This document shows, piece after piece, positions 1 through 64,000 of a stretch of DNA of 64,000 nt. The DNA comes from Hoylesella loescheii. GTDB taxonomy: Bacteria > Bacteroidota > Bacteroidia > Bacteroidales > Bacteroidaceae. How positions within the stretch are numbered: the stretch's first letter is position 1; every line of letters begins with the position of its first letter. The translations under genes and the position numbers were made by a program. The notes below the pieces were generated by a model. The model made no database searches. It was not told the origin of the DNA and saw nothing but the letters and a program-made list of their open reading frames with translations. Where the stretch lies: positions 1 to 64,000 of the forward strand of contig JADYUK010000013.1 in assembly GCA_021531755.1 (NCBI GenBank), read 5' to 3'.

Positions 1-393
1 CAAAAGGTCGCACGCATTATTGTCGCTCTGTTTCAATGACCATTCTATTAACTCTGCAAATGTGAAATAACGCATATCTTCAACTATTGAAAGCATAGGC
101 GACCATGTCTCAGCGTCCAGACTATCCTTGTGTACAAGAACAGAGTCGCTCAGTGTCAGTCCTTTCTTGTGCAAGTATTCTGCTACGTATAAAGCCTGTG
201 GAAATTTCATGACGCTATGCATGGCAAAAGCACTATCCTCCTGATGACAGCAATATAAATCCCCATTCATAATGCTTGCCCCATATGAAAAACAAGGGGA
301 TTGACCTTTCGCCCCTGTAGTCTGGATGTAAGCTAAGAAAAAGGTGAGAAACATAAAGTGTTGCCAGATGAATGAATTTATCTTGTCTTTCAT
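1..393 (-). CDS. bla: Class A beta-lactamase (CfxA-like subclass A2), N-terminal part only
   Basis: A reading frame open to the left window edge encodes the first 131 residues of a serine beta-lactamase, which hydrolyses beta-lactam antibiotics in the periplasm. Residues 1 to about 31 look like a signal sequence (charged start, then hydrophobic FMFLTFFLAY). The active-site SxxK motif is S60-V-M-K63 and the SDN motif is residues 123-125. The segment around DAETWSPML (residues 93-101) closely resembles the CfxA region DPKTWSPML as I remember it. The KTG motif and omega loop lie beyond the window. The ATG is 4 bases after the stop of the upstream acetyltransferase gene, so it is probably the last or a late gene of that operon. 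Family assignment is confident; substrate range and completeness cannot be judged. Confidence 0.88.
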   Translation of the reverse strand, partial: MKDKINSFIWQHFMFLTFFLAYIQTTGAKGQSPCFSYGASIMNGDLYCCHQEDSAFAMHSVMKFPQALYVAEYLHKKGLTLSDSVLVHKDSLDAETWSPMLSIVEDMRYFTFAELIEWSLKQSDNNACDLL

Positions 394-397
394 TTTT

Positions 398-961
398 CTA
401 AATCTTCTTTATGAACATGGCCGGTATACCACCAACAACAGTTCTTGGTTCTACATCTTTTGTTACTACAGCTCCAGCTGCAACAATGGCACCTTCGCTT
501 ATTGTCACTCCTTGCAGGATTGTAACATTTGCTCCAATCCAAACCTTGTCTTCTATACGAATAGGCTTGAATGTCATGTCGCCACGATGTTCAGGATCTG
601 GATTGTGATTGATAGTACAGAGTGTTGCATTGTGTCCTATAAGACAATCATTGCCAATGAAGATGCCTCCTTGATCCTGGAACTTACAACCGCTATTGAT
701 GAATACCCGCTCACCGATATGGGTATTCTTTCCACAATCGGTATTGAAAGGAGGAAACATGCCGAATGTCTCTGGTACGTCAATGTCCCAAAGGTCGGAG
801 AACAGCTTTCTAAGCTCCTCTGGCGTGTGGTACTTATTATTTATCTCCATGGTAATGCGAATAGCCTCTTGTGCCATCTGGTGCATGAAGAGGTGTGGTT
901 CGCTACCGTTCTCGACAGGGTTCCCTGCTGCTATGTAATCTCTATATTCTTGTACTGTCAT
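398..961 (-). CDS. Maltose/galactoside O-acetyltransferase family protein (left-handed beta-helix)
   Basis: This 187-residue protein belongs to the hexapeptide-repeat acetyltransferases, which move acetyl from acetyl-CoA to a hydroxyl of a sugar or similar small molecule in the cytoplasm. It has an N-terminal helical part (about residues 1-60) followed by imperfect hexapeptide turns such as HIGERVFI, FIGNDCLIG and WIGANVTILQGVTI. The likely catalytic histidine is H119 in INHNPDP, matching the NHP-type motif of the LacA/Maa branch. Length is typical. It starts only 2 bases after the thioesterase stop and is followed 4 bases later by the beta-lactamase, so co-transcription is likely. The true acceptor is not visible; a xenobiotic acetyltransferase role is a less likely alternative. 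Confidence 0.85.
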   Translation of the reverse strand: MTVQEYRDYIAAGNPVENGSEPHLFMHQMAQEAIRITMEINNKYHTPEELRKLFSDLWDIDVPETFGMFPPFNTDCGKNTHIGERVFINSGCKFQDQGGIFIGNDCLIGHNATLCTINHNPDPEHRGDMTFKPIRIEDKVWIGANVTILQGVTISEGAIVAAGAVVTKDVEPRTVVGGIPAMFIKKI

Positions 962-963
962 AT

Positions 964-1665
964 CTATTCAAAAGCAATTACGGCACATGTTCCGCGCTCA
1001 CATTTCAGTTCGATGTAATATTTGTTATCATCCACATAAACAAGGGGAGTGAGTTCTTCGCTCTGACATGCTGCCACTTTATATTCTACTCTGACTCGTT
1101 TGATAATGAAGTCAGAAGGGATAAGTTCCTGAGCAATACGGATGTAGCAACAGTTGTTCATGTGGTGATTGTAATCAATGTCATCACGTGTGACCACGAC
1201 AGGAGCACATACTGTTGGCTCAACTTTTGGCAGACGTACACGACGGTCACAGTATTCCATCGGGAACTTCTCGTCCATGGTCAACGAGTCTATCATCTCT
1301 TGCGGCAGAGGACTCAGCTTTGCTGTCTGTAAGTCTATGAATGCTCCCATGCTGTAGCTCACGTAACATGGTTCACCTTGTTCATCACGGATGATGTCAT
1401 TACGGAATCCGAATAGTGGCTTGCACTCATAGATACTTGTTGATATTGTCAGCTTCTCGCGGAGTTCCGGCACTCGTATGATGTCAACCTGACGTGCAGC
1501 TAACAGCTGAGCACGATGCTCATTCTCAAAGACCTCTTTAGCGTATGGCTCAGAATCTATCCAGAGATCATCGCAGTCGTGCATCATCTGAAACGCCGAG
1601 AACAGTTTCAATCGCTTATGCTCATCAACCCTTGTTGGGGTACATTTTTCTTCTATCTTATACAT
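964..1665 (-). CDS. Acyl-ACP thioesterase (FatA/FatB-like double hotdog)
   Basis: The 233-residue protein matches bacterial acyl-ACP thioesterases, which release free fatty acids from acyl carrier protein in the cytoplasm. Two hotdog halves are expected: an N-terminal half (about 1-135) and a C-terminal half with the signature D162-IDYNHHMNN-171, which resembles the active-site segment of plant FatA/FatB enzymes. No signal peptide or membrane segment is seen. It lies 41 bases after the FKBP gene and 2 bases before the acetyltransferase gene on the same strand. Bacteroidales genomes usually carry one such gene. Chain-length preference cannot be read from the sequence. Confidence 0.87.
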   Translation of the reverse strand: MYKIEEKCTPTRVDEHKRLKLFSAFQMMHDCDDLWIDSEPYAKEVFENEHRAQLLAARQVDIIRVPELREKLTISTSIYECKPLFGFRNDIIRDEQGEPCYVSYSMGAFIDLQTAKLSPLPQEMIDSLTMDEKFPMEYCDRRVRLPKVEPTVCAPVVVTRDDIDYNHHMNNCCYIRIAQELIPSDFIIKRVRVEYKVAACQSEELTPLVYVDDNKYYIELKCERGTCAVIAFE

Positions 1666-1706
1666 TTGGCTTTATTCACATCATGTTTATATGCTGTTTC
1701 CTTTAC

Positions 1707-2111
1707 TTACGCAATGCCAAGAAGCTCAATCTCAAAGATAAGTGTAGAACCTCCGGGGATGCCAGGCTGTGAGAACTTGCCATAACCCATTTCGGCAGGG
1801 ATATAGACCTCCCATTTATCGCCCACACACATTTGCTGCATGGCAATGATCCAACCTTCAATGAGGTCACACAGACGGATTGCCAATGGAGCACCGCCAC
1901 GGCTGCTGTCAAACTGTTTGCCGTCGATGGTACGACCTGTGTAATGGGCAGTGACTATGCTTCGAGGCGTAGGATGCTTTTCGTCAGCCTTGCCCTCTGC
2001 CATTACCTTATAATAAATACCCTTGGGGAGCGGTTTCACTCCCTCCTCCTGTGATTTGTTAGTAAGCCAATTTTTATTAACTTGTGCGTATTCTCTTTTA
2101 TTCATGTCCAT
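1707..2111 (-). CDS. FKBP-type peptidyl-prolyl cis-trans isomerase, cytoplasmic
   Basis: This 134-residue protein carries one FKBP domain over roughly residues 40-134, catalysing proline cis-trans isomerisation. Recognisable core stretches are VTAHYTGRTIDGKQFDSS, the helix region LIEGWIIAMQQMCVGDKW, and the C-terminal strand GIPGGSTLIFEIELLGIA with the usual G-[YF]-G loop (EMGYGKF). There is no signal peptide or lipobox, unlike many Bacteroidetes FKBPs that are lipoproteins, so it is probably cytosolic. M3 is a possible alternative start. It sits between the FMN-binding protein and the thioesterase on the same strand. Substrates are unknown. Confidence 0.92.
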   Translation of the reverse strand: MDMNKREYAQVNKNWLTNKSQEEGVKPLPKGIYYKVMAEGKADEKHPTPRSIVTAHYTGRTIDGKQFDSSRGGAPLAIRLCDLIEGWIIAMQQMCVGDKWEVYIPAEMGYGKFSQPGIPGGSTLIFEIELLGIA

Positions 2112-2171
2112 ACGTTATTTGTTCGCAGATAAACCACCAAAGCAATCTGCATGATGATTATTTCATTATGC

Positions 2172-2642
2172 CTAAAACTTAAAATGTATGGGTTTTGCAA
2201 ACTCATCTCTATTCTCCAGCCCCTTAACATGGCCGAGGTTGGTAATCCACCCGTCGATGTTTTTCAGATAGAAAACCTTGAAGATGGGGTTGTCTCGCAT
2301 GTTCTTGTATAGCGCATTCACGATGGCACTCTTTTCTATGATGGCATCCCTAATGTCCTGCCTTTCCTCAAACATAACCTCAGCCGAGAAACGGATCCAA
2401 GGAGTCTGCATCTCGTTCTTTTCCAGTTTGCAGCCGCAAAGTTCAATACAGGGATTGGCTTGCAGTTCTGCATAGACCTCCTTCTTAGAATTGGTGCAGA
2501 ACCACAGCTTCTCATCCTCCAACACCATATACTGCATCGGACGAACCTTCGGCTTGCCGTCCAACCCTATTGTCGCCAAGAACTGGATGCCGACATTGTC
2601 CAGATAGTTGGCCACATCGCGTAATGTTATCTCTTGTTCCAT
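2172..2642 (-). CDS. Pyridoxamine 5'-phosphate oxidase family (FMN-binding split barrel) protein
   Basis: A 156-residue single-domain protein with the N-terminal split-barrel pattern of the PNPOx-like superfamily: FLATIGLDGKPKVRPMQYMVLEDEKLWF around residues 17-45, followed by TNSKKEVYAELQANPCIELCG. Members of this branch are small flavin- or F420/haem-binding oxidoreductases; this is not PdxH itself, which is longer and has different substrate residues. It lies 8 bases upstream-to-downstream of the thioredoxin gene on the same strand, which is a weak hint at redox work. The cofactor and reaction are unknown. Confidence 0.85.
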   Translation of the reverse strand: MEQEITLRDVANYLDNVGIQFLATIGLDGKPKVRPMQYMVLEDEKLWFCTNSKKEVYAELQANPCIELCGCKLEKNEMQTPWIRFSAEVMFEERQDIRDAIIEKSAIVNALYKNMRDNPIFKVFYLKNIDGWITNLGHVKGLENRDEFAKPIHFKF

Positions 2643-2650
2643 AATGACAT

Positions 2651-2953
2651 TTATCCTAAAAATGGGTCAATCGTTGCCAATAACTCTGATTTCTGCATTA
2701 CTCCGCTCGTTCTCCACAGCACTTCGCCGTGCCTGAACAGCATGAGTGTGGGCACAGACTGTATGCCATACCGGTTTGCTGTCACTCCATACTTGTCCAC
2801 ATCCACCTTGATGATGCGGATTCTGTCACCCAGCACTTCCTTCACCTGTTCTAAGATGGGGTGCATCATCTTGCATGGCTGGCACCATGCGGCGAAGAAA
2901 TCGACCAAGACAAGTTGGTCGCCTGATATAACGTCTTTGAATGTTTCCATCAT
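2651..2953 (-). CDS. Thioredoxin
   Basis: A 100-residue thioredoxin of normal length with the redox-active site W23-C24-Q-P-C27-K28, where the usual Gly-Pro pair is Gln-Pro, and the cis-proline region SVPTLMLFRHG near residue 67. No signal peptide is present, so it acts in the cytoplasm as a dithiol reductant. The CQPC variant may shift the redox potential relative to CGPC. Two ATG codons stand in tandem at the start; the first directly abuts the stop codon of the upstream HTH gene (2954), which implies translational coupling in one operon. Confidence 0.93.
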   Translation of the reverse strand: MMETFKDVISGDQLVLVDFFAAWCQPCKMMHPILEQVKEVLGDRIRIIKVDVDKYGVTANRYGIQSVPTLMLFRHGEVLWRTSGVMQKSELLATIDPFLG

Positions 2954-3718
2954 TTAAACTATTGACAAATTACCTTTGGAATAGGTCATGCTTTCTGCCT
3001 CATAAACAAGAACATCATCGAAGACCTTGATGTCTCGTTTCTTATTCAACCATCTTTGCTCATTAGACCTATACCAAAGGTTTATGATACAGATGCTTTC
3101 TTTAGGGGTTGCCTTTTTCTTTTGTGTATTCTCTGTTAGGACATCTTTATATGTCGAAATGAAAACAGTTTCAACATCCTCAATGTTCTCTGGAGTCTGT
3201 TGAATAGAATCGCTAAAGCAACCTATCCATAAAGAAAATGGTTCTCGAAAATTTCTCAAATGTTCATGCCAAGGAGCCACTCTCATATGTATTGGAGTTT
3301 CTGAGCGATGGAGGCCAAAATACCTATAGTCATCTTTGTTTATTGGATACCCTTTACCCTTTTTGCTGCCCGAACAGTAATAGAAACTGAACAAATGACA
3401 ATCACAAGTGTTTGGGTCATTCAAATACTTGTACAAAGATGCAAAAGACTCAAATGGTCCAACCCATTGAATCGTGAAAACCTTTCTAATATCTTCCATT
3501 TTTGATTCCTTTCTCTTGATTGGCCCAGAATGATTGCCACGGTTCAACTTGATGCCATGCTTGTTAAGTATGCGGAACACAGAGCTTCGGCTTCTGAAAC
3601 CGCTGGCTCTCCATACTTCATCAATGGGATGACCTGCAACATACAGGTTGATGACTGTCTTTTCTCTGTCGAGCTTCTGCATCTTTGCTGACGAGACGGG
3701 AGGTAGTGACACTATCAT
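2954..3718 (-). CDS. HTH plus GIY-YIG-like domain protein, function unknown
   Basis: I do not recognise this 254-residue protein as a named family. Residues 14-58 look like a homeodomain-like helix-turn-helix (PIDEVWRASGFRSRSSVF then RILNKHGI), similar to the DNA-binding end of resolvases and transposases. Residues about 78-250 have features of a GIY-YIG nuclease fold: F112-Y-Y, then Y133-F-G, a following arginine (R146) with H151 and H153, and a glutamate (E183) in IEDVETVFI. This reading is by eye and uncertain. M13 and M74 are alternative starts; M74 would give only the second domain. It lies 72 bases after mnmE and directly abuts thioredoxin. It could be a domesticated mobile-element protein or a nucleic-acid-processing enzyme. 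Confidence 0.6.
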   Translation of the reverse strand: MIVSLPPVSSAKMQKLDREKTVINLYVAGHPIDEVWRASGFRSRSSVFRILNKHGIKLNRGNHSGPIKRKESKMEDIRKVFTIQWVGPFESFASLYKYLNDPNTCDCHLFSFYYCSGSKKGKGYPINKDDYRYFGLHRSETPIHMRVAPWHEHLRNFREPFSLWIGCFSDSIQQTPENIEDVETVFISTYKDVLTENTQKKKATPKESICIINLWYRSNEQRWLNKKRDIKVFDDVLVYEAESMTYSKGNLSIV

Positions 3719-3790
3719 CTTTTCCTGTAAAATTGACTACATGTTCCGCAGACTTACGCAGGTCAAGAACCTCTTCCGGCAAAACATCCA

Positions 3791-5113
3791 TCACTTACCG
3801 ATGCAGAAATGAGAAAAGATATTTTGGAGAATATCATCGGGAGTGATGGGGCCACCGAGAATAGACGAGAGATGGTATAGACATTGGCGCAAATCCTCTG
3901 ACACGAGATCGCCGGTGAGGGAGCATGCCAGAGCATTCTCAGCCTTGGTAATGTCAGACAATGCGTATTCAAGAGCCTGCTTATGACGCATATTGGTTAT
4001 GAGGACTGCTGACGAGTCTGTGCGTGGCGCGTGATCTGCCAGGCGCTCGCGCAGCCATTCCAAACCTGTTCCGTTTATAGCTTGGAAATCTCTTGTCTTA
4101 TTGGTCACATGGATGATGTGCTGCCCCGGCCGTATCACGATATCAGCAAATGGTATTCCGGGCTCGTTGACAGATATGATAATGCTTGCAGACGAGGCAG
4201 CCTTTAGAGATCTCTCTATGCCGAGCCGCTCAATCGTATCATCTGTGTGACGAATTCCCGCAGTGTCCAGAAAGCGGAACAGGACACCTCCGATGGTCAC
4301 TGTGTCCTCGATTACATCGCGCGTTGTGCCTTGGATATCTGAGACAATGGCCTTATCCTCGCCGAGTAGGGCATTCAGCAAAGTCGACTTCCCCACATTA
4401 GGAGGGCCTATTATTGCCACTGGCACTCCGTTCTTGATGGCATTCCCATCGTCGAAAGAGGTTGCGAGCCGGGCTATCTCTTCCTTAATATCCTTGGTCA
4501 GGGCAGCCAGCTTTTGTCTGTCAGCGAACTCAACATCTTCCTCAGAGAAGTCCAATTCGAGCTCGAGCAAGGATGTCATCTCAAGGAGCTTGTCTCTTAG
4601 TTCTCCCAGTCTGCCGGAGACGCTCCCGCGCATCTGTCTCATGGCTATCAGATGTTGCGACTCTGTCTGCGAAGCTATGAGGTCAGCGACAGCCTCTGCC
4701 TGTGTGAGGTCGAGTTTACCGTTCAGGAATGCGCGTTTAGTATATTCGCCAGGCTCGGCCATGGAACATCCCTCCGAGATGAGCAGTGATAATATCTTCT
4801 GGATCACATACGATGAGCCATGACATGATATCTCGACACCGTCTTCGCCAGTGTATGAATGTGGCGCCCTGAAGATTGTGACGAGGACATCATCGATGAC
4901 ATGCAGCTTGTTCTCGCCTGTATCATCTCGCTTGGCAACAATCGTACCATAATGGACAGTATATCCCGCAGCAAGGGTAAGATTGCTGTCTTTTCTCTTT
5001 CCGACAAATATTCTGCTGACACATTCTATTGCCATCGGGCCAGACACCCTTATTATGGCTATTGCTCCTCCAGGGGCATTAGCCATAGCACATATTGTTG
5101 AATTGTTAACCAT
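3791..5113 (-). CDS. mnmE: tRNA uridine-5-carboxymethylaminomethyl modification GTPase MnmE
   Basis: MnmE works with MnmG to modify U34 of certain tRNAs, using GTP, a folate and FAD, in the cytoplasm. The 440-residue protein has the N-terminal folate-binding domain (1-120), a helical domain, an inserted G domain with P-loop G236-PPNVGKS-243, G2 TTRD (263-266) and G3 DTAG (283-286), and the C-terminal CIGK (437-440) that carries the family's conserved cysteine. The G4 motif reads NKTRD (from 338) instead of NKxD, and the segment between G3 and G4 looks short. It begins 14 bases after the helicase stop, on the same strand, so the two are probably co-transcribed. Confidence 0.96.
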   Translation of the reverse strand: MVNNSTICAMANAPGGAIAIIRVSGPMAIECVSRIFVGKRKDSNLTLAAGYTVHYGTIVAKRDDTGENKLHVIDDVLVTIFRAPHSYTGEDGVEISCHGSSYVIQKILSLLISEGCSMAEPGEYTKRAFLNGKLDLTQAEAVADLIASQTESQHLIAMRQMRGSVSGRLGELRDKLLEMTSLLELELDFSEEDVEFADRQKLAALTKDIKEEIARLATSFDDGNAIKNGVPVAIIGPPNVGKSTLLNALLGEDKAIVSDIQGTTRDVIEDTVTIGGVLFRFLDTAGIRHTDDTIERLGIERSLKAASSASIIISVNEPGIPFADIVIRPGQHIIHVTNKTRDFQAINGTGLEWLRERLADHAPRTDSSAVLITNMRHKQALEYALSDITKAENALACSLTGDLVSEDLRQCLYHLSSILGGPITPDDILQNIFSHFCIGK

Positions 5114-5127
5114 ATGATATACTAAGA

Positions 5128-7014
5128 TTACTTGTTTTTCCTTACTCTTGACAGAGAGGCCTGTCGCGAGCTGTCAGTTATAGAGGCCTGTGCCTTGCTC
5201 TTAAGATATTGCTTGACAGAGAACCCTTCATGAGAAGTCGTCTTGAGAGTTGCCATCTTAATACTGTATGATAGTTTCAGGTTATCGACAGCATTCTTCA
5301 TTTTCTTTCTTGTCGCTTTGTTATTGATTGTTACGGAGACGACCTCAGATACATTCACGACTTGCTTGACAATGCTTCTCAGCTTTCCGGTGAAATATTG
5401 AGCCGCAGAGATTGTCCTCAGCCTGAGTCTCTCGTCGCTAGCAAAGTCCTTTCCTGCCTGACTGATAAGAGTGTCATACTGTAACCTGAACCTATTAGCT
5501 ACATCTTGCACTTCCGCCTGTAACTGCTGGCGGTTAGCCCTCAACATCTCGATATACGCCTGTTGGGTATTGATGAACGTCTCGTATGCCACTCTCATAA
5601 GGTGATCATAGTCATTTGCTATTGTGGAGAAAGAGAACTGCTCAGAAAGCAGAGAATAGAAGAATTGATATCTCAAGAGAGGCAATGACTGTTTATGCGT
5701 CTCCATATCTGCTGTTGCTCGTTCCATGAAATGGATGACATCAAAGTCTGTAATGACCGTCCTCTCTGTGATAGGCGAAGAGAGTATCAGGCCCTCTAAT
5801 GTACGGCATCTTGAGAGAGCGACATACGCCTGTCCCGGCGCGAATGACTTATTAATATCAAGGACGGCATGGCTGAATGTCAGCCCCTGAGACTTATGTA
5901 CAGTGATGGCCCACGCGAGACGCAGGGGGTATTGTGTGAATGTGCCTTCGACTTCCTCAGTAATTTCCTTTGTCGTCTCGTCAACAGAGAACTTTATATT
6001 TTCCCATTGCTCAGGTTTGACTACGATAGTGTCTGTTCCTTCCCCTGTTTCTTTATTACACCTGACAGTTATGACATTATTTGAGATACTCACGACACGT
6101 CCAATGCGCCCATTATAGTAGCGCTTATCCGTTGAAGTGTCGTTCCTTACAAACATCACCTGTGCTCCGACTTTCAGCGTGAGCGACAAGTCTGTAGGAT
6201 ATGAATATTCTGGGAATGTTCCGGAGATTTTTGCCTTATGAGTGAACGGCACCTCATCAAGCATGGCAAGTCTAAGCTCGTTGTATGAATTTGCTGTGGC
6301 ATTATGTGTTGTGAGTCTGATCCACTCGTTATCGTCAAAGTCTGTTTTCTCTGTTACGCAACGTTTATTCAGCTCATCAAGGATTTCGCGCGACACACGG
6401 TTCTCGCGTATTGCTGCAAGAATGTTTATGAACTTGCTGTCCTGCTGACGATATATATGGCTTAGCTCTATGGTAACATATTCGAGTTGCTTCAACGCTA
6501 TAGAGCTGAAGAAGTAGGGCGTATCATAATACTGGGACATTATTGTCCACTCATTATCCTTGACGACAGGAGGCAGCTGCTGAAGGTCGCCTATTAGGAG
6601 GAGCTGTATTCCACCAAAGGGTTTATGTGGATTACGATATCGCCTGAGAGTATCGTCAATAGCATCGAGAAGGTCAGAGCGCACCATAGATATCTCGTCA
6701 ATTACAAGAAGGTCAAGAGAACGAATGAGATCTTTCTTCTCCTTACTCATGCGGAAGAATCTCTGTTTTTTCTCGTTGCGTAATCCAGGGATAAAGGGCG
6801 TAAAGGGTAACTGGAAGAAAGAGTGAATTGTTTGCCCACAGGCATTGATAGCAGCAACGCCAGTGGGTGCAAGAATGACCATACGTTTTGGCGACAGCTC
6901 TCGCAGTTTGCGGAGAAACGTGGTCTTTCCTGTACCTGCTTTCCCGGTCAAGAACACAGATATCTGGGTTCCCTCAAGGAATTGCCATGCAAGATTCATC
7001 TCTTCATTATGCAT
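5128..7014 (-). CDS. Pif1-like SF1 DNA helicase (AAA) with C-terminal wing
   Basis: A 628-residue ATP-dependent helicase of the SF1B Pif1/RecD type. Motif I is G24-KAGTGKTT-32, motif Ia APTGVAAINA (49-58), motif II D106-EISM, motif III G142-DLQQLPPV, and the C-terminal helicase motifs include the AWAITVHKSQGLTFSHAVLD and YVALSRC segments. The last 200 residues are a helix-rich tail with a basic end (SRVRKNK). Such proteins unwind DNA forks, R-loops or G-quadruplexes in other organisms; the bacterial role is less certain. It is the first gene of the minus-strand run and is followed by mnmE after 14 bases. The 420-base stretch upstream should contain its promoter. Confidence 0.9.
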   Translation of the reverse strand: MHNEEMNLAWQFLEGTQISVFLTGKAGTGKTTFLRKLRELSPKRMVILAPTGVAAINACGQTIHSFFQLPFTPFIPGLRNEKKQRFFRMSKEKKDLIRSLDLLVIDEISMVRSDLLDAIDDTLRRYRNPHKPFGGIQLLLIGDLQQLPPVVKDNEWTIMSQYYDTPYFFSSIALKQLEYVTIELSHIYRQQDSKFINILAAIRENRVSREILDELNKRCVTEKTDFDDNEWIRLTTHNATANSYNELRLAMLDEVPFTHKAKISGTFPEYSYPTDLSLTLKVGAQVMFVRNDTSTDKRYYNGRIGRVVSISNNVITVRCNKETGEGTDTIVVKPEQWENIKFSVDETTKEITEEVEGTFTQYPLRLAWAITVHKSQGLTFSHAVLDINKSFAPGQAYVALSRCRTLEGLILSSPITERTVITDFDVIHFMERATADMETHKQSLPLLRYQFFYSLLSEQFSFSTIANDYDHLMRVAYETFINTQQAYIEMLRANRQQLQAEVQDVANRFRLQYDTLISQAGKDFASDERLRLRTISAAQYFTGKLRSIVKQVVNVSEVVSVTINNKATRKKMKNAVDNLKLSYSIKMATLKTTSHEGFSVKQYLKSKAQASITDSSRQASLSRVRKNK

Positions 7015-7437
7015 CTCTTTCTATTATATTGTTTGTCAGAATGTTATAACTTCAACTCAATATATCCCATGAAGATTATACCATGTGATTCATGTATACT
7101 TCATACCACATTTGCCATATTGATATTGGTAAAGATGTATGGGCTGCATCTCATGATTATTTTCATGTTCTATTATCCTCTAATCAGATTCTATCATTCA
7201 TCTACCCTACTCTACCCCATTCATCCGCCTACAAATCATGTCACATGGGATTGTGAGGAGATTGTGTAGATATACATAGCACGAAACTCGATTCGTTGTA
7301 CATATCATACAAATAAAAGCCGGAATTCCATAACCATGCGTGATATACGACACTTGGGATTCCGGCTTTTATTGTGCATTCAGAGTATGGGCTTTGGTAT
7401 TTTTTTCATACCAACTTCATGCGATACTTCAGCATTT
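7015..7437. other. Intergenic region between helicase start and uxaC end
   Basis: No gene is visible. The part next to the helicase (7015-7310) is AT-rich and must carry the helicase promoter, though I cannot see a convincing TAnnTTTG box. The part near 7315-7370 holds the uxaC terminator hairpin listed separately. Confidence 0.6.
7315..7370 (-). terminator. Hairpin terminator after uxaC
   Basis: Arms AAAAGCCGGAAT (7315-7326) and ATTCCGGCTTTT (7359-7370) are perfectly complementary and extend three further pairs inward with one G-U. Runs of A and T at the two ends mean it could terminate in either direction, but only uxaC (minus) reads into it. Confidence 0.85.
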
Positions 7438-8853
7438 TTAGAAATTGAAGTATTTCTTTGCATTATTATAGCAGATATCCTCTATCATCTGATAGACTCG
7501 CTGCTTCTCATAACCCTCGAAAGGTATGAGTCCGTTCTCGATATCTTTACCGACGAGATTACACAGAGTGCGACGGAAATACTCATGACGTGGGTAAGAG
7601 AGGAAAGAGCGTGAATCTGTAAGCATACCTACGAAGCGTGAGAGAAGTCCGAGCACAGAGAGAGCGTTCATCTGTTTCTCCATGCCGTCTTTCTGGTCGA
7701 GGAACCACCATCCTGAGCCGAACTGTATCTTTCCTGCCACTGAGCCATCCTGGAAGTTTCCGAGCATTGTCGCTATAACCTCATTTGCACATGGGTTAAG
7801 GTTGTAGAGAATAGTCTTTGCGAGTGTGCCATTTGTATTCAGCTCGTCGAGGAAGTGAGACATGGCCTTAGCTGTTGTAAACTCGCCGATAGAGTCAAAG
7901 CCTGTGTCTGGACCAAGCTGTGCAAACATCTTAGAGTTATTGTTGCGGATTGCACCATAGTGATACTGCTGTGTCCATCCAGAAGCATAGTCCATCTTGC
8001 CCTGCTCATACATATAAGCATGCTTGTATTTACGCTCCTCTTCTTTTGTGACAGCCTCTCCACTAAGGGCTTTCTTCATAATGGCATCAATCTCAGCTTC
8101 TGTGTAAGGCTCGTCATAGAATTCCTCAATTCCATGGTCAGAAAGCTTACATCCCATTGTCTCGAAGAAATCGTGACGCTTCTGGAGCGCTGCGGTGAGC
8201 TCTGCAAAGTTGGTGATAGGCATCTCAGCCACGGCAGAGAGTTTCTTTATGTACTCAGCCCACGTTGCGGCATCGATATTCATGCCGGCATCAGGACGCC
8301 ATGTAGGCAACATACGTGTCTTTGCAGTAGGATCGTCCTTTACTATTTTGTGCCACTCAAGCGAATCGGCAGGATCGTCTGTTGTGCATACGACCTCTAC
8401 GTTATAATGCTCCATCATGCCACGTGGACAGAAACGGTCCTCGTTCTTTATCATGTCGTTGCATTTGTCGTAGATAGCTCTTGCTGTCTCGGGATTAAGC
8501 AGCTCGTTGATTCCGAATGCTGTTTTCAGCTCGAGGTGTGTCCAGTGGTAGAGAGGGTTACGGAAAGTGTATGGCACTGTCTCAGCCCATTTCTCGAATT
8601 TCTCCCAGTCTGTCGTATCTTTACCTGTGCAGAAACGCTCGTCAATACCATTTGAGCGCATAGCACGCCACTTGTAGTGGTCGCCCATGAGCCATATCTG
8701 AGCTATAGAGTCGAATTTCTTATTCTCTGCTACCATCTGTGGTATGAGGTGACAATGATAGTCGATGATAGGCATTTTTGCCGCATGGTTGTGGTAGAGA
8801 TCACGAGCGGTCTCATTCTCGAGGAGGAAGTCCTCGTCATTGAATTTTTTCAT
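7438..8853 (-). CDS. uxaC: Glucuronate (uronate) isomerase
   Basis: UxaC converts D-glucuronate to D-fructuronate and D-galacturonate to D-tagaturonate in the cytoplasm, the first step of hexuronate use. The 471-residue length is typical. The amidohydrolase-type metal motif is D31-YHCH-35, and long family stretches such as LGLLSRFVGMLTDSRSFLSYPRHEYFRR near the C-terminus are recognisable. It stands alone, with its own promoter upstream (8888-8919) and a terminator after it. Together with the pectin-type enzymes around 18-29 kb it fits growth on uronic-acid-containing plant polysaccharides, but no kduID, uxaB or uxuA genes are nearby. Confidence 0.97.
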   Translation of the reverse strand: MKKFNDEDFLLENETARDLYHNHAAKMPIIDYHCHLIPQMVAENKKFDSIAQIWLMGDHYKWRAMRSNGIDERFCTGKDTTDWEKFEKWAETVPYTFRNPLYHWTHLELKTAFGINELLNPETARAIYDKCNDMIKNEDRFCPRGMMEHYNVEVVCTTDDPADSLEWHKIVKDDPTAKTRMLPTWRPDAGMNIDAATWAEYIKKLSAVAEMPITNFAELTAALQKRHDFFETMGCKLSDHGIEEFYDEPYTEAEIDAIMKKALSGEAVTKEEERKYKHAYMYEQGKMDYASGWTQQYHYGAIRNNNSKMFAQLGPDTGFDSIGEFTTAKAMSHFLDELNTNGTLAKTILYNLNPCANEVIATMLGNFQDGSVAGKIQFGSGWWFLDQKDGMEKQMNALSVLGLLSRFVGMLTDSRSFLSYPRHEYFRRTLCNLVGKDIENGLIPFEGYEKQRVYQMIEDICYNNAKKYFNF

Positions 8854-8887
8854 AATGTTGCTATTTAAGGTTTATATGTATCTAATG

Positions 8888-8919
8888 CAAAAGTACCAAA
8901 AAACTTTCATACATAGAAA
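8888..8919 (-). promoter_or_regulatory. Bacteroidetes-type promoter for uxaC
   Basis: Read on the minus strand, a -33 element TTTC (8916-8919), a 20-base spacer and a -7 element TACTTTTG (8888-8895) match the TTTG/TAnnTTTG pattern of the Bacteroidetes primary sigma factor. It lies 35 bases upstream of the uxaC ATG. Confidence 0.7.
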
Positions 8920-8949
8920 TAAAGCCACGAAGAATTAACAATTCTTGCA

Positions 8950-10008
8950 TTATTCTCCTGATGTCAGTTTTTCTGAAGGCAAAGTTATTTCTCCGGCAAG
9001 GCTATGTGTCATCAACATTCTGATGATATTGACATCCTGATACATTGCAAGCAGATGCATCAGTTTTGTCACAGCAGCCTCAACAGTGCTGTCATTTCCA
9101 GAGATGACACCGGCTTTCTGCAGGAAATATCCAGTATCATATCTTGCCATCTCGACGAATCCCGTCTCACACTGGCTTACGTTTACAATAACGATTCCTC
9201 TCTCTGTAGCCTCCTTTAGCAGCTTTAGGAGCCAAGGGCGTTGTGGTGCGTTTCCACTTCCGAATGTCCGCATGACAATGCCTCTAAGTCCTTTATATGA
9301 CATTATATGGCGCACCATGCTCTCCTGAATACCGGGGAATAGAGAGAATACCATGACATTGCTGTTCATGGCATAATGAGGGATCATTGGCTTTGAATAG
9401 TCAGGACGCAGGATATGATGGTCATGGAATACGAAATCGACGCCTGCGTCACAAAGATGAGGATAATTGTAAGTAGTGAACGCGAAGAATTCGTCAGCAG
9501 AGCATTTTGTGGCCCTATTACCTCGCAGCAGGTGTCCGTTGAAGTAAATAGAGACCTCTGGCACAAGCGGATGCCCCTCGCTATCATATTCGCCTGCCAG
9601 CTCTATGCTTGTCAGCATATTCTCCTTTCCGTCAGTACGCAACTGTCCCATAGGGAGCTGTGAACCTGTCAGAATGACTGGTTTGGTAAGATTCTCCAAC
9701 ATGAAAGACAGAGCTGAGGCTGTGTATGCCATAGTGTCTGTCCCATGAAGTATCACGAAACCGTCATAATCATCATAATGCTCAGTTATGATACGGGCCA
9801 TTGATGCCCAGTCCTTTGGAGAGACATCACTTGAATCTATCGGGGCTGCAAAGGGATGGACATCAACTGCTGTCTCTATCTGCTTGAATTCAGGAAGGAC
9901 GGACAACAGGTTGTTGAAATCCAATGGTTCGAGCGCACCAGTTGCCGGATTTCGCCCCATACCTATCGTACCTCCTGTGTATATCAGTAATACTCTACGG
10001 TTTAACAT
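8950..10008 (-). CDS. ansA: Type I L-asparaginase
   Basis: The 352-residue protein hydrolyses L-asparagine to aspartate and ammonia. Both threonine motifs of the family are present: T11-GGTIG-16 and H88-GTDTM-93, plus the ILTGSQLPMGQLRTDGKEN segment. No signal peptide is seen, so this is the cytoplasmic type I form rather than the periplasmic type II. A palindromic repeat (10031-10096) lies about 32 bases upstream of the start codon. It is separated from uxaC by 96 bases that contain the uxaC promoter, so the two are probably transcribed separately. Confidence 0.94.
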   Translation of the reverse strand: MLNRRVLLIYTGGTIGMGRNPATGALEPLDFNNLLSVLPEFKQIETAVDVHPFAAPIDSSDVSPKDWASMARIITEHYDDYDGFVILHGTDTMAYTASALSFMLENLTKPVILTGSQLPMGQLRTDGKENMLTSIELAGEYDSEGHPLVPEVSIYFNGHLLRGNRATKCSADEFFAFTTYNYPHLCDAGVDFVFHDHHILRPDYSKPMIPHYAMNSNVMVFSLFPGIQESMVRHIMSYKGLRGIVMRTFGSGNAPQRPWLLKLLKEATERGIVIVNVSQCETGFVEMARYDTGYFLQKAGVISGNDSTVEAAVTKLMHLLAMYQDVNIIRMLMTHSLAGEITLPSEKLTSGE

Positions 10009-10030
10009 GTACTATTATAATGTTCGAATA

Positions 10031-10096
10031 AATTCAGACATTTTCTCGCCAAGCCAAAGTGAGCAAGCTCTCTTTGGTCTTATGGCTTAACGAAAA
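10031..10096 (-). repeat. Dispersed palindromic repeat, copy A
   Basis: On the minus strand this reads TTTTCGTTAAGCCATAAGAC... and is identical over 55 bases to copy B at 24866, followed by a shared GTCTGAATT. Internal complementary parts (CCAAAG with CTTTGG, GAGC with GCTC, AAGCC with GGCTT) allow a hairpin. It lies between the HU-LysM stop and the ansA start, in the sense orientation for both. Confidence 0.85.
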
Positions 10097-10142
10097 CGTG
10101 CGAAGATTAGGAATTGATTTTTCTGTTCATGAAGAAGGTTTT

Positions 10143-11627
10143 CTATTGTCGGGATACTTTCTTCTTCAGTTTCAAGGCAGGAATCTTTACTTTCTGTCCC
10201 GCAGAGATGGTCTTTCCATTCAAGGCCTCAACATAACATTCCATGCCAGGGCCGAGATATCTCTTCGAGATGGAGGCTACTGTCTCGCCCTCTGCCGCGG
10301 TCACAGTCTGCTGCACTCCGGTTATGATATATGCACCTGTTCTCACACGTGGATCCTTGTTATAGTTTTCGTTTACCATAGGTTTATCGGCAGCCATTTT
10401 CTCAACCGGCTTCTTTTCTGTGTCTGCCACTTTTATGGTCTTCTTATCGGTCTTCCCCACGGCAGCAGGAGCTACCTTCTTGTTATCAGCGGTAGGCACA
10501 TCCTTCTTACCTGCTGTAGAGTCTTTCTTCTCTGGTGATGGAGCAGGCAATCTCTTATATATGACATGTACCTTCACTTCAGGTTTCAGGCCGAGATATG
10601 CCTTAACGTCCTGCATTGTGATGTCGGCTGTTGCCCTACCGACAATGACACCCACAACGAAAACAGCCAGCCCCAACAACAGGCTTATCAGGAATGAGTG
10701 GTCGTTGTCTTCAGCAACACTTGGATTGAGATTCTTCTCGTCGCTCATAGCAGTAGTATTTTCTTCTGTTTGGTTATTATATTCTTCTGGTTCAGAAAGA
10801 GATACAATAGTTGGTTCTTTATTTTCTTCACCAGATATACTATCCTCGGCCGTATCTATAGCCATGACATTGAGTTTCCCTGCAGACTGTTCTGGCATAT
10901 CATTCCCAATCTCATCCTGCTCAGAATTATCGACTCTGTTTTCATCATCTTGCACCATCTGCATTACTGCCTTCCGCTCATGTTGGTCGGCCTTAGGTAT
11001 AGCAGTCCCAGCCTCATGTGCAGCGACATTGGAGGCATTGTCCACAGGAGTGGCCACTGTTTCCACAATGTCTTCTTGTACTGCTCTTTTCAAGGAGTCA
11101 GCGGGCTGAAGCTCACTGGACAATGTTTCCACAATATCTTCTTGCCCGGTGTTTATCCCTGTATCAGTATTTACCCCAGTATCAGTGTTTGCCGTTACAG
11201 TTGTCTCAGCAGAATGCTCCAGTATATCATAACCATCTGATTTTAGATTACGACCCTTAGGTTCTGTTGAGTCTGCCACCTTGGACATATCATCCATATC
11301 GTCGAATACGACACCTTCGTTCAATGGTACTGTGACGAAATGTGCGAAAGGCTTGTTGACTGAATCTCTCATCGTCGCATCAGGAGTGAATGATATTCTG
11401 TCATGAGAGTTTATCATTACTTTCTCTCCAGTATTCACATTCACACTCGCGCGCTCCTTAACCGTCTGCACCTTGAATGTTCCGAGGCCCTTAATCTTCA
11501 CCTGCTCGTCATTAATTAGCGCAGAGCGTATGAGGCTGAACATATCGTCCATGAACTTCTCAGCATCCTGCTGGTGCATGTCATATCTGTCAGCTACAAT
11601 TTTCGCAAGGTCTTTTATATTGCTCAT
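10143..11627 (-). CDS. HU-domain, single-TM, LysM protein
   Basis: A 494-residue protein with three parts. Residues 1-95 are an HU/IHF-type DNA-binding domain (IKGLGTFKVQ core). Residues 100-310 are an acidic, low-complexity linker with a repeated QEDIVET. Residues 312-332 are one hydrophobic transmembrane segment. After a Lys/Pro-rich linker, residues 432-485 resemble a LysM peptidoglycan-binding domain. The DNA-intercalating proline of the HU arm is missing: VNVNTGE replaces the usual NP-containing turn. Its ATG overlaps the end of the preceding HU gene by 4 bases. It may link nucleoid and envelope, but the flanking charges (acidic before, basic after the TM) would by the positive-inside rule favour the opposite topology, so orientation is unsettled. 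Confidence 0.82.
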   Translation of the reverse strand: MSNIKDLAKIVADRYDMHQQDAEKFMDDMFSLIRSALINDEQVKIKGLGTFKVQTVKERASVNVNTGEKVMINSHDRISFTPDATMRDSVNKPFAHFVTVPLNEGVVFDDMDDMSKVADSTEPKGRNLKSDGYDILEHSAETTVTANTDTGVNTDTGINTGQEDIVETLSSELQPADSLKRAVQEDIVETVATPVDNASNVAAHEAGTAIPKADQHERKAVMQMVQDDENRVDNSEQDEIGNDMPEQSAGKLNVMAIDTAEDSISGEENKEPTIVSLSEPEEYNNQTEENTTAMSDEKNLNPSVAEDNDHSFLISLLLGLAVFVVGVIVGRATADITMQDVKAYLGLKPEVKVHVIYKRLPAPSPEKKDSTAGKKDVPTADNKKVAPAAVGKTDKKTIKVADTEKKPVEKMAADKPMVNENYNKDPRVRTGAYIITGVQQTVTAAEGETVASISKRYLGPGMECYVEALNGKTISAGQKVKIPALKLKKKVSRQ

Positions 11628-11911
11628 TCCTGGCCTCCTTTCCGTATAGTATCCTTGACTGCAGCAGAGGCCTTAAAGTTCAATACAATCTTCGGTGGCA
11701 CAAGCATACGCTGTCCTGACGATGGGTTGACAATAATACGCTCAAGTCGTTTTTTCGGCTCAAAGGTTCCGAAACCGCTTATAGTTACATTGTCTCCTCC
11801 ATCGAACGTGTCGGACATGGCAGAAATGACGGCATTCACAAGTTTCTGTGTCTGTTCCTTGCTATTTCCCGTCTTCTTTGCTAATGCTGTTATGTATTCC
11901 TTGTTGTTCAC
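11624..11911 (-). CDS. HU family DNA-binding protein
   Basis: A 95-residue histone-like protein of normal HU length. The core GFGTFEPKKRLERIIVNPSSGQ contains the arm with its intercalating proline, and the N-terminal helices (KEYITALAKKTGNSKEQTQKL) fit the dimerisation half. It should bind and bend DNA as a dimer. The stop codon region overlaps the start of the HU-TM-LysM gene by 4 bases, which suggests translational coupling and possibly heterodimer formation between the two HU domains. Confidence 0.93.
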   Translation of the reverse strand: MNNKEYITALAKKTGNSKEQTQKLVNAVISAMSDTFDGGDNVTISGFGTFEPKKRLERIIVNPSSGQRMLVPPKIVLNFKASAAVKDTIRKGGQE

Positions 11912-12083
11912 GACAGATGGTTCATTAAGGTGGGTTAATATTCATGCGATTATCTCAGTAGGAGTTGGTGATGAAAAGCCCTATATTGTTCCTGAGCCTT
12001 ACTGCTCGCCTTTTCGTTTGCGATAGAGTTGCCTTTAGCTGTTTAGGGCTATTGCCGTACCTCTCAATCTCATGAGACAAGAA

Positions 12084-12099
12084 CAGGATCAATATCCTG
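12084..12099 (-). terminator. Small hairpin after rimO
   Basis: CAGGAT (12084-12089) and ATCCTG (12094-12099) pair around a CAAT loop, 4 bases after the rimO stop. It is too short to be a strong terminator on its own, and no clear T run follows. Confidence 0.4.
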
Positions 12100-12102
12100 A
12101 CA

Positions 12103-13407
12103 TTAATCCAAGACGACTCCATATAGATCAAACTCCTCGGAAGATGTTATTCTGACATCATAGAAACATCCTCTGCGCAGCCTGCGTCCTCCAACGGGAA
12201 TAAGCACCTCTGGGTCGACTTCGGGAGAACTGAACTCAGAACGTCCAATATACCAGTCTCCCTCACGCCTGTCAATAATGACACGCATCACAGAGTCCAC
12301 TTTTTCCGCCTCTATCTCGGCAGAAATGTTCTGCTGGACTCTCATCAGCTTGTCAAGCCTCTTCTGCTTTACCTCTGGTGGAATATTGTCTTCATAGTGT
12401 TGTGCGCTGTATGTGCCTTCTTCTTCTGAATAGGCGAAAGCTCCCATACGCTCGAACCTTGCCCACTTCACGAAATCGACAAGTTCATTGAAGTCATCGT
12501 CTGTCTCGCCTGGGAATCCAACCATAAGCGTGGTTCTGATGTGTATGCCAGGTATCGCCTTCCTTATGCGTTGTATGACATCAACGGTTTCCTCTCTTGT
12601 CGTGTTTCGATGCATGAGTTGTAACATATTATCCGTGATATGCTGCAGAGCTATATCGATGTAACGGCAGACAGTCTTGTGTTTCCTCATGACATCGAGC
12701 AGCTCCATCGGGAAATGATTTGGGTAAGCATAATGCAGCCTTATCCACTTCACACCCCTCACACTGGCAATAGCGTCGACAAGCTGCGCAATACGGCGCT
12801 CACCATATATGTCGATGCCATAATAAGTCAGCTCTTGTGCTATGACATTAAACTCCTTCACTCCTGAGCTGACAAGCATCTTCACTTCTTCTACGATATC
12901 CTCAATGGTACGGCTCTTGTGTCGTCCTGTTATCAATGGTATGGCGCAGTAGGCACATTTTCGGTCGCATCCCTCTGATATCTTGATATATGCATAATGC
13001 TTGGGAGTTGTCGTGAGCTTTGTGTCTGTATGGGCAGTCACCGTTGATATGTCAGGAAGTGACGCTGCAAACTCTTTGAAATTGAACTTGCCATAGTATT
13101 TGTCCACCTCCGGAATCTCTGACTCAAGCTCGGCAAGGTAACGCTCTGACAGGCATCCCATAACGATGAGTTTGCCTATCCTCCCCTCGCTCTTCATCTG
13201 CGACAGCTCAAGGATAGCATTGATGCTCTCCTCTTTTGCATCACCAATAAAGCCGCAAGTGTTCACAACGACGTATTCGCCCTCCGGGCTCTCCGCGTCA
13301 TGAACTGTAGTATATCCTTTCTTTCCTAAGAGTCTCATAAGAGCCTCGCTGTCAACGAGGTTCTTAGAGCATCCCATAGTAATTATATCAATTCGATTTT
13401 TCTTCAT
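12103..13407 (-). CDS. rimO: Ribosomal protein S12 methylthiotransferase RimO
   Basis: RimO is a radical-SAM enzyme that adds a methylthio group to the conserved aspartate of ribosomal protein S12. I start it at the ATG giving MKKNRIDIITMGCSKNL (434 residues); an in-frame upstream ATG would add 19 residues that do not resemble the family. The N-terminal MTTase cysteines are C13, C51 and C85, the radical-SAM cluster is C147-x3-C151-x2-C154, and the C-terminal 65 residues fit a TRAM domain. It lies downstream of ftsY on the same strand, an order common in Bacteroidales, with a 231-base gap. Confidence 0.96.
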   Translation of the reverse strand: MKKNRIDIITMGCSKNLVDSEALMRLLGKKGYTTVHDAESPEGEYVVVNTCGFIGDAKEESINAILELSQMKSEGRIGKLIVMGCLSERYLAELESEIPEVDKYYGKFNFKEFAASLPDISTVTAHTDTKLTTTPKHYAYIKISEGCDRKCAYCAIPLITGRHKSRTIEDIVEEVKMLVSSGVKEFNVIAQELTYYGIDIYGERRIAQLVDAIASVRGVKWIRLHYAYPNHFPMELLDVMRKHKTVCRYIDIALQHITDNMLQLMHRNTTREETVDVIQRIRKAIPGIHIRTTLMVGFPGETDDDFNELVDFVKWARFERMGAFAYSEEEGTYSAQHYEDNIPPEVKQKRLDKLMRVQQNISAEIEAEKVDSVMRVIIDRREGDWYIGRSEFSSPEVDPEVLIPVGGRRLRRGCFYDVRITSSEEFDLYGVVLD

Positions 13408-13638
13408 GGTCAAAAAACAATTCCTCAGCCAATGCATTCTTGATATCACTGTAAACATAAACAAGTGATATCTTAGCAGAAAGCCACATCGAACTCAAGC
13501 ACACAGACAATCTTGACGCCCTGCTCCCGCATCTTTTGGATAATGATGGTCAGGCAAACTGGGCATCATTGTTGTGCTGGATAATGGGAGAAGGCGAATT
13601 GAAAATCGCTATATCCACCACTCATCTGGCTGTCACTA

Positions 13639-14586
13639 TTATTTTCCGAACAGGGAGTCAACGAAGGAGCGTCGGTTGAATAACTGGAGATCCTCCATAT
13701 TCTCTCCGAGTCCGATATATTTGACAGGAACTTTCAGCTGGTCAGATATTCCTATAACTACTCCACCCTTTGCTGTGCCGTCGAGTTTTGTTATGGCGAG
13801 CGATGTGATTTGTGTGACAGCAGAGAACTGTTTGGCCTGCTCGAAGGCGTTCTGCCCTGTTGACCCGTCAAGCACGAGCATCACCTCATCAGGAGCGTCA
13901 GCCTTAACCTTCTTCATCACGTCCTTAATCTTCTTCAGCTCGTTCATCAGTCCGACCTTATTATGCAGACGTCCGGCAGTGTCTATGATGACGACATCAG
14001 CATTGTTGGCCTTTGCTGACGATATGGTATCAAAGGCGACCGATGCAGGGTCTGAGCCCATTTGCTGCTTGATGACAGGCACACCGACTCTCTCTCCCCA
14101 TATCACAATCTGCTCGACAGCGGCAGCCCTGAATGTATCGGCAGCCCCGAGATAGACTTTCTTCCCGGCATGCTTGAACTGGTAAGCGAGTTTGCCTATT
14201 GTTGTGGTCTTGCCGACACCATTCACGCCGACAACGAGGATGACATACGGTTTGTCGCCCTGGGGGAGATCCCACTCGTCAAGGTCGCCAGTATTATTCT
14301 CCTCAAGCAGCGCCGCTATCTCTTCTCTCAATATGTTGTTCAGCTCTGATGTAGAGATATATTTGTCACGTGCCACACGTTTCTGTATGCGGTCAATGAT
14401 TTTCAGCGTTGTATCGACACCGACATCGCTTGTTATGAGGACTTCTTCCAGATCGTCGAGGACATCATCATCAACGGTGCTCTTACCTGCTATGGCACGG
14501 CTTATCTTGCCAAACACGCTCTCCTTTGTCCTTTCCAGACCTTTGTCGAGAGTCTCCTTTTTCTTGAAAATGCTGAATATGCCCAT
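13639..14586 (-). CDS. ftsY: Signal recognition particle receptor FtsY
   Basis: FtsY docks SRP-ribosome complexes at the inner membrane for co-translational insertion. The 315-residue protein lacks the long acidic A domain of E. coli, as is usual in Bacteroidetes, and starts straight into a lysine-rich N helix. The SRP-GTPase motifs are clear: GVNGVGKTTTIGKLA, DTFRAAAVEQ, DTAGR and TKLDGTAKGG, with a C-terminal YIGLGENMEDLQLF end. It belongs to the rpmB-rpmG-DUF4295-ftsY-rimO run, although a strong hairpin sits in the 222 bases before it. Confidence 0.97.
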   Translation of the reverse strand: MGIFSIFKKKETLDKGLERTKESVFGKISRAIAGKSTVDDDVLDDLEEVLITSDVGVDTTLKIIDRIQKRVARDKYISTSELNNILREEIAALLEENNTGDLDEWDLPQGDKPYVILVVGVNGVGKTTTIGKLAYQFKHAGKKVYLGAADTFRAAAVEQIVIWGERVGVPVIKQQMGSDPASVAFDTISSAKANNADVVIIDTAGRLHNKVGLMNELKKIKDVMKKVKADAPDEVMLVLDGSTGQNAFEQAKQFSAVTQITSLAITKLDGTAKGGVVIGISDQLKVPVKYIGLGENMEDLQLFNRRSFVDSLFGK

Positions 14587-14681
14587 AACTTCAGATTTGA
14601 GGATTATATGCTTGTTATTAATTATGGCGGATAGTGTGCGTCATGAGCGTTGTCGGCAACCACTCCTCCCATTTACTGAAA

Positions 14682-14723
14682 AGTCCGCACAACGTACTGT
14701 CTGGGCAGTGCTTTGTGCGGACT
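14682..14723 (-). terminator. Hairpin between DUF4295 gene and ftsY
   Basis: Arms AGTCCGCACAA (14682-14692) and TTGTGCGGACT (14713-14723) are perfectly complementary and the loop contains a further ACTG/CAGT pair. It lies about 85 bases after the DUF4295 stop and could reduce read-through into ftsY. No T run follows on the minus strand, so it may be an attenuating or RNA-processing hairpin rather than a full terminator. Confidence 0.6.
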
Positions 14724-14808
14724 GAAGTATCTTTTCGGAAAATTACGGTGAAAGATTTTCTTTCCATTGTTACCCTACCCTTTTCATTATCAGGGGAGAG
14801 AGTAAGAT

Positions 14809-14964
14809 TTATTTGAAGAAATCCTTTACAGCCTCATTAGGGACCATCTGCTCATCAAAGATATAAGCACCAGTCTTAGGGCTCTTCACCATCTTTATGA
14901 CTTTTGTATAAGCGCGTCCATCCTTCTTACCTTCCTGGAGGGTCGCGACGGTTTTCTTTGCCAT
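14809..14964 (-). CDS. DUF4295 small protein
   Basis: A 51-residue basic protein starting MAKKTVATLQEGKKDG and ending NEAVKDFFK, read directly from the minus strand. It matches the DUF4295 family, found almost only in Bacteroidetes next to ribosomal proteins L28 and L33. Its role is unknown; the size, charge and position suggest a ribosome-associated protein. It begins 26 bases after the rpmG stop on the same strand. Confidence 0.9.
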   Translation of the reverse strand: MAKKTVATLQEGKKDGRAYTKVIKMVKSPKTGAYIFDEQMVPNEAVKDFFK

Positions 14965-14990
14965 ATTCTAATAGTGTTATTTAAGAGGGA

Positions 14991-15179
14991 TTACTTAATC
15001 TCCTTGTGCACTGTCATGCGCTTCAGGATTGGATTGTATTTCTTGAGCTCCATGCGCTCTGGAGTGTTCTTGCGGTTCTTAGTGGTGACATAACGGCTTG
15101 TGCCAGGAAGACCGCTGTTCTTCATCTCTGTACACTCGAGAATAACCTGTACTCTGTTACCTTTTGCTTTCTTTGCCAT
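14991..15179 (-). CDS. rpmG: Ribosomal protein L33
   Basis: A 62-residue large-subunit protein with the L33 pattern [10 protein letters not shown], then [22 protein letters not shown] and the C-terminal [13 protein letters not shown]. Only one of the four zinc-ribbon cysteines remains (C16), so this is the non-zinc-binding form. It starts 5 bases after the rpmB stop, clearly the same operon. Confidence 0.97.
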
Positions 15180-15184
15180 GTTAA

Positions 15185-15448
15185 TTATTCTCCTATAACT
15201 TTAATGTCCTTCCAATCGACATAGCCTTTGGCGACAGCCTGCTTGAGGGCTGCGTCGAGACCTACTTTGTTGATAAGGCGAAGGCCTGCGGCGCTCACCT
15301 TGAGGCTTATCCAGCACTGCTCTTCAACATAGTAGAACTTCTTGCTGAAAAGGTTTACGTCAAAGCTTCTCTTTGTGCGATGCTTTGAGTGGGAAACATT
15401 GTTGCCAACCATGGCTTTCTTTCCCGTAATCATACAAATCTTCGACAT
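15185..15448 (-). CDS. rpmB: Ribosomal protein L28
   Basis: An 87-residue large-subunit protein with the L28 features [29 protein letters not shown] at the N-terminus and [16 protein letters not shown] near the C-terminus (quoted in parts; residues 1-29 and 57-72). It is the first gene of the rpmB-rpmG-DUF4295 operon, driven by the promoter at 15500-15531. Confidence 0.97.
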
Positions 15449-15499
15449 TTCTATCTAAGTTTTTGTGTTTCTAAATTGATACTTATTCCAAACAGAGTG

Positions 15500-15531
15500 C
15501 AAAGTTATACTAATTTCGTCACATATGCAAA
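15500..15531 (-). promoter_or_regulatory. Bacteroidetes-type promoter for rpmB
   Basis: On the minus strand, TTTG (15528-15531), a 20-base spacer and TAACTTTG (15500-15507) form an exact match to the Bacteroidetes consensus, about 50 bases upstream of the rpmB start. This is the clearest promoter in the window. Confidence 0.88.
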
Positions 15532-16328
15532 CTCAACCCAATGCAAGACAAGATATTTAAATATTTTTAAGAAAATATATTCCCTCATATCAATTAGGGG
15601 GTGATAACACGCTGAATTAAAGAGTGTTTTTCACATCATGGGCAGGTATGTGAGTCAATAGAGGAGACCTCGCATATTGAGTTGGACACCATGATTCACA
15701 CGAGGCGGGTTCTGCAAATAATCGCCATTTACCGTATGGCATCTGCGTTTCGTGCCAGGACCGAATCACTACTGCAGGAGAATTTGATAATAGCGACAAG
15801 TCATGGTTTGTGGATTTGACATAACACAGCAATTGACACTTTCAATCCATAAGCAAACACAGTGATTTATCTTACAGATTTCCTGCAATAACATCAATAA
15901 CACATATGGTACTGAATGAGCGCTTAAATGGTATTGGATTACGACTTGAAACAGCACGGATGACACGGTAAAAAAGACTGCTTACAATCCTCAACCGACA
16001 GGTCAGTGACAATTGCGCATAAATAACAAGCATAGGACGGGTGAAAGGATAAAATATCATCTCTATATCCAGAGGCTTTCATAGAAATGGAGGAAGTGTC
16101 GCAACACTCTAAACCGCAACAAATATCCAATACATTATTTTCCATCTATACACAATCATCAGGTGCATGTAAGTCCAAGCCAAAAATAAACAGGCAACCA
16201 ATCTATACACTCCTCCTCAGCTTAGAATTGGCAGAATTAGTAAGACTGGGACGCGCTTCGAGTTATCCGATGTCGTTAAAATATGCAAATAAAGTATATT
16301 CTTCAACTTATAGATGATTTAAAATAAG

Positions 16329-16336
16329 TATCTTTG
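16329..16336 (+). promoter_or_regulatory. Possible -7 box upstream of galE
   Basis: TATCTTTG matches TAnnTTTG, but no TTTG/TTG element lies at the right distance upstream and the leader to galE would be about 250 bases. It is the best candidate in this gap, not a firm call. Confidence 0.4.
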
Positions 16337-16594
16337 CATAAGTAATACATTAATTTATATCTGAGACGTCTTCTCGCTAAGCAGAAGTAAGGGGAGCACG
16401 GAACTTGCGGACACATTCCAGCCTTAGGCTCGGGAGTGGCCAGGGTGAGGGTTCAAAGTCACGTATGAGGCATCCATGTATTGGGAACAGCCACAGCATA
16501 AGATACATCCCGCTCGGTCATCATTCCACTCGTCGGTAGCCCCCCCCCGATATTCTGGCTGAAACGAAAGCGCCAACTAACAAAAACTTATATA

Positions 16595-17614
16595 ATGAAA
16601 ATACTTCTTACAGGAGGTGCCGGGTTCATAGGCTCGCACACTATCATCGAGCTTGACAAGGCCGGCCACGATGTCGTTGTCGTAGACAATCTGGTTAACG
16701 CGAAGGAAGAGGCTTTGCGACGTGTAGAGAAAATCATCGGGAAACACGTGCCATTCTACAAAGCGGATGTCCGTGACAGGGAGGCTCTCACGAGAGTTTT
16801 CGTTGAGAACAGAATAGACGCAGTGATTCACTTCGCTGGCCTCAAGGCCGTAGGCGAGTCGGTGGCAAAGCCATTGGAGTATTACGAGAACAACATGAGC
16901 GGCACTTTTGTCCTTATGGATGTCATGCGCAACCATGGTTGCAAGAACATAATCTTCTCAAGCTCCGCCACGGTATACGGTGACCCGGCAATGATACCAA
17001 TCACAGAGGAGTGTCCGAAAGGTCATTGCACCAACCCTTACGGGCAGACGAAGTCGATGCTTGAAGAGGTTATGATTGACGTGCAGAAGGCTGACAAGGA
17101 ATGGAATGTCGTGCTGCTGAGATACTTCAACCCCATTGGCGCACACAAGTCAGGCCTTATCGGCGAGAACCCCAATGGCATCCCCAACAACCTTATGCCA
17201 TACATAACACAGACAGCCATAGGCCTGCGCAAGGAGCTTGGAGTGTTCGGAGACGATTATCCGACACACGACGGCACAGGAGTGAGAGACTACATCCATG
17301 TCTGCGACCTCGCCTCTGGACATGTTGCGGCTTTGAAGGCTATCGAGAACAACTGCGGGCTCGCCATTTATAACCTCGGCACAGGCCATGGATACTCTGT
17401 GCTCGATGTCGTGAAGGCGTTCGAGAATGCTAACGGGCTGAAGGTCCCATATTCAATCAAGCCACGCCGTCCGGGTGACATCGCCACCTGCTACTGCAAC
17501 CCGGAGAAGGCAAAGAAGGAGCTCGGCTGGGAAGCACAGTATGGAATAGAGGACATGTGCCGTGACTCATGGAACTTCCAGAAGAACAACCCTAACGGAT
17601 ATGACGAACAATAA
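16595..17614 (+). CDS. galE: UDP-glucose 4-epimerase
   Basis: GalE interconverts UDP-glucose and UDP-galactose with bound NAD+. The 339-residue protein has the Rossmann motif G7-GAGFIG-13, the catalytic S124/T126 region FSSSATVYGDP, and the Y149-x3-K153 pair of the short-chain dehydrogenase/reductase fold. The C-terminal substrate-binding part includes RRPGDIATCY. It is preceded by a long non-coding stretch with a C9 run 46 bases before the ATG, and followed 9 bases after its stop by a strong hairpin, so it probably forms its own unit. Confidence 0.97.
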   Translation: MKILLTGGAGFIGSHTIIELDKAGHDVVVVDNLVNAKEEALRRVEKIIGKHVPFYKADVRDREALTRVFVENRIDAVIHFAGLKAVGESVAKPLEYYENNMSGTFVLMDVMRNHGCKNIIFSSSATVYGDPAMIPITEECPKGHCTNPYGQTKSMLEEVMIDVQKADKEWNVVLLRYFNPIGAHKSGLIGENPNGIPNNLMPYITQTAIGLRKELGVFGDDYPTHDGTGVRDYIHVCDLASGHVAALKAIENNCGLAIYNLGTGHGYSVLDVVKAFENANGLKVPYSIKPRRPGDIATCYCNPEKAKKELGWEAQYGIEDMCRDSWNFQKNNPNGYDEQ

Positions 17615-17623
17615 TCCGGACAA

Positions 17624-17669
17624 GTCTGTTATGGGCGACGGGGCCGAAAGCCACCTGCCCATAACAGAC
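17624..17669 (+). terminator. Perfect 13-bp hairpin after galE
   Basis: GTCTGTTATGGGC (17624-17636) and GCCCATAACAGAC (17657-17669) pair exactly around a 20-base GC-rich loop, starting 10 bases after the galE stop. No T run follows, so it may act as a weak terminator or a structure that limits read-through to trmO. It argues against the farther-upstream trmO starts, whose coding sequence would include the hairpin. Confidence 0.7.
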
Positions 17670-17735
17670 TCATGCCAGGAGAGCAGCGGGAAGAGCTATC
17701 CGGAGAACGCACATGAATCATATGTGCGTGGCAAC

Positions 17736-18428
17736 ATGCTTGAGATAAAGCCCATAGCTGTGTTCCGCTCACCATTCACATCAAAGTTTGGCATACCACG
17801 ACAGAGCGGTATAGCAGATGAGATAGAGGGCGACATAATCCTACTCCCTCCCTACGACCGCCCTGAGGCGACACGCGGGATAGAGGGGTTCACGCATCTT
17901 TGGGTGATATGGGGATTCTCTGGCAACAGAACGCCATCAACAGGGAAGAATGAGGCACCATCGCTTACGGTACGTCCGCCACGCTTGGGCGGCAACGAGA
18001 GGGTCGGAGTGTTCGCTTCCCGCTCACCATTCCGCCCCAACGGTCTCGGGCTCTCATGCGTGAGACTGAGGAGCGCATGCGACGGAGTGTTGACAATAGC
18101 CGGAGCGGACATGATGGATGGCACACCAATCTATGACATAAAGCCCTACGTGGCCTATGGCGACTGTCACCCTGAGGCCGTCTGCGGATTTGCCGACAAT
18201 GTCGAATGGAAGAGGCTTGAGGTAAGATTCGCTGAGCATCACCGCAGGCTCTTCACCCCAAGTCAGGCAGAAGCTATATTGGCAGCCCTCAGAGAAGACC
18301 CCAGGCCACAATACCACAGAGACCCCGAGCGTGTTTATGGCATGCCCTTTGCTGGATATGATATACGCTTCAAAGTCAATGGCAACATAGCAGTTATAAC
18401 AGACATCATAAAAGAAAAGAATATGTAG
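17736..18428 (+). CDS. trmO: tRNA (adenine37-N6)-methyltransferase TrmO (TsaA/YaeB-like)
   Basis: TrmO methylates N6 of the t6A37 base in certain tRNAs using SAM. I place the start at MLEIKPIAVFRSPF, giving 230 residues, close to the E. coli length of 235; the frame is open back to 17562 (also ATG at 17601 and 17631), but that extension overlaps galE and the hairpin and does not resemble the family. Family stretches include FGIPRQSG, RGIEGFTHLW, TVRPPRLGGN, GVFASRSPFRPNGLG and DPRPQYH. It follows galE in the same direction. The assignment is firm; the exact start is not. Confidence 0.92.
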   Translation: MLEIKPIAVFRSPFTSKFGIPRQSGIADEIEGDIILLPPYDRPEATRGIEGFTHLWVIWGFSGNRTPSTGKNEAPSLTVRPPRLGGNERVGVFASRSPFRPNGLGLSCVRLRSACDGVLTIAGADMMDGTPIYDIKPYVAYGDCHPEAVCGFADNVEWKRLEVRFAEHHRRLFTPSQAEAILAALREDPRPQYHRDPERVYGMPFAGYDIRFKVNGNIAVITDIIKEKNM

Positions 18429-18504
18429 GAGCGAATGCCCCACAATCTACCACCCCACACACATACCCACCTTAACCATAAAAAACTTACCATAAATCTT
18501 ATCT

Positions 18505-20592
18505 ATGAAAGCAATCATCACAGCATTATCACTCCTGCTCCCGGCCACAGCATCAGCACAGAGCAAAGGCCTTGTAGACATGCACAGCTCACAGAAGGCT
18601 GTCATGGTCAACACGCCGCTGGGCGCAACACGATGGACAAACGGCTTCTGGGCAGAACGATTCGAGACATTCCACAACGCATCGATACCATCCATGTACG
18701 AGACATGGAAGAGCAAGGAAGGCAAGGGATGGAACAACTTCCTCGTAGCATCGGGGAAGATAGAGGGAGAGCATCACGGCCCGGCATTCCACGATGGCGA
18801 TATGTACAAATGGTGTGAGTCGCTCGCCGCTGTATACGCGGTGACAAAGGACGAGCGCCTCAATGAGATAATGGACGAGTTCATAAGCCTTGTGGCTGCA
18901 TCACAACGTGAGGATGGATACATACACACTCAGGTTAACATAGCAGAGCTCAACGCGAAGAAGAAACGCGCGGAGAACAAGGACAACACCGTCGTGGGAA
19001 CAGCGACAGGAAAAGGAAGCGACGGAGCTCTTGGCAACAAGCTGAACTTCGAGACATATAATATAGGTCACCTCATAAACTCTGCGATTGTCCACAAGCG
19101 TGCGACGGGCAAGACAACATTCTTCAATGTGGCGCTGAAGGCTGCTGACTTCCTCATCAACTTCTCAAAGACGAATCCTGACGAGCTCGCTAAGTGTGCC
19201 GTTTGCCCGTCACACTACATGGCAGTCGCTGAGCTGTACCGTGAGACAGGCGACAAACGATACCTCGACCTCGCAAAGACTCTTATAGACATACGAGGCT
19301 CACAACCCGACGGAACTGACGACAACCAGGACCGCGAGCCTTTCCGCGAGCAATACACAGCACGCGGACACAGCGTGAGGGCCAACTACCTTTACGCCGG
19401 AGCGACAGACCTATACATCGAGAGCGGCGAGGAACAGCTCATGCGGAACCTGAAGCCGATATGGGAGGATATAACATACCGCAAGATGTACATAACAGGC
19501 GGATGCGGGGCATTGTACAACGGAGTGTCTCCCGACGGCACAGACTATAAGCCGGCCAACTGGCAGCAGATACACCAAGCCTACGGCAGGCCATACCAGC
19601 TGCCACAGTCGACAGCCCACAACGAGACATGCGCCAATATAGGCAACCTTCTATTCAACTGGCGTATGCTTGAGGCTACAGGTGAAGCGAGATACGCAGA
19701 CATTGTTGAGACATGTCTCTACAACAGCATCTTGACAGGCATATCACTCGACGGGACAAAATATCTGTACACCAACCCTCTGAGACTATCAAAGAATCTC
19801 CCCTACAAACTGAGGTGGAGCCGCGAGAGACAGAAACTCATATCCTGCTTCTGCTGCCCTCCAAACACACTGCGAACAGTATGCGAGGCACAGGAGTATG
19901 CATATACCGTCAGCAAGGGAGCAGAGAATAAGGGAGGAGCGGCCTCTCTATTCGTCAACCTGTACGGAGGAAACGAGCTGAAGACAACTGTCGGAGGGAA
20001 AACACTGTGGATAAGCCAGAATACGGATTATCCGTTCGACGGAAGAGTGGAGATAACAGTCAACGCTGTAGGGAAGAAATGCTTGCAGAGCATATGCCTG
20101 AGAATCCCCGAATGGTGTGACAACGCAAACGTGACAATCAACGGACAGGAACAGGACGTCAAGGTGGAGCCCAACACATATATCACACTATCAAGGGATT
20201 GGAAGAAGGGAGACAAGATTGTGCTTGATATGGAAATGAGAGCACGCCTCGTGGAGTCAAACCCTCTTGTGGAGGAATCCCGTGGGCAAGTGGCTGTAAA
20301 GAGAGGACCGCTGGTCTACTGTCTCGAAGAGCAGGATGCCACAGCGCCGATAGACGACATCATGATACCTGTGGATATAAAGCTGACACCTGTGGACATG
20401 GAAATTGAAGGCTCAAAGATGAAAGCGCTTGAGGGTACAGCCCTCAGGGTGAAGAGCGAATCCTGGAAATCGACCCTCTATCGTGAAGTGAGACGTGAGA
20501 CAGAACCTGTGAGAATACGCCTTATACCTCACTATGCCTATGGCAACCGTGGCCTGCAAGACATGACAGTATTCATGCCTGTTGCTTTTTGA
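18505..20592 (+). CDS. GH127 family glycoside hydrolase (beta-L-arabinofuranosidase type)
   Basis: A 695-residue exported enzyme (signal peptide MKAIITALSLLLPATASAQ) of the former DUF1680 family, now GH127. The zinc-cysteine catalytic site described for HypBA1 is recognisable: E374 and C376 in NETCANIG, and C450-C451 in CFCCPPN. GH127 members remove beta-L-arabinofuranose, or aceric acid from RG-II in some Bacteroides. It is the first gene of a likely carbohydrate cluster running to 29.05 kb. No lipobox is evident, so it is probably periplasmic. The precise linkage cannot be told from sequence. Confidence 0.93.
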   Translation: MKAIITALSLLLPATASAQSKGLVDMHSSQKAVMVNTPLGATRWTNGFWAERFETFHNASIPSMYETWKSKEGKGWNNFLVASGKIEGEHHGPAFHDGDMYKWCESLAAVYAVTKDERLNEIMDEFISLVAASQREDGYIHTQVNIAELNAKKKRAENKDNTVVGTATGKGSDGALGNKLNFETYNIGHLINSAIVHKRATGKTTFFNVALKAADFLINFSKTNPDELAKCAVCPSHYMAVAELYRETGDKRYLDLAKTLIDIRGSQPDGTDDNQDREPFREQYTARGHSVRANYLYAGATDLYIESGEEQLMRNLKPIWEDITYRKMYITGGCGALYNGVSPDGTDYKPANWQQIHQAYGRPYQLPQSTAHNETCANIGNLLFNWRMLEATGEARYADIVETCLYNSILTGISLDGTKYLYTNPLRLSKNLPYKLRWSRERQKLISCFCCPPNTLRTVCEAQEYAYTVSKGAENKGGAASLFVNLYGGNELKTTVGGKTLWISQNTDYPFDGRVEITVNAVGKKCLQSICLRIPEWCDNANVTINGQEQDVKVEPNTYITLSRDWKKGDKIVLDMEMRARLVESNPLVEESRGQVAVKRGPLVYCLEEQDATAPIDDIMIPVDIKLTPVDMEIEGSKMKALEGTALRVKSESWKSTLYREVRRETEPVRIRLIPHYAYGNRGLQDMTVFMPVAF

Positions 20593-20706
20593 GCTCTCGC
20601 CAAAGCACAGCAAAGGTATATTGGTGAATCTACCACAAATCAATCAAGGTGAAAGTCTTGTGATATGGTCTGGCAAGACCAAGCATCAGGCTATTCCATA
20701 TAATAA

Positions 20707-20740
20707 TGCCCGGAGGCTTCTTGATTACCGGCCTCCGGCA
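20707..20740 (+). terminator. Hairpin between GH127 and the beta-helix gene
   Basis: TGCCCGGAGGC (20707-20717) pairs with GCCTCCGGCA (20731-20740) with one bulged C. It is followed by an A-rich run rather than T, so it may be an intercistronic stabilising or attenuating hairpin instead of a terminator. Confidence 0.5.
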
Positions 20741-20778
20741 TAAAAAACAATCAATAATATAACAGAAAAATCCAAGGA

Positions 20779-22710
20779 ATGAGGAATATACGCTATGTAA
20801 GCTTATTTGTATTGCTGATACAATTAGCAATCCCAGCTCATTCAGCAGACATATATGTCTCTACAACAGGTGATGACAGCAATGACGGCTCTGTGTCTTC
20901 CCCATACAAGACAATAAGGATGGCTTTGAGGCATGCCCGCAATCTACGCCGCCTTGACGACCCCTCGACAGCCAACGGCATCACGATACATATCGCGAAG
21001 GGAAAGTATAACATACACGAACCATTGTATGTGCGCCCTGAGGATAGCGGAACAGCAACGAGTCCCACTGTGATAAAAGGTGATGGAGCCGTCATCTCAG
21101 GAGGCACCGACATAAAGGGCTGGCGCCGCGAGGGTAAATACTATGTTGCCGACTCACCTGAGTTCAATGGTAATCTAATCGATTTCCGCCAGCTGTATAT
21201 CAACGGAGAGAAGGCTGTCCGTGCACGTGATGTAAGCGATTTCGAGACCATGGCACATATCATGTCGCTCGACAAGAAGCGCCAGATTATATACGTGCCG
21301 GCCACGAAGGCTGTTCGTGCCCTCGCACGCAGCTATGCACAGCGTGACCATATCAAACGGTTTGCCCCGGCCGAGATGGTGCTACATGAGATGTGGTGTG
21401 TCGCTAATCTACGTATAAAGAGTATCTCTGTTGCAGGTGACTCTGCCGCCATAACATTCCACCAGCCAGAGTCGACAATACAGTTTGAGCACCCATGGCC
21501 ATCACCCATGGTCAATACCAAACCGTTCAAGACAGATGATGGCCGCACGCTCAATCTCAACTCCGCCTTCTATCTGACTAACCACATCGCCCTGCTCGAT
21601 GAGCCAGGCGAGTGGTATCATGATGTCCGCAACCACAAGGTCTATTACTACCCAAGAAAAGGCGAGACAATCAGGGAGGCTGTCGCCCCAGCCTTAGAGA
21701 CACTTATCAACGTTGAGGGGACACTCGACCGTCCAGTCCATGATATCCGTATCGAGGGACTGACATTCTCTCATACGACATGGATGCGCCCGACAACAGA
21801 CGGCCATGTGCCGCTACAGGCCGGAATGTACATGTATGAGGGATACAAGCTGCGCCCACAGACTGTGCGCCCCGATCGTAACCACAAACTTGACAACCAA
21901 GGATTCCTTGGTCGTCCGGCATCTGCTATAACCATAAGCGGCGCTAACGACATCACATTTGACAACTGCACTTTCACACATCTCGGTTCAAGCGGAATAG
22001 ATTATGTAGAGGGCACGCGAGGCGGGTGCATCACCAACAGCACATTCTATGACATCGCAGGTAACGGCATTGTCGCCGGTTCGTTCTCTCCACGCTCGTT
22101 CGAGACTCATCTGCCATATGACCCACAGGACCGCCGTGTTATTCCCACCCGCCTCACTATCGCTAACAATCTCATCCATGATGTAGCCACAGAAGACTGG
22201 GGGACGCTCGGTATCTGCTGTGGTTATGTGGCTGAATGCATCATAGCCCACAATGAGATATATGATGTCTCCTATTCAGCCATAAACCTTGGATGGGGAT
22301 GGACACAAAGCGTTAACGCCATGAGGGGCAATGAGGTCTACCGCAACTACATACACCATTATGCCCGCCACATGTATGACTGCGCCGGAATATACACACT
22401 CAGCGCACAGCCGAAGACATTCGTGACAGAGAATGTGGTAGAGAAGATCTATCATCCCGGATATGCTCACGACCCTAACCATTGGTTCTATCTCTATACA
22501 GACGAGGGGTCGTCGTTCATAACAGTCAGGGACAACTGGACTGAGGGGGAGAAATTCCTTCAGAATGCCAATGGCCCAGGCAACACGTGGGAGAACAACG
22601 GACCTATGGTGAATGACAGCATACGTGCCAATGCGGGACGCAAGACAAATCTGGACATAGCTACGCTGCGCCAGAGGATTCAGGCACGCAAACCAAAGAA
22701 AACCAAATAA
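20779..22710 (+). CDS. Secreted right-handed beta-helix protein, GH141-like
   Basis: A 643-residue exported protein (signal peptide MRNIRYVSLFVLLIQLAIPAHS). After it comes DIYVSTTGDDSNDGSVSSPY, the usual entry to a right-handed parallel beta-helix, and later repeated coils such as ITISGANDITFDNCTFTHLG and LTIANNLIHDV. The whole layout resembles GH141 (the RG-II fucosidase BT1002 and a xylanase), but I cannot confirm the family by eye; polysaccharide lyase or other beta-helix enzymes are alternatives. It ends 12 bases before the GH78 gene, so they share a transcript. The GH127 neighbour supports a plant cell-wall target. Confidence 0.75.
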   Translation: MRNIRYVSLFVLLIQLAIPAHSADIYVSTTGDDSNDGSVSSPYKTIRMALRHARNLRRLDDPSTANGITIHIAKGKYNIHEPLYVRPEDSGTATSPTVIKGDGAVISGGTDIKGWRREGKYYVADSPEFNGNLIDFRQLYINGEKAVRARDVSDFETMAHIMSLDKKRQIIYVPATKAVRALARSYAQRDHIKRFAPAEMVLHEMWCVANLRIKSISVAGDSAAITFHQPESTIQFEHPWPSPMVNTKPFKTDDGRTLNLNSAFYLTNHIALLDEPGEWYHDVRNHKVYYYPRKGETIREAVAPALETLINVEGTLDRPVHDIRIEGLTFSHTTWMRPTTDGHVPLQAGMYMYEGYKLRPQTVRPDRNHKLDNQGFLGRPASAITISGANDITFDNCTFTHLGSSGIDYVEGTRGGCITNSTFYDIAGNGIVAGSFSPRSFETHLPYDPQDRRVIPTRLTIANNLIHDVATEDWGTLGICCGYVAECIIAHNEIYDVSYSAINLGWGWTQSVNAMRGNEVYRNYIHHYARHMYDCAGIYTLSAQPKTFVTENVVEKIYHPGYAHDPNHWFYLYTDEGSSFITVRDNWTEGEKFLQNANGPGNTWENNGPMVNDSIRANAGRKTNLDIATLRQRIQARKPKKTK

Positions 22711-22722
22711 CAGTAAGAAGAA

Positions 22723-24801
22723 ATGTGGATTACATACCCTGGAGATTTTGAGATATGGCTTGGCAACAAGTTCAACAACCGACGCACTGAGAGAGGCGCC
22801 ATGTTTCCGCCATTCTGGAAACAGGACTCACATTATGTCACAGTAGAGTTCAGCACGACAGTCGTTCTGGCAGAGCCTGAGGATATAACAATCATCACAG
22901 AGGGAGAGTTTAACCTTATGCTCGACGGGAAGCTGCAGTATGGGCAGCCTTCTGTATTCACTGTGCCTGCTGGAGAACATAAGCTGAACATGAAGGTTTG
23001 GAACCAGGCTACGCCACCAGCTCTCTTCGTAGAAGGAAAGACGATACACACTGACAGCTCATGGCTTGCCACATACGAGGACAAGATATGGATAGACGAG
23101 AATGGAATAGCGCATGGCTCTGGCATCTATGTCCCGGCAGCAAGCCACCCCATGTTCCAGACAGCAAGCCAGCGCCCATCCGGCTTTACTCTCGCTACAA
23201 CACCCTTGAAACCTATTGTCAAGGAAGACACAGGGAACGGCATTCTGTACGACTTCGGTAAAGAGACAATGGGATACGTTGTGCTGAACAGTGTTGAAGA
23301 TGGTGATAATATAGAAGTGTATTACGGCGAGTCAAGGGAGGAGGCACTTGATCACGAGCATTGCGAGACGCTCGACTTCATCAGCATCCAGGCATCTGGG
23401 ACTCATATCATAAAAGACAGCAAGGCATTCCGTTTCGTCCACGTGGTATGTGGCAGGAAGAAGCTTGATGATGTTATGGCTCTCTACGAGTATCTCCCGC
23501 AGAATGATGAGACAAGCGGAAGCTTTGAGTCGTCAGACAAGTTATTGAATGACATCTGGAATGTCAGCGCCTACACACTCGACCTCACTACACGCGAGTT
23601 CTTCATGGATGGTATTAAACGTGACCGATGGACATGGTCGGGGGATGCCATACAGTCGTATTTAATGAACTATTACCTGCATTTCGACTGCGAGACTGTT
23701 AAGCGTACGATACGCCAGCTAAGGGGCAAGGATCCTGTGACAGCACACGTGAATACAATCATGGACTATACCTTCTATTGGTTTATGTCTGTACTTGATT
23801 ATTATAAGTATACGGCCGACATCGCATTCGTGCGTGAGATGTATCCGCGTATGCGCACATTGATGGACTATGTACTTAGCAGGCTTGACACAGAGGGTTT
23901 CGCAGAGGGACGCCCTGACGATTGGATATTCATAGACTGGGTCGACTTCCCTATGCATAAGCATGGAGTGGTCTGCTTTGAGCAGATACTGTTCGCCAAA
24001 AGCCTCCAGGCAATGTCTGTCGCCGCCACCCTGCTGCGCGACAACCCTTTGGAGAACCCACCGCAGGGCTCATTCAGCACAGACCTATATGCTGAGGATG
24101 CGGAGCGGTACACCTGTCTTTTCAACACACTCAGAGAGAAGACAGACAATACTTTCTGGAACAATGACTCACATGCGTATATGCATAGCATAGAGGATGG
24201 CGAGATTAATGGGCAGATAACGAAGTTCCCTAATATGTTCGCACTTCTGTATAACGATATGCCACAGTCACGCCGCGACGATATTATCCGTCATGTCATG
24301 CTTAATCCTGATGTCGAAGCCATCACGACTCCTTACATGCGCTTCTATGAACTTGAGGCCCTGTGTGGGGCAGGTTTCTACAATGAGGTGATTGACAGCA
24401 TCAAGGATTACTGGGGCGGAATGCTTGAAGAGGGTGCGACATCGTTCTGGGAGAAGTACGTGCCGTCAGAACATGGCGTGGAGCATCTTCAGATGTATGG
24501 ACGTCCATATGGCAAAAGCCTGTGCCATGCCTGGGGGGCGTCACCGTTATATCTGCTCGGGAAGTATTTCCTTGGAGTGCGTCCAATAAAGCCGGGATAT
24601 GAGACATGGGAGTGTACCCCCCATCTTGGTACACTCGACTGGATTCGGGGAGCCGTGCCTACCCCATACGGACCGATACATGTATACATGGATAAGGACA
24701 TTGTGCGCATAAAGTCGCCAATAACAGGAGGATGGCTATGTGTCAACGGAAAGAGAATCGCTATAGACACAACAGAGGAGGTCGAGGTAAAAACAGTATA
24801 A
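22723..24801 (+). CDS. GH78 alpha-L-rhamnosidase
   Basis: A 692-residue enzyme expected to release terminal alpha-L-rhamnose. After N-terminal beta domains (about 1-260), the (alpha/alpha)6 domain carries the acidic motif D296-GIKRDRWTWSGD-308, spaced like the D/E/D triad of Bacillus RhaB but with Asp at the middle position (D301). A likely general base is E577 in ATSFWEKY. The beta-sandwich C-terminus ends near TTEEVEV. Unlike its neighbours it has no signal peptide: the first residues are MWITYPGDFEIW, and no upstream start adds one. It is therefore probably cytoplasmic. It starts 12 bases after the beta-helix gene. Confidence 0.9.
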   Translation: MWITYPGDFEIWLGNKFNNRRTERGAMFPPFWKQDSHYVTVEFSTTVVLAEPEDITIITEGEFNLMLDGKLQYGQPSVFTVPAGEHKLNMKVWNQATPPALFVEGKTIHTDSSWLATYEDKIWIDENGIAHGSGIYVPAASHPMFQTASQRPSGFTLATTPLKPIVKEDTGNGILYDFGKETMGYVVLNSVEDGDNIEVYYGESREEALDHEHCETLDFISIQASGTHIIKDSKAFRFVHVVCGRKKLDDVMALYEYLPQNDETSGSFESSDKLLNDIWNVSAYTLDLTTREFFMDGIKRDRWTWSGDAIQSYLMNYYLHFDCETVKRTIRQLRGKDPVTAHVNTIMDYTFYWFMSVLDYYKYTADIAFVREMYPRMRTLMDYVLSRLDTEGFAEGRPDDWIFIDWVDFPMHKHGVVCFEQILFAKSLQAMSVAATLLRDNPLENPPQGSFSTDLYAEDAERYTCLFNTLREKTDNTFWNNDSHAYMHSIEDGEINGQITKFPNMFALLYNDMPQSRRDDIIRHVMLNPDVEAITTPYMRFYELEALCGAGFYNEVIDSIKDYWGGMLEEGATSFWEKYVPSEHGVEHLQMYGRPYGKSLCHAWGASPLYLLGKYFLGVRPIKPGYETWECTPHLGTLDWIRGAVPTPYGPIHVYMDKDIVRIKSPITGGWLCVNGKRIAIDTTEEVEVKTV

Positions 24802-24865
24802 AAAGGAGTAATACCCGAGAAACCTTCATCAGTCCTGTACTACAATGTTTACAAAAAAATGAACA

Positions 24866-24931
24866 TTTTCGTTAAGCCATAAGACCAAAGAGAGCTTGCT
24901 CACTTTGGCTTGGCGAGAAATTGTCTGAATT
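24866..24931 (+). repeat. Dispersed palindromic repeat, copy B
   Basis: TTTTCGTTAAGCCATAAGAC... identical over 55 bases to copy A (10041-10096, opposite strand) and followed by the same GTCTGAATT. It lies between the GH78 stop and the GH51 start, 43 bases before the latter, in the sense orientation. Confidence 0.85.
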
Positions 24932-24963
24932 AATCAAACAAAAACTAACGGCATATAAAGAAA

Positions 24964-27435
24964 ATGAATAAGCGAATCATTCTTCTAACACTCTCAACGC
25001 TCATGGCATACGCTTCAGCTTTTGCCGGCTACCCCGACTCAGTTTACGTAAAACCAGACGTCGCAGACGGCACGAGAGGATTCCAGATAGCATATTCTAC
25101 AGACCGTCTCACATGGCATCATATTGACTGCAATCTCTTCGAGAGCGACTACGGAACATGGGGAGCTGAGAAGAAGCTCTATTATCCTGTGCTCAGATAC
25201 GACGGAAAGGTATATCATGCCACATTTATCCCCAACCCAAAGGTGGCACAGATAGCAGTAACGAAATCGACCGACTTCGCCTTGTGGAAGCCGCAGGACT
25301 ACCCACGTGTAAACGAGGCTGACTTTGAGGCTCTGCTGGCTAAACAGAAGAAGGCATCACGGGATAACATCATACGCATTCCGTACGCCGCACTCGACGC
25401 GCTGCTCAAGAAGAAGGCCGTGACAGATATCAATAACGTTTGGGCAAACGAGAACTATGTCGCATCAGGCAAAGCGATATCAGAGAAGGCGCGTGAGGTA
25501 AGGGCAACAATCACTGTCGACAAAAGCTGCAGCAAGCCTATCTCACCCAATCTCATGGGCATTTTCTTTGAAGATATAAGCTACGCTGCTGACGGAGGAC
25601 TGTATGCTGAGCTGATTCAGAACCGTGACTTCGAATATTCATCATCGGACAACAGCAAATGGAACGCTAAGACAGCGTGGAGACTTGAAGGAGAAGGGAC
25701 TGAATGGTTTGTCGAGAATGATAGCCCGATACATAAGAATAACTCTCATTATTCTATACTGCGGACAACACAACCCGGAGCACGTCTAATAAATGACGGA
25801 TGGGATGGAATCCTTGTTAAGGGAAATGCAAGATATGACTTGTCGCTGTTTATAAAAGGAAATGGAAAGATACGTGTAAGCATTGTAGCTGACAGGAAAA
25901 CATTGGCATCATGTATCATCAAGGCATCATCTGACTGGCGTCAGCAGAAGTCTGTCCTCACCCCATCCTCATCAGCAGGGAACGCATCGCTCGTCATAGA
26001 GCCTTTGCAGGAAGGCACAATTGCCATTGATTTTGTATCGCTCTTCCCACGAGACACCTTTATGGGAAGGAAGAATGGATTGCGGAAAGATCTTGCGGAG
26101 ACAATAGCAGACCTTCATCCCCGTTTCGTGCGGTTCCCTGGAGGATGTGCTACCCATGGACAGGGAATCGACAATATATATCATTGGCAGGCTACAATAG
26201 GAAAATTATGGGAGAGACAGTCTGACATGAATATCTGGAAGTATCATCAGACACGCGGATTAGGATTCTATGAATATTTCCAGTTCTGCGAGGACATTGG
26301 TGCAGAACCACTTCCTGTTCTTGCTGCGGGAGTGCCATGCCAGAACTCCCACCGTGGCGGCAACGGCCAGCAGGGAGGAATACCTTTCGAGCATGAACTC
26401 GGTGGCAAACCTTCACCATACACATATAATGGCCATCCTCTCACAATGGAGAGTTATCTGCAGGAACTTCTTGACCTTATAGAATGGGCAAATGGGGATG
26501 CACGCTCATCAAAGCTCGCAAGAATGAGAGCTGACGCCGGTCACCCCAAACCATTCAACTTGAAATATTTAGGCATAGGCAATGAAGACCTTATCAGCGA
26601 TGTCTTCATGGAACGTTACCTATATCTCATAAACGGTATCAGGAAGGCTCATCCTGAGATAACAATAATCGGAACAGTCGGTCCTTTCTGGACAGGCTCT
26701 GACTATGAGTATGGATGGAAAGCCGCAAAAGAGAATAAATTGGACATTGTTGACGAGCACTACTATAACTCACAGGGATGGTTCTTCAACCATCGTGACT
26801 TCTATGACAAATATGACCGCAACGGGACAAAGGTTTATCTTGGAGAATGGGCATCATGGGGAAACAATGTAAGCAACGCCCTCATTGAGGCTGCATACCT
26901 GACAAATATCGAACGTAACGCAGATGTCGTTGTGATGTCGTCATACGCTCCGCTCCTCGCCAAGGAGAACCATACTAGCTGGAATCCGAACCTTATTTAT
27001 TTCAACAATTCTGAGGTGAAGCCTACAGTCAATTATGACGTGCAGAAAGCTTTCGGACAGAATGTAGGTAACATGTATATCGCATCGGATATTCATGTAG
27101 ACTACTCATCTGACGAGAAGCAGAAGCTACTCATACAAGACATAAAGAGAAGAATAGACCATTCTGTCGTTTATGACAGCAAATCAGGCGATTATATAGT
27201 CAAGGTAGTCAGCACGCTACCTGTAGAATCTTCTCTGAACATCAATCTCGGCACAGAGATAATTCCATATGGATCGACACATGACGCCACGCTCATGATA
27301 CTCTCCCAGCCAGACCGTCCCGACATAACCAAAGAATGGGCTGTATCAGAGACCAAGGATATAAAAGTCTCAGACACAGTCAATATTGAGATGCCACCAT
27401 TCACTCTCGCCGTGTTAAGAGTCAAAGGTTCATGA
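24964..27435 (+). CDS. GH51 alpha-L-arabinofuranosidase with N-terminal extra domain
   Basis: An 823-residue exported enzyme (signal peptide MNKRIILLTLSTLMAYASAFA). The catalytic acid/base is E541 in GIGNEDL and the nucleophile E628 in GEWASWG, as in GH51. A CBM4-like beta-sandwich probably occupies about 230-380. Before the GH51 part, residues 22-150 (with TWGAEKKLYYPVLRYDGKVY and STDFALWKPQDYP) look like a blade or two of a GH43-type propeller and are unlikely to be active. It should remove alpha-L-arabinofuranose side groups from arabinan or arabinoxylan. A copy of the dispersed repeat sits just upstream. Confidence 0.92.
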   Translation: MNKRIILLTLSTLMAYASAFAGYPDSVYVKPDVADGTRGFQIAYSTDRLTWHHIDCNLFESDYGTWGAEKKLYYPVLRYDGKVYHATFIPNPKVAQIAVTKSTDFALWKPQDYPRVNEADFEALLAKQKKASRDNIIRIPYAALDALLKKKAVTDINNVWANENYVASGKAISEKAREVRATITVDKSCSKPISPNLMGIFFEDISYAADGGLYAELIQNRDFEYSSSDNSKWNAKTAWRLEGEGTEWFVENDSPIHKNNSHYSILRTTQPGARLINDGWDGILVKGNARYDLSLFIKGNGKIRVSIVADRKTLASCIIKASSDWRQQKSVLTPSSSAGNASLVIEPLQEGTIAIDFVSLFPRDTFMGRKNGLRKDLAETIADLHPRFVRFPGGCATHGQGIDNIYHWQATIGKLWERQSDMNIWKYHQTRGLGFYEYFQFCEDIGAEPLPVLAAGVPCQNSHRGGNGQQGGIPFEHELGGKPSPYTYNGHPLTMESYLQELLDLIEWANGDARSSKLARMRADAGHPKPFNLKYLGIGNEDLISDVFMERYLYLINGIRKAHPEITIIGTVGPFWTGSDYEYGWKAAKENKLDIVDEHYYNSQGWFFNHRDFYDKYDRNGTKVYLGEWASWGNNVSNALIEAAYLTNIERNADVVVMSSYAPLLAKENHTSWNPNLIYFNNSEVKPTVNYDVQKAFGQNVGNMYIASDIHVDYSSDEKQKLLIQDIKRRIDHSVVYDSKSGDYIVKVVSTLPVESSLNINLGTEIIPYGSTHDATLMILSQPDRPDITKEWAVSETKDIKVSDTVNIEMPPFTLAVLRVKGS

Positions 27436-27592
27436 GAACAACAGGGAGGCACAAAAACCATAGCCAAAATAAACGCGGATAGACAGTATCGTGTAATTAA
27501 CAGCCATCAAATATTATATAAGACCTGTTTATTCTGCCGGCTTCGGATACAGTTTACACAAGTTTTTTTAAATCCATGCAAAAGATACAACA

Positions 27593-29053
27593 ATGAGATT
27601 CAAGACATTTATAATTTTATCGGTAGCTTTGCTCTTTTCTTCCGCCACGTATGGGCAGACAGCACGGCGCTTCACACTTGCCAACTCAGCTGACGGAAAG
27701 TCACGTATAGACGCTTTCCTCCCACAGAATCCGAGCGGAAGGGCTATTGTTTCATGCCCTGGCGGTGGATACAGCCATCTCGCCATGAATCATGAGGGAT
27801 ACGACTGGGCAGAATACTTCAACAGACAAGGTATCGCCTATTTTGTGCTGACATACCGTATGCCGAATGGTGATCGCAACATCCCTCTGTCCGACGCATA
27901 CAATGCGATCAGAACAGTCCGCGACAGTGCCTCTGTATGGAATATCAATCCTTATGATGTAGGGATTATGGGATTTTCTGCCGGTGGTCATCTCGCCTCC
28001 GCAGTATCAACCCATGCCCCTTTCGTCTCACGTCCAGACTTCTCTATTCTCTTCTATCCCGTCATCTCCATGAACGAGGAGGAGACACACAAGGGATCCT
28101 GCATCGGTTTTCTCGGCGACAATCGCAATGACAAGACCCTTGTAAGAGAATGGTCAAGCAACAGAGCCGTCCGTCGACACCTAACCCCTCCTGCCCTGCT
28201 TATCATGACAGGAGACGATGGCACAGTACCACCGCTGACAAATGGTTTCCGGTACTATGAAGCTATGCGCAAGGCCGGTAACCCCTGCGCACTGTATGTC
28301 TATCCCCTCGGCGGTCACGGATTCGGGTTCCGCACTTCATTCCCATATCACGACCAGATGCTCGACGAGATAAGCACATGGCTGAAGAACCTGCCATGCA
28401 GAAAAGCCGACGCCATCCGCGTTGCATGCATAGGAAACAGCATAACAGACGGTTTCGGAATAGACATGGCTGGTGTGAAAGGTTATCCCGCACAGCTGCA
28501 GGACATTCTGGGCGAAGCGTATAATGTGCGCAATTTCGGTGTCAGCGGACGTACAATGCTCAATCATGGTGACGTCCCCTATATGCGAGAGCTGGCATGG
28601 GCAGACACAAAGGCTTTCAAACCGCAAATAGCGATAATCAAGCTCGGCACGAACGACACAAAACCACAAAACTGGAAATACGCCACAGAATATGAGCACG
28701 ACCTCCAGATGATGATAGACACTCTCCGCGCCTTGCCGTCCAACCCACGGATAATACTAACAACACCTATCACAGCCATATCGCAGAATTGGGGTATAAA
28801 CGACAGTACGATTGTCAATGGTATAGTTCCCGCTATCCGTAATGTAGCGAAGAGGAATAAGCTTGAGGTGCTCGACCTCCATACGCTTTTTGAATACTCC
28901 GACGGCAAACAGATACTACGTGACGGTATCCATCCGACAGCGGCAGGAGCGAAGCAGATGGCACAGCTTGCAGCTGACATAATCCTTAACCCCATGGCGA
29001 CAGGGAAAAAGAACAAGCGGGCATCTGCTGCCATAACCCATAAAAAGAAATAG
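27593..29053 (+). CDS. Two-domain carbohydrate esterase: alpha/beta hydrolase plus SGNH
   Basis: A 486-residue exported protein (signal peptide MRFKTFIILSVALLFSSATYG) with two complete esterase modules. Residues 35-268 are an alpha/beta hydrolase with nucleophile S129 in GFSAGG, an acid near D208-D209 and H242 in GGHGFG. Residues 275-472 are an SGNH/GDSL hydrolase with S283 in GNSITDG, GTND (352-355) and D444/H447 in DGIHP. Such fusions are known among acetyl-xylan and pectin acetyl esterases. It probably removes acetyl groups, and possibly another ester, from the polysaccharide handled by the upstream enzymes. rsmF begins 5 bases after its stop. Confidence 0.88.
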   Translation: MRFKTFIILSVALLFSSATYGQTARRFTLANSADGKSRIDAFLPQNPSGRAIVSCPGGGYSHLAMNHEGYDWAEYFNRQGIAYFVLTYRMPNGDRNIPLSDAYNAIRTVRDSASVWNINPYDVGIMGFSAGGHLASAVSTHAPFVSRPDFSILFYPVISMNEEETHKGSCIGFLGDNRNDKTLVREWSSNRAVRRHLTPPALLIMTGDDGTVPPLTNGFRYYEAMRKAGNPCALYVYPLGGHGFGFRTSFPYHDQMLDEISTWLKNLPCRKADAIRVACIGNSITDGFGIDMAGVKGYPAQLQDILGEAYNVRNFGVSGRTMLNHGDVPYMRELAWADTKAFKPQIAIIKLGTNDTKPQNWKYATEYEHDLQMMIDTLRALPSNPRIILTTPITAISQNWGINDSTIVNGIVPAIRNVAKRNKLEVLDLHTLFEYSDGKQILRDGIHPTAAGAKQMAQLAADIILNPMATGKKNKRASAAITHKKK

Positions 29054-29058
29054 GTATC

Positions 29059-30354
29059 ATGCTTCCCAAAGATTTCTCAGACTATACAGCCACGCTTTTC
29101 GGCGATGCCTGTTGGCAAAGATACCTCGCATCGTTCGATGAGCCCACCCCCATCAGCATTCGCGTCAATCCGTTCAAAGTTGCATACCATCGTGCAGACG
29201 GTGCGATGGGCGGTAATGCATGTAAGCCTCCAACCTCCAGCCTCCCAGCCATCGCTCCATTGCTCGGGCGAAATGTCCCTTGGTGCAGGGACGCATGGTG
29301 GCTAAGTTCGCGCCCACAGTTCACACTCGACCCCCTTCTCCATGCTGGGGCATACTATGTACAGGAGGCTGGGTCAATGTTCCTCGACACAGTGCTCCGC
29401 CAGTATGTTACGTCGCCCATCACTATGCTCGACCTCTGTGCTGCTCCAGGTGGCAAATCGACACTTGCCCGTGCAGCCCTACCCCCAGGCTCATTATTGT
29501 TCAGCAACGAGCCAGACAAGCGCCGCGCCAATATCCTCACAGAGAACCTTATCAAACAAGGCCACCCCGACATCATTGTCACAAGTAATTACGCACGAGA
29601 CTATGCGCGCTCGCGCCTTGCCTTCGATGTTGTTCTGGCCGATGTCCCCTGCTCAGGCGAGGGACTCTTCCGCCGTGATAATAGCACAATATCTGAGTGG
29701 AGCATCCAGAATGTCATGAAATGCCAAAACCTGCAGCGCGAGATTGTCTGCGACATCTGGCCGTCACTAAAGCCAGGGGGCTTGTTCATATATTCAACAT
29801 GCACCTTCAACACACACGAGGACGAGGAAAACATCCTCTTCATCTGTGAGAATCTTGGGGCCGAGATCCTTACTGTCAATACCGACCCATCATGGAATAT
29901 CTCTGGTTCCATGATGGAAGGATTTGACTATCCTGTCTATAGGTTTGTCCCTGGAATGACAGCAAGCGAGGGCCTCTTCATGTGTATCATGCGCAAACAT
30001 GGGGACATCTATCAGGATACGCCCGACAAACAGCGATCCATCAAGCAGTCAAGAGGACTGAATATTATATATGACGGTGTCCCCCATCCGACGTACAAGG
30101 GAAAGGCCATCATCCCTGACCATGCCGAGGCATTGTTGATAGACCGTAATGACACATACCCATGTATTGAGCTTTCGCTCGACGAGGCGCTTGCCTATCT
30201 TCACCACGAAGCTATTATCCTACCTCCCGATGCTCCCCGTGGCTATATTATTGTGACTCATTGCGGCATGCCTTTGGGGTTTGTTAAGAATCTTGGCACA
30301 CGTGCCAATAATCTATATCCTAAAGAATGGGCCATAAGGATGGCCGTCGTATAG
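29059..30354 (+). CDS. rsmF: RsmF-like 16S rRNA m5C methyltransferase (NOL1/NOP2/Sun family)
   Basis: A 431-residue SAM-dependent RNA methyltransferase. The SAM motif DLCAAPGGKST begins at residue 125, and the two catalytic cysteines are C198 in ADVPCSGEG and C248 in STCTF. The C-terminal 100 residues contain the PUA-like part typical of RsmF/YebU. E. coli RsmF methylates C1407 of 16S rRNA; the exact target here is inferred. It follows the esterase by 5 bases, which is an odd partner for a housekeeping gene and may be simple read-through. Confidence 0.9.
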   Translation: MLPKDFSDYTATLFGDACWQRYLASFDEPTPISIRVNPFKVAYHRADGAMGGNACKPPTSSLPAIAPLLGRNVPWCRDAWWLSSRPQFTLDPLLHAGAYYVQEAGSMFLDTVLRQYVTSPITMLDLCAAPGGKSTLARAALPPGSLLFSNEPDKRRANILTENLIKQGHPDIIVTSNYARDYARSRLAFDVVLADVPCSGEGLFRRDNSTISEWSIQNVMKCQNLQREIVCDIWPSLKPGGLFIYSTCTFNTHEDEENILFICENLGAEILTVNTDPSWNISGSMMEGFDYPVYRFVPGMTASEGLFMCIMRKHGDIYQDTPDKQRSIKQSRGLNIIYDGVPHPTYKGKAIIPDHAEALLIDRNDTYPCIELSLDEALAYLHHEAIILPPDAPRGYIIVTHCGMPLGFVKNLGTRANNLYPKEWAIRMAVV

Positions 30355-30861
30355 CTTTTTCCTCTGGCATTGCCACTGGTAATAGAAGCAGGTACTTTAT
30401 GGCATAGTATTATGGACAGAATTACCTTACCCTATCTTGACATACAACAAATAATCACGGGTAAACACCGAATAATCTGACAGTTAGCTTGCATATGTCT
30501 GGAAATAGCATTAACTTTGCAGACGAAAACAGGGATACCGTTAGGGTTACACAGTCTTCTACACGGGATTCAGATAGCATTATCGCCTGCCGGACGACAG
30601 ACAGCATATGTGTAGCGGTATCTTATTTATTAATTGGCACCGAGCGGCTCTTAGCTTTTGACTCGCCTCCATGTCATGCACACCAAAAGGATAACAGACC
30701 CGCCTTTTCTATCTTCACTCACCAGGACTATGTGATATATTATTAAGAAGAAAAGCATGACTACAACCATACAGGGAGACAGAATGCTTCTTAACCCGAA
30801 GTATAGAGCCACGCAGGCAGACGTGATGTCCGCCGGGAGGATGCCAGAACGACGATGAGTA
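30355..30861. other. 507-base gap between rsmF and the SLT-fold gene
   Basis: No convincing gene. A good promoter (30489-30519) lies in the middle and implies a transcript of about 340 bases before the next start codon. I cannot assign a structured RNA to it. Confidence 0.55.
30489..30519 (+). promoter_or_regulatory. Bacteroidetes-type promoter
   Basis: TTGC (30489-30492), a 19-base spacer and TAACTTTG (30512-30519) match the consensus. The next gene starts at 30862, so this gives either a long leader or an unannotated short transcript. Confidence 0.65.
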
Positions 30862-31290
30862 ATGACATTAAATTTGAAGACATTCACCGTAACATTATTA
30901 TTCACATTTCTAACAACATCATCAGGATACGCAACAAACCGTAAGACATTCAACTGGACTCCCGTCATCAATGCCATCATAGAGGTGGAGAGCGAGGGTA
31001 ATCCAAACGCAGTGAGCGGAGCATCATGTGGCGCCATGCAGATAACGCCGATACTCGTAAAGGAGTGTAACACCATTCTTGAGAAACGTGGCAGCAAGAA
31101 GCGCTATACATTACGGGACAGATTCTCTGTACAGAAATCAAAAGAGATGTTCCTCCTCATGCAAAGCCATTTCAATCCCGAGAACAACGTGGAGAAGGCC
31201 ATAAGGGCATGGAATGGAGGAAACAGGTATAAAATCAAGTCTACAAACGCCTATTACCGGAAGGTCATGAAAGCCATGAACAGACAATGA
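30862..31290 (+). CDS. Small exported lytic transglycosylase-like (SLT fold) protein
   Basis: A 142-residue protein with a signal peptide (to about residue 24, ending SSGYA) and one lysozyme-like SLT domain. The probable catalytic glutamate is E43 in EVESEGNPNAVS, followed by GAMQITP and the late AWNGG motif, all typical of soluble lytic transglycosylases. It would cleave peptidoglycan glycan strands in the periplasm. It is much shorter than Slt70 or MltC and has no other domain. It stands alone, with a hairpin following its stop. Confidence 0.85.
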   Translation: MTLNLKTFTVTLLFTFLTTSSGYATNRKTFNWTPVINAIIEVESEGNPNAVSGASCGAMQITPILVKECNTILEKRGSKKRYTLRDRFSVQKSKEMFLLMQSHFNPENNVEKAIRAWNGGNRYKIKSTNAYYRKVMKAMNRQ

Positions 31291-31328
31291 CCCTCACCGA
31301 AAGACACTATAGACTTAATAAAACATAA

Positions 31329-31374
31329 AAAGATAGCATCATATAACCCTTTTCGGCAAAATGGTGCTATCTTT
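31329..31374 (+). terminator. Hairpin after the SLT gene, overlapping the lemA -7 box
   Basis: AAAGATAGCA (31329-31338) pairs exactly with TGCTATCTTT (31365-31374) around a 26-base loop. The right arm contains the TATCTTTG of the possible lemA promoter. Confidence 0.65.
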
Positions 31375-31375
31375 G
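31368..31375 (+). promoter_or_regulatory. Possible -7 box of lemA
   Basis: TATCTTTG matches TAnnTTTG about 125 bases before the lemA start. No matching -33 element is seen at 19-21 bases. Confidence 0.5.
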
Positions 31376-31499
31376 CATTATATATATACACGCTCTCTGG
31401 GGAATTGCCTGCAATCGATATCAGCACATGCACCCCACATGTACCTCCCGGATGGTAAACAAACCAGCAATCATTTAACTCAAAAAGAACAGAAAACGT

Positions 31500-32063
31500 A
31501 TGGTAACAACAATCGTAATCATCGCCGTCGTCGTGCTCGTCCTCATATGGGTAGCGAGCCTCTACAACAACATGGTAAGAATGCGCAATAACCGCGAGAA
31601 TGCCTTCGGCAATATTGATGTCCAGCTGAAGCAGCGTTACGACCTCGTCCCACAGCTTGTCGCTACAGTAAAGGGGTATGCGACACATGAGCGCGAGCTC
31701 CTTGAGCGTGTGACAGCAGCACGTACCGCATGTATGGCAGCGACAACAACAAACGAGAAAATACAGGCAGATAATATGCTAACAAATGCTCTCTCCGGAC
31801 TCAAAGTGTCTGTAGAGGCATACCCAGAACTGAAGGCAAACCAGAATTTCCTGCAGCTGCAGAATGAACTGGCTGATATAGAGAACAAGTTGGCTGCAAC
31901 ACGCCGTTTCTTCAATTCAGCAACAAAAGAGCTGAACAATGCAGTCCAGACATTCCCTGGGAATATCTTTGCCAATATGTTCGGGTTCCATAAAGAACCA
32001 ATGTTCGAGATAGCCCCAGAGCAGCGTGCCGCTCATGAAAAAGCTCCAGAGGTGAAGTTCTGA
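31500..32063 (+). CDS. lemA: LemA family protein
   Basis: A 187-residue protein with an N-terminal membrane anchor (VTTIVIIAVVVLVLIWVASL, residues 2-21) and then the LemA coiled region: NNMVRMRNNRENAFGNIDVQ and LKQRYDLVPQLVATVKGY in the conserved part, ending with FPGNIFANMFGF. The biochemical role is unknown. It is followed 125 bases later by an M48 protease gene, a pairing seen in many bacteria (LemA with HtpX-type proteases), which suggests an envelope quality-control pair. Confidence 0.94.
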   Translation: MVTTIVIIAVVVLVLIWVASLYNNMVRMRNNRENAFGNIDVQLKQRYDLVPQLVATVKGYATHERELLERVTAARTACMAATTTNEKIQADNMLTNALSGLKVSVEAYPELKANQNFLQLQNELADIENKLAATRRFFNSATKELNNAVQTFPGNIFANMFGFHKEPMFEIAPEQRAAHEKAPEVKF

Positions 32064-32188
32064 CCTCCTCCACCCATGTGAGCCAGTAGGCTCACAAGCT
32101 ATGGATAGACGAGAGGAACTCAAGGATAGACCGATGCCTCAATGAGAGGCATACGAGCGACACATCATAGACAAATGCATACATATAT

Positions 32189-33199
32189 ATGAAATATGTA
32201 GGACTATATACCCAACAGCGGCGCAATAATCGCATGAGCATCCTCCTGCTGTTCATGTTCCCCATCATTATTCTCTTTATGATATGGGTTTTCCTTGCCG
32301 TGATAAGTTTCATTACAAGCACAGGAGAAACCGACATATACGGCAACCCAACGGCAGGTATAGACCTTGCAAGCGTAACAAGGACGTTCGTGAGCACAAT
32401 ACCATGGGTCATTGGCGGAGTGGCCATATGGTTCATAATAGCCTATAAGGCAAACACCGCCATGGTGAGGGCAGCAACAGGAGCACGCCCCCTCACACGC
32501 AAAGAGAATCCACGAGTGTATAATATTGTGGAGAATCTGACAATGTCGTGCGGAATGGATATGCCCAAACTGAACATCATTGACGATCCACAGCTGAATG
32601 CCTTCGCCTCTGGTATTGACCGCGACTCGTATACCGTCACCGTTACAACAGGCCTCCTGCGCATTCTCAACGATGATGAGCTGGCTGGCGTCATTGCCCA
32701 CGAGCTTACACACATTCGCAATCGCGACACACGGCTCCTAATCACAAGCATCATCTTCGTCGGCATAATATCAACCGTGATGGGAATAGTGTACGATATA
32801 TTCATGAGGATGCTCCTCTTCGGCGGCGGCACACGGAATGACAGCGATGAGGACAACAGGGGTGGAGCGTCGACGCTCGTCGTTATGGTTGTTGCCATGA
32901 TATGCTCTGCTATTGCCTATCTTTTCATCATTCTGACACGTTTCGCCATCTCGCGCAAGAGGGAGTTCATGGCCGATGCAGGCGGAGCAGAGATATGTGG
33001 CAACCCGCTCGCCCTCGCCTCCGCTCTGCGTAAGATTTCCGCAGCGCCAGGATTGGGCGGAACAGAACGTGAGGATATAGCCCAACTCTTTATTGTCCAC
33101 CCTAAGATGTCGCTGACAGGATTGTCACAGTTCGTCAGCAGGCTCTTTGCCACACACCCCGACACTGCTGAGCGTATACGGCTGCTCGAACAGTTCTGA
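32189..33199 (+). CDS. M48 family membrane metalloprotease (HtpX-like)
   Basis: A 336-residue integral membrane zinc protease. Transmembrane segments are at about 18-40, 68-86, 183-205 and 228-250. The zinc site is H171-ELTH-175, with the third ligand probably E259 in REFMADAGG. HtpX-type enzymes degrade misfolded membrane proteins from the cytoplasmic side. Another in-frame ATG at residue 16 (MSILLLFM) is a possible start. It pairs with lemA upstream and ends at a strong terminator. Confidence 0.93.
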   Translation: MKYVGLYTQQRRNNRMSILLLFMFPIIILFMIWVFLAVISFITSTGETDIYGNPTAGIDLASVTRTFVSTIPWVIGGVAIWFIIAYKANTAMVRAATGARPLTRKENPRVYNIVENLTMSCGMDMPKLNIIDDPQLNAFASGIDRDSYTVTVTTGLLRILNDDELAGVIAHELTHIRNRDTRLLITSIIFVGIISTVMGIVYDIFMRMLLFGGGTRNDSDEDNRGGASTLVVMVVAMICSAIAYLFIILTRFAISRKREFMADAGGAEICGNPLALASALRKISAAPGLGGTEREDIAQLFIVHPKMSLTGLSQFVSRLFATHPDTAERIRLLEQF

Positions 33200-33693
33200 C
33201 ATTCTGCCTCCTATACTTTCCTCCCAAACGTCAGAGAGATATAATGGGTGAGACTACAGTTTTTGGCTTGTTTTGTCAAATATGCTCAGATGAGCGATGA
33301 CCGACAATAAAGTTTTCCGCAATACCATAAAAATCTACATTATGGTATTGCGGTATTTTTGTGTGTCGCCCATTGTAGCATGATTGTAAATTATGGCCAT
33401 GTCCGCACTACCCCATTACAGGGTAATAGATGACCTGGTAGATAGCTTATTGTATAAGCTGGGGGCAGAGCGTTGCTAAGGTTCTCAACACGTGTCACAA
33501 GATTCTGCCATAATAACGTTGTCTGCAGCACCTCATTATTGCATAAAAAGCCTGGTTATTGCACCTCAGGTTACCGCCAGAGGTAGTACTTGGTATAGAA
33601 CGTGCTGACAACAGAAATAAGGGAACAGAGAAATAAGCGTCGCATTATCGAATGTATTTTATGGATTGTTCTTAAAAAACTGGTGTTGTCGTC
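33200..33693. other. 494-base gap between convergent htpX-like and GNAT genes
   Basis: Contains the terminator at 33317-33353. I see nothing else nameable in the remaining 340 bases. Confidence 0.6.
33317..33353 (+). terminator. Strong terminator after the M48 protease gene
   Basis: CCGCAATACCATAA (33317-33330) pairs perfectly with TTATGGTATTGCGG (33340-33353) around a 9-base loop, followed by TATTTTTG. It also lies downstream of the convergent GNAT gene. Confidence 0.9.
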
Positions 33694-34215
33694 CTATTGC
33701 TCTTTGGTGTATACCATTACCCTCACCATATCTCTGTCACCACCCAGCAGATGGCTACAGCGATTCAGACGTCCAGTATCCCTGAACCCGCACTTCTCCA
33801 TCACACGACCTGATGCTGGGTTTCCCGTGAAATAGTCTGCATATATAGTTGAGAAACGTCTCACATGAATACAATATGCGATCATCAGGCGCAAAGCCTC
33901 AGTACATAAACCTTGATTCCAATATGGCTTGGCTACCCAATAGCCCACCTCGCAATCTTCCTCACCTATGGGTATATTGCTCTGTTGATGGGTATAGAAG
34001 CCAATGCAGCCTACGGGCTCACCGATATTTTTGAGAACAATGGCCCAAGTTGCATCGTTAGAGAAATAGCGGTTGATGACCTCACGGCTCTCCTCAACAG
34101 ACTTGTGTGCTGGCCATCCGGCACGAGGGCCGACATCCGGATCCGAGGCATACTTATATAGTATAGCAGCATCTTTCTCGTGCCAACGGCGTAATATTAT
34201 TCTATCAGTCTGCAT
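33694..34215 (-). CDS. GNAT family N-acetyltransferase (RimJ/RimL-like)
   Basis: A protein of 173 residues when started at MQTDRIILRRWHEKDA, the usual beginning of RimJ/RimL-type acetyltransferases; upstream in-frame ATGs (34221 and 34299) add residues without family likeness. The acetyl-CoA-binding region is EVGYWVAKPYWNQGLCTEAL, with the AlaxxG-type turn altered to NQGLCTE. A C-terminal NPASGRVMEKCGF segment is standard. It acetylates an amine of a protein N-terminus or small molecule; the substrate is unknown. It stands alone, convergent with the M48 gene. Confidence 0.87.
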   Translation of the reverse strand: MQTDRIILRRWHEKDAAILYKYASDPDVGPRAGWPAHKSVEESREVINRYFSNDATWAIVLKNIGEPVGCIGFYTHQQSNIPIGEEDCEVGYWVAKPYWNQGLCTEALRLMIAYCIHVRRFSTIYADYFTGNPASGRVMEKCGFRDTGRLNRCSHLLGGDRDMVRVMVYTKEQ

Positions 34216-34477
34216 TATCATATTGAGAAAAAGGACGTATGGGAAAGGATAATGAGCAAGAGATACAATATCTGTGGATTCTATAAGGCATAAATCCATA
34301 AAAATTTATCTACCTTAATTTATGTATCAATCCGGAAATGCGGCTGTTTTGGTATGGGAGTGTTCTCCCTCGTTACCACTGACCAAATTGTAGCAAATAT
34401 TTTCGAAACCACACATATACAGAAGTCCTACAAAGGTACTTAACATCAATAATACGGACTCTGCAGGTGAATGGGCG

Positions 34478-35563
34478 TCATGACTTAGACAGAGGATTCC
34501 ATCCCTGTGCCTTAAGCTCGAACTCCTGGCCATCACGTGACACCATAATCTTGCCATACTGTGGTTTTGTTATGTGGCCAATAAGCTTGATACCTTCCAT
34601 CGTCTCAATCTTCGAAACATCACCAATGGGGACAGTGAAAAGCAGCTCATAATCCTCACCCCCATTAAGGGCGCATGTCGTAAGATTCATGTTGAACTCC
34701 TCTGCGGCGACAGCAGTCTGATAGTCTATAGGGATGTTCTTCTCGTAAATACGGCATCCACACCCCGATTGTCTGCAAATATGAAGGAGCTCAGAAGAAA
34801 GTCCGTCGGAAATATCTATCATTGACGTAGGCTTGATACCAGCCTGACGGAGTTTTATCAGTATATCTCCCCGCGCTTCAGGTTTCAGTTGACGCTCAAG
34901 AAGATACTCTTTGCCTGCAAAGTCAGGATTAAACTGTAAAGCATCTAGATGCATACGTTGTTCAATCTTGTCCTTAAATTTACGCTGGATGTCCATAACC
35001 TGCTGATAATAAACAGCCTTCTCACGCTCAAGAATCTGCAGACCCATATATGCAGCACCAAGGTCACCAGAAACACAGATTACATCTGTATCACATGCAC
35101 CAGCACGTGTAACAATATCATCGGGGGCAGACTCACCGATACATGTTATGCTGATAGCGAGCCCCGTCATGGATGATGTCGTGTCACCACCAACGACATC
35201 AATTCCCCACTTTTCACAAGCACGGTAGAGACCTTTGTAGAAATTTTCTATATCCTCAACACTGAAACGCTTAGAGATAGCGAGAGAGACCGTCATCTGG
35301 CGTGGCGTGCCATTCATGGCAAAAATGTCGCTGATATTCACCATGGCAGATTTGTATCCGAGATGCTCAAGATCAATATATGTAAGATCGAAATGAACTC
35401 CTTCCATAAGCATATCGGTCGTGATGAGGGTCTGATATGCATTTTCGTATTTAATTATAGCGCAGTCGTCGCCGACACCTTTCAGGGTTGATGGATTCTT
35501 GGGAGTACAATCATTGGTGAGACGGTCAATCAGACCGAACTCTCCTATTTCTGATATGTCCAT
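34478..35563 (-). CDS. thiL: Thiamine-monophosphate kinase
   Basis: ThiL phosphorylates thiamine monophosphate to the diphosphate cofactor. I start it at MDISEIGEFGLIDRLT (361 residues); the frame is open for another 78 codons upstream, but that part has no protein-family character. Motifs include GVGDDCAII, TTDMLMEGVHFDL, MNGTPRQM, GGDTTSS and SMIDISDGLSSEL, all in the usual order of the PurM-like fold. The gene lies downstream of sppA and lpxK on the same strand. Confidence 0.95.
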   Translation of the reverse strand: MDISEIGEFGLIDRLTNDCTPKNPSTLKGVGDDCAIIKYENAYQTLITTDMLMEGVHFDLTYIDLEHLGYKSAMVNISDIFAMNGTPRQMTVSLAISKRFSVEDIENFYKGLYRACEKWGIDVVGGDTTSSMTGLAISITCIGESAPDDIVTRAGACDTDVICVSGDLGAAYMGLQILEREKAVYYQQVMDIQRKFKDKIEQRMHLDALQFNPDFAGKEYLLERQLKPEARGDILIKLRQAGIKPTSMIDISDGLSSELLHICRQSGCGCRIYEKNIPIDYQTAVAAEEFNMNLTTCALNGGEDYELLFTVPIGDVSKIETMEGIKLIGHITKPQYGKIMVSRDGQEFELKAQGWNPLSKS

Positions 35564-35803
35564 ATTATTTTTAGTGATTTTATGAATGTTATGCTTATCA
35601 TATGATGAAAGCTTAGTTGTATGTATACCTAATGCAGCCGTTATGCATGGAGACACAAAACAAAGGCTATTGCGAACGACAATCAGGCAATAAAGCGGTA
35701 GACGAAGCCAACCGATGTAATAGAGAGTTGAGGAGAATCGATATTGCATAAGCTGTCTCAAGCCTCTAAAGAGGAAGACGAGGCAACCGTTCGTCAATCT
35801 CTA

Positions 35804-36931
35804 TCAACGGGATATAGAGTAAGTGTCAGATTTATGCAAAATGGAATCCTTGGAATTCTTTAGAACATAACTGAGGATGAATTCATCAAACTGCTCCTGC
35901 TGTTCCAAAAGGAACGTGGTTTTTATCGGTAAAGCATAAATGTGATTTCTTACGTCATCAGACAGGCCGTCAAGTCCAACAAGACGTGCTGCATCTTTTT
36001 CTGTCGTAATAATTATCCGTTTAGAAGATAGACTGTCGAATGTATTGTTGATGCGTGCGATATCTTTAGGGGTGAAAAGATGATGATCACGAAATGTCAT
36101 CGGGATTACATTCTCTGTATGCTTTTGTATATCACAAAGCAGATGCTGTGGTGAGGCTATACCTGAAAGGACAAGGACTTCATAGTCAGATGTTATCTCA
36201 GACAGAGCAAGGGAACGTGAATTACTGAAAAGAGGGATCAGATCGTCATACTCAATCGTAGTGAAGAAAAGCTTTTGGTATGGATATAGATTCAAAGCCT
36301 TTGTTATTACACGGAAGTCCATAGGGCGCAAATCAGGCGGACACTTGGTTACAATGACTATGTCAGCACGCCGTTTTCCATCTTTTGGCTCACGAAGACG
36401 CCCTGCAGGGAGCAGTTTATCATAGACTATAAGACGGTGATAGTCAACAAGGAGAATATTTACTCCTGGCTTAACATAACGGTGTTGGAAGGCATCATCC
36501 AGAAGTATCACATCTGTATCTTTCGTCTCAGGGTCTGAACAGAGACGCTCAATTCCCTCACATCTGTTGGCACTTACTGCAACATGAACCTGACGACCAT
36601 ATTTAAGATACATCTGGTAGGGTTCATCACCCAACTCAAGTGAGGTAGATGAAGATGATGCAAGCAAATAACCCTTAGTGCGACGCTTATAGCCGCGGCT
36701 AAGAACGGAAACGCGCTTGGTTTCACACAAGAGGCGAATAAGATACTCTACGTGAGGGGTCTTCCCTGCTCCACCTACAGTAATATTACCAACAGAAATG
36801 ACTGGTATAGGGAAACTACGGCTCTCAAGGATGCCGGTATCAAAAAGCATATTACGCAAACGTACTCCCATCCCATACAAGAAACTGAGAGGGAGAAGAC
36901 TACTATGTATCTTAATATAATCTCCTTCCAT
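35804..36931 (-). CDS. lpxK: Tetraacyldisaccharide 4'-kinase
   Basis: LpxK adds the 4'-phosphate to the lipid A disaccharide at the inner membrane. The 375-residue protein has an N-terminal membrane-associated helix (SSLLPLSFLYGMGVRLRNML) and the P-loop region SVGNITVGGAGKTPHVEYL, then LSRGYKRRTKGYL, LGDEPYQM and DDAFQHRYV, all typical. Its presence confirms a Gram-negative with lipopolysaccharide. It lies between sppA (upstream, 280-base gap with a hairpin) and thiL. Confidence 0.95.
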   Translation of the reverse strand: MEGDYIKIHSSLLPLSFLYGMGVRLRNMLFDTGILESRSFPIPVISVGNITVGGAGKTPHVEYLIRLLCETKRVSVLSRGYKRRTKGYLLASSSSTSLELGDEPYQMYLKYGRQVHVAVSANRCEGIERLCSDPETKDTDVILLDDAFQHRYVKPGVNILLVDYHRLIVYDKLLPAGRLREPKDGKRRADIVIVTKCPPDLRPMDFRVITKALNLYPYQKLFFTTIEYDDLIPLFSNSRSLALSEITSDYEVLVLSGIASPQHLLCDIQKHTENVIPMTFRDHHLFTPKDIARINNTFDSLSSKRIIITTEKDAARLVGLDGLSDDVRNHIYALPIKTTFLLEQQEQFDEFILSYVLKNSKDSILHKSDTYSISR

Positions 36932-37150
36932 GAAGAAATTGAGTGTTTATTACAAAAATATTCAGAGTAGCACAGCAGAACAAATCTACGCACTTAACAG
37001 ATATCGGCAAGATAAACGGAAAAATTTGTCTCCCAAAAGAAGAAAATTAAATATCCCCTTATATTAGAGTAGTTCCATCCATTGAGCCTCAAATAATAAC
37101 AGAAAACAAAGGGTACCAAGCGCTGCTGTAATGAAAACGTAAAGCAAAAT

Positions 37151-37202
37151 CACGTCTATGCTGTCGCATAAAACTGAGTATTCATGCAACAGCACAAACG
37201 TG
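37151..37202 (-). terminator. Hairpin between sppA and lpxK
   Basis: On the minus strand TGCTGTTGCAT and ATGCGACAGCA (plus positions 37184-37194 and 37159-37169) pair with one G-U, flanked by CACGT/ACGTG. It starts about 10 bases after the sppA stop and may end or attenuate that transcript before lpxK. Confidence 0.6.
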
Positions 37203-37211
37203 GCAGCACAT

Positions 37212-39008
37212 TCATCTTATATTTAGCATATACGGTATACGTGCCTGAAATGGCGACTGCTTACGTATATCCCTTACGAGCATGAATGGTTCATAATAAT
37301 CACCTAAGATAGCACGTAGTTTTCCATCTATCTCGCTGTCATCTGCATTCATTGTCTTCTGTAGCAACTGTGTTCCCCAATCAAGTGGAGCGGGATAAGT
37401 CGCGATATGATATTCTTTGGTTTTAGACAGAGATGCAGCCTTTACAATAGCATCAGATAGCGTCCCCAACTGGTCCACAAGCTTCAGCCCTAAAGCATCT
37501 TGACCCAACCAAACTCTACCTTGTGCCATCGACTCCACCTTGTCTACCGAAAGATTACGACCATCAGCGACTCGCTGACGGAATAGAGCATACCCCTCAT
37601 TGATATACTGCTGTAGATAGGCTATCTCGTCAGAATTAAGAGGGCGTGCCATACCAATAGGCGAGAAGGTTGAATTTTTATTCGTTTTTACCTCATCAAA
37701 CCTGATTCCAAGCTTTCTTGTCATCAATCCACTAATGTCAGGAAACATTCCAAATATTCCAATGGAGCCTGTTAATGTCATAGGCTCAGCAACTATCCAA
37801 GATGCATTAGCTGACATATAGTATGCACCGGACGCAGCATAACCTCCCATAGAGACCACAACAGGTTTTACAGTCTTCAATTCCGATACATAGTGCCATA
37901 ACTGTTCAGAAGCATAAGCATCCCCACCGCCTGAATTTATACGGAGAACTACAGCCTTGATATCATCATCATTTTTTAGGTCTTCAAGGTCACGGCAAAC
38001 AGTCTTTGCTGAAATCTCTTTCCTGGAGGATCCTGTTACACCAGATGATGAATACATAACAATATCTCCTTCACAAAAGTATACAGCAATCTTCTCACCC
38101 TCTGAGGAGTATATGCCTTTTGATACTTTCAGAGACTTCATATCACTGACAGTAACCTTATTGACATCATCATCAACAGACAGATGCAGACGTTCTTTTA
38201 TCTTCTGCCTTACCTGGTCAGGATAAAGCAAATCATCTACCATTCCTTTCTGTTTCAACTGTTTAGCATTCTGGAGACTCATTATTCCGTCAGCGTACGC
38301 ATTAAGATTAGCTATACTAATGTTACGTGACTTTGACACATCCTTAAGCAGGTTATTCCAAATACCACCAATATAACGACTAATTTGCTCTCGGTTAGCC
38401 TGGCTCATACTCTCTTCGGTAAACATCTCGGTAGCACTCTTGTATGTACCCACTTTCACAACCTCGAACCTTACTCCAATCTTTTCAAGGAAATCTTTGT
38501 AATACTGAGGCTGTGAACCTATGCCGTGCCAATCAAGCCGACCTAAAGGATTGATATATACCTTGTCTGCAGCAGAAGCGACATAATAGGCTCCCTGCAG
38601 ATAACTGTCAGCATAAGATACAATCCATTTCTTTGACTTCTTGAATTCCATAAGCTTGGCACGTATCTCTTGAAGAGTAGCATAATCAGCAGAGAGAAGT
38701 CCTGTTTTAATATAAATACCTTCAATGTTTTTGTCAAGCGATGCCTTCTCTATCGCACAGAGAATATCATCAAGACCAATAGTCGTTATCTCATTACCTG
38801 TGAGGGCTGATAAGATATCATCACCACCACGCTCGTTTATCTGGCCTTGGAGATTAAGGACAAGGACACTATTTCCTGAAACCTTAGTCTCTGAGGAAGA
38901 TGACAATACGGAACCTATGACACTAAAAAACAAGAAAGCGATCATAAGGCCAACAGCAAGGAACACTCCAAAAACAGTGGCAACAATATTCTTCAGAAAG
39001 TCTTTCAT
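37212..39008 (-). CDS. sppA: Signal peptide peptidase SppA, 67-kDa type
   Basis: A 598-residue inner-membrane serine protease that degrades leftover signal peptides. One N-terminal transmembrane segment (about 8-32) is followed by two tandem S49 domains. The catalytic dyad appears complete: K149 in SAADKVYINPLG and S393 in GGYAASGAYYMS. It lies upstream of lpxK on the same strand, with a hairpin in the 280-base gap between them; sppA-lpxK order is common in Bacteroidales. Confidence 0.96.
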   Translation of the reverse strand: MKDFLKNIVATVFGVFLAVGLMIAFLFFSVIGSVLSSSSETKVSGNSVLVLNLQGQINERGGDDILSALTGNEITTIGLDDILCAIEKASLDKNIEGIYIKTGLLSADYATLQEIRAKLMEFKKSKKWIVSYADSYLQGAYYVASAADKVYINPLGRLDWHGIGSQPQYYKDFLEKIGVRFEVVKVGTYKSATEMFTEESMSQANREQISRYIGGIWNNLLKDVSKSRNISIANLNAYADGIMSLQNAKQLKQKGMVDDLLYPDQVRQKIKERLHLSVDDDVNKVTVSDMKSLKVSKGIYSSEGEKIAVYFCEGDIVMYSSSGVTGSSRKEISAKTVCRDLEDLKNDDDIKAVVLRINSGGGDAYASEQLWHYVSELKTVKPVVVSMGGYAASGAYYMSANASWIVAEPMTLTGSIGIFGMFPDISGLMTRKLGIRFDEVKTNKNSTFSPIGMARPLNSDEIAYLQQYINEGYALFRQRVADGRNLSVDKVESMAQGRVWLGQDALGLKLVDQLGTLSDAIVKAASLSKTKEYHIATYPAPLDWGTQLLQKTMNADDSEIDGKLRAILGDYYEPFMLVRDIRKQSPFQARIPYMLNIR

Positions 39009-39343
39009 TAAAGATATGTATTAATAATGCGTAAAGTATATACTGGGAATTACTAATCACAAAATTATTAAAAGTCAGTAGTAAGGGACATAATACATTC
39101 CACTCCATCCATGGAGATCTTTCCATATTGTCTATAATACAGAAATAGAGTATGGTTAGGTGTAGTGAAAGGTATATGAAGGTAACATCGAAAATAAAGC
39201 ATCAAACGTGGGAGAAGCTTATCTCCTACCCTACCATCATACGTTATGTGCCTGACTACTGACTTGGGAATATGTAAGGATGGAATTTAAAGCCACCATA
39301 CAGGAGGGTTATTGTCCCTCCTGATAGTGGCTTGCTGATTTAT
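39009..39343. other. 335-base gap between sppA start and mutB end
   Basis: The right part holds the mut terminator (39290-39333) and the left part should hold the sppA promoter. No coding sequence is visible. Confidence 0.6.
39290..39333 (-). terminator. Terminator of the mut operon
   Basis: AAGCCAC plus CAGGAGGG (39290-39308) pair with CCCTCCTG plus GTGGCTT (39316-39333) in a long hairpin with small internal mismatches, starting 11 bases after the mutB stop. TTTAAA follows on the minus strand. Confidence 0.85.
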
Positions 39344-41494
39344 CTATTCCTTATCCATGAGGAGCTTCATCATCGTAGCTGCTGAATATGCCACAGATGT
39401 ACCTGGGCCAAATATCGCTGCTACGCCAGCCTTATAAAGGAAATCATAATCCTGTGCAGGGATGACACCACCTGCAATAACCATGATATCATCACGTCCA
39501 AGTTTGTGTAGTTCCTCAAAGAGCTGCGGAATAAGAGTCTTATGACCAGCTGCGAGAGAAGAAACACCCACGATATGAACATCATTCTCAACAGCCTCAC
39601 GAGCGGCCTCAGCAGGAGTCTGGAAGAGTGGTCCCATGTCTACATCGAAGCCACAATCAGCATAACCTGTAGCTACAACCTTTGCTCCGCGGTCATGGCC
39701 ATCCTGTCCCATCTTAGCTATGAAGATACGTGGGCGACGACCTTCCTTCTCTGCAAACTCGTTGGTGAGGCGTACGGCCTCTTCAAACTGTGAATCCTTC
39801 TTGTACTCAGAAGAATAAACACCTGATATTGTACGTACCACTGCTTTATATCGTCCTACAATTTTTTCACATGCATCACTTATCTCTCCAAGTGTACAAC
39901 GAAGCTTCGCACACTCTACAGCAGCCTCAAGAAGGTTGCCTTTGCCAGTCCTCACAACTTCTGTAAGGGCATCAAGTGCTTTCTGGCAAGCATCGTTGTC
40001 ACGCTTAGCACGCAGTTCTTTAAGAGCGGCTTCCTGCTGCAGACGTACAGCTGTATTATCGACCTCAAGGATATCTATAGGATCCTCATGGTCAAGGCGA
40101 TACTTGTTTGTTCCAACAATTGTCTGTGCACCAGAGTCTATACGTGCCTGTGTACGTGCGGCAGCCTCCTCAATTCGCATCTTAGGCACTCCTGTCTCAA
40201 TGGCCTTTGCCATACCACCGAGTTTCTCAATCTCCTGGATGTGCTCCCAAGCCTTGTCAACGAGCTCTTTGGTGAGAGACTCCACATAATAAGAGCCTGC
40301 CCATGGGTCAATCTCCTTGCAGACTTTTGTCTCATTCTGTATATAGATTTGGGTATTACGAGCTATACGTGCAGAGAAGTCAGTCGGGAGAGCGATTGCC
40401 TCATCAAGAGAGTTCGTATGTAGAGACTGTGTATGGCCGAGTACAGCAGCCATGGCCTCGATACATGTACGGCCGACATTATTGAATGGATCCTGCTCCG
40501 TTAATGACCATCCAGATGTCTGTGAGTGTGTTCGGAGAGCCATTGACTTAGGATTCTTTGCGCCAAAGCTCTTCACGATCTTTGCCCACAAGAGTCGTCC
40601 AGCACGCATCTTAGCAATCTCCATGAAATGGTTCACACCAATAGCCCAGAAGAATGAGAGACGTGGAGCAAAAGCATCAATGTCAATACCGGCATTAATA
40701 CCTGCACGAAGATAATCCATACCATCAGCGAGAGTATACGCAAGCTCTATGTCCGCTGTAGCACCAGCCTCCTGCATATGATAGCCAGAGATAGAGATGC
40801 TGTTGAACTTTGGCATATACTTAGAGGTATATTCAAATATATCAGCAATGATCTTCATAGAGAATGATGGCGGATAGATGTATGTGTTACGCACCATGAA
40901 TTCCTTAAGTATATCATTCTGGATAGTACCAGCCATCTCTTCAAGTTTGGCACCCTGTTCAAGACCTGCTACAATATAGAAGGCCATAATAGGGAGCACG
41001 CCGCCATTCATTGTCATTGAGACCGACATCTTGTTCAATGGTATACCATCAAACAGAACCTTCATGTTCTCCACAGAACAGATGGAAACGCCAGCCTTAC
41101 CGACGTCACCGACAACGCGCTGGTTGTCTGGGTCATATCCTCTATGAGTTGGGAGGTCGAATGCCACTGACAGACCTTTCTGTCCTGATGCAAGGTTACG
41201 ACGATAGAATGCATTTGATTCCTCTGCTGTAGAGAAACCAGCATACTGACGTATTGTCCATGGACGGAAGGGATACATCATTGAATAAGGACCGCGGAGG
41301 AAAGGTGGGATACCAGCCGCAAAATCAAGGTGCTCCATACCGTCAAGATCCTCCTTAGTATATACAGGCTTAACCTCTATATGCTCGGGGGTCTTCCATA
41401 CAGGCGCCACATTGTTCTCCTTCTGCCAGTCGAGACCATTTTTCTTCTCGATACCAGCAAATATGTCTATATTCTTAAAATTCTTTCTTGCCAT
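39344..41494 (-). CDS. mutB: Methylmalonyl-CoA mutase, large (alpha) subunit
   Basis: Catalyses the B12-dependent interconversion of succinyl-CoA and (R)-methylmalonyl-CoA. The 716-residue protein has the N-terminal TIM-barrel part ([21 protein letters not shown] region) and a C-terminal cobalamin-binding domain with D598-GHDRG-603, the DxHxxG motif that binds cobalt through the histidine. Start codon 3 bases after the mutA stop, so the subunits are translationally coupled. In Prevotellaceae this leads from succinate towards propionate. Confidence 0.98.
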
Positions 41495-41497
41495 AAC

Positions 41498-43351
41498 TTA
41501 GATACCGAGTTTAATATTGAAATCCTTGAGAGTCTCAAGCTGATTTACTTTTACATGTATGAAATTTTCTATACCTGCCGCCTTTAGTTCTTCTGCACAT
41601 GCAGGGGCGCCAGCTACAACAAATATAGCTCGTCCGTCAAGGTATTTATAAGCTGGTATAGCGTACTCTGCATACTCATCATCGCTGGAGCAGAGAACAA
41701 CTATATCAGCGCCTGCTTCGAGAGCTTTGTCAATGCCTTCCTCTACACTCTTGAAACCAAGGTTATCAATAACTTTATAACCTGCACAGGCAAGGAAATT
41801 AGTAGAGAACTGAGCACGTGCCTGACGCCAGACGAGATTGCCAATAGTCACCATGAAAGCGACTGGCTGCTTTGAAGCTCTCTCTGTTGAAAGGCGGAGA
41901 TTCTCAAAATCAGCACCAAGGCGTGTCGAATTAATAGCCTTGTATTCTGCTGGTGCCTGATCCTGACAGCCACAACATTTGGTAACGGGCTCTTTGCCCT
42001 CACTTGTCTCTATGAAGTTAGGGAACTGGTTCGTACCAAGCAAGAACTCACGGCGCTGTGCAACATGAAGATGACGTTTCTCATTCGTAGCATTTATAGC
42101 ATCCTGCACCGTACCTGCCTTAATAGCAGCAAGGAATCCCCCCTCTTCCTCAACAGAAAGGAATATCTTCCATGCTTCTTCTGACAGATTCTTGGTGAGT
42201 TCCTCAATATAATATGAGCCAGCAGAAGGATCTACAACAGTAGCAAAATGGCACTCTTCCTTAAGCAGAAGCTGCTGGTTGCGTGCGATACGCTCTGAGA
42301 AATCATTTGGTGTCTCATATGCAGCATCAAATGGTGTCACAACAATTGAGTGCACTCCAGCAAGTGCAGCAGACATTGTTTCTGTCTGAGAGCGAAGCAT
42401 ATTCACATATGCATCGAACAAGGTCATGTTATATTTTGAAGTCTCAGCGTTGACTATCATCTTGCATGCGCAGTCGCATGTCGGCTCAAACTGCTTTACT
42501 ATCTCAGCCCAAAGAAGACGTCCTGCACGGAACTTTGCAATCTCCATGAAATAATTCTCTGAGACACCCATGTTGAACTTGAGTTTTGTAGCGGCAAGTG
42601 TTGGCTCAACACCAAGGTCAACAAGTTGCTGGATATACTCAGCACCCCATGCCAGAGCATAACCCAACTCCTGTACGATATATGCTCCGGAGTTGTTGAG
42701 AGATACGGCGTTAACTGTGATGACACGGAAATGTGGGAAGTCCTTGACAACCTCAATCATCTTCTTGGCAAGTGGGAGCAGAGACTCCACATTTTTACCT
42801 TTCATGACGATCTTCTCCATAGGATCCCAGTCAATCGAAGCCACAATGGCATCCTTCGAATATCCTTTCTCGTTAAAATAGTCAACAAGAATTTCTGCGA
42901 GCTCGACACTATGACGTTTACATGTTGAGAAATTCAGTTCAACACAGTCACAATGAATATCTTTAAGCAAAGTCTCCACATAACTCTTGCTCAAATCGTT
43001 AGCAGGAATCTTGAACCCAAGAGACGTTATTCCCTTATTGAGGACATCAAGTGCCTTGGCGTTTGCTGCCTCTGCTGTATCAGCAGAAATGTTTTGACGT
43101 ACATACCACTCGTTATCGAGCTTCTTGTTTCCTCGCACGAATGGGAATTCACCAGGAAGAGAATCAGGTGTCTGGAGCTTCTCTACATCCTCACGTCTGT
43201 AGAAAGGCTGCACATTGAACCCTTCGTTAGTACGCCAAACCAAACGCTTCTGAAAATCAGCACCTTTCAGATCGACTTGAATTTTGTCAAGCCATTCCTG
43301 TTTGGTAGGTGAAACGAACTCTTGAAAGAGCCGTTCTTGTTTGTTAGCCAT
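41498..43351 (-). CDS. mutA: Methylmalonyl-CoA mutase, small (beta) subunit
   Basis: The 617-residue partner of MutB. It keeps the same two-domain layout but has no DxHxxG in its C-terminal domain (the matching region reads IVVLCSSDDEYAEYAIPA), as expected for the non-catalytic subunit. It is the first gene of the mut operon, behind a clear promoter at 43703-43733 and an unusually long leader of about 345 bases. Confidence 0.97.
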   Translation of the reverse strand: MANKQERLFQEFVSPTKQEWLDKIQVDLKGADFQKRLVWRTNEGFNVQPFYRREDVEKLQTPDSLPGEFPFVRGNKKLDNEWYVRQNISADTAEAANAKALDVLNKGITSLGFKIPANDLSKSYVETLLKDIHCDCVELNFSTCKRHSVELAEILVDYFNEKGYSKDAIVASIDWDPMEKIVMKGKNVESLLPLAKKMIEVVKDFPHFRVITVNAVSLNNSGAYIVQELGYALAWGAEYIQQLVDLGVEPTLAATKLKFNMGVSENYFMEIAKFRAGRLLWAEIVKQFEPTCDCACKMIVNAETSKYNMTLFDAYVNMLRSQTETMSAALAGVHSIVVTPFDAAYETPNDFSERIARNQQLLLKEECHFATVVDPSAGSYYIEELTKNLSEEAWKIFLSVEEEGGFLAAIKAGTVQDAINATNEKRHLHVAQRREFLLGTNQFPNFIETSEGKEPVTKCCGCQDQAPAEYKAINSTRLGADFENLRLSTERASKQPVAFMVTIGNLVWRQARAQFSTNFLACAGYKVIDNLGFKSVEEGIDKALEAGADIVVLCSSDDEYAEYAIPAYKYLDGRAIFVVAGAPACAEELKAAGIENFIHVKVNQLETLKDFNIKLGI

Positions 43352-43697
43352 AGTTATAAGATGTTTTATATAAATGTTGTTTTAGAAAAACGGTAAACGT
43401 TATTCTGAAATAATTATTTGAGGAAACAGCATTAAAGCTGTGACCTCTGGATTAAGGGAAAACCAAGGCCTACACTTCGCTATGTATAAAACAACCATTA
43501 TTAAGTTATTCATGCGAAGCAGCATTGAAATCCTAATCATTCATTTTCGGGACATGACTGCCCACAAGCCGAAAGGACAAAAGTCCTAAACCATGATTGA
43601 ACCCACTAACCTGACATATAGGCATTACGCCATCCCATCTCTTTGTCAACTTATACTTTTGACAATAACTGACGTGACGTTTGGTTCAATATAATCA
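43352..43697 (-). promoter_or_regulatory. Long structured leader of mutA (candidate cis-regulatory RNA)
   Basis: With a start near 43697 the mutA mRNA has about 345 leader bases. ATTGAACC and GGTTCAAT (plus 43596-43603 and 43683-43690) form an 8-bp closing stem around hairpins TTGTCAA/TTGACAA and GGC/GCC. Further on are AGGAC-TTTT-GTCCT, TTTCGG/CCGAAA, and GAGG..ACAGC/GCTGT..CCTC (43420-43447). No cobalamin-box sequence such as GCCACTG is seen. Structure is drawn by eye. Confidence 0.45.
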
Positions 43698-43702
43698 GCG
43701 TG

Positions 43703-43733
43703 CAAATATAATACAAATTAATGTAATAAGCAA
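43703..43733 (-). promoter_or_regulatory. Bacteroidetes-type promoter for mutAB
   Basis: On the minus strand TTGC (43730-43733), a 19-base spacer and TATATTTG (43703-43710) match the consensus. Confidence 0.8.
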
Positions 43734-43800
43734 GAATTCGAATAAAAATTATCTTAAATAAAAAAACTTTACACATAGCTATAAAAAAAACTCCTCAAAC

Positions 43801-43832
43801 TTTCGCAATTAGACAATTTTTCCGTAATTTTG
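43801..43832 (+). promoter_or_regulatory. Bacteroidetes-type promoter for the AspT-type transporter
   Basis: TTTC (43801-43804), a 20-base spacer and TAATTTTG (43825-43832) match the pattern, 25 bases before the ATG at 43857. Confidence 0.75.
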
Positions 43833-43856
43833 TAGCGAATTTATCTATAAACGGTT

Positions 43857-45548
43857 ATGGATTGGATACTAAATCTATTTACAAACACAGAATCAGTAGC
43901 GCATATTGCCTTGCTTTATGCGATAGTTATTGCTGCCGGTGTATACTTGGGCAAGATTAAGTTCGGAGGCATAGCCCTTGGCGTTACCTTCGTCCTCTTT
44001 GCAGGTATTGCTGCCGGTCATTTCAATTTTACAGCACCAACCCCAATCTTGACATTCGTACAAGATTTCGGGTTAATCCTCTTCGTATTCATGATCGGTC
44101 TTCAAGTAGGCCCTGGTTTCTTTGAGAGTTTCAGGGAAGGCGGTGTGAAGCTGAATATACTTGCATGCAGCATTATCCTATTGAATATTCTGGTTATGTT
44201 TGCTTGCTATTATATATTCTTTGACACTCAAGACCCAAAGAATCTACCGATGCTTGTCGGCACGCTATATGGTGCGGTAACAAATACCCCAGGTCTTGGT
44301 GCGGCAAACGAGGCTTTAGGAAGCGTCTTCTCTAATGATGCTCCTCCTATAGCAAACGGTTATGCCTGCGCATATCCTTTAGGTGTTGTTGGCATAATTG
44401 GAGCGACTATACTAATACGATACATATGCAAGGTAAAATTGGCCAAAGAGGAGAAGGACCTTGAAGCTCATGAGTCTTCCAATCCATCGGCAAAGCCATA
44501 CCTCATGCATCTTTCGGTAGAGAACGCATATCTTGCAGGCCACACAATACTTGAGATTCACGAGTTCATGAAACGTGACTTTGTATTCTCAAGAATCCTA
44601 CGCAATGGTGAATTGATTTTCCCACAAAGTAAGACTGTCCTGGAGCAGGGTGACAAGGTTTTCTGTGTATGCGCTGAGGCTGACGCTGAAGCCATTGTCG
44701 CTTTTGTTGGTCCAAAGATTGAAGTGCCTGAGTTCACAAAACAAGAGTCCAAAGGACAAATGGTCAGCAAGCGAATCCTTGTCACCAAGTCAGAGATAAA
44801 CGGAAAAACACTTGCAAAGATGCATTTCTCAAGTGTCTATGGAGTGAATGTGACACGAGTTACCCGCCAGGGAATGGATATCTTTGCAAGCTCAAACCTT
44901 GCGCTTCAGGTTGGCGACCGAATAATGGTGGTAGGTGATGAAGCGTCTGTCAATCGTGTGGCAAGCCTTGTTGGAAACGCCATCAAACGCCTTGACCATC
45001 CAAATATCGCGACAATCTTCATTGGAATAATGCTCGGAATATTGTTCGGCAGCATACCATTCGCAGTTCCAAACATTCCTGTCCCAATGAAATTAGGTAT
45101 AGCAGGAGGCCCTCTCATTATTGCGATACTCATTGGACGATTCGGATATCATTTCCATCTTGTCACATACACTACAACATCTGCAAACCTAATGTTAAGG
45201 GAAGTTGGCCTAGTATTATTCCTTTCAAGTGTAGGAATAAAGGCTGGTGCAAACTTTATGAACACAGTGGTAGCCGGAGACGGTATAATGTATGTTGTTT
45301 GCGGTTTCCTTATTACAGTCATACCAATATTAATTGTAGGAACAATAGCAAGACTGAAATACAAGTTTAACTATTTCACAATCATGGGTATGATAGCGGG
45401 CTCGTATACTGATCCCCCCGCATTAGCATATGCGAATTCTGTTTGCAGTAAAGAAGCACCTGCAGTAGGATACTCAACAGTATACCCTCTCACTATGTTC
45501 CTTAGAATTTTCACAGCTCAGATGATAATAATATTCTTCTGTGGGTGA
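43857..45548 (+). CDS. AspT/YidE-type transporter with two TrkA-C domains
   Basis: A 563-residue inner-membrane protein of the aspartate:alanine exchanger family. It has two halves of five to six transmembrane segments (about 1-190 and 375-563) separated by a cytoplasmic part with two TrkA-C (RCK-C) domains, around residues 215-290 and 300-370 (for example [19 protein letters not shown] and [16 protein letters not shown]). The half-repeat motifs [14 protein letters not shown] and [14 protein letters not shown] are characteristic. AspT exchanges dicarboxylic amino acids; this branch may move succinate or related acids, which would fit the neighbours, but the substrate is unknown. Confidence 0.9.
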
Positions 45549-45575
45549 CATAGACTCATGAGGAAGCAATGAAAA

Positions 45576-45618
45576 AGGAGACATGGGCGAGAGTGGGCAA
45601 TTCCTCGCCGTTTCTCCT
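45576..45618 (+). terminator. Nested hairpin after the AspT-type gene
   Basis: AGGAGA (45576-45581) with TCTCCT (45613-45618) encloses GGCGAG (45586-45591) with CTCGCC (45604-45609). It begins 28 bases after the stop codon. A clear T run is missing. Confidence 0.6.
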
Positions 45619-45752
45619 CTGAATTCAAGACAGTTAATACAGATTTGAGAGCGAAAGAATAACTAATAATAGAAACCAGACGTGGTGTGGTAAAGCCTCC
45701 ATATGTTCTGGTAACCTGACAATCAAATATACAACATCTATATTCAAAAGAA

Positions 45753-46700
45753 ATGAAAAAAACCGTATTAATGCTTGCAATACTTGCCAGCACCTCTATC
45801 AATGCTCTTGCCCAAGGAGCAAAGAACATAAAGATCAATGAGGTGATGACATGGAACACAGCAAGTTTACAAGACGAGTTCGGGCAATGTGAGCCATGGG
45901 TTGAGCTATGCAACACCTCGTTCACTACCTACAACGTACGTGGCATGTACATTACGACTAACAAAGCCGTTCTCGACAAGAACCTAAGTGCTCCAGATCG
46001 TCAAAAACTCATGTCGCTCATTCCGAACAACGAGCCTCGCACCCAGCTGGCCGCACGCCAGCATCTCCTCATGTTCTTCAACAGCAATCCAAGCAAGGGA
46101 TCAATGCATCTCACAGCCAAAGTCAAGGAAGGAGAGAAAGTATGGGTTGCGCTCTATGATGGTAATGCGATTGACCTTATCGACTCAATTAGTGTGCCCG
46201 TTCTCTCCAGCAACACATCATACGCTCGAGATAAAGACGGTTCCAACACATGGGTTGTATGTGACTCATCAAAAGTCACTCCAAATATTGCAAACACTCC
46301 GGTAATCAACAATAAAATATCAAGAACCAAACAGGAAGACCCACGCGGATTCGCTATTACGATTCTTGCCATGGGTACTGTTTTCTCATGTCTGGCACTG
46401 TTATACATTTTCTTCCGACTGTTAGGTATACTGATGGATCATCTTAACACGGCAAAGAAAATTGCAAACAAGCAACCTTTCAAACCAGTAACAAAAACTG
46501 TGAAAGCGGTTGACGAGGTAATCGATACATCTACCACTATATTAAAAGATGGCCTGAAGACAAAGGGCATTGACAAGAAAGTCTATATTTCTGTCATAGC
46601 AATGGCCCTGAAACAGTATGAGGATGATGTTCATGATGTAGAATCTGGAATTATCACCATCAAGCCTCGCAACACTAACTGGAATAACCTTATCAAATAA
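45753..46700 (+). CDS. Lamin-tail domain plus OadG-type membrane protein (decarboxylase gamma subunit)
   Basis: A 315-residue exported membrane protein. After a signal peptide (to about residue 21) residues 24-190 resemble a lamin-tail domain (KINEVMTWNTASLQDEFG, then EPWVELCNTSFTTYNVRGMY). A transmembrane helix (about 201-226, ITILAMGTVFSCLALLYIFF) follows, with a cytoplasmic tail ending in the ALKQYEDDVHDVESGIITI segment typical of Bacteroidetes OadG proteins. OadG anchors and assembles the sodium-pumping decarboxylase. It is followed by the biotin carrier and OadB genes. The lamin-tail part would face the periplasm, where its role is unknown. Confidence 0.8.
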   Translation: MKKTVLMLAILASTSINALAQGAKNIKINEVMTWNTASLQDEFGQCEPWVELCNTSFTTYNVRGMYITTNKAVLDKNLSAPDRQKLMSLIPNNEPRTQLAARQHLLMFFNSNPSKGSMHLTAKVKEGEKVWVALYDGNAIDLIDSISVPVLSSNTSYARDKDGSNTWVVCDSSKVTPNIANTPVINNKISRTKQEDPRGFAITILAMGTVFSCLALLYIFFRLLGILMDHLNTAKKIANKQPFKPVTKTVKAVDEVIDTSTTILKDGLKTKGIDKKVYISVIAMALKQYEDDVHDVESGIITIKPRNTNWNNLIK

Positions 46701-46853
46701 TAATTTGTCGAAGACTGAACAGACCATGTGGAGTTGGATAACCTCATAGAACATTTGGGGAATATCCAAATCAGCAAAAATAATCATGCCAACAGTCCAC
46801 TGATACCATAAAAAAACCTACCAATAATCATAATAAATAAAAGAAATACAACA

Positions 46854-47303
46854 ATGGCAAAATATCAATATACAGTGCAGGGTGCAGACTACGAAGTAGA
46901 GATTGTAGAAATAGCTGACAACATAGCTAATGTAACAGTCAACGGTGTACCTTTTGAGGTTGAGCTTAAGAAAGCTCTGAAACCAACAACTCGTCCGATA
47001 CAGCAGGTTACAGCACCAGTCCAAAAGCCTGTAGCGGCTCCAGCGGCAGCAGCACCAGCGGCAACAGCACCAGCGGCAGCACCTGGAACAGGAACAAAGA
47101 TTGAGGCGCCTCTGCCAGGTACAATCACCGAGGTTAAGGTGAACGTAGGAGACAAGGTGAAGAAAGGTGATACGATAGTAGTCCTTGAGGCTATGAAGAT
47201 GCAGAATAACATAGAGGCGGAGAATGACGGAGAGATAACGTCAGTACTCGTAAAGCAGGGCGACTCTGTTATGGAGGGTACCGTTCTCGCTACAATCGCA
47301 TAG
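46854..47303 (+). CDS. Biotin carboxyl carrier subunit of a decarboxylase
   Basis: A 149-residue protein with an N-terminal domain (1-45), an Ala/Pro-rich hinge (about 50-80, AAPAAAAPAATAPAAAPG) and a biotinyl domain with the biotin site K115 in EAMKMQNN. It shuttles CO2 between a carboxyltransferase and the membrane subunit OadB. It lies between the OadG-like and OadB genes. The carboxyltransferase (alpha) subunit is not in this cluster. Confidence 0.93.
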   Translation: MAKYQYTVQGADYEVEIVEIADNIANVTVNGVPFEVELKKALKPTTRPIQQVTAPVQKPVAAPAAAAPAATAPAAAPGTGTKIEAPLPGTITEVKVNVGDKVKKGDTIVVLEAMKMQNNIEAENDGEITSVLVKQGDSVMEGTVLATIA

Positions 47304-47414
47304 AATCATTCATAATCTTTATCGCAGCATCAGAGTTTCCAATAATTCAGTTCTACGTTATTTCTGTTGCCTCCCGATAATCACCACGAATTAAAACATC
47401 ATACGATAAACATC

Positions 47415-48575
47415 ATGGAAACATTCCTCAATTTCCTAAAAGATAACTTTTTTGATTTTCTTACTTATACAGGATTCGCGAATGCTGAAGTAGGAAATAT
47501 CATAATGATAGCAGTCGGAGCCTTCTTTGTATGGTTAGCGATAAAGAAAGACTTCGAGCCTCTGCTTCTTGTTCCAATTGGTCTTGGCATTATTCTTGGA
47601 AACATCCCCTTCAAAGGAGATGCAGGCCTTGAGATAGGTCTGTATGAAGACAATTCTGTATTGAACATCTTTTATCAGGGAGTAAAACAAGGCTGGTATC
47701 CGCCTCTTGTATTCCTTGGCATAGGTGCTATGACAGACTTTACAGCTCTTATAGCAAACCCCAAGCTTGTTCTTATAGGTGCAGCCGCACAGTTTGGTAT
47801 ATTTGGGGCTTACATGACAGCCCTTGCATTAGGTTTCGAGCCTAATCAGGCAGCAGGTATAGCCATAATCGGTGGTGCTGATGGCCCTACAGCCATATTC
47901 CTTAGCTCAAAGCTATGTCCTAACCTTATGGGAGCCATAGCTGTCTGCGCATATTCATACATGGCACTTGTACCTGTTATCCAGCCACCTCTCATGCGTC
48001 TTCTTACGACAAAGAAGGAGCGCCTTATCCATATGAAGCCTTCACGCGAGGTATCCCAGACAGAGAGGATTCTCTTCCCTATCATAGGCCTTCTTATCAC
48101 TACATTCATTGTGCCATCAGGTCTTCCGCTCCTTGGAATGCTTTTCTTCGGTAATCTCCTTAAAGAATCAGGCAAGACAACACGTCTGGCAAAGACAGCA
48201 GGTTCATCACTAAATGATATCGTCGTGATGCTTCTTGGCCTTACAGTAGGCTGCTCCACACAGGCAAGCGAGTTCCTCACATTGAACACAATATTTATCT
48301 TCTTCCTTGGTGCTTGTGCATTTGTCGTTGCTACATGCTCAGGTGTGATATTCGTAAAGATTCTGAACCTTTTCCTTCCTGAATCAAAGAAGATAAACCC
48401 GCTTATTGGCAATGCTGGTGTGAGTGCTGTACCAATGTCAGCACGTATATCAAATAACATAGGACTTGAATATGACCGTAAGAACTTCCTTCTTATGCAC
48501 GCTATGGGTCCGAATGTAGCAGGTGTGATAGGTTCAGCTGTCGCAGCAGGAGCATTGCTTGGATTCCTATCATAA
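47415..48575 (+). CDS. Sodium-translocating decarboxylase beta subunit (OadB/MmdB)
   Basis: A 386-residue integral membrane protein that decarboxylates carboxybiotin and exports Na+. I start at METFLNFLKDNFFDFL, 48 bases inside the longest frame, since the earlier residues are not family-like. Conserved stretches include PLVFLGIGAMTDFTALIANPK (two pieces), GGADGPTAIFLSSKL with its sodium-binding aspartate, LLGLTVGCSTQA and GNAGVSAVPMSARI. With the mutase genes nearby, methylmalonyl-CoA is the likely substrate; oxaloacetate and glutaconyl-CoA are alternatives. Confidence 0.94.
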   Translation: METFLNFLKDNFFDFLTYTGFANAEVGNIIMIAVGAFFVWLAIKKDFEPLLLVPIGLGIILGNIPFKGDAGLEIGLYEDNSVLNIFYQGVKQGWYPPLVFLGIGAMTDFTALIANPKLVLIGAAAQFGIFGAYMTALALGFEPNQAAGIAIIGGADGPTAIFLSSKLCPNLMGAIAVCAYSYMALVPVIQPPLMRLLTTKKERLIHMKPSREVSQTERILFPIIGLLITTFIVPSGLPLLGMLFFGNLLKESGKTTRLAKTAGSSLNDIVVMLLGLTVGCSTQASEFLTLNTIFIFFLGACAFVVATCSGVIFVKILNLFLPESKKINPLIGNAGVSAVPMSARISNNIGLEYDRKNFLLMHAMGPNVAGVIGSAVAAGALLGFLS

Positions 48576-48646
48576 GAATCTCCCTCCCCGAAATGCGAGT
48601 GTACGCATAGAGATATGCGTACACTACACAAATACAACACAACAAT

Positions 48647-49534
48647 ATGAAGCATAATATATTCCGTGGTTTGGGCATAGCCTTGATTACGCCATTCACA
48701 GAAAACGGTGCTGTGGACTATGATGCCATGAAGCGCATTGTAGAATATCAGCTTTCAAACGGAGCTGATTTCCTCTGCATCCTTGCGACAACAGGCGAGA
48801 CACCTTGTCTGACGAAGCAAGAGAAAGAAGACATAAAGAAGTATATCATTGACCTTGTAGCCGGTAGGATACCTATTCTTATGGGGTGCGGTGGCAATAA
48901 CACGTCTGCCGTGGTTGATGAGCTTCAGAACGGCGATTTCAAGGGTATAGATGGTATTCTCAGTGTATGTCCTTATTACAACAAGCCGTCGCAAGAGGGT
49001 CTATATCAGCATTTCAAGGCTATTTCATCGGCGACATCACTCCCTATCGTGCTGTACAATGTGCCTGGCCGTACAGGAATAAACCTTAAAGCTGAGACGA
49101 CAGTCCGTCTGGCGCGTGAGTGCGAGAATATTGTTGCGATAAAAGAAGCGAGCGGCAGTCTTGAGCAGGTTGACGAGATACTTAAGAACAAACCCGAAGG
49201 ATTTGCCGTCCTGTCGGGTGATGACTCTCTCACCTACCCTATGATTGCATGTGGCGCTGACGGTGTAATATCTGTCATTGGGAACGCTCTCCCAAAGGAA
49301 TTCTCAAGGATGATACGCTTGGAGAAGAATGGAGAGTTTGAAGCTGCAGTCAAGATTCATCACAAATTCACAGACCTCTATAGCCTGCTTTTTGTTGATG
49401 GCAATCCTGCAGGTGTGAAAGCCCTGCTTCACGAGATGGGTTATATAAAGAATGTGCTTCGCCTTCCTCTTGTGCCGACAAGAGTCGCTACAGTACAGAA
49501 GATGTCGCAGATTCTTAAAGATCTCAAGCTATAA
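48647..49534 (+). CDS. dapA: 4-Hydroxy-tetrahydrodipicolinate synthase
   Basis: DapA condenses pyruvate and aspartate semialdehyde in lysine and diaminopimelate synthesis. The 295-residue TIM-barrel protein has the N-terminal FRGLGIALITPFTENGAVD, TTGETPCLT loop, YNVPGRTGINL and the Schiff-base lysine K166 in IVAIKEASGS. It follows OadB by 71 bases with no clear terminator. No other lysine genes are adjacent. Confidence 0.97.
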   Translation: MKHNIFRGLGIALITPFTENGAVDYDAMKRIVEYQLSNGADFLCILATTGETPCLTKQEKEDIKKYIIDLVAGRIPILMGCGGNNTSAVVDELQNGDFKGIDGILSVCPYYNKPSQEGLYQHFKAISSATSLPIVLYNVPGRTGINLKAETTVRLARECENIVAIKEASGSLEQVDEILKNKPEGFAVLSGDDSLTYPMIACGADGVISVIGNALPKEFSRMIRLEKNGEFEAAVKIHHKFTDLYSLLFVDGNPAGVKALLHEMGYIKNVLRLPLVPTRVATVQKMSQILKDLKL

Positions 49535-49556
49535 CAAGAAGACACAGGAGATTCTC

Positions 49557-49680
49557 ACAGTGGCAAGTGTTAGATTTGTCATGGATAGGTTTATAAGTCT
49601 TATCATCGCACAATGAAAAAGTGAGCGATACTTTTCGCCCCCTTCATCGCGCTTAGTGACGACAGAGTGCTTGCCACTGT
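49557..49680 (+). other. Structured element closed by an 11-bp stem, between dapA and hisB
   Basis: ACAGTGGCAAG (49557-49567) is perfectly complementary to CTTGCCACTGT (49670-49680). Inside are further pairs, such as AAAAGT/ACTTTT around a short loop near 49617-49635 and GCGAT/ATCGC. It starts 23 bases after the dapA stop and ends about 87 bases before hisB. It could be a small RNA, a leader or part of a terminator; I cannot tell which. Confidence 0.5.
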
Positions 49681-49766
49681 AACATTCTCCATTTCATTTC
49701 AATAACTCCCTACATCTGGTTGCTTCTTTTAACTTGAGCAGGCAGTGGAGGGATTTTTTTATCCTC

Positions 49767-50843
49767 ATGAAAAGAATATTATTTATCGACCGCGATGGCA
49801 CACTGATTTATGAGCCAGAGGATGAGCAGATAGACTCGTTTGAGAAACTGCGTTTTGTGAAAGGTGTATTCCGCAATCTTGGCTTCATCAGTAAGAATCT
49901 TGACTTTGAGCTTGTGATGGTAAGCAATCAAGATGGTCTTGGCACGCAGTCCTTCCCAGAAGAGACATTCTGGCCAGTACATAACTTTATCCTCAACACC
50001 CTGGAAAGTGAGGGAATAAAGTTCTCAAAGATACATATCGACAGACATTTCCCCGAGGATAACCATCCATGCCGCAAGCCTGGCATAGGAATGCTGACAG
50101 AATATCTCGACAGTACCGAGTACGACATAAAGAACAGCTATGTCATAGGTGACAGGGAAACAGACCGCCAGCTGGCAGAGAATCTTGGCTGCAAAGCACT
50201 CATTGTTGGTGATGGAGATGGGAAGATGACATGGGATGAGATATCCGAGCATCTTTTTGCTGGCGAGAGAATCGCAGAAACCAGACGAGAGACAAAGGAG
50301 ACAGAGATATATGTCAGGATGAACCTTGACGGCCATGGTCATTGTGACATATCTACAGGCTTAGGATTCTTCGACCATATGCTTGAGCAGATAGGGCGTC
50401 ATGGGATGATTGACCTTACTGTGAAGACAAAGGGCGACCTTTATGTCGACGAGCATCACACTATTGAGGATACAGGGCTTGCCATAGGCGCATGTATCCG
50501 TGAGGCTCTTGGCAACAAGCGTGGCATAGAGCGTTATGGATACTCTCTCCCGATGGATGACTGTCTGTGCTCCGTAGCCTTAGACTTTGGTGGCAGGCCA
50601 TGGCTTGTCTGGGATGCTGAGTTTAAGAGAGAGAAGATAGGTGACATGCCTACAGAGATGTTCTACCATTTCTTCAAGTCGCTATCAGACACAGCTTTAA
50701 TGAATCTTAACATCAAGGCTGAAGGTGATAACGAGCATCACAAGATAGAAGGCATATTCAAAGCGTTAGCGCGTGCTATCAGAATGGCCGTCAAGCGTGA
50801 CATCTACAAGTATGAGCTGCCCTCTACAAAGGGAACGCTCTAA
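49767..50843 (+). CDS. hisB: Bifunctional histidinol-phosphatase / imidazoleglycerol-phosphate dehydratase
   Basis: HisB carries out two steps of histidine synthesis. I begin at [19 protein letters not shown] (358 residues), 33 bases inside the longest frame. The N-terminal HAD phosphatase (1-160) has D8/D10 in FIDRDGTL and a CRKPG zinc-loop segment; the C-terminal dehydratase has [14 protein letters not shown] and [12 protein letters not shown] with the metal histidines. The fused form is usual in Bacteroidetes. No other his genes lie next to it, so the gene is detached from a his operon. Confidence 0.96.
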
Positions 50844-50888
50844 CGTCTGCACCACATAAAGAAAATCCCCATAATCTACCACTACCAT

Positions 50889-53738
50889 ATGATAGAGATC
50901 AGCCATGCAAGGGCAAATAACCTTAAGAATATATCGCTGAAGATACCGCGTGACAAGCTAATCGTCATCGCTGGTGTATCAGGTTCAGGTAAGTCATCAT
51001 TAGCTTTCGACACATTATACGCTGAGGGCCAGCGTCGCTATGTAGAGTCTCTGTCGAGTTATGCCCGTCAGTTTCTCGGACGCATGTCGAAGCCAGAGTG
51101 TGATTATATTAAGGGATTGCCACCTGCCATAGCTATAGAGCAGAAGGTCATCTCACGTAATCCACGCTCGACAGTGGGCACGACGACCGAGATATACGAG
51201 TATCTGCGAATGCTTTATGCCCGCATAGGGCGTACATTCTCTCCTATCAGTGGCCAAGAAGTCAAGAAGCACTCTGTTGAGGATGTCATCGCATGCACGT
51301 CCGCCTATCCGAAGGGTACAAAGTTTATCATCACAGCTCCTATCCATGTTGCCACAGGGAGAACATTAGGCCGTCAGCTGAAGATGGCCGTGCTCGCAGG
51401 CTATTCACGCATATATTATAAAGGAGAGATTATCCGTATTGAGGACAGCGGCTTCACAGAGAGTGAGGAAAGCGCAGCTGACTCTTCCCTGTCGCTTCTT
51501 ATTGACCGTATGAGTGTCGATGACAGCAAGGATGCCATCTCCCGTCTGACAGACTCACTTGAGACTGCTTTCTATGAAGGACATGGCTCTTGCAGCGTCA
51601 TCTTCATGCCAGCCATGATAGAGCATCAGTTCTCGGATCGTTTTGAGGCTGACGGCATGGTATTCGAGGAGCCTTCAGACAATATGTTCTCTTTCAACTC
51701 CCCGGCAGGTGCATGCCCTAAATGCGAGGGGTATGGCAAGGTCATAGGCATAGACGAGTCGCTTGTCATCACAAATCCCTCCCTCTCAGTCTACGAGGGG
51801 TGTGTCCAATGCTGGCACGGAGAGAAGATGAAGGTATGGAAGGATGAATTCTGCCGCAGGGCTGTAACTGATGGCTTCCCCATCTTTGAGCCTTATTATA
51901 GTCTCTCGGAGGAACACAAGGGATGGTTGTGGCATGGGCTTCCATCTGAGCGTGACGTCTCTCCCCATGAGCGGGTCTCCATAGATGAGTTCTTCCGCAT
52001 GCTGACAGAGAACCAGTATAAGATTCAATACCGTGTCATGCTGTCACGCTACCGTGGCAAGACAAACTGTCCCGAATGCCATGGCACACGCCTGAAGAAG
52101 GAAGCGGGATATGTACGTATTGGTGCAGACGAGAGTGGACATGGCGGAAAGACCATAACCCAGCTTGTCAACATGTCCATAGAAGAGCTTCACGAATGGT
52201 TCTGCCATCTCCGCCTTACCCCCCATGAGCAGAAGGTAGCCCGCAGGCTGCTGACAGAGATAACGTCGAGAATAGAGTTCCTCCTGGATATCGGATTAGG
52301 ATATCTCACGCTTAACCGTCCTTCAAATACCCTCTCAGGAGGTGAGAGCCAGCGCATCAATCTATGCACAAGCCTTGGATCATCGCTGATAGGCTCGCTC
52401 TACATTCTTGACGAGCCCTCTATAGGTCTGCATCCGCGTGACACATCAAAACTCATCTCCGTTGTGCGCAAGCTGCAAGAGATTGGCAACACTGTCATCA
52501 TCGTCGAGCATGATGAGGAGATTATGCGCTCGGCTGACTACCTTATCGACATCGGTCCTGACGCCGGACGTCATGGTGGTGAGGTTGTCTATGAGGGGCC
52601 GGTATCTGACATTACGGCAGACACTCTTCAGCAATACCCTTCGAGCCACACAATTGCCTACCTCTCACACGCTGAAGTGATAGAGTTGCCGTCATCCCGT
52701 CGACCTTGGAACCACAAGATAACAATCAAGAACCCACGCCTTAACAACCTTAAGGGTACAAGTGTCAACATTCCGCTCAATGTCATGACTGTTGTGACCG
52801 GAGTCTCCGGCTCAGGCAAGTCGTCGCTTATCAAGGGCATCCTCTATCCTGCCTTACGGCGTGCCCTTGGCGATGTATGTGACGCCCCGGGTCTATATGG
52901 TGGACTTGAGGGTGATGTGTCGTCGGTCAAGCATGTTGAGTTTGTCGACCAGAACCCTATAGGGAAGTCTGCGCGCTCCAATCCCGCTACCTACGTTAAA
53001 GCTTTCGATGCTATAAGACAGCTCATAGCTGAGCAGCCACTTGCCCGGCAGATGGGTTATACCCCACAGTATTTCTCGTTCAATGCCACAGGCGGACGCT
53101 GTGAGGAATGCAAGGGTGCTGGCCGTATCACAGTAGAGATGCAGTTCATGGCCGACCTTGAGCTTGTCTGTGAGGCATGCCATGGCAAACGGTTCAAGCG
53201 CGAGGTCCTTGACGTCAGGTATAACGGCAAGAACATATACGATATCCTCGAGATGACAATCAATCAAGCCATAGAGTTCTTCTCAGAAGATGTCCCGTCT
53301 GGCTCACGCCGCATCATAGACACTATCATAAGCAGGCTGAAACCATTACAGGATGTCGGACTCGGATACATAAAGCTCGGCCAGAGCTCTTCAACTCTCT
53401 CTGGCGGAGAAAACCAGCGTGTCAAGCTTGGCTACTATATCGGACAGGAGAAGCAGGAGGCCACCCTCTTCATTTTCGACGAGCCGACAACAGGACTTCA
53501 CTTCCACGACATCAAGCGTCTTCTCTCAGCTTTTGACGCACTAATCAGAAGAGGCCATTCTGTCCTGGTCATAGAGCATAACCTTGATGTCATCAAGTGT
53601 GCGGACCATGTCATTGACCTGGGTCCAGAGGGAGGGCACAAAGGAGGAGACATCGTCGCTGCTGGCACACCAGAGGATATAGCACGTTGCGAGAGGAGCC
53701 TGACCGGCCGATATCTGAAACCGATTCTCGGCATATGA
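50889..53738 (+). CDS. uvrA: Excinuclease ABC subunit A
   Basis: UvrA recognises bulky DNA lesions and loads UvrB in nucleotide excision repair. The 949-residue protein has two ABC ATPase halves, each with a Walker A (GVSGSGKSS at 29-37 and again near 638), LSGGESQR- and LSGGENQR-type signatures, and a clear second zinc finger (CEECKGAG at about 738 and CEACHGKR). A first zinc module lies at about 275 and 396 (CPKCEGYG and CPECHGTR). Bacteroidales usually encode two UvrA proteins; whether this is the only one cannot be seen here. It starts 45 bases after hisB. Confidence 0.97.
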
Positions 53739-53757
53739 CGTGGGCAGGAGGGACACT

Positions 53758-53803
53758 GCATATCCATACGCCATTTGAATGCATATCCATACTCCATTTG
53801 AAA
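53758..53803 (+). repeat. Two tandem 23-base repeats after uvrA
   Basis: Units GCATATCCATACGCCATTTG... (53758-53780) and GCATATCCATACTCCATTTG... (53781-53803) differ at two positions. They start about 20 bases after the uvrA stop. Confidence 0.85.
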
Positions 53804-53811
53804 AAGACAAG

Positions 53812-53840
53812 GCAGCCTGTGCATATCAGCACAAGGCTGC
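53812..53840 (+). terminator. Hairpin after uvrA
   Basis: GCAGCC+TGTGC (53812-53822) pair with GCACA+GGCTGC (53829-53840), one A bulged. A second hairpin, CCTCTC/GAGAGG, follows at 53846-53863. Together they probably end the uvrA transcript although T runs are weak. Confidence 0.65.
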
Positions 53841-53884
53841 ACCACCCTCTCCCTAAAGAGAGGACAATTTCCCTTCCCAATCTT

Positions 53885-53927
53885 CATTATTCATGCTCAT
53901 TCAGACAGCGTAATGGCATGAATAATG
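53885..53927 (+). repeat. 12-bp inverted repeat just upstream of crcB
   Basis: CATTATTCATGC (53885-53896) is perfectly complementary to GCATGAATAATG (53916-53927), around 19 bases. It ends 27 bases before the preferred crcB start and includes an alternative ATG. It could be an operator or an mRNA hairpin. It does not have the fluoride riboswitch consensus. Confidence 0.6.
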
Positions 53928-53954
53928 GAGACCATCAGATTTTTTCCCCATGAG

Positions 53955-54338
53955 ATGAAAGAATTGTTTTTTATATTCGCAGGAGGAGGCATAGGCTCTG
54001 TTATGAGGTATATGGTCTCCCTTTTATGGATGCATATGTCCTTACACCCCCGTTTCTCCCAGACCGTTTTCCCATGGCCTACACTTGTCGTGAATGTTCT
54101 TGGCTGTCTTGTCATCAGCCTGATATACCAGCATTCAGAGCGTTGGGGCCTGTCGCCAGAGACGCGCCTCCTGCTCACAACAGGTCTGTGTGGCGGTTTC
54201 ACCACGTTCTCCACATTCAGCTATGAGGCTCTCACGCTCATCCGCTCTGGCTACACATGCGCTTTTCTCGCCTATATTGCGTTGAGTGTTGTCCTTGGTC
54301 TTCTCGCCGCATCCATCCCTTTCTTTCTCAAGACTTGA
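53955..54338 (+). CDS. crcB: Fluoride exporter CrcB/Fluc
   Basis: A four-helix inner-membrane fluoride channel that works as an antiparallel dimer. Started at MKELFFIFAGGGIGSVMRY it has 127 residues, the usual size; an upstream ATG at 53925 would add ten residues without a match. The signatures GGGIGSVMRY, NVLGC and TGLCGGFTTFSTFS (with the Phe-box phenylalanines) are present. Only one copy is seen, suggesting a homodimer. No fluoride riboswitch is visible upstream. Confidence 0.94.
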   Translation: MKELFFIFAGGGIGSVMRYMVSLLWMHMSLHPRFSQTVFPWPTLVVNVLGCLVISLIYQHSERWGLSPETRLLLTTGLCGGFTTFSTFSYEALTLIRSGYTCAFLAYIALSVVLGLLAASIPFFLKT

Positions 54339-55536
54339 CCATCCCCCTCCCCTATTATGCTATACGGATTCAGTTTATGGCCGAAAGACCATAATCCGTC
54401 TACACCCCCATGCATCGAATAAGAATTCCAATCCCCCCCGGGGAAGACCATCCGGGAGAGGTTATACCTCTGCTCGATAGCTTATCTCATATTGAGAAAC
54501 CTCACCAAATTTAGTTTCATTAACAAAACAGAGGTGCCAGAAAATCCCCCAAGTTTTCATCACAGAACATTCTATCACTGGAAATATGCCTGCTTATGAC
54601 AGCGAGAACAGACCAAAACGACTCACCACATCTTAGACTTTGCTACCATCATGGCGCATATTGTGGGGCGAAGCAATAGTCCACACGTGCTCAAACGCTC
54701 AGAATCACTGCCCAACACGCTACCTTTGACGTCATAAACCAATACCTCTCACTGCCTATCACACACCGAGGTTTCTTCTATCGCCCCCCAACAGGCTGAT
54801 TATAAAGCACATAACAACCCAAATGATTTTTCACGATTTTCATCCACGGCCTTGATGCGGATTGTTCCACTTATAATATCTCTGTTAAAAACTATATAGT
54901 TTTCTTATTTTATATAAACAAATTGTGAACGACATAGTTTTCGGGAAACATGGTCTTTGAATTATCCGTACAGAATTATATCCGTCGCTTGTCCAAACCG
55001 TCGACAAAGTGAATCGGGCTAAAGACTGCCGGTATATATCGAATGAGATACAGCATCATTGAGAAATTCCGATATTATATCCATAACGGAGAATTACAAT
55101 GATTATTCAACAAATCCAAGAAACTGTGTTCATATCATATTAATGTCTTGATTAATATACGGCTGGGGACAAACGAACTCAAGTGGTCTGCCGAGCATAA
55201 GATGACAAGTCGAACCATTAGTCCAAGCATGTGCCATCCCTCTCCAATCTCAAACTATACAGACCACTCGTCATGTCCCGTCCGGGCAGTGGGTTCCAGC
55301 AACAATAGCCCCCGCGCTTTGCTCTTCTGCCTATAGCCCTTGGACAATGGGCTTATCGGAATACGCCATATGTTATTTATATCATAACTTAATTTTTTTC
55401 AAAAAGCTACCAAGCAGTTATAAACGTATGTTAGACGGGACACGGAAAATGTTAAAATGGGACAAAATTAAGCCAGAAAAGCGAGTGATAAAGCCACTTT
55501 GCATTAACTTTGCATCTGCGAACAATATAAAAGTTA
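54339..55536. other. 1.2-kb region without genes between crcB and the DegP-type gene
   Basis: No open frame with protein character and no RNA I can name. It includes a 16-base palindrome AAAACTATATAGTTTT (54888-54903) and, at its right end, a possible -7 box TAACTTTG (55505-55512) for the protease gene. Confidence 0.6.
55505..55512 (+). promoter_or_regulatory. Possible -7 box of the DegP-type gene
   Basis: TAACTTTG lies 24 bases before the ATG at 55537. No -33 element with correct spacing is obvious. Confidence 0.55.
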
Positions 55537-56997
55537 ATGAAGATGAACAATACATTACTTCTCACAGCAAGTATACTCGCAATGTCATGCGCGGGTTTGG
55601 CAACAGTAAAGACAAACGCATCAACGACAGCAATAGCAGCCCCTGTGCCAGGTCAGCCAGTTGACCTCACTGTGGCAGCGGAACGTGCCCTCCCATGTGT
55701 CGCACATATCAAATATCTACAAAACTCAAAAGTGCAGGAGGTCGAGATGCAGGGAGACCCCTTCGGCGACATGTTCGACCCCTTCGGATTCTTCGGCCAG
55801 AGAGGACAGGGCCAGAACCAGAAACGGAAAGTCCAGACACCGAAGCGTGAGGGGACAGGCTCAGGCGTCATCATAAGCTCTGACGGATACATCGTGACAA
55901 ACAACCATGTCGTAGAGGGTGCCGACGAGCTCACCGTGACACTGAACGACAACCGTGAGTTCTCGGCACGCATCATCGGCACAGACAAATCGACCGATCT
56001 CGCCCTAATAAAGATAAACGGGAACAACCTGCCTGCCATCAAGGTTGTATCGTCAGACGATATAAAGGTCGGGGAATGGGTTCTCGCCATAGGCCACCCC
56101 TTCAATCTCCGTGCTACAGTGACGGCAGGAATCGTATCGGCCAAGGCACGCTCATTGGGTGCTAACGGCGTGGAGGCTTTCATACAGACTGACGCAGCCA
56201 TAAACGCGGGAAACTCAGGAGGAGCGCTCGTCAATGCCAACGGAGAGCTGATAGGCATCAACGCCATGCTATACTCACAGACAGGAAACTTCACAGGATA
56301 TGGATTCGCTATCCCGACAACGATAATGAACAAGGTCGTGGCTGACCTCAAGCAGTATGGCACTGTGCAGAGAGGACTCATAGGCATACAGGGAACAGAC
56401 GCCAGAGCTTATATCGACTCACAGAAAGATCAGCAGAAAGAGGTCGACCTCGGCACAAACGACGGAATATACATAGCAGAAGTCAGCGATGACGGTGCAG
56501 CACAAGAGGCCGGACTGATGAAGGGAGATGTCATTGTCGGTATCGACGGACGTAATGTGAGCAAGATGGCTGAGCTACAAGAATATCTCGCGACAAAGCG
56601 TCCGGGAGACAAGGTCAATGTGACATACCTCAGAAAGAAATCCAAGAAGAGCGTTGTCATAACCCTGAGAAACGAGCAGGGGACAACAAAGGTAGTCAAG
56701 GATGCTGACCTCGATATCCTTGGAGCACATTTCCGCGAGCTGAACGAGAACGAGAAGAACGAGCTGAATGTCAGCTACGGACTGAAAGTCATAAAGGTAG
56801 GTGCAGGCAAGTTCAAGGACCAGGGTGTCCCAACAGGATTCTGCATACAAAAGGTCAACGAGATAAGCGTGAAGACTATAAACGACCTGAACAAGATTGT
56901 AAAGGACGCAAGCAAGTCTAAATCGCCCGTACTCTACATCCAAGGCATTTATCCTTCAGGGAAGAAGGGATACTTCGCTGTACCTCTCGAGGAATAA
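55537..56997 (+). CDS. degP: DegP/HtrA-type periplasmic serine protease with two PDZ domains
   Basis: A 486-residue exported protease and probable chaperone for envelope proteins. The N-terminus has a signal sequence with MSCAGLA, which could be a lipobox-like site but is not a clear one. The catalytic triad is H124 (TNNHVV), D154 (STDLALI) and S227 (AGNSGG). A Gly/Gln-rich LA-loop lies at about 74-100. PDZ1 covers about 290-385 and PDZ2 about 400-485. It is a single gene with its own hairpin terminator. Confidence 0.95.
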   Translation: MKMNNTLLLTASILAMSCAGLATVKTNASTTAIAAPVPGQPVDLTVAAERALPCVAHIKYLQNSKVQEVEMQGDPFGDMFDPFGFFGQRGQGQNQKRKVQTPKREGTGSGVIISSDGYIVTNNHVVEGADELTVTLNDNREFSARIIGTDKSTDLALIKINGNNLPAIKVVSSDDIKVGEWVLAIGHPFNLRATVTAGIVSAKARSLGANGVEAFIQTDAAINAGNSGGALVNANGELIGINAMLYSQTGNFTGYGFAIPTTIMNKVVADLKQYGTVQRGLIGIQGTDARAYIDSQKDQQKEVDLGTNDGIYIAEVSDDGAAQEAGLMKGDVIVGIDGRNVSKMAELQEYLATKRPGDKVNVTYLRKKSKKSVVITLRNEQGTTKVVKDADLDILGAHFRELNENEKNELNVSYGLKVIKVGAGKFKDQGVPTGFCIQKVNEISVKTINDLNKIVKDASKSKSPVLYIQGIYPSGKKGYFAVPLEE

Positions 56998-57010
56998 TCC
57001 CATGCGTGAA

Positions 57011-57053
57011 AAGGAGATGCCTGATAAGCAACATAAGCTGCAGGCATCTCCTT
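57011..57053 (+). terminator. Perfect 13-bp hairpin after degP
   Basis: AAGGAGATGCCTG (57011-57023) and CAGGCATCTCCTT (57041-57053) pair exactly, starting 14 bases after the stop codon. Confidence 0.85.
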
Positions 57054-57195
57054 GACATGGTTTAAAATAACGCTTTTGCCATCAGTGAAATCCACATGGG
57101 GGCTTCAACGCCGTTCCTCACTCCTATGGGGAAAAACGCATGACAGTCATGTCTGCCCAGACGTTGAGAGGAAAGTCTCACCGAACAGGATACGG

Positions 57196-57331
57196 AACGT
57201 TTTCGTTAAGCGAGAGCAGAGAAAGCTTGCTATGCCGAGCGGAGAAAATGAAGACGAAGTCAACGTTTTCGTTAAGCGAGAGCAGAGAAAGCTTGCTTGC
57301 TATGCCGAGCGGAGAAAACGAAGACGAAGTC
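57196..57331 (+). repeat. Tandem pair of repeat units (66 and 70 bases) before moxR
   Basis: AACGTTTTCGTTAAGCGAGA... occurs at 57196-57261 and again at 57262-57331. The units differ by an extra TTGC in the second and one base near the end. Their TTTTCGTTAAG start matches copies A and B. Confidence 0.85.
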
Positions 57332-57335
57332 AACG

Positions 57336-57391
57336 TTTTCATTAAGTCAAAAGACCAAAGAGGGCTTGTTCACTTTGGCTTGACGAGAAAA
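57336..57391 (+). repeat. Dispersed palindromic repeat, copy C
   Basis: TTTTCATTAAGTCAAAAGAC... differs from copy B at about six of 55 positions and keeps the CCAAAG/CTTTGG stem. It directly follows the tandem pair and ends 29 bases before the first in-frame ATG of moxR. Confidence 0.8.
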
Positions 57392-57479
57392 CATCTGTAT
57401 TTTTACGAACACCAAACAGATGGCGACACATAAGATAACAGACCGAAACAACAACAACAATAACATTCAAAGCAAAGAT

Positions 57480-58463
57480 ATGGACATCAGAGAACTTAAC
57501 ATAAGGATTGAGCAGGAGTCAGGGTTCGTCCAGAACCTAACAAGCGGCATGGACAAGGTCATCATAGGACAGAAGCACCTCGTAGACTCCCTGCTGATAT
57601 CTCTCCTCAGCGACGGACACATTCTTCTTGAGGGTGTCCCTGGACTCGCCAAGACACTCGCCATCAATACATTATCCAAACTCGTCGCGGCAGATTTTAG
57701 CCGCATACAGTTCACTCCTGACCTACTCCCAGCCGATGTGACCGGCACAATGGTCTACTCACAGAAGGACGAGAAGTTCCATGTCAAGCAGGGTCCCGTC
57801 TTTGCCAACTTCGTCCTTGCCGATGAGGTGAACCGTGCTCCGGCAAAGGTTCAGTCAGCTCTCCTCGAGGCCATGCAGGAGCATCAGGTGACAATAGGCG
57901 ACAATACATTCCGCCTGCCAGACCCATTCCTCGTTATGGCAACCCAGAACCCTATCGAGCAGGAAGGCACCTACCCTCTCCCTGAGGCCCAGAGGGACCG
58001 TTTCATGCTCAAAGTGGTGATAGGATATCCCACCCTTGAGGAGGAGAAGCTCATCATACGTGAGAATCTCGCAGGCTCTCTTCCAGAGGTATCACCCGTC
58101 ATTAGCAAAGAGGAGATAGCACGCGCAAGAAATATTGTCAGGGAAGTGTATATCGACGAGAAGATTGAACAATACATAGCAGACATCGTCTTCGCGACAA
58201 GATATCCAGAAAGATACGGACTTGACGGGCTGAAGGCTCTCATATCATTCGGAGGCTCTCCACGTGCATCGATAAATCTCGCTAAGGCAGCAAGAGCCTA
58301 TGCGTTCATAAAGCGCAGAGGATATGTAGTGCCAGAGGATGTTCGTGCGATGGCATACGATGTCCTGCGCCACCGCATAGGAATGTCATATGAGGCAGAG
58401 GCCACCAACGTGACTACAGAGGAGATTATATCCCAGATAATCAACAAGGTGCAGGTGCCATAA
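57480..58463 (+). CDS. MoxR family AAA+ ATPase
   Basis: A chaperone-like ATPase that works with vWA-domain proteins. I start at MDIRELNIRIEQESGF (327 residues); an in-frame ATG at 57420 adds 20 residues (with a run of Asn) that lack family likeness, though it lies just after repeat copy C. Motifs are Walker A EGVPGLAKT, Walker B FVLADEVNRAPAKVQSALLEAM, sensor 1 VMATQNPIEQEGTYPLPEAQRDRF and the C-terminal GGSPRAS. It is the first gene of the Bat operon, which in Bacteroides is linked to oxygen tolerance. Confidence 0.95.
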   Translation: MDIRELNIRIEQESGFVQNLTSGMDKVIIGQKHLVDSLLISLLSDGHILLEGVPGLAKTLAINTLSKLVAADFSRIQFTPDLLPADVTGTMVYSQKDEKFHVKQGPVFANFVLADEVNRAPAKVQSALLEAMQEHQVTIGDNTFRLPDPFLVMATQNPIEQEGTYPLPEAQRDRFMLKVVIGYPTLEEEKLIIRENLAGSLPEVSPVISKEEIARARNIVREVYIDEKIEQYIADIVFATRYPERYGLDGLKALISFGGSPRASINLAKAARAYAFIKRRGYVVPEDVRAMAYDVLRHRIGMSYEAEATNVTTEEIISQIINKVQVP

Positions 58464-58932
58464 AAAAGGCAGAATAAATTTCACCCCGCATGCAGAGCGG
58501 ACAAGATGGAAAGGCCATTGTTGTCAAAGAAAGATGCTTCACGTGGGGAAGAGTATAGCAGACTTCGACTCACGGCTCACGTAACAGAAGAAAAACAGTT
58601 GCTGTGGACTTAAGTCATAGACATGGGACATAAAGTTGAGCAAGAGAATGATTGCCCTAATACGCCCCCATGTAATCTGCTTCACATCACTCCCACCACC
58701 GACAGGTCTCTCTGTAAGCGTGTGGTGGCCTATGCCCTTGCCCATCAATTACCGTTAATGGTAACAGCATTACCCCATGCCGGCCTCTGATTCAAACAGC
58801 TTCAAAGCTTTGGGGACAGCCAGCCCACGTCTCGTTTGAGGAAATGCGGTATCATGCTACAGTCAGACTTCAAAAAAATCCTGTAGCCGTCACCGTTTGC
58901 GATGCAGCCCCAAAAAGAAAACTCTCCAAAAG
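58464..58932. other. 469-base gap between moxR and the DUF58 gene
   Basis: I see no gene and no clear terminator. The size is unusual inside an operon that is normally compact. Confidence 0.5.
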
Positions 58933-59802
58933 ATGAACACCAACGACATACTCTCAAAAGTAAGAAAGATTGAGATCAAGACCCGTGGTCTCAGCAATAA
59001 CATCTTCGCAGGACAATACCACTCCGCATTCAAAGGGCGTGGTATGGCATTCTCTGAGGTAAGGGAATACCAGTTCGGCGACGATGTGAGAGATATCGAC
59101 TGGAATGTCACCGCCCGGTTTCATCGTCCTTATGTAAAGATATTCGAAGAAGAACGTGAGCTGACAGTGATGCTCATGGTTGACGTCTCAGGTTCTCTCG
59201 CCTTTGGCTCACAGTATCAGGAGAAACGTGAGATGGTTACAGAGATAGCTGCAACGATAGCATTCTCAGCCATACAGAACAATGACAAGATTGGCGTAAT
59301 ATTCTTTTCTGACCATATAGAGAAATATATCCCTCCTAAAAAAGGAAGGAAACACATACTCTACATAATACGCACCCTGCTCGACTTCCACCCTGAAAGC
59401 AACCGCACGGATATCACAAACGCAATAGAGACCCTCACCCGCCTGCAGAAGAGACGCTGTACAGCCTTCATGCTCAGCGATTTCTACCAGCAGAAACCTT
59501 TCATGAAAGAGCTACAGATATGCAACAAGAAACATGACATTGTAGCCATACAGGTTTACGACCGCAGGGACGCAGAACTTCCTGACATAGGGCTCATGCG
59601 TGTCAGGGACGCAGAGACTGGACATGAGGAATATCTCGACACGTCGTCGGCACGGGTGCGCAATGCATACCACACCCAATGGAAAGAAAGGCAGCAGCGG
59701 CTTACAGATACATTGTCCCGATCAGGAGTGGACTCGATATCTGTCTCGACAGCAGATGACTATGTGAAACATCTGATGATGCTCTTCAAACAAAGAAGCT
59801 AA
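58933..59802 (+). CDS. DUF58 domain (vWA-like) protein of the Bat operon
   Basis: A 289-residue protein started at MNTNDILSKVRKIEIKTRG; an ATG 36 bases earlier adds a basic stretch that does not resemble the family. The DUF58 signature FKGRGMAFSEVREYQFGDDVRDIDWNVTAR lies at about 38-67 (quoted here only as a range with key residues GDD and DIDW), and a MIDAS-like VDVSGSLAFG follows at about 92. It probably serves as partner of MoxR. The next gene starts 46 bases on. Confidence 0.93.
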   Translation: MNTNDILSKVRKIEIKTRGLSNNIFAGQYHSAFKGRGMAFSEVREYQFGDDVRDIDWNVTARFHRPYVKIFEEERELTVMLMVDVSGSLAFGSQYQEKREMVTEIAATIAFSAIQNNDKIGVIFFSDHIEKYIPPKKGRKHILYIIRTLLDFHPESNRTDITNAIETLTRLQKRRCTAFMLSDFYQQKPFMKELQICNKKHDIVAIQVYDRRDAELPDIGLMRVRDAETGHEEYLDTSSARVRNAYHTQWKERQQRLTDTLSRSGVDSISVSTADDYVKHLMMLFKQRS

Positions 59803-59848
59803 GAAGCAGCAAAGAACTACTGCCATAAGATACTACCAAAAAGGATCA

Positions 59849-60916
59849 ATGAAAAGACTATTATTCATATTACTAACCATCATACCGATAGCCTCATACG
59901 CCCAGAAAGTGCAGGTTGACGAGGAACTCGACTCCATAGGTATCGTCATGGGCGACCAATGTCACCTGTTCCTTTCCGTCACAACTCCAAAAGGCTCAGA
60001 CGTTATGTTTCCCGACTTCTCAAAGCAGAAACTGTTGGCTCCAGGCATTGAAGTTGTAGAGCAGATGAGGGGAGACAGCATCATGAACGACGACGGCACA
60101 CTAAGACAAACCGTTGTCTACACAATAACATCGTTCGAGCCGAAGCTCCACTATATCCCGCCACTGTCAGTCATTGTTGGTGGCAAGAAACATCTTGGGA
60201 AAAAACTTGCATTGAAGGTATTTGACGTACCTGTCGACACTACAAAGCTTGACCAGTTCTTTCCACCCAAAGGAATACAGACAAACCCTTTCAGCTGGAA
60301 AGAGTGGATACCATCGACCTTGCTCTACGCGACAGCCTCACTTCTCGCTGTCCTTGCTGTGCTGTTCTATCTCATGCGTAAGGGCAACAGCCCGATACGG
60401 ATATCATTCCGCATAATCCGACGTGTACCAGCACATATCAAGGCCATGACAGCAATAGAGAGAATAAAGGAGACAAAACTCGATATCACTGGCGACCAGA
60501 AAGAGTATTACACACGTCTGACAGACACCCTCAGGATATATCTTAAAGAGAGATTCGGATTCTCGGCCATGGAGATGACGACATCAGAGATAATCCACCG
60601 CCTTAAAGACGAGAACCCCACAAAGGTTGCCGAGTTGAGAGAGCTCTTTGAAACTGCCGACCTCGTCAAGTTCGCAAAATTCTCAACACTCGAGAATGAG
60701 AACGACCGCAACCTTGTATGCGCTATAGACTTCATAAACTCAACAAAGACCGAAGAGACAATTGTCGAGCAGCGTGAGGAAGAGCAGCTGACAGAAAAAC
60801 AGCGGCAGATAAATGTCACACAACAAACGCTGAAATGGGCAACTCGTATCGCAGCCATACTTGCAACACTGTTGTTAGGATTGTCCCTTTATAACATTGC
60901 GACACTGATTGAATAA
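59849..60916 (+). CDS. Bat operon membrane protein (BatX / DUF4381-like)
   Basis: A 355-residue protein with a signal peptide (MKRLLFILLTIIPIASYA), a periplasmic beta-rich part (20-150), a transmembrane helix (about 154-174), a cytoplasmic helical part with ERIKETKLDITGDQKEYYTRL, and a second TM helix at the C-terminus (about 331-352). The position between DUF58 and the first vWA gene is that of the BatX-type protein in Bacteroidetes. Its function is unknown; it may scaffold the vWA proteins. I am fairly sure of context, less of family name. Confidence 0.75.
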   Translation: MKRLLFILLTIIPIASYAQKVQVDEELDSIGIVMGDQCHLFLSVTTPKGSDVMFPDFSKQKLLAPGIEVVEQMRGDSIMNDDGTLRQTVVYTITSFEPKLHYIPPLSVIVGGKKHLGKKLALKVFDVPVDTTKLDQFFPPKGIQTNPFSWKEWIPSTLLYATASLLAVLAVLFYLMRKGNSPIRISFRIIRRVPAHIKAMTAIERIKETKLDITGDQKEYYTRLTDTLRIYLKERFGFSAMEMTTSEIIHRLKDENPTKVAELRELFETADLVKFAKFSTLENENDRNLVCAIDFINSTKTEETIVEQREEEQLTEKQRQINVTQQTLKWATRIAAILATLLLGLSLYNIATLIE

Positions 60917-61194
60917 TGCATAAACTATGTATATCAATGAGACGCAGGGGCTGAGGAAACATGCGGATGCCACATTGACCGTATGAGAGGAAACACCCTG
61001 GCCAAGCCACCCTCCACACTATTAGCATCTATCCGGCATAGACTGTTAAATAAGGTAATATCCAAAAGGAAAGAACCTGCAAAGTGTGTAGCTCCCGTTT
61101 CATCGACATCATTGCTGAACAAAGGCTTGCACCCAGCCAAACCATTACTCCAAGTCAAAATATACAGTGACACGGAGACAAGAAAAATACAAAC

Positions 61195-62193
61195 ATGGAA
61201 TTTGCGAACAAAGAATATTTTCTGCTCCTACTCCTATTGATACCATATCTTGTATGGTATTTCCAATTCAGGAAGAAGTCAGAACCGACAATGACCCTCA
61301 GCGACACATGGTTACTGAAGGACGCCCCGAAGACATTGCGCCAAAGGCTCGTCTGGATCCCCATGGCCTTGAGGTGCATGACGCTGGCGCTACTTGTGAT
61401 AGTACTCTGCCGTCCGCAGACACGCAATGCATGGGATGAACGTACCGTAGAAGGCATAGACATCATGCTCGCCATGGATATATCAACATCCATGCTCGCC
61501 GAGGACCTAAAGCCAAACCGCATGGAGGCAGCAAAGAATGTCGCCTCATCATTCATTTCTGACCGCCCTAACGACAACATAGGCCTGACAATATTCGCTG
61601 GCGAGGCATTCACCCAATGCCCAATGACAACAGACCACGCATCATTGCTTAGCCTTTTGCAGAATACAAGGACTGACCTTGTGAAACGAGGACTCATTGA
61701 GGACGGAACCGCCATTGGTATGGGACTCGCTAATGCTGTGACAAGACTTAAAGACTCGAAAGCTAAATCAAAAGTCGTGATTCTGCTCACAGACGGATCA
61801 AACAACGCGGGAGAAATATCACCACTGACATCAGCTGAAATAGCAAAAAGCCTAGGTATACGAATTTATACAATAGGCGTGGGAACAAACAACGTAGCAC
61901 CATACCCGATACCTGTAGGAGGAGGAGTGCAGTATGTGAACATCCCTGTTGAGATAGACGGTAAGACACTCGCTGAGATAGCCCAGAAGACCGATGGCAG
62001 CTATTACCGTGCGACAAATAACAGCGAGCTGAAAAGAATATACAGCGACATTGACAAGCTTGAAAGGTCAAAACTGAACGTGAAGAAATTCTCAAAGAGG
62101 TACGAGGCATTCCAACCCTATGCCATACTCGCACTCCTCACTCTGCTGGCAGAGATACTGTTGAGAATGACCTACTTCAGAAGAATCCCCTAA
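61195..62193 (+). CDS. batA: BatA, vWA-domain membrane protein
   Basis: A 332-residue protein with N-terminal transmembrane segments (about 8-24 and 57-73), a vWA domain (about 88-290) and a final transmembrane helix (about 305-325). The MIDAS site is D95-ISTS-99 with a later LTDGSNNAG. In Bacteroides the bat genes are associated with aerotolerance. It lies 278 bases after the BatX-like gene and 260 before batB, unusually loose spacing. Confidence 0.93.
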   Translation: MEFANKEYFLLLLLLIPYLVWYFQFRKKSEPTMTLSDTWLLKDAPKTLRQRLVWIPMALRCMTLALLVIVLCRPQTRNAWDERTVEGIDIMLAMDISTSMLAEDLKPNRMEAAKNVASSFISDRPNDNIGLTIFAGEAFTQCPMTTDHASLLSLLQNTRTDLVKRGLIEDGTAIGMGLANAVTRLKDSKAKSKVVILLTDGSNNAGEISPLTSAEIAKSLGIRIYTIGVGTNNVAPYPIPVGGGVQYVNIPVEIDGKTLAEIAQKTDGSYYRATNNSELKRIYSDIDKLERSKLNVKKFSKRYEAFQPYAILALLTLLAEILLRMTYFRRIP

Positions 62194-62453
62194 ATCACTA
62201 TAACAAGATCTGGCTGGAGGACAAAGGCATAACATGCCGGACCGCTGCACCCCACACAGTCTCACATACGATACTGGCCTCAGGAAATAAAGAAAAGAAC
62301 AGGAGGCAAGGTAACTGTGCAAGGAATGATGAAAGAAAGAAAGAAGAAAATGTTCTGGAGTCTTTCCGACACAAGGTCTTCTTTGCATAGACAGGTATGT
62401 GATGGCAGAAAAAGTAAAGAGACAAAGCAAACAGAAATAACAGATTAGGAAGA

Positions 62454-63482
62454 ATGAGATTTGAAGACCCTACATACCTTTATCTCCTCGCAATAATCCC
62501 ATTGCTCTTTTTGATTAGATGCTGGATGCTGTGGCGTCGTAACAAAGCATTAAGGACATGGGGAGAGAAGGAGCTGACACGTCGGCAGATGCCAAATGCA
62601 TCACGCCATAGACCTATGATAAAGTTCTGTATCGTTATGGTTGCCCTGGCTATGATTGTCATCATGCTGGCACGCCCACAGATGGGAACAAAAATAAGCA
62701 ATGAGAAACGCCATGGCATAGAAGCCATCATATGTCTTGACATCTCAAACTCAATGATGGCAGAAGATGTGAGCCCCTCACGTCTCGACAAGTCAAAAAT
62801 GCTTGTAGAGAATATGGTCGACAACTTCACTAACGACAAGATAGGCCTCATCGTCTTCGCAGGAAGTGCATTCACCCAGCTCCCGATAACAGCCGACTAT
62901 GTGTCCGCAAAGATGTTCCTTCAGAATGCAGTGCCATCACTCATTGAAGAACAGGGAACAGACATCGCAAGAGCAATAACACTGGCCAGGAACAACTTCA
63001 CACAACAAAAGAACATAGGGCGCGCCATAATAATCATCACTGACGGTGAAGACCATGAAGGAGGAGCACAGGAAGCGGCAAAAGAGGCAAAGAAAGCTGG
63101 CATGAGGGTCTTCATCCTTGGTGTAGGAAGTAAACAAGGAGCACCCATCCCCGACGGGAATGGCGGATTCATGACCGACAATCATGGAGAGACAGTAATG
63201 ACTGCTCTCAACGAGAAGATGTGTCAGGACATCGCCGCAGCCGGAAGTGGAACCTACATCCATGTTGACAACACTAACGAGGCACAGGAAAGACTGAACA
63301 AGGAAATAGCCAAAATGCAGAAGAGCGATGTCTCAAGTGTCATCTACAGCGAGTATGACGAGCAGTTCCAGATTATTGGATTCTTAGCCATTCTTCTTCT
63401 TGTTGCAGAAGTTCTGGTATATGAATGCAAACCAATGTGGCAGCAGAAGATTAGTCTCTTTAAGTCAAAGGAAACCAAATGA
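62454..63482 (+). CDS. batB: BatB, vWA-domain membrane protein
   Basis: A 342-residue paralogue of BatA with transmembrane segments at about 9-25, 57-74 and 305-325. The MIDAS residues are D96-ISNS-100 and a later TDGEDHEGGA. Its stop codon overlaps the batC start (ATGA at 63479-63482), showing translational coupling. Confidence 0.93.
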   Translation: MRFEDPTYLYLLAIIPLLFLIRCWMLWRRNKALRTWGEKELTRRQMPNASRHRPMIKFCIVMVALAMIVIMLARPQMGTKISNEKRHGIEAIICLDISNSMMAEDVSPSRLDKSKMLVENMVDNFTNDKIGLIVFAGSAFTQLPITADYVSAKMFLQNAVPSLIEEQGTDIARAITLARNNFTQQKNIGRAIIIITDGEDHEGGAQEAAKEAKKAGMRVFILGVGSKQGAPIPDGNGGFMTDNHGETVMTALNEKMCQDIAAAGSGTYIHVDNTNEAQERLNKEIAKMQKSDVSSVIYSEYDEQFQIIGFLAILLLVAEVLVYECKPMWQQKISLFKSKETK

Positions 63483-64000
63483 TTAAAACTCTATATTGTA
63501 TAATAGCATTATGTCTCTCTTCTGTCGTCAACATCTGCGCACAGAATGACAGGCAGCTTATCCGACAGGGCAACCGTCTATTCAGATCCCAGGAGTACGA
63601 GAAAGCTGAAGCGGCTTACCGTAAGGCAATAGCTGCCAACAGCAACAATCCGGAAGCACACTACAATCTTGGATGTGCTCTCATGGCACAGCAGAAAGAC
63701 TCTGCTGCAGTAAACGCATTAGAGAACAGTGCGAAATTACAACAAGACCGTAACCGCCGGGCACAGGCTTTCCATAATATTGGAGTAATATGCCAACAGA
63801 AGAAAATGTTCAGCGAGGCAGCAGAGGCGTACAAGGAGTCTCTACGCAACAATCCAAAAGACGACGAGACGCGGTATAACCTTGCCTTGTGCATGAAACA
63901 GATTAAGAACCAGCCGAAACAACAACAGCAGAAGAAGCAACAAGACAAGAACAATAAAAACAACAAACAAGACAAGGAGAAGAACAAGAACGAGAACAAT
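63479..64000 (+). CDS. batC: BatC, TPR protein (partial at right edge)
   Basis: The first 174 residues, read directly to the window edge. A signal peptide (MIKTLYCIIALCLSSVVNICA) is followed by about three TPR units: NRLFRSQEYEKAEAAYRKAI, the PEAHYNLGCALMAQQKDSAA unit and AFHNIGVICQQKKMFSEAA with a following YKESLRNNPKDDETRYNLAL. The last 30 visible residues are Lys/Gln/Asn-rich. It would act in the periplasm with BatA and BatB. It overlaps batB by 4 bases. The C-terminus is outside the window. Confidence 0.92.
   Translation, partial: MIKTLYCIIALCLSSVVNICAQNDRQLIRQGNRLFRSQEYEKAEAAYRKAIAANSNNPEAHYNLGCALMAQQKDSAAVNALENSAKLQQDRNRRAQAFHNIGVICQQKKMFSEAAEAYKESLRNNPKDDETRYNLALCMKQIKNQPKQQQQKKQQDKNNKNNKQDKEKNKNENN

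Follow-up and report, generated by a model that had tools for sequence, protein, structure and literature searches.

The window analysed here, a stretch of 64,000 nucleotides from Hoylesella loescheii, contains two minus-strand open reading frames that encode HU-family proteins. The upstream gene codes for a small HU protein (solo HU), the downstream gene for a longer protein in which an HU domain is joined to an acidic linker, a transmembrane (TM) segment and a probable LysM domain (fused HU). A preliminary description of this DNA had pointed out the tandem HU genes and their 4-base overlap, and both frames were confirmed. The genes and their upstream neighbours are as follows:

11624..11911, minus strand: solo HU-family gene (95 aa, GTG start; PF00216, E=1.7e-23)
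11624..11627, minus strand: overlap of the solo stop and the fused start (4 bases)
10143..11627, minus strand: fused gene (494 aa; HU, acidic linker, TM, linker, probable LysM)
12103..13464, minus strand: rimO-like gene, upstream neighbour (Radical_SAM, UPF0004 and TRAM_2)
13639..14586, minus strand: ftsY-like gene, upstream neighbour (SRP54 GTPase domain)

The neighbouring genes were surveyed in 80 named loci, 76 of which belong to the set of unique pairs described below. Of the 74 loci with at least 800 bp of upstream sequence, 71 had rimO on that side of the solo gene, and ftsY was found in all 57 loci with at least 3.5 kb. The asparaginase gene downstream of the pair in the window was not conserved in that place (0/72 loci). 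In other words, the genes for the SRP receptor (ftsY) and a ribosome-modifying enzyme (rimO), at 12103-14586 in the window, share one cluster with the envelope HU.

The solo gene does not encode the housekeeping HU of the cell. A separate canonical HU (L001) is present in the same genome and is only 30% identical to solo HU over 71 residues, so that the earlier view of the partner of fused HU as an ordinary HU has to be given up. Of the 176 genomes of the genus counted as near-complete (completeness 90% or more, contamination 5% or less), 175 had matches to the housekeeping HU at E<=1e-18, with 74-84% identity to the query among the matches listed.

Domain structure of the fused protein

Along the chain of the fused protein the following parts were distinguished:

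11340..11627, minus strand: HU domain, residues 1-96 (PF00216 over residues 3-91, E=3.8e-22)
11436..11438, minus strand: Val64 codon, found where HU has its intercalating proline (position 63 in standard HU numbering)
10698..11339, minus strand: acidic linker, predicted to be disordered, residues 97-310 (pLDDT about 40 over most of 119-305)
10626..10697, minus strand: single predicted transmembrane helix, residues 311-334 (pLDDT 84 and 90 in the blocks of 311-330)
10353..10625, minus strand: second linker, residues 335-425, mostly disordered by prediction (pLDDT <50 for most of 352-413)
10167..10352, minus strand: probable LysM domain, residues 426-487 (from profiles of relatives and predicted fold)

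At the HU end the profile search suggested in the preliminary description gave a clear answer for both proteins (E=1.7e-23 and 3.8e-22), and PF00216 matched every fused protein scanned, that is 28/28 from the genus, 27/27 from outside it and 9/9 from another class. An AlphaFold2 model of the whole fused window protein, built with 31 relatives, showed HU secondary structure (fold at 4-96) with pLDDT 81-96 in the 10-residue blocks of residues 1-100, and a folded C-terminal domain whose last residue is 487. The TM segment of the window protein reached a 19-residue hydropathy of 2.86 at its best; by the threshold KD19>1.6 there was one such segment in 222 of the 227 unique fused proteins and none in 5.

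The LysM end was less simple. When the window protein alone was scanned with Pfam and NCBIfam, no significant LysM match was obtained; the nearest was a 16-residue match to YneA (NCBIfam, E=0.11). Because its own profile match was not significant, evidence from the family and from structure was needed for this assignment, and here the relatives were more informative. Pfam LysM (PF01476) was found at E<=1 in 13/28 members of the genus (best 1e-6) and in 3/27 fused proteins from outside it, and at E<=0.01 in none of the nine fused proteins of the other class. The NCBIfam model PRK11198 ('peptidoglycan-binding protein LysM') matched at E<=0.01 in 23/27 fused proteins from outside the genus and 9/9 of the other class, the scores looked at falling below the curated cut-off of the model, a value chosen for whole proteins. 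A profile built from 29 C-terminal domains matched the LysM crystal structure 4uz2 (E=0.0016). Residues 418-494 of the window protein were modelled by AlphaFold2 as a beta-alpha-alpha-beta fold with a mean pLDDT of 83, and a Foldseek comparison of this model with the PDB gave mostly LysM domains, the top matches among them (best E 0.022, none <0.001); Kbp was present among the LysM matches. The C-terminal domain is therefore probably LysM, as judged from relatives and predicted fold, and the proposed combination of HU, TM and LysM can be retained on this footing.

A related C-terminal domain was seen in a different setting. An O-antigen-ligase-like (Wzy_C) protein of 887 aa (L037:1652-4312, minus strand) possesses two C-terminal copies resembling the C-terminal domain of the window protein (E 4.7e-8 and 1.2e-7). 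For the C-terminal end of this protein Pfam gives just Phage_tail_X (E=7e-4).

Membrane topology

The charges around the TM segment had been held to speak against a topology with HU in the cytoplasm and LysM in the periplasm. For the window protein itself the observation is correct, as the five residues that precede the TM segment contain neither K nor R and those that follow it a single R. In the family, however, the flanks favour HU inside. In 155 of the 227 fused proteins the 5-residue flank next to HU has more K+R than the flank next to LysM; in 49 the two are equal, and in 23 exceptions, the window protein among them, the HU flank has fewer (mean 1.74 for the HU flank and 0.82 for the LysM flank). 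The objection is thus a feature of the window sequence. With 10-residue flanks the means were 2.29 on the HU side vs 1.37, with more K+R on that side in 134 proteins, an equal number in 61 and fewer in 32; the net charge of these longer flanks did not differ (0.11 on each side). By inspection, no N-terminal signal sequence precedes the HU domain. Since flanking K/R, the absent signal peptide and the need of an HU domain to meet DNA all point the same way, HU inside and LysM outside appears to be the better reading, and the second linker (residues 335-425) would then be periplasmic.

Distribution and conservation of the gene pair

The preliminary description had named the phylogenetic spread of the pair as a point to be checked, and the pair proved to be nearly universal in the genus and present well beyond it. 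At E<=1e-20 the fused protein was found in 341 of 398 genomes of the genus of the window, and in 172 of the 176 near-complete ones, so the arrangement is not due to chance. Relatives on named contigs (the best 80 of 584 confirmed) include Prevotella, Xylanibacter, Segatella and Hoylesella. Across the order, 43 of 295 genomes had a match at E<=1e-24. These represent 14 families, and all 30 loci fetched from 12 of them (all but f3 and f46) have the pair. When 296 genomes were drawn from the whole phylum, one family belonging to another class (f135) was positive, with 30 genomes at E<=1e-24; a small HU gene lies directly upstream of the fused gene in all nine loci read from it (L319, L320, L322-L328).

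In total, 270 loci were chosen by their match to the fused protein, and a pair was counted where a solo HU gene lay at a distance of -140 to +200 bp. By this rule a solo HU gene lies directly upstream of the fused gene in 267/270 loci, duplicates included. Once pairs whose fused proteins are identical over their last 200 residues had been collapsed, 227 unique pairs were left, in which the two genes overlap in 171 cases (gap <0) and are spaced by 0-25 bp in 56.

The three exceptions are of different kinds. In L111 (5674-7377, plus strand) solo HU and the HU-TM-LysM protein lie in one frame of 567 aa with two HU domains, which is either a natural fusion or an assembly error; in the MAFFT alignment of this protein the solo and fused rows were both aligned with the same half. 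In L227 (G654:C48) the solo HU gene is located further upstream, and a few hundred repeat-rich bases replace the usual overlap. L279 is cut by a contig end and is hence without a readable pair.

Divergence of the two HU arms

The two HU domains of a pair differ in the DNA-contacting arm. In the order, solo HU has a proline at the intercalating position in 227/227 unique pairs, whereas fused HU has it in 0/227 (V in 218, I in 8 and E in 1). The solo HU of the window conforms to this, with an arm that is basic and keeps its proline (residue 63). That the arm of fused HU is without the intercalating proline was already contained in the preliminary description and now holds throughout the 227 pairs. 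To this it can be added that the fused arm is no longer basic either: the mean net arm charge over the 227 pairs is +5.2 for solo and -1.8 for fused HU.

The family of the other class (f135) behaves differently. Both partners have kept the arm proline there (9/9 each), and the arm charges range from -1 to +3 in the fused and from 0 to +7 in the solo proteins. The loss of the proline in the anchored subunit is therefore a trait of the order and not of the architecture as such.

Covariation between solo and fused HU

For each of the 227 pairs the HU domains of the two partners were placed side by side, and the set was subjected to a mean-field direct-coupling analysis (DCA; effective number 154 at 80% identity). 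Residue numbers of solo HU equal standard HU numbers, as solo HU aligns without gaps to the profile, starting at residue 1, and to canonical HU, and those of fused HU are one higher; standard numbers are used here for both. The strongest coupling between the proteins was that of solo 27 with fused 14 (z 8.9), and the reciprocal pair, solo 14 with fused 27, reached z 4.9. Among 4095 position pairs, 14-27 was the sole one with z >4 both ways. Inside one chain, the same pair gave z 1.5 (solo) and -1.5 (fused).

Several controls bear on the part played by common descent. When partners were shuffled completely or within 18 clusters, solo 27 - fused 14 dropped below zero; shuffling within 59 tighter clusters reduced it from 9.2 to 2.1 and the reciprocal pair from 5.0 to 0.7. 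In this last shuffle 44-29, which is the second strongest coupling and runs one way, retained 6.1 of 8.6, and 36-89 stood at 6.5 of 6.2. The number of pairs between the proteins with z >4 was 26, vs a mean of 17.75 after shuffling among close relatives. Much of the covariation signal is therefore phylogenetic. For 14-27 itself, the observed mutual information was reached in 0/300 permutations inside clusters, in either direction and at all four cut-offs. It was the best two-way pair of this stratified test at the two strictest cut-offs, while 33-88 equals or exceeds it at the two loosest; when its two directions are taken separately they come at ranks 4-22 and 12-38 of several thousand pairs, other one-way pairs scoring higher. 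In the genus alone (199 pairs) 14-27 was the first two-way pair. Six half-samples gave z 4.8-6.8 for solo 27 - fused 14 and 1.3-4.2 for the reciprocal, the two-way ranks being 138, 2, 6, 2, 1 and 20, and in the 28 pairs from other families neither direction stood out (1.5 and 1.8).

According to PMC5093408, Phe14 of one monomer of Spiroplasma HU is near Phe29 of the other where the two monomers meet in a hydrophobic interface, and Phe29 has its counterpart in Ala27 of Bacillus stearothermophilus HU. Thr15 of the Spiroplasma protein is there equated with residue 15 of Thermotoga maritima HU, so position 14 keeps its number, and the covarying pair 14-27 is a described contact across the HU dimer. 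Five further contacts taken from the same text (29-29, 33-46, 75-90, 1-41 and 13-34) showed no clear DCA coupling. Because covariation in both directions falls on a described dimer contact, solo and fused HU are likely to form a dedicated heterodimer, and the sequences thus lend support to the heterodimer suggested in the preliminary description.

A putative link between nucleoid and cell wall

Starting from the observed architecture, its conservation, the adjacency of the genes and the divergence of their arms, we regard it as fairly probable that the pair is a nucleoid-to-peptidoglycan tether: a dedicated heterodimer of a soluble and a membrane-anchored HU, with a single DNA-competent arm. 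Solo HU would supply the basic, proline-tipped arm which grips and bends DNA. Fused HU would dimerise with it, adding an acidic arm without proline, and would be tied by its disordered linker of about 200 residues to one helix in the inner membrane. From there the second linker would span the periplasm to the LysM domain, which would hold peptidoglycan. In this way the pair may fasten the nucleoid to the wall across the inner membrane, the long flexible linkers giving slack. The lack of a significant LysM match in the window protein itself, its own TM flanks and the equal net charge of the 10-residue flanks in the family speak against this reading.

Other explanations of the pair have to be considered. 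The anchored HU might keep solo HU at the membrane and so act as a store or a brake, with a heterodimer that holds no DNA there. As the fused arm is acidic (-1.8) and proline-less, the heterodimer may indeed bind DNA poorly. Sequestration would, however, leave the conserved LysM domain beyond the membrane without a role; it would also have to accommodate a solo arm that is basic with proline in 227/227 pairs, and another class in which both arms keep the proline in 9/9 loci read. We consider it unlikely.

The HU domains of eukaryotic CCDC81 have a scaffold-like role without DNA, and by analogy the HU pair might be a dimerisation module that joins envelope or division proteins. The features for DNA contact are gone from the fused arm, and weak matches to HU-CCDC81_bac_2 occur in 25/28 members of the genus at E<=1 (best 1.8e-6). 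Against these stand the match of canonical PF00216 to all proteins scanned (28/28, 27/27 and 9/9) and the proline and basic arm retained by the solo partner, which make a protein scaffold improbable as well.

Alternatively there may be no heterodimer at all, each HU forming homodimers and the fused homodimer tethering DNA or nothing. Homodimers are usual and make up most HU proteins, as stated in PMC5093408, adjacency of genes does not prove a complex, and the covariation is partly phylogenetic. Nevertheless the 14-27 coupling runs between solo and fused HU and not within either chain and survives permutation stratified by clade, and one locus (L111) fuses both proteins in frame. Two separate homodimers are accordingly quite unlikely. 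It is very improbable that the LysM domain is cytoplasmic and binds a small ligand, as in potassium-binding Kbp, or that the topology is inverted with HU outside: the flank charges of the window protein, the equal net flank charge in the family and Kbp among the LysM matches would fit, but of 227 proteins 155 have more K+R in the flank next to HU and 23 have less, and no N-terminal signal sequence was seen, by inspection, before HU.

Relation to known systems

Heterodimers are known among HU-fold proteins, examples being HU alpha-beta of Escherichia coli and IHF alpha-beta. The nucleoid-to-peptidoglycan tether proposed here would share with them the HU fold and two different subunits in one dimer. 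It would differ in that one subunit is anchored to the membrane, and probably the wall, and in the order lacks the arm proline and the basic arm.

Bacteroidetes are reported to possess another class of HU proteins related to the envelope. Burroughs et al. 2017 (Cell Cycle) are said to have described HU-CCDC81 - SPOR proteins (PF18174/PF18175/PF05036), under a title that proposes a link to chromosome partitioning; related architectures may be mentioned there as well, and it would be the most likely place for an earlier mention of HU-LysM. By inspection these proteins resemble the fused protein in having an N-terminal HU fold, a C-terminal peptidoglycan-binding domain and a hydrophobic segment between, but their HU part is a tandem of two CCDC81-type domains, and SPOR takes the place of LysM. 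The window protein scored 22.2 bits against PF18175, below the cut-off of 35, and therefore does not count as a CCDC81-type HU. It gave no SPOR match at E<=1, while a SPOR search of the genome matched three other places. The same genome also encodes a second, differently built HU-to-envelope protein (L157, 1489-2619, minus strand; G000:C55, about 108872), a 377-aa protein of HU-CCDC81_bac_1, HU-CCDC81_bac_2 and SPOR with a hydrophobic segment between (by inspection).

A comparison with HubP/FimV is also instructive. According to PMC8789113 and PMC12918733, these proteins have a periplasmic LysM, a single TM segment and a highly acidic cytoplasmic region, and hold the chromosome at the envelope via ParA1. 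LysM, single TM, acidic stretch and a link to the chromosome are thus common to both (PMC8789113), here as predictions from sequence. In HubP/FimV, however, LysM and TM precede the cytoplasmic part, i.e. the order is reversed, a C-terminal TPR/FimV domain is present and there is no HU, as far as these texts describe them. The window protein had no TPR or FimV match at E<=1, and its LysM is C-terminal. The HU-TM-LysM protein resembles HubP in its logic and has some parts in common with HU-CCDC81 - SPOR proteins, but belongs to neither group.

A search of the open-access literature by title and start of abstract found no paper on an HU-LysM protein; in one paper among the results, HU and LysM entries belong to separate genes. 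The combination of an HU fold, a TM segment and a peptidoglycan-binding domain is of a known kind, and here it comes with a probably dedicated soluble HU partner.

To our knowledge, little has been established about how Bacteroidales, which are dominant gut bacteria, position their chromosomes and hold them at the envelope. We tentatively extend the proposal to the order: an obligate asymmetric HU heterodimer, with a soluble DNA-bending subunit and a trans-envelope tether subunit, may possibly form the standing physical link between nucleoid and peptidoglycan in much of Bacteroidales, alongside which an HU-SPOR protein would give the cell a second one. The pair offers an HU dimer that has seemingly been turned lopsided, DNA being left to one arm and anchoring to one subunit. 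Almost universal within the genus, and predicted to connect a nucleoid-packaging protein physically with the wall, the two-gene unit makes the question of how these bacteria hold their chromosomes directly testable in genetically tractable relatives.
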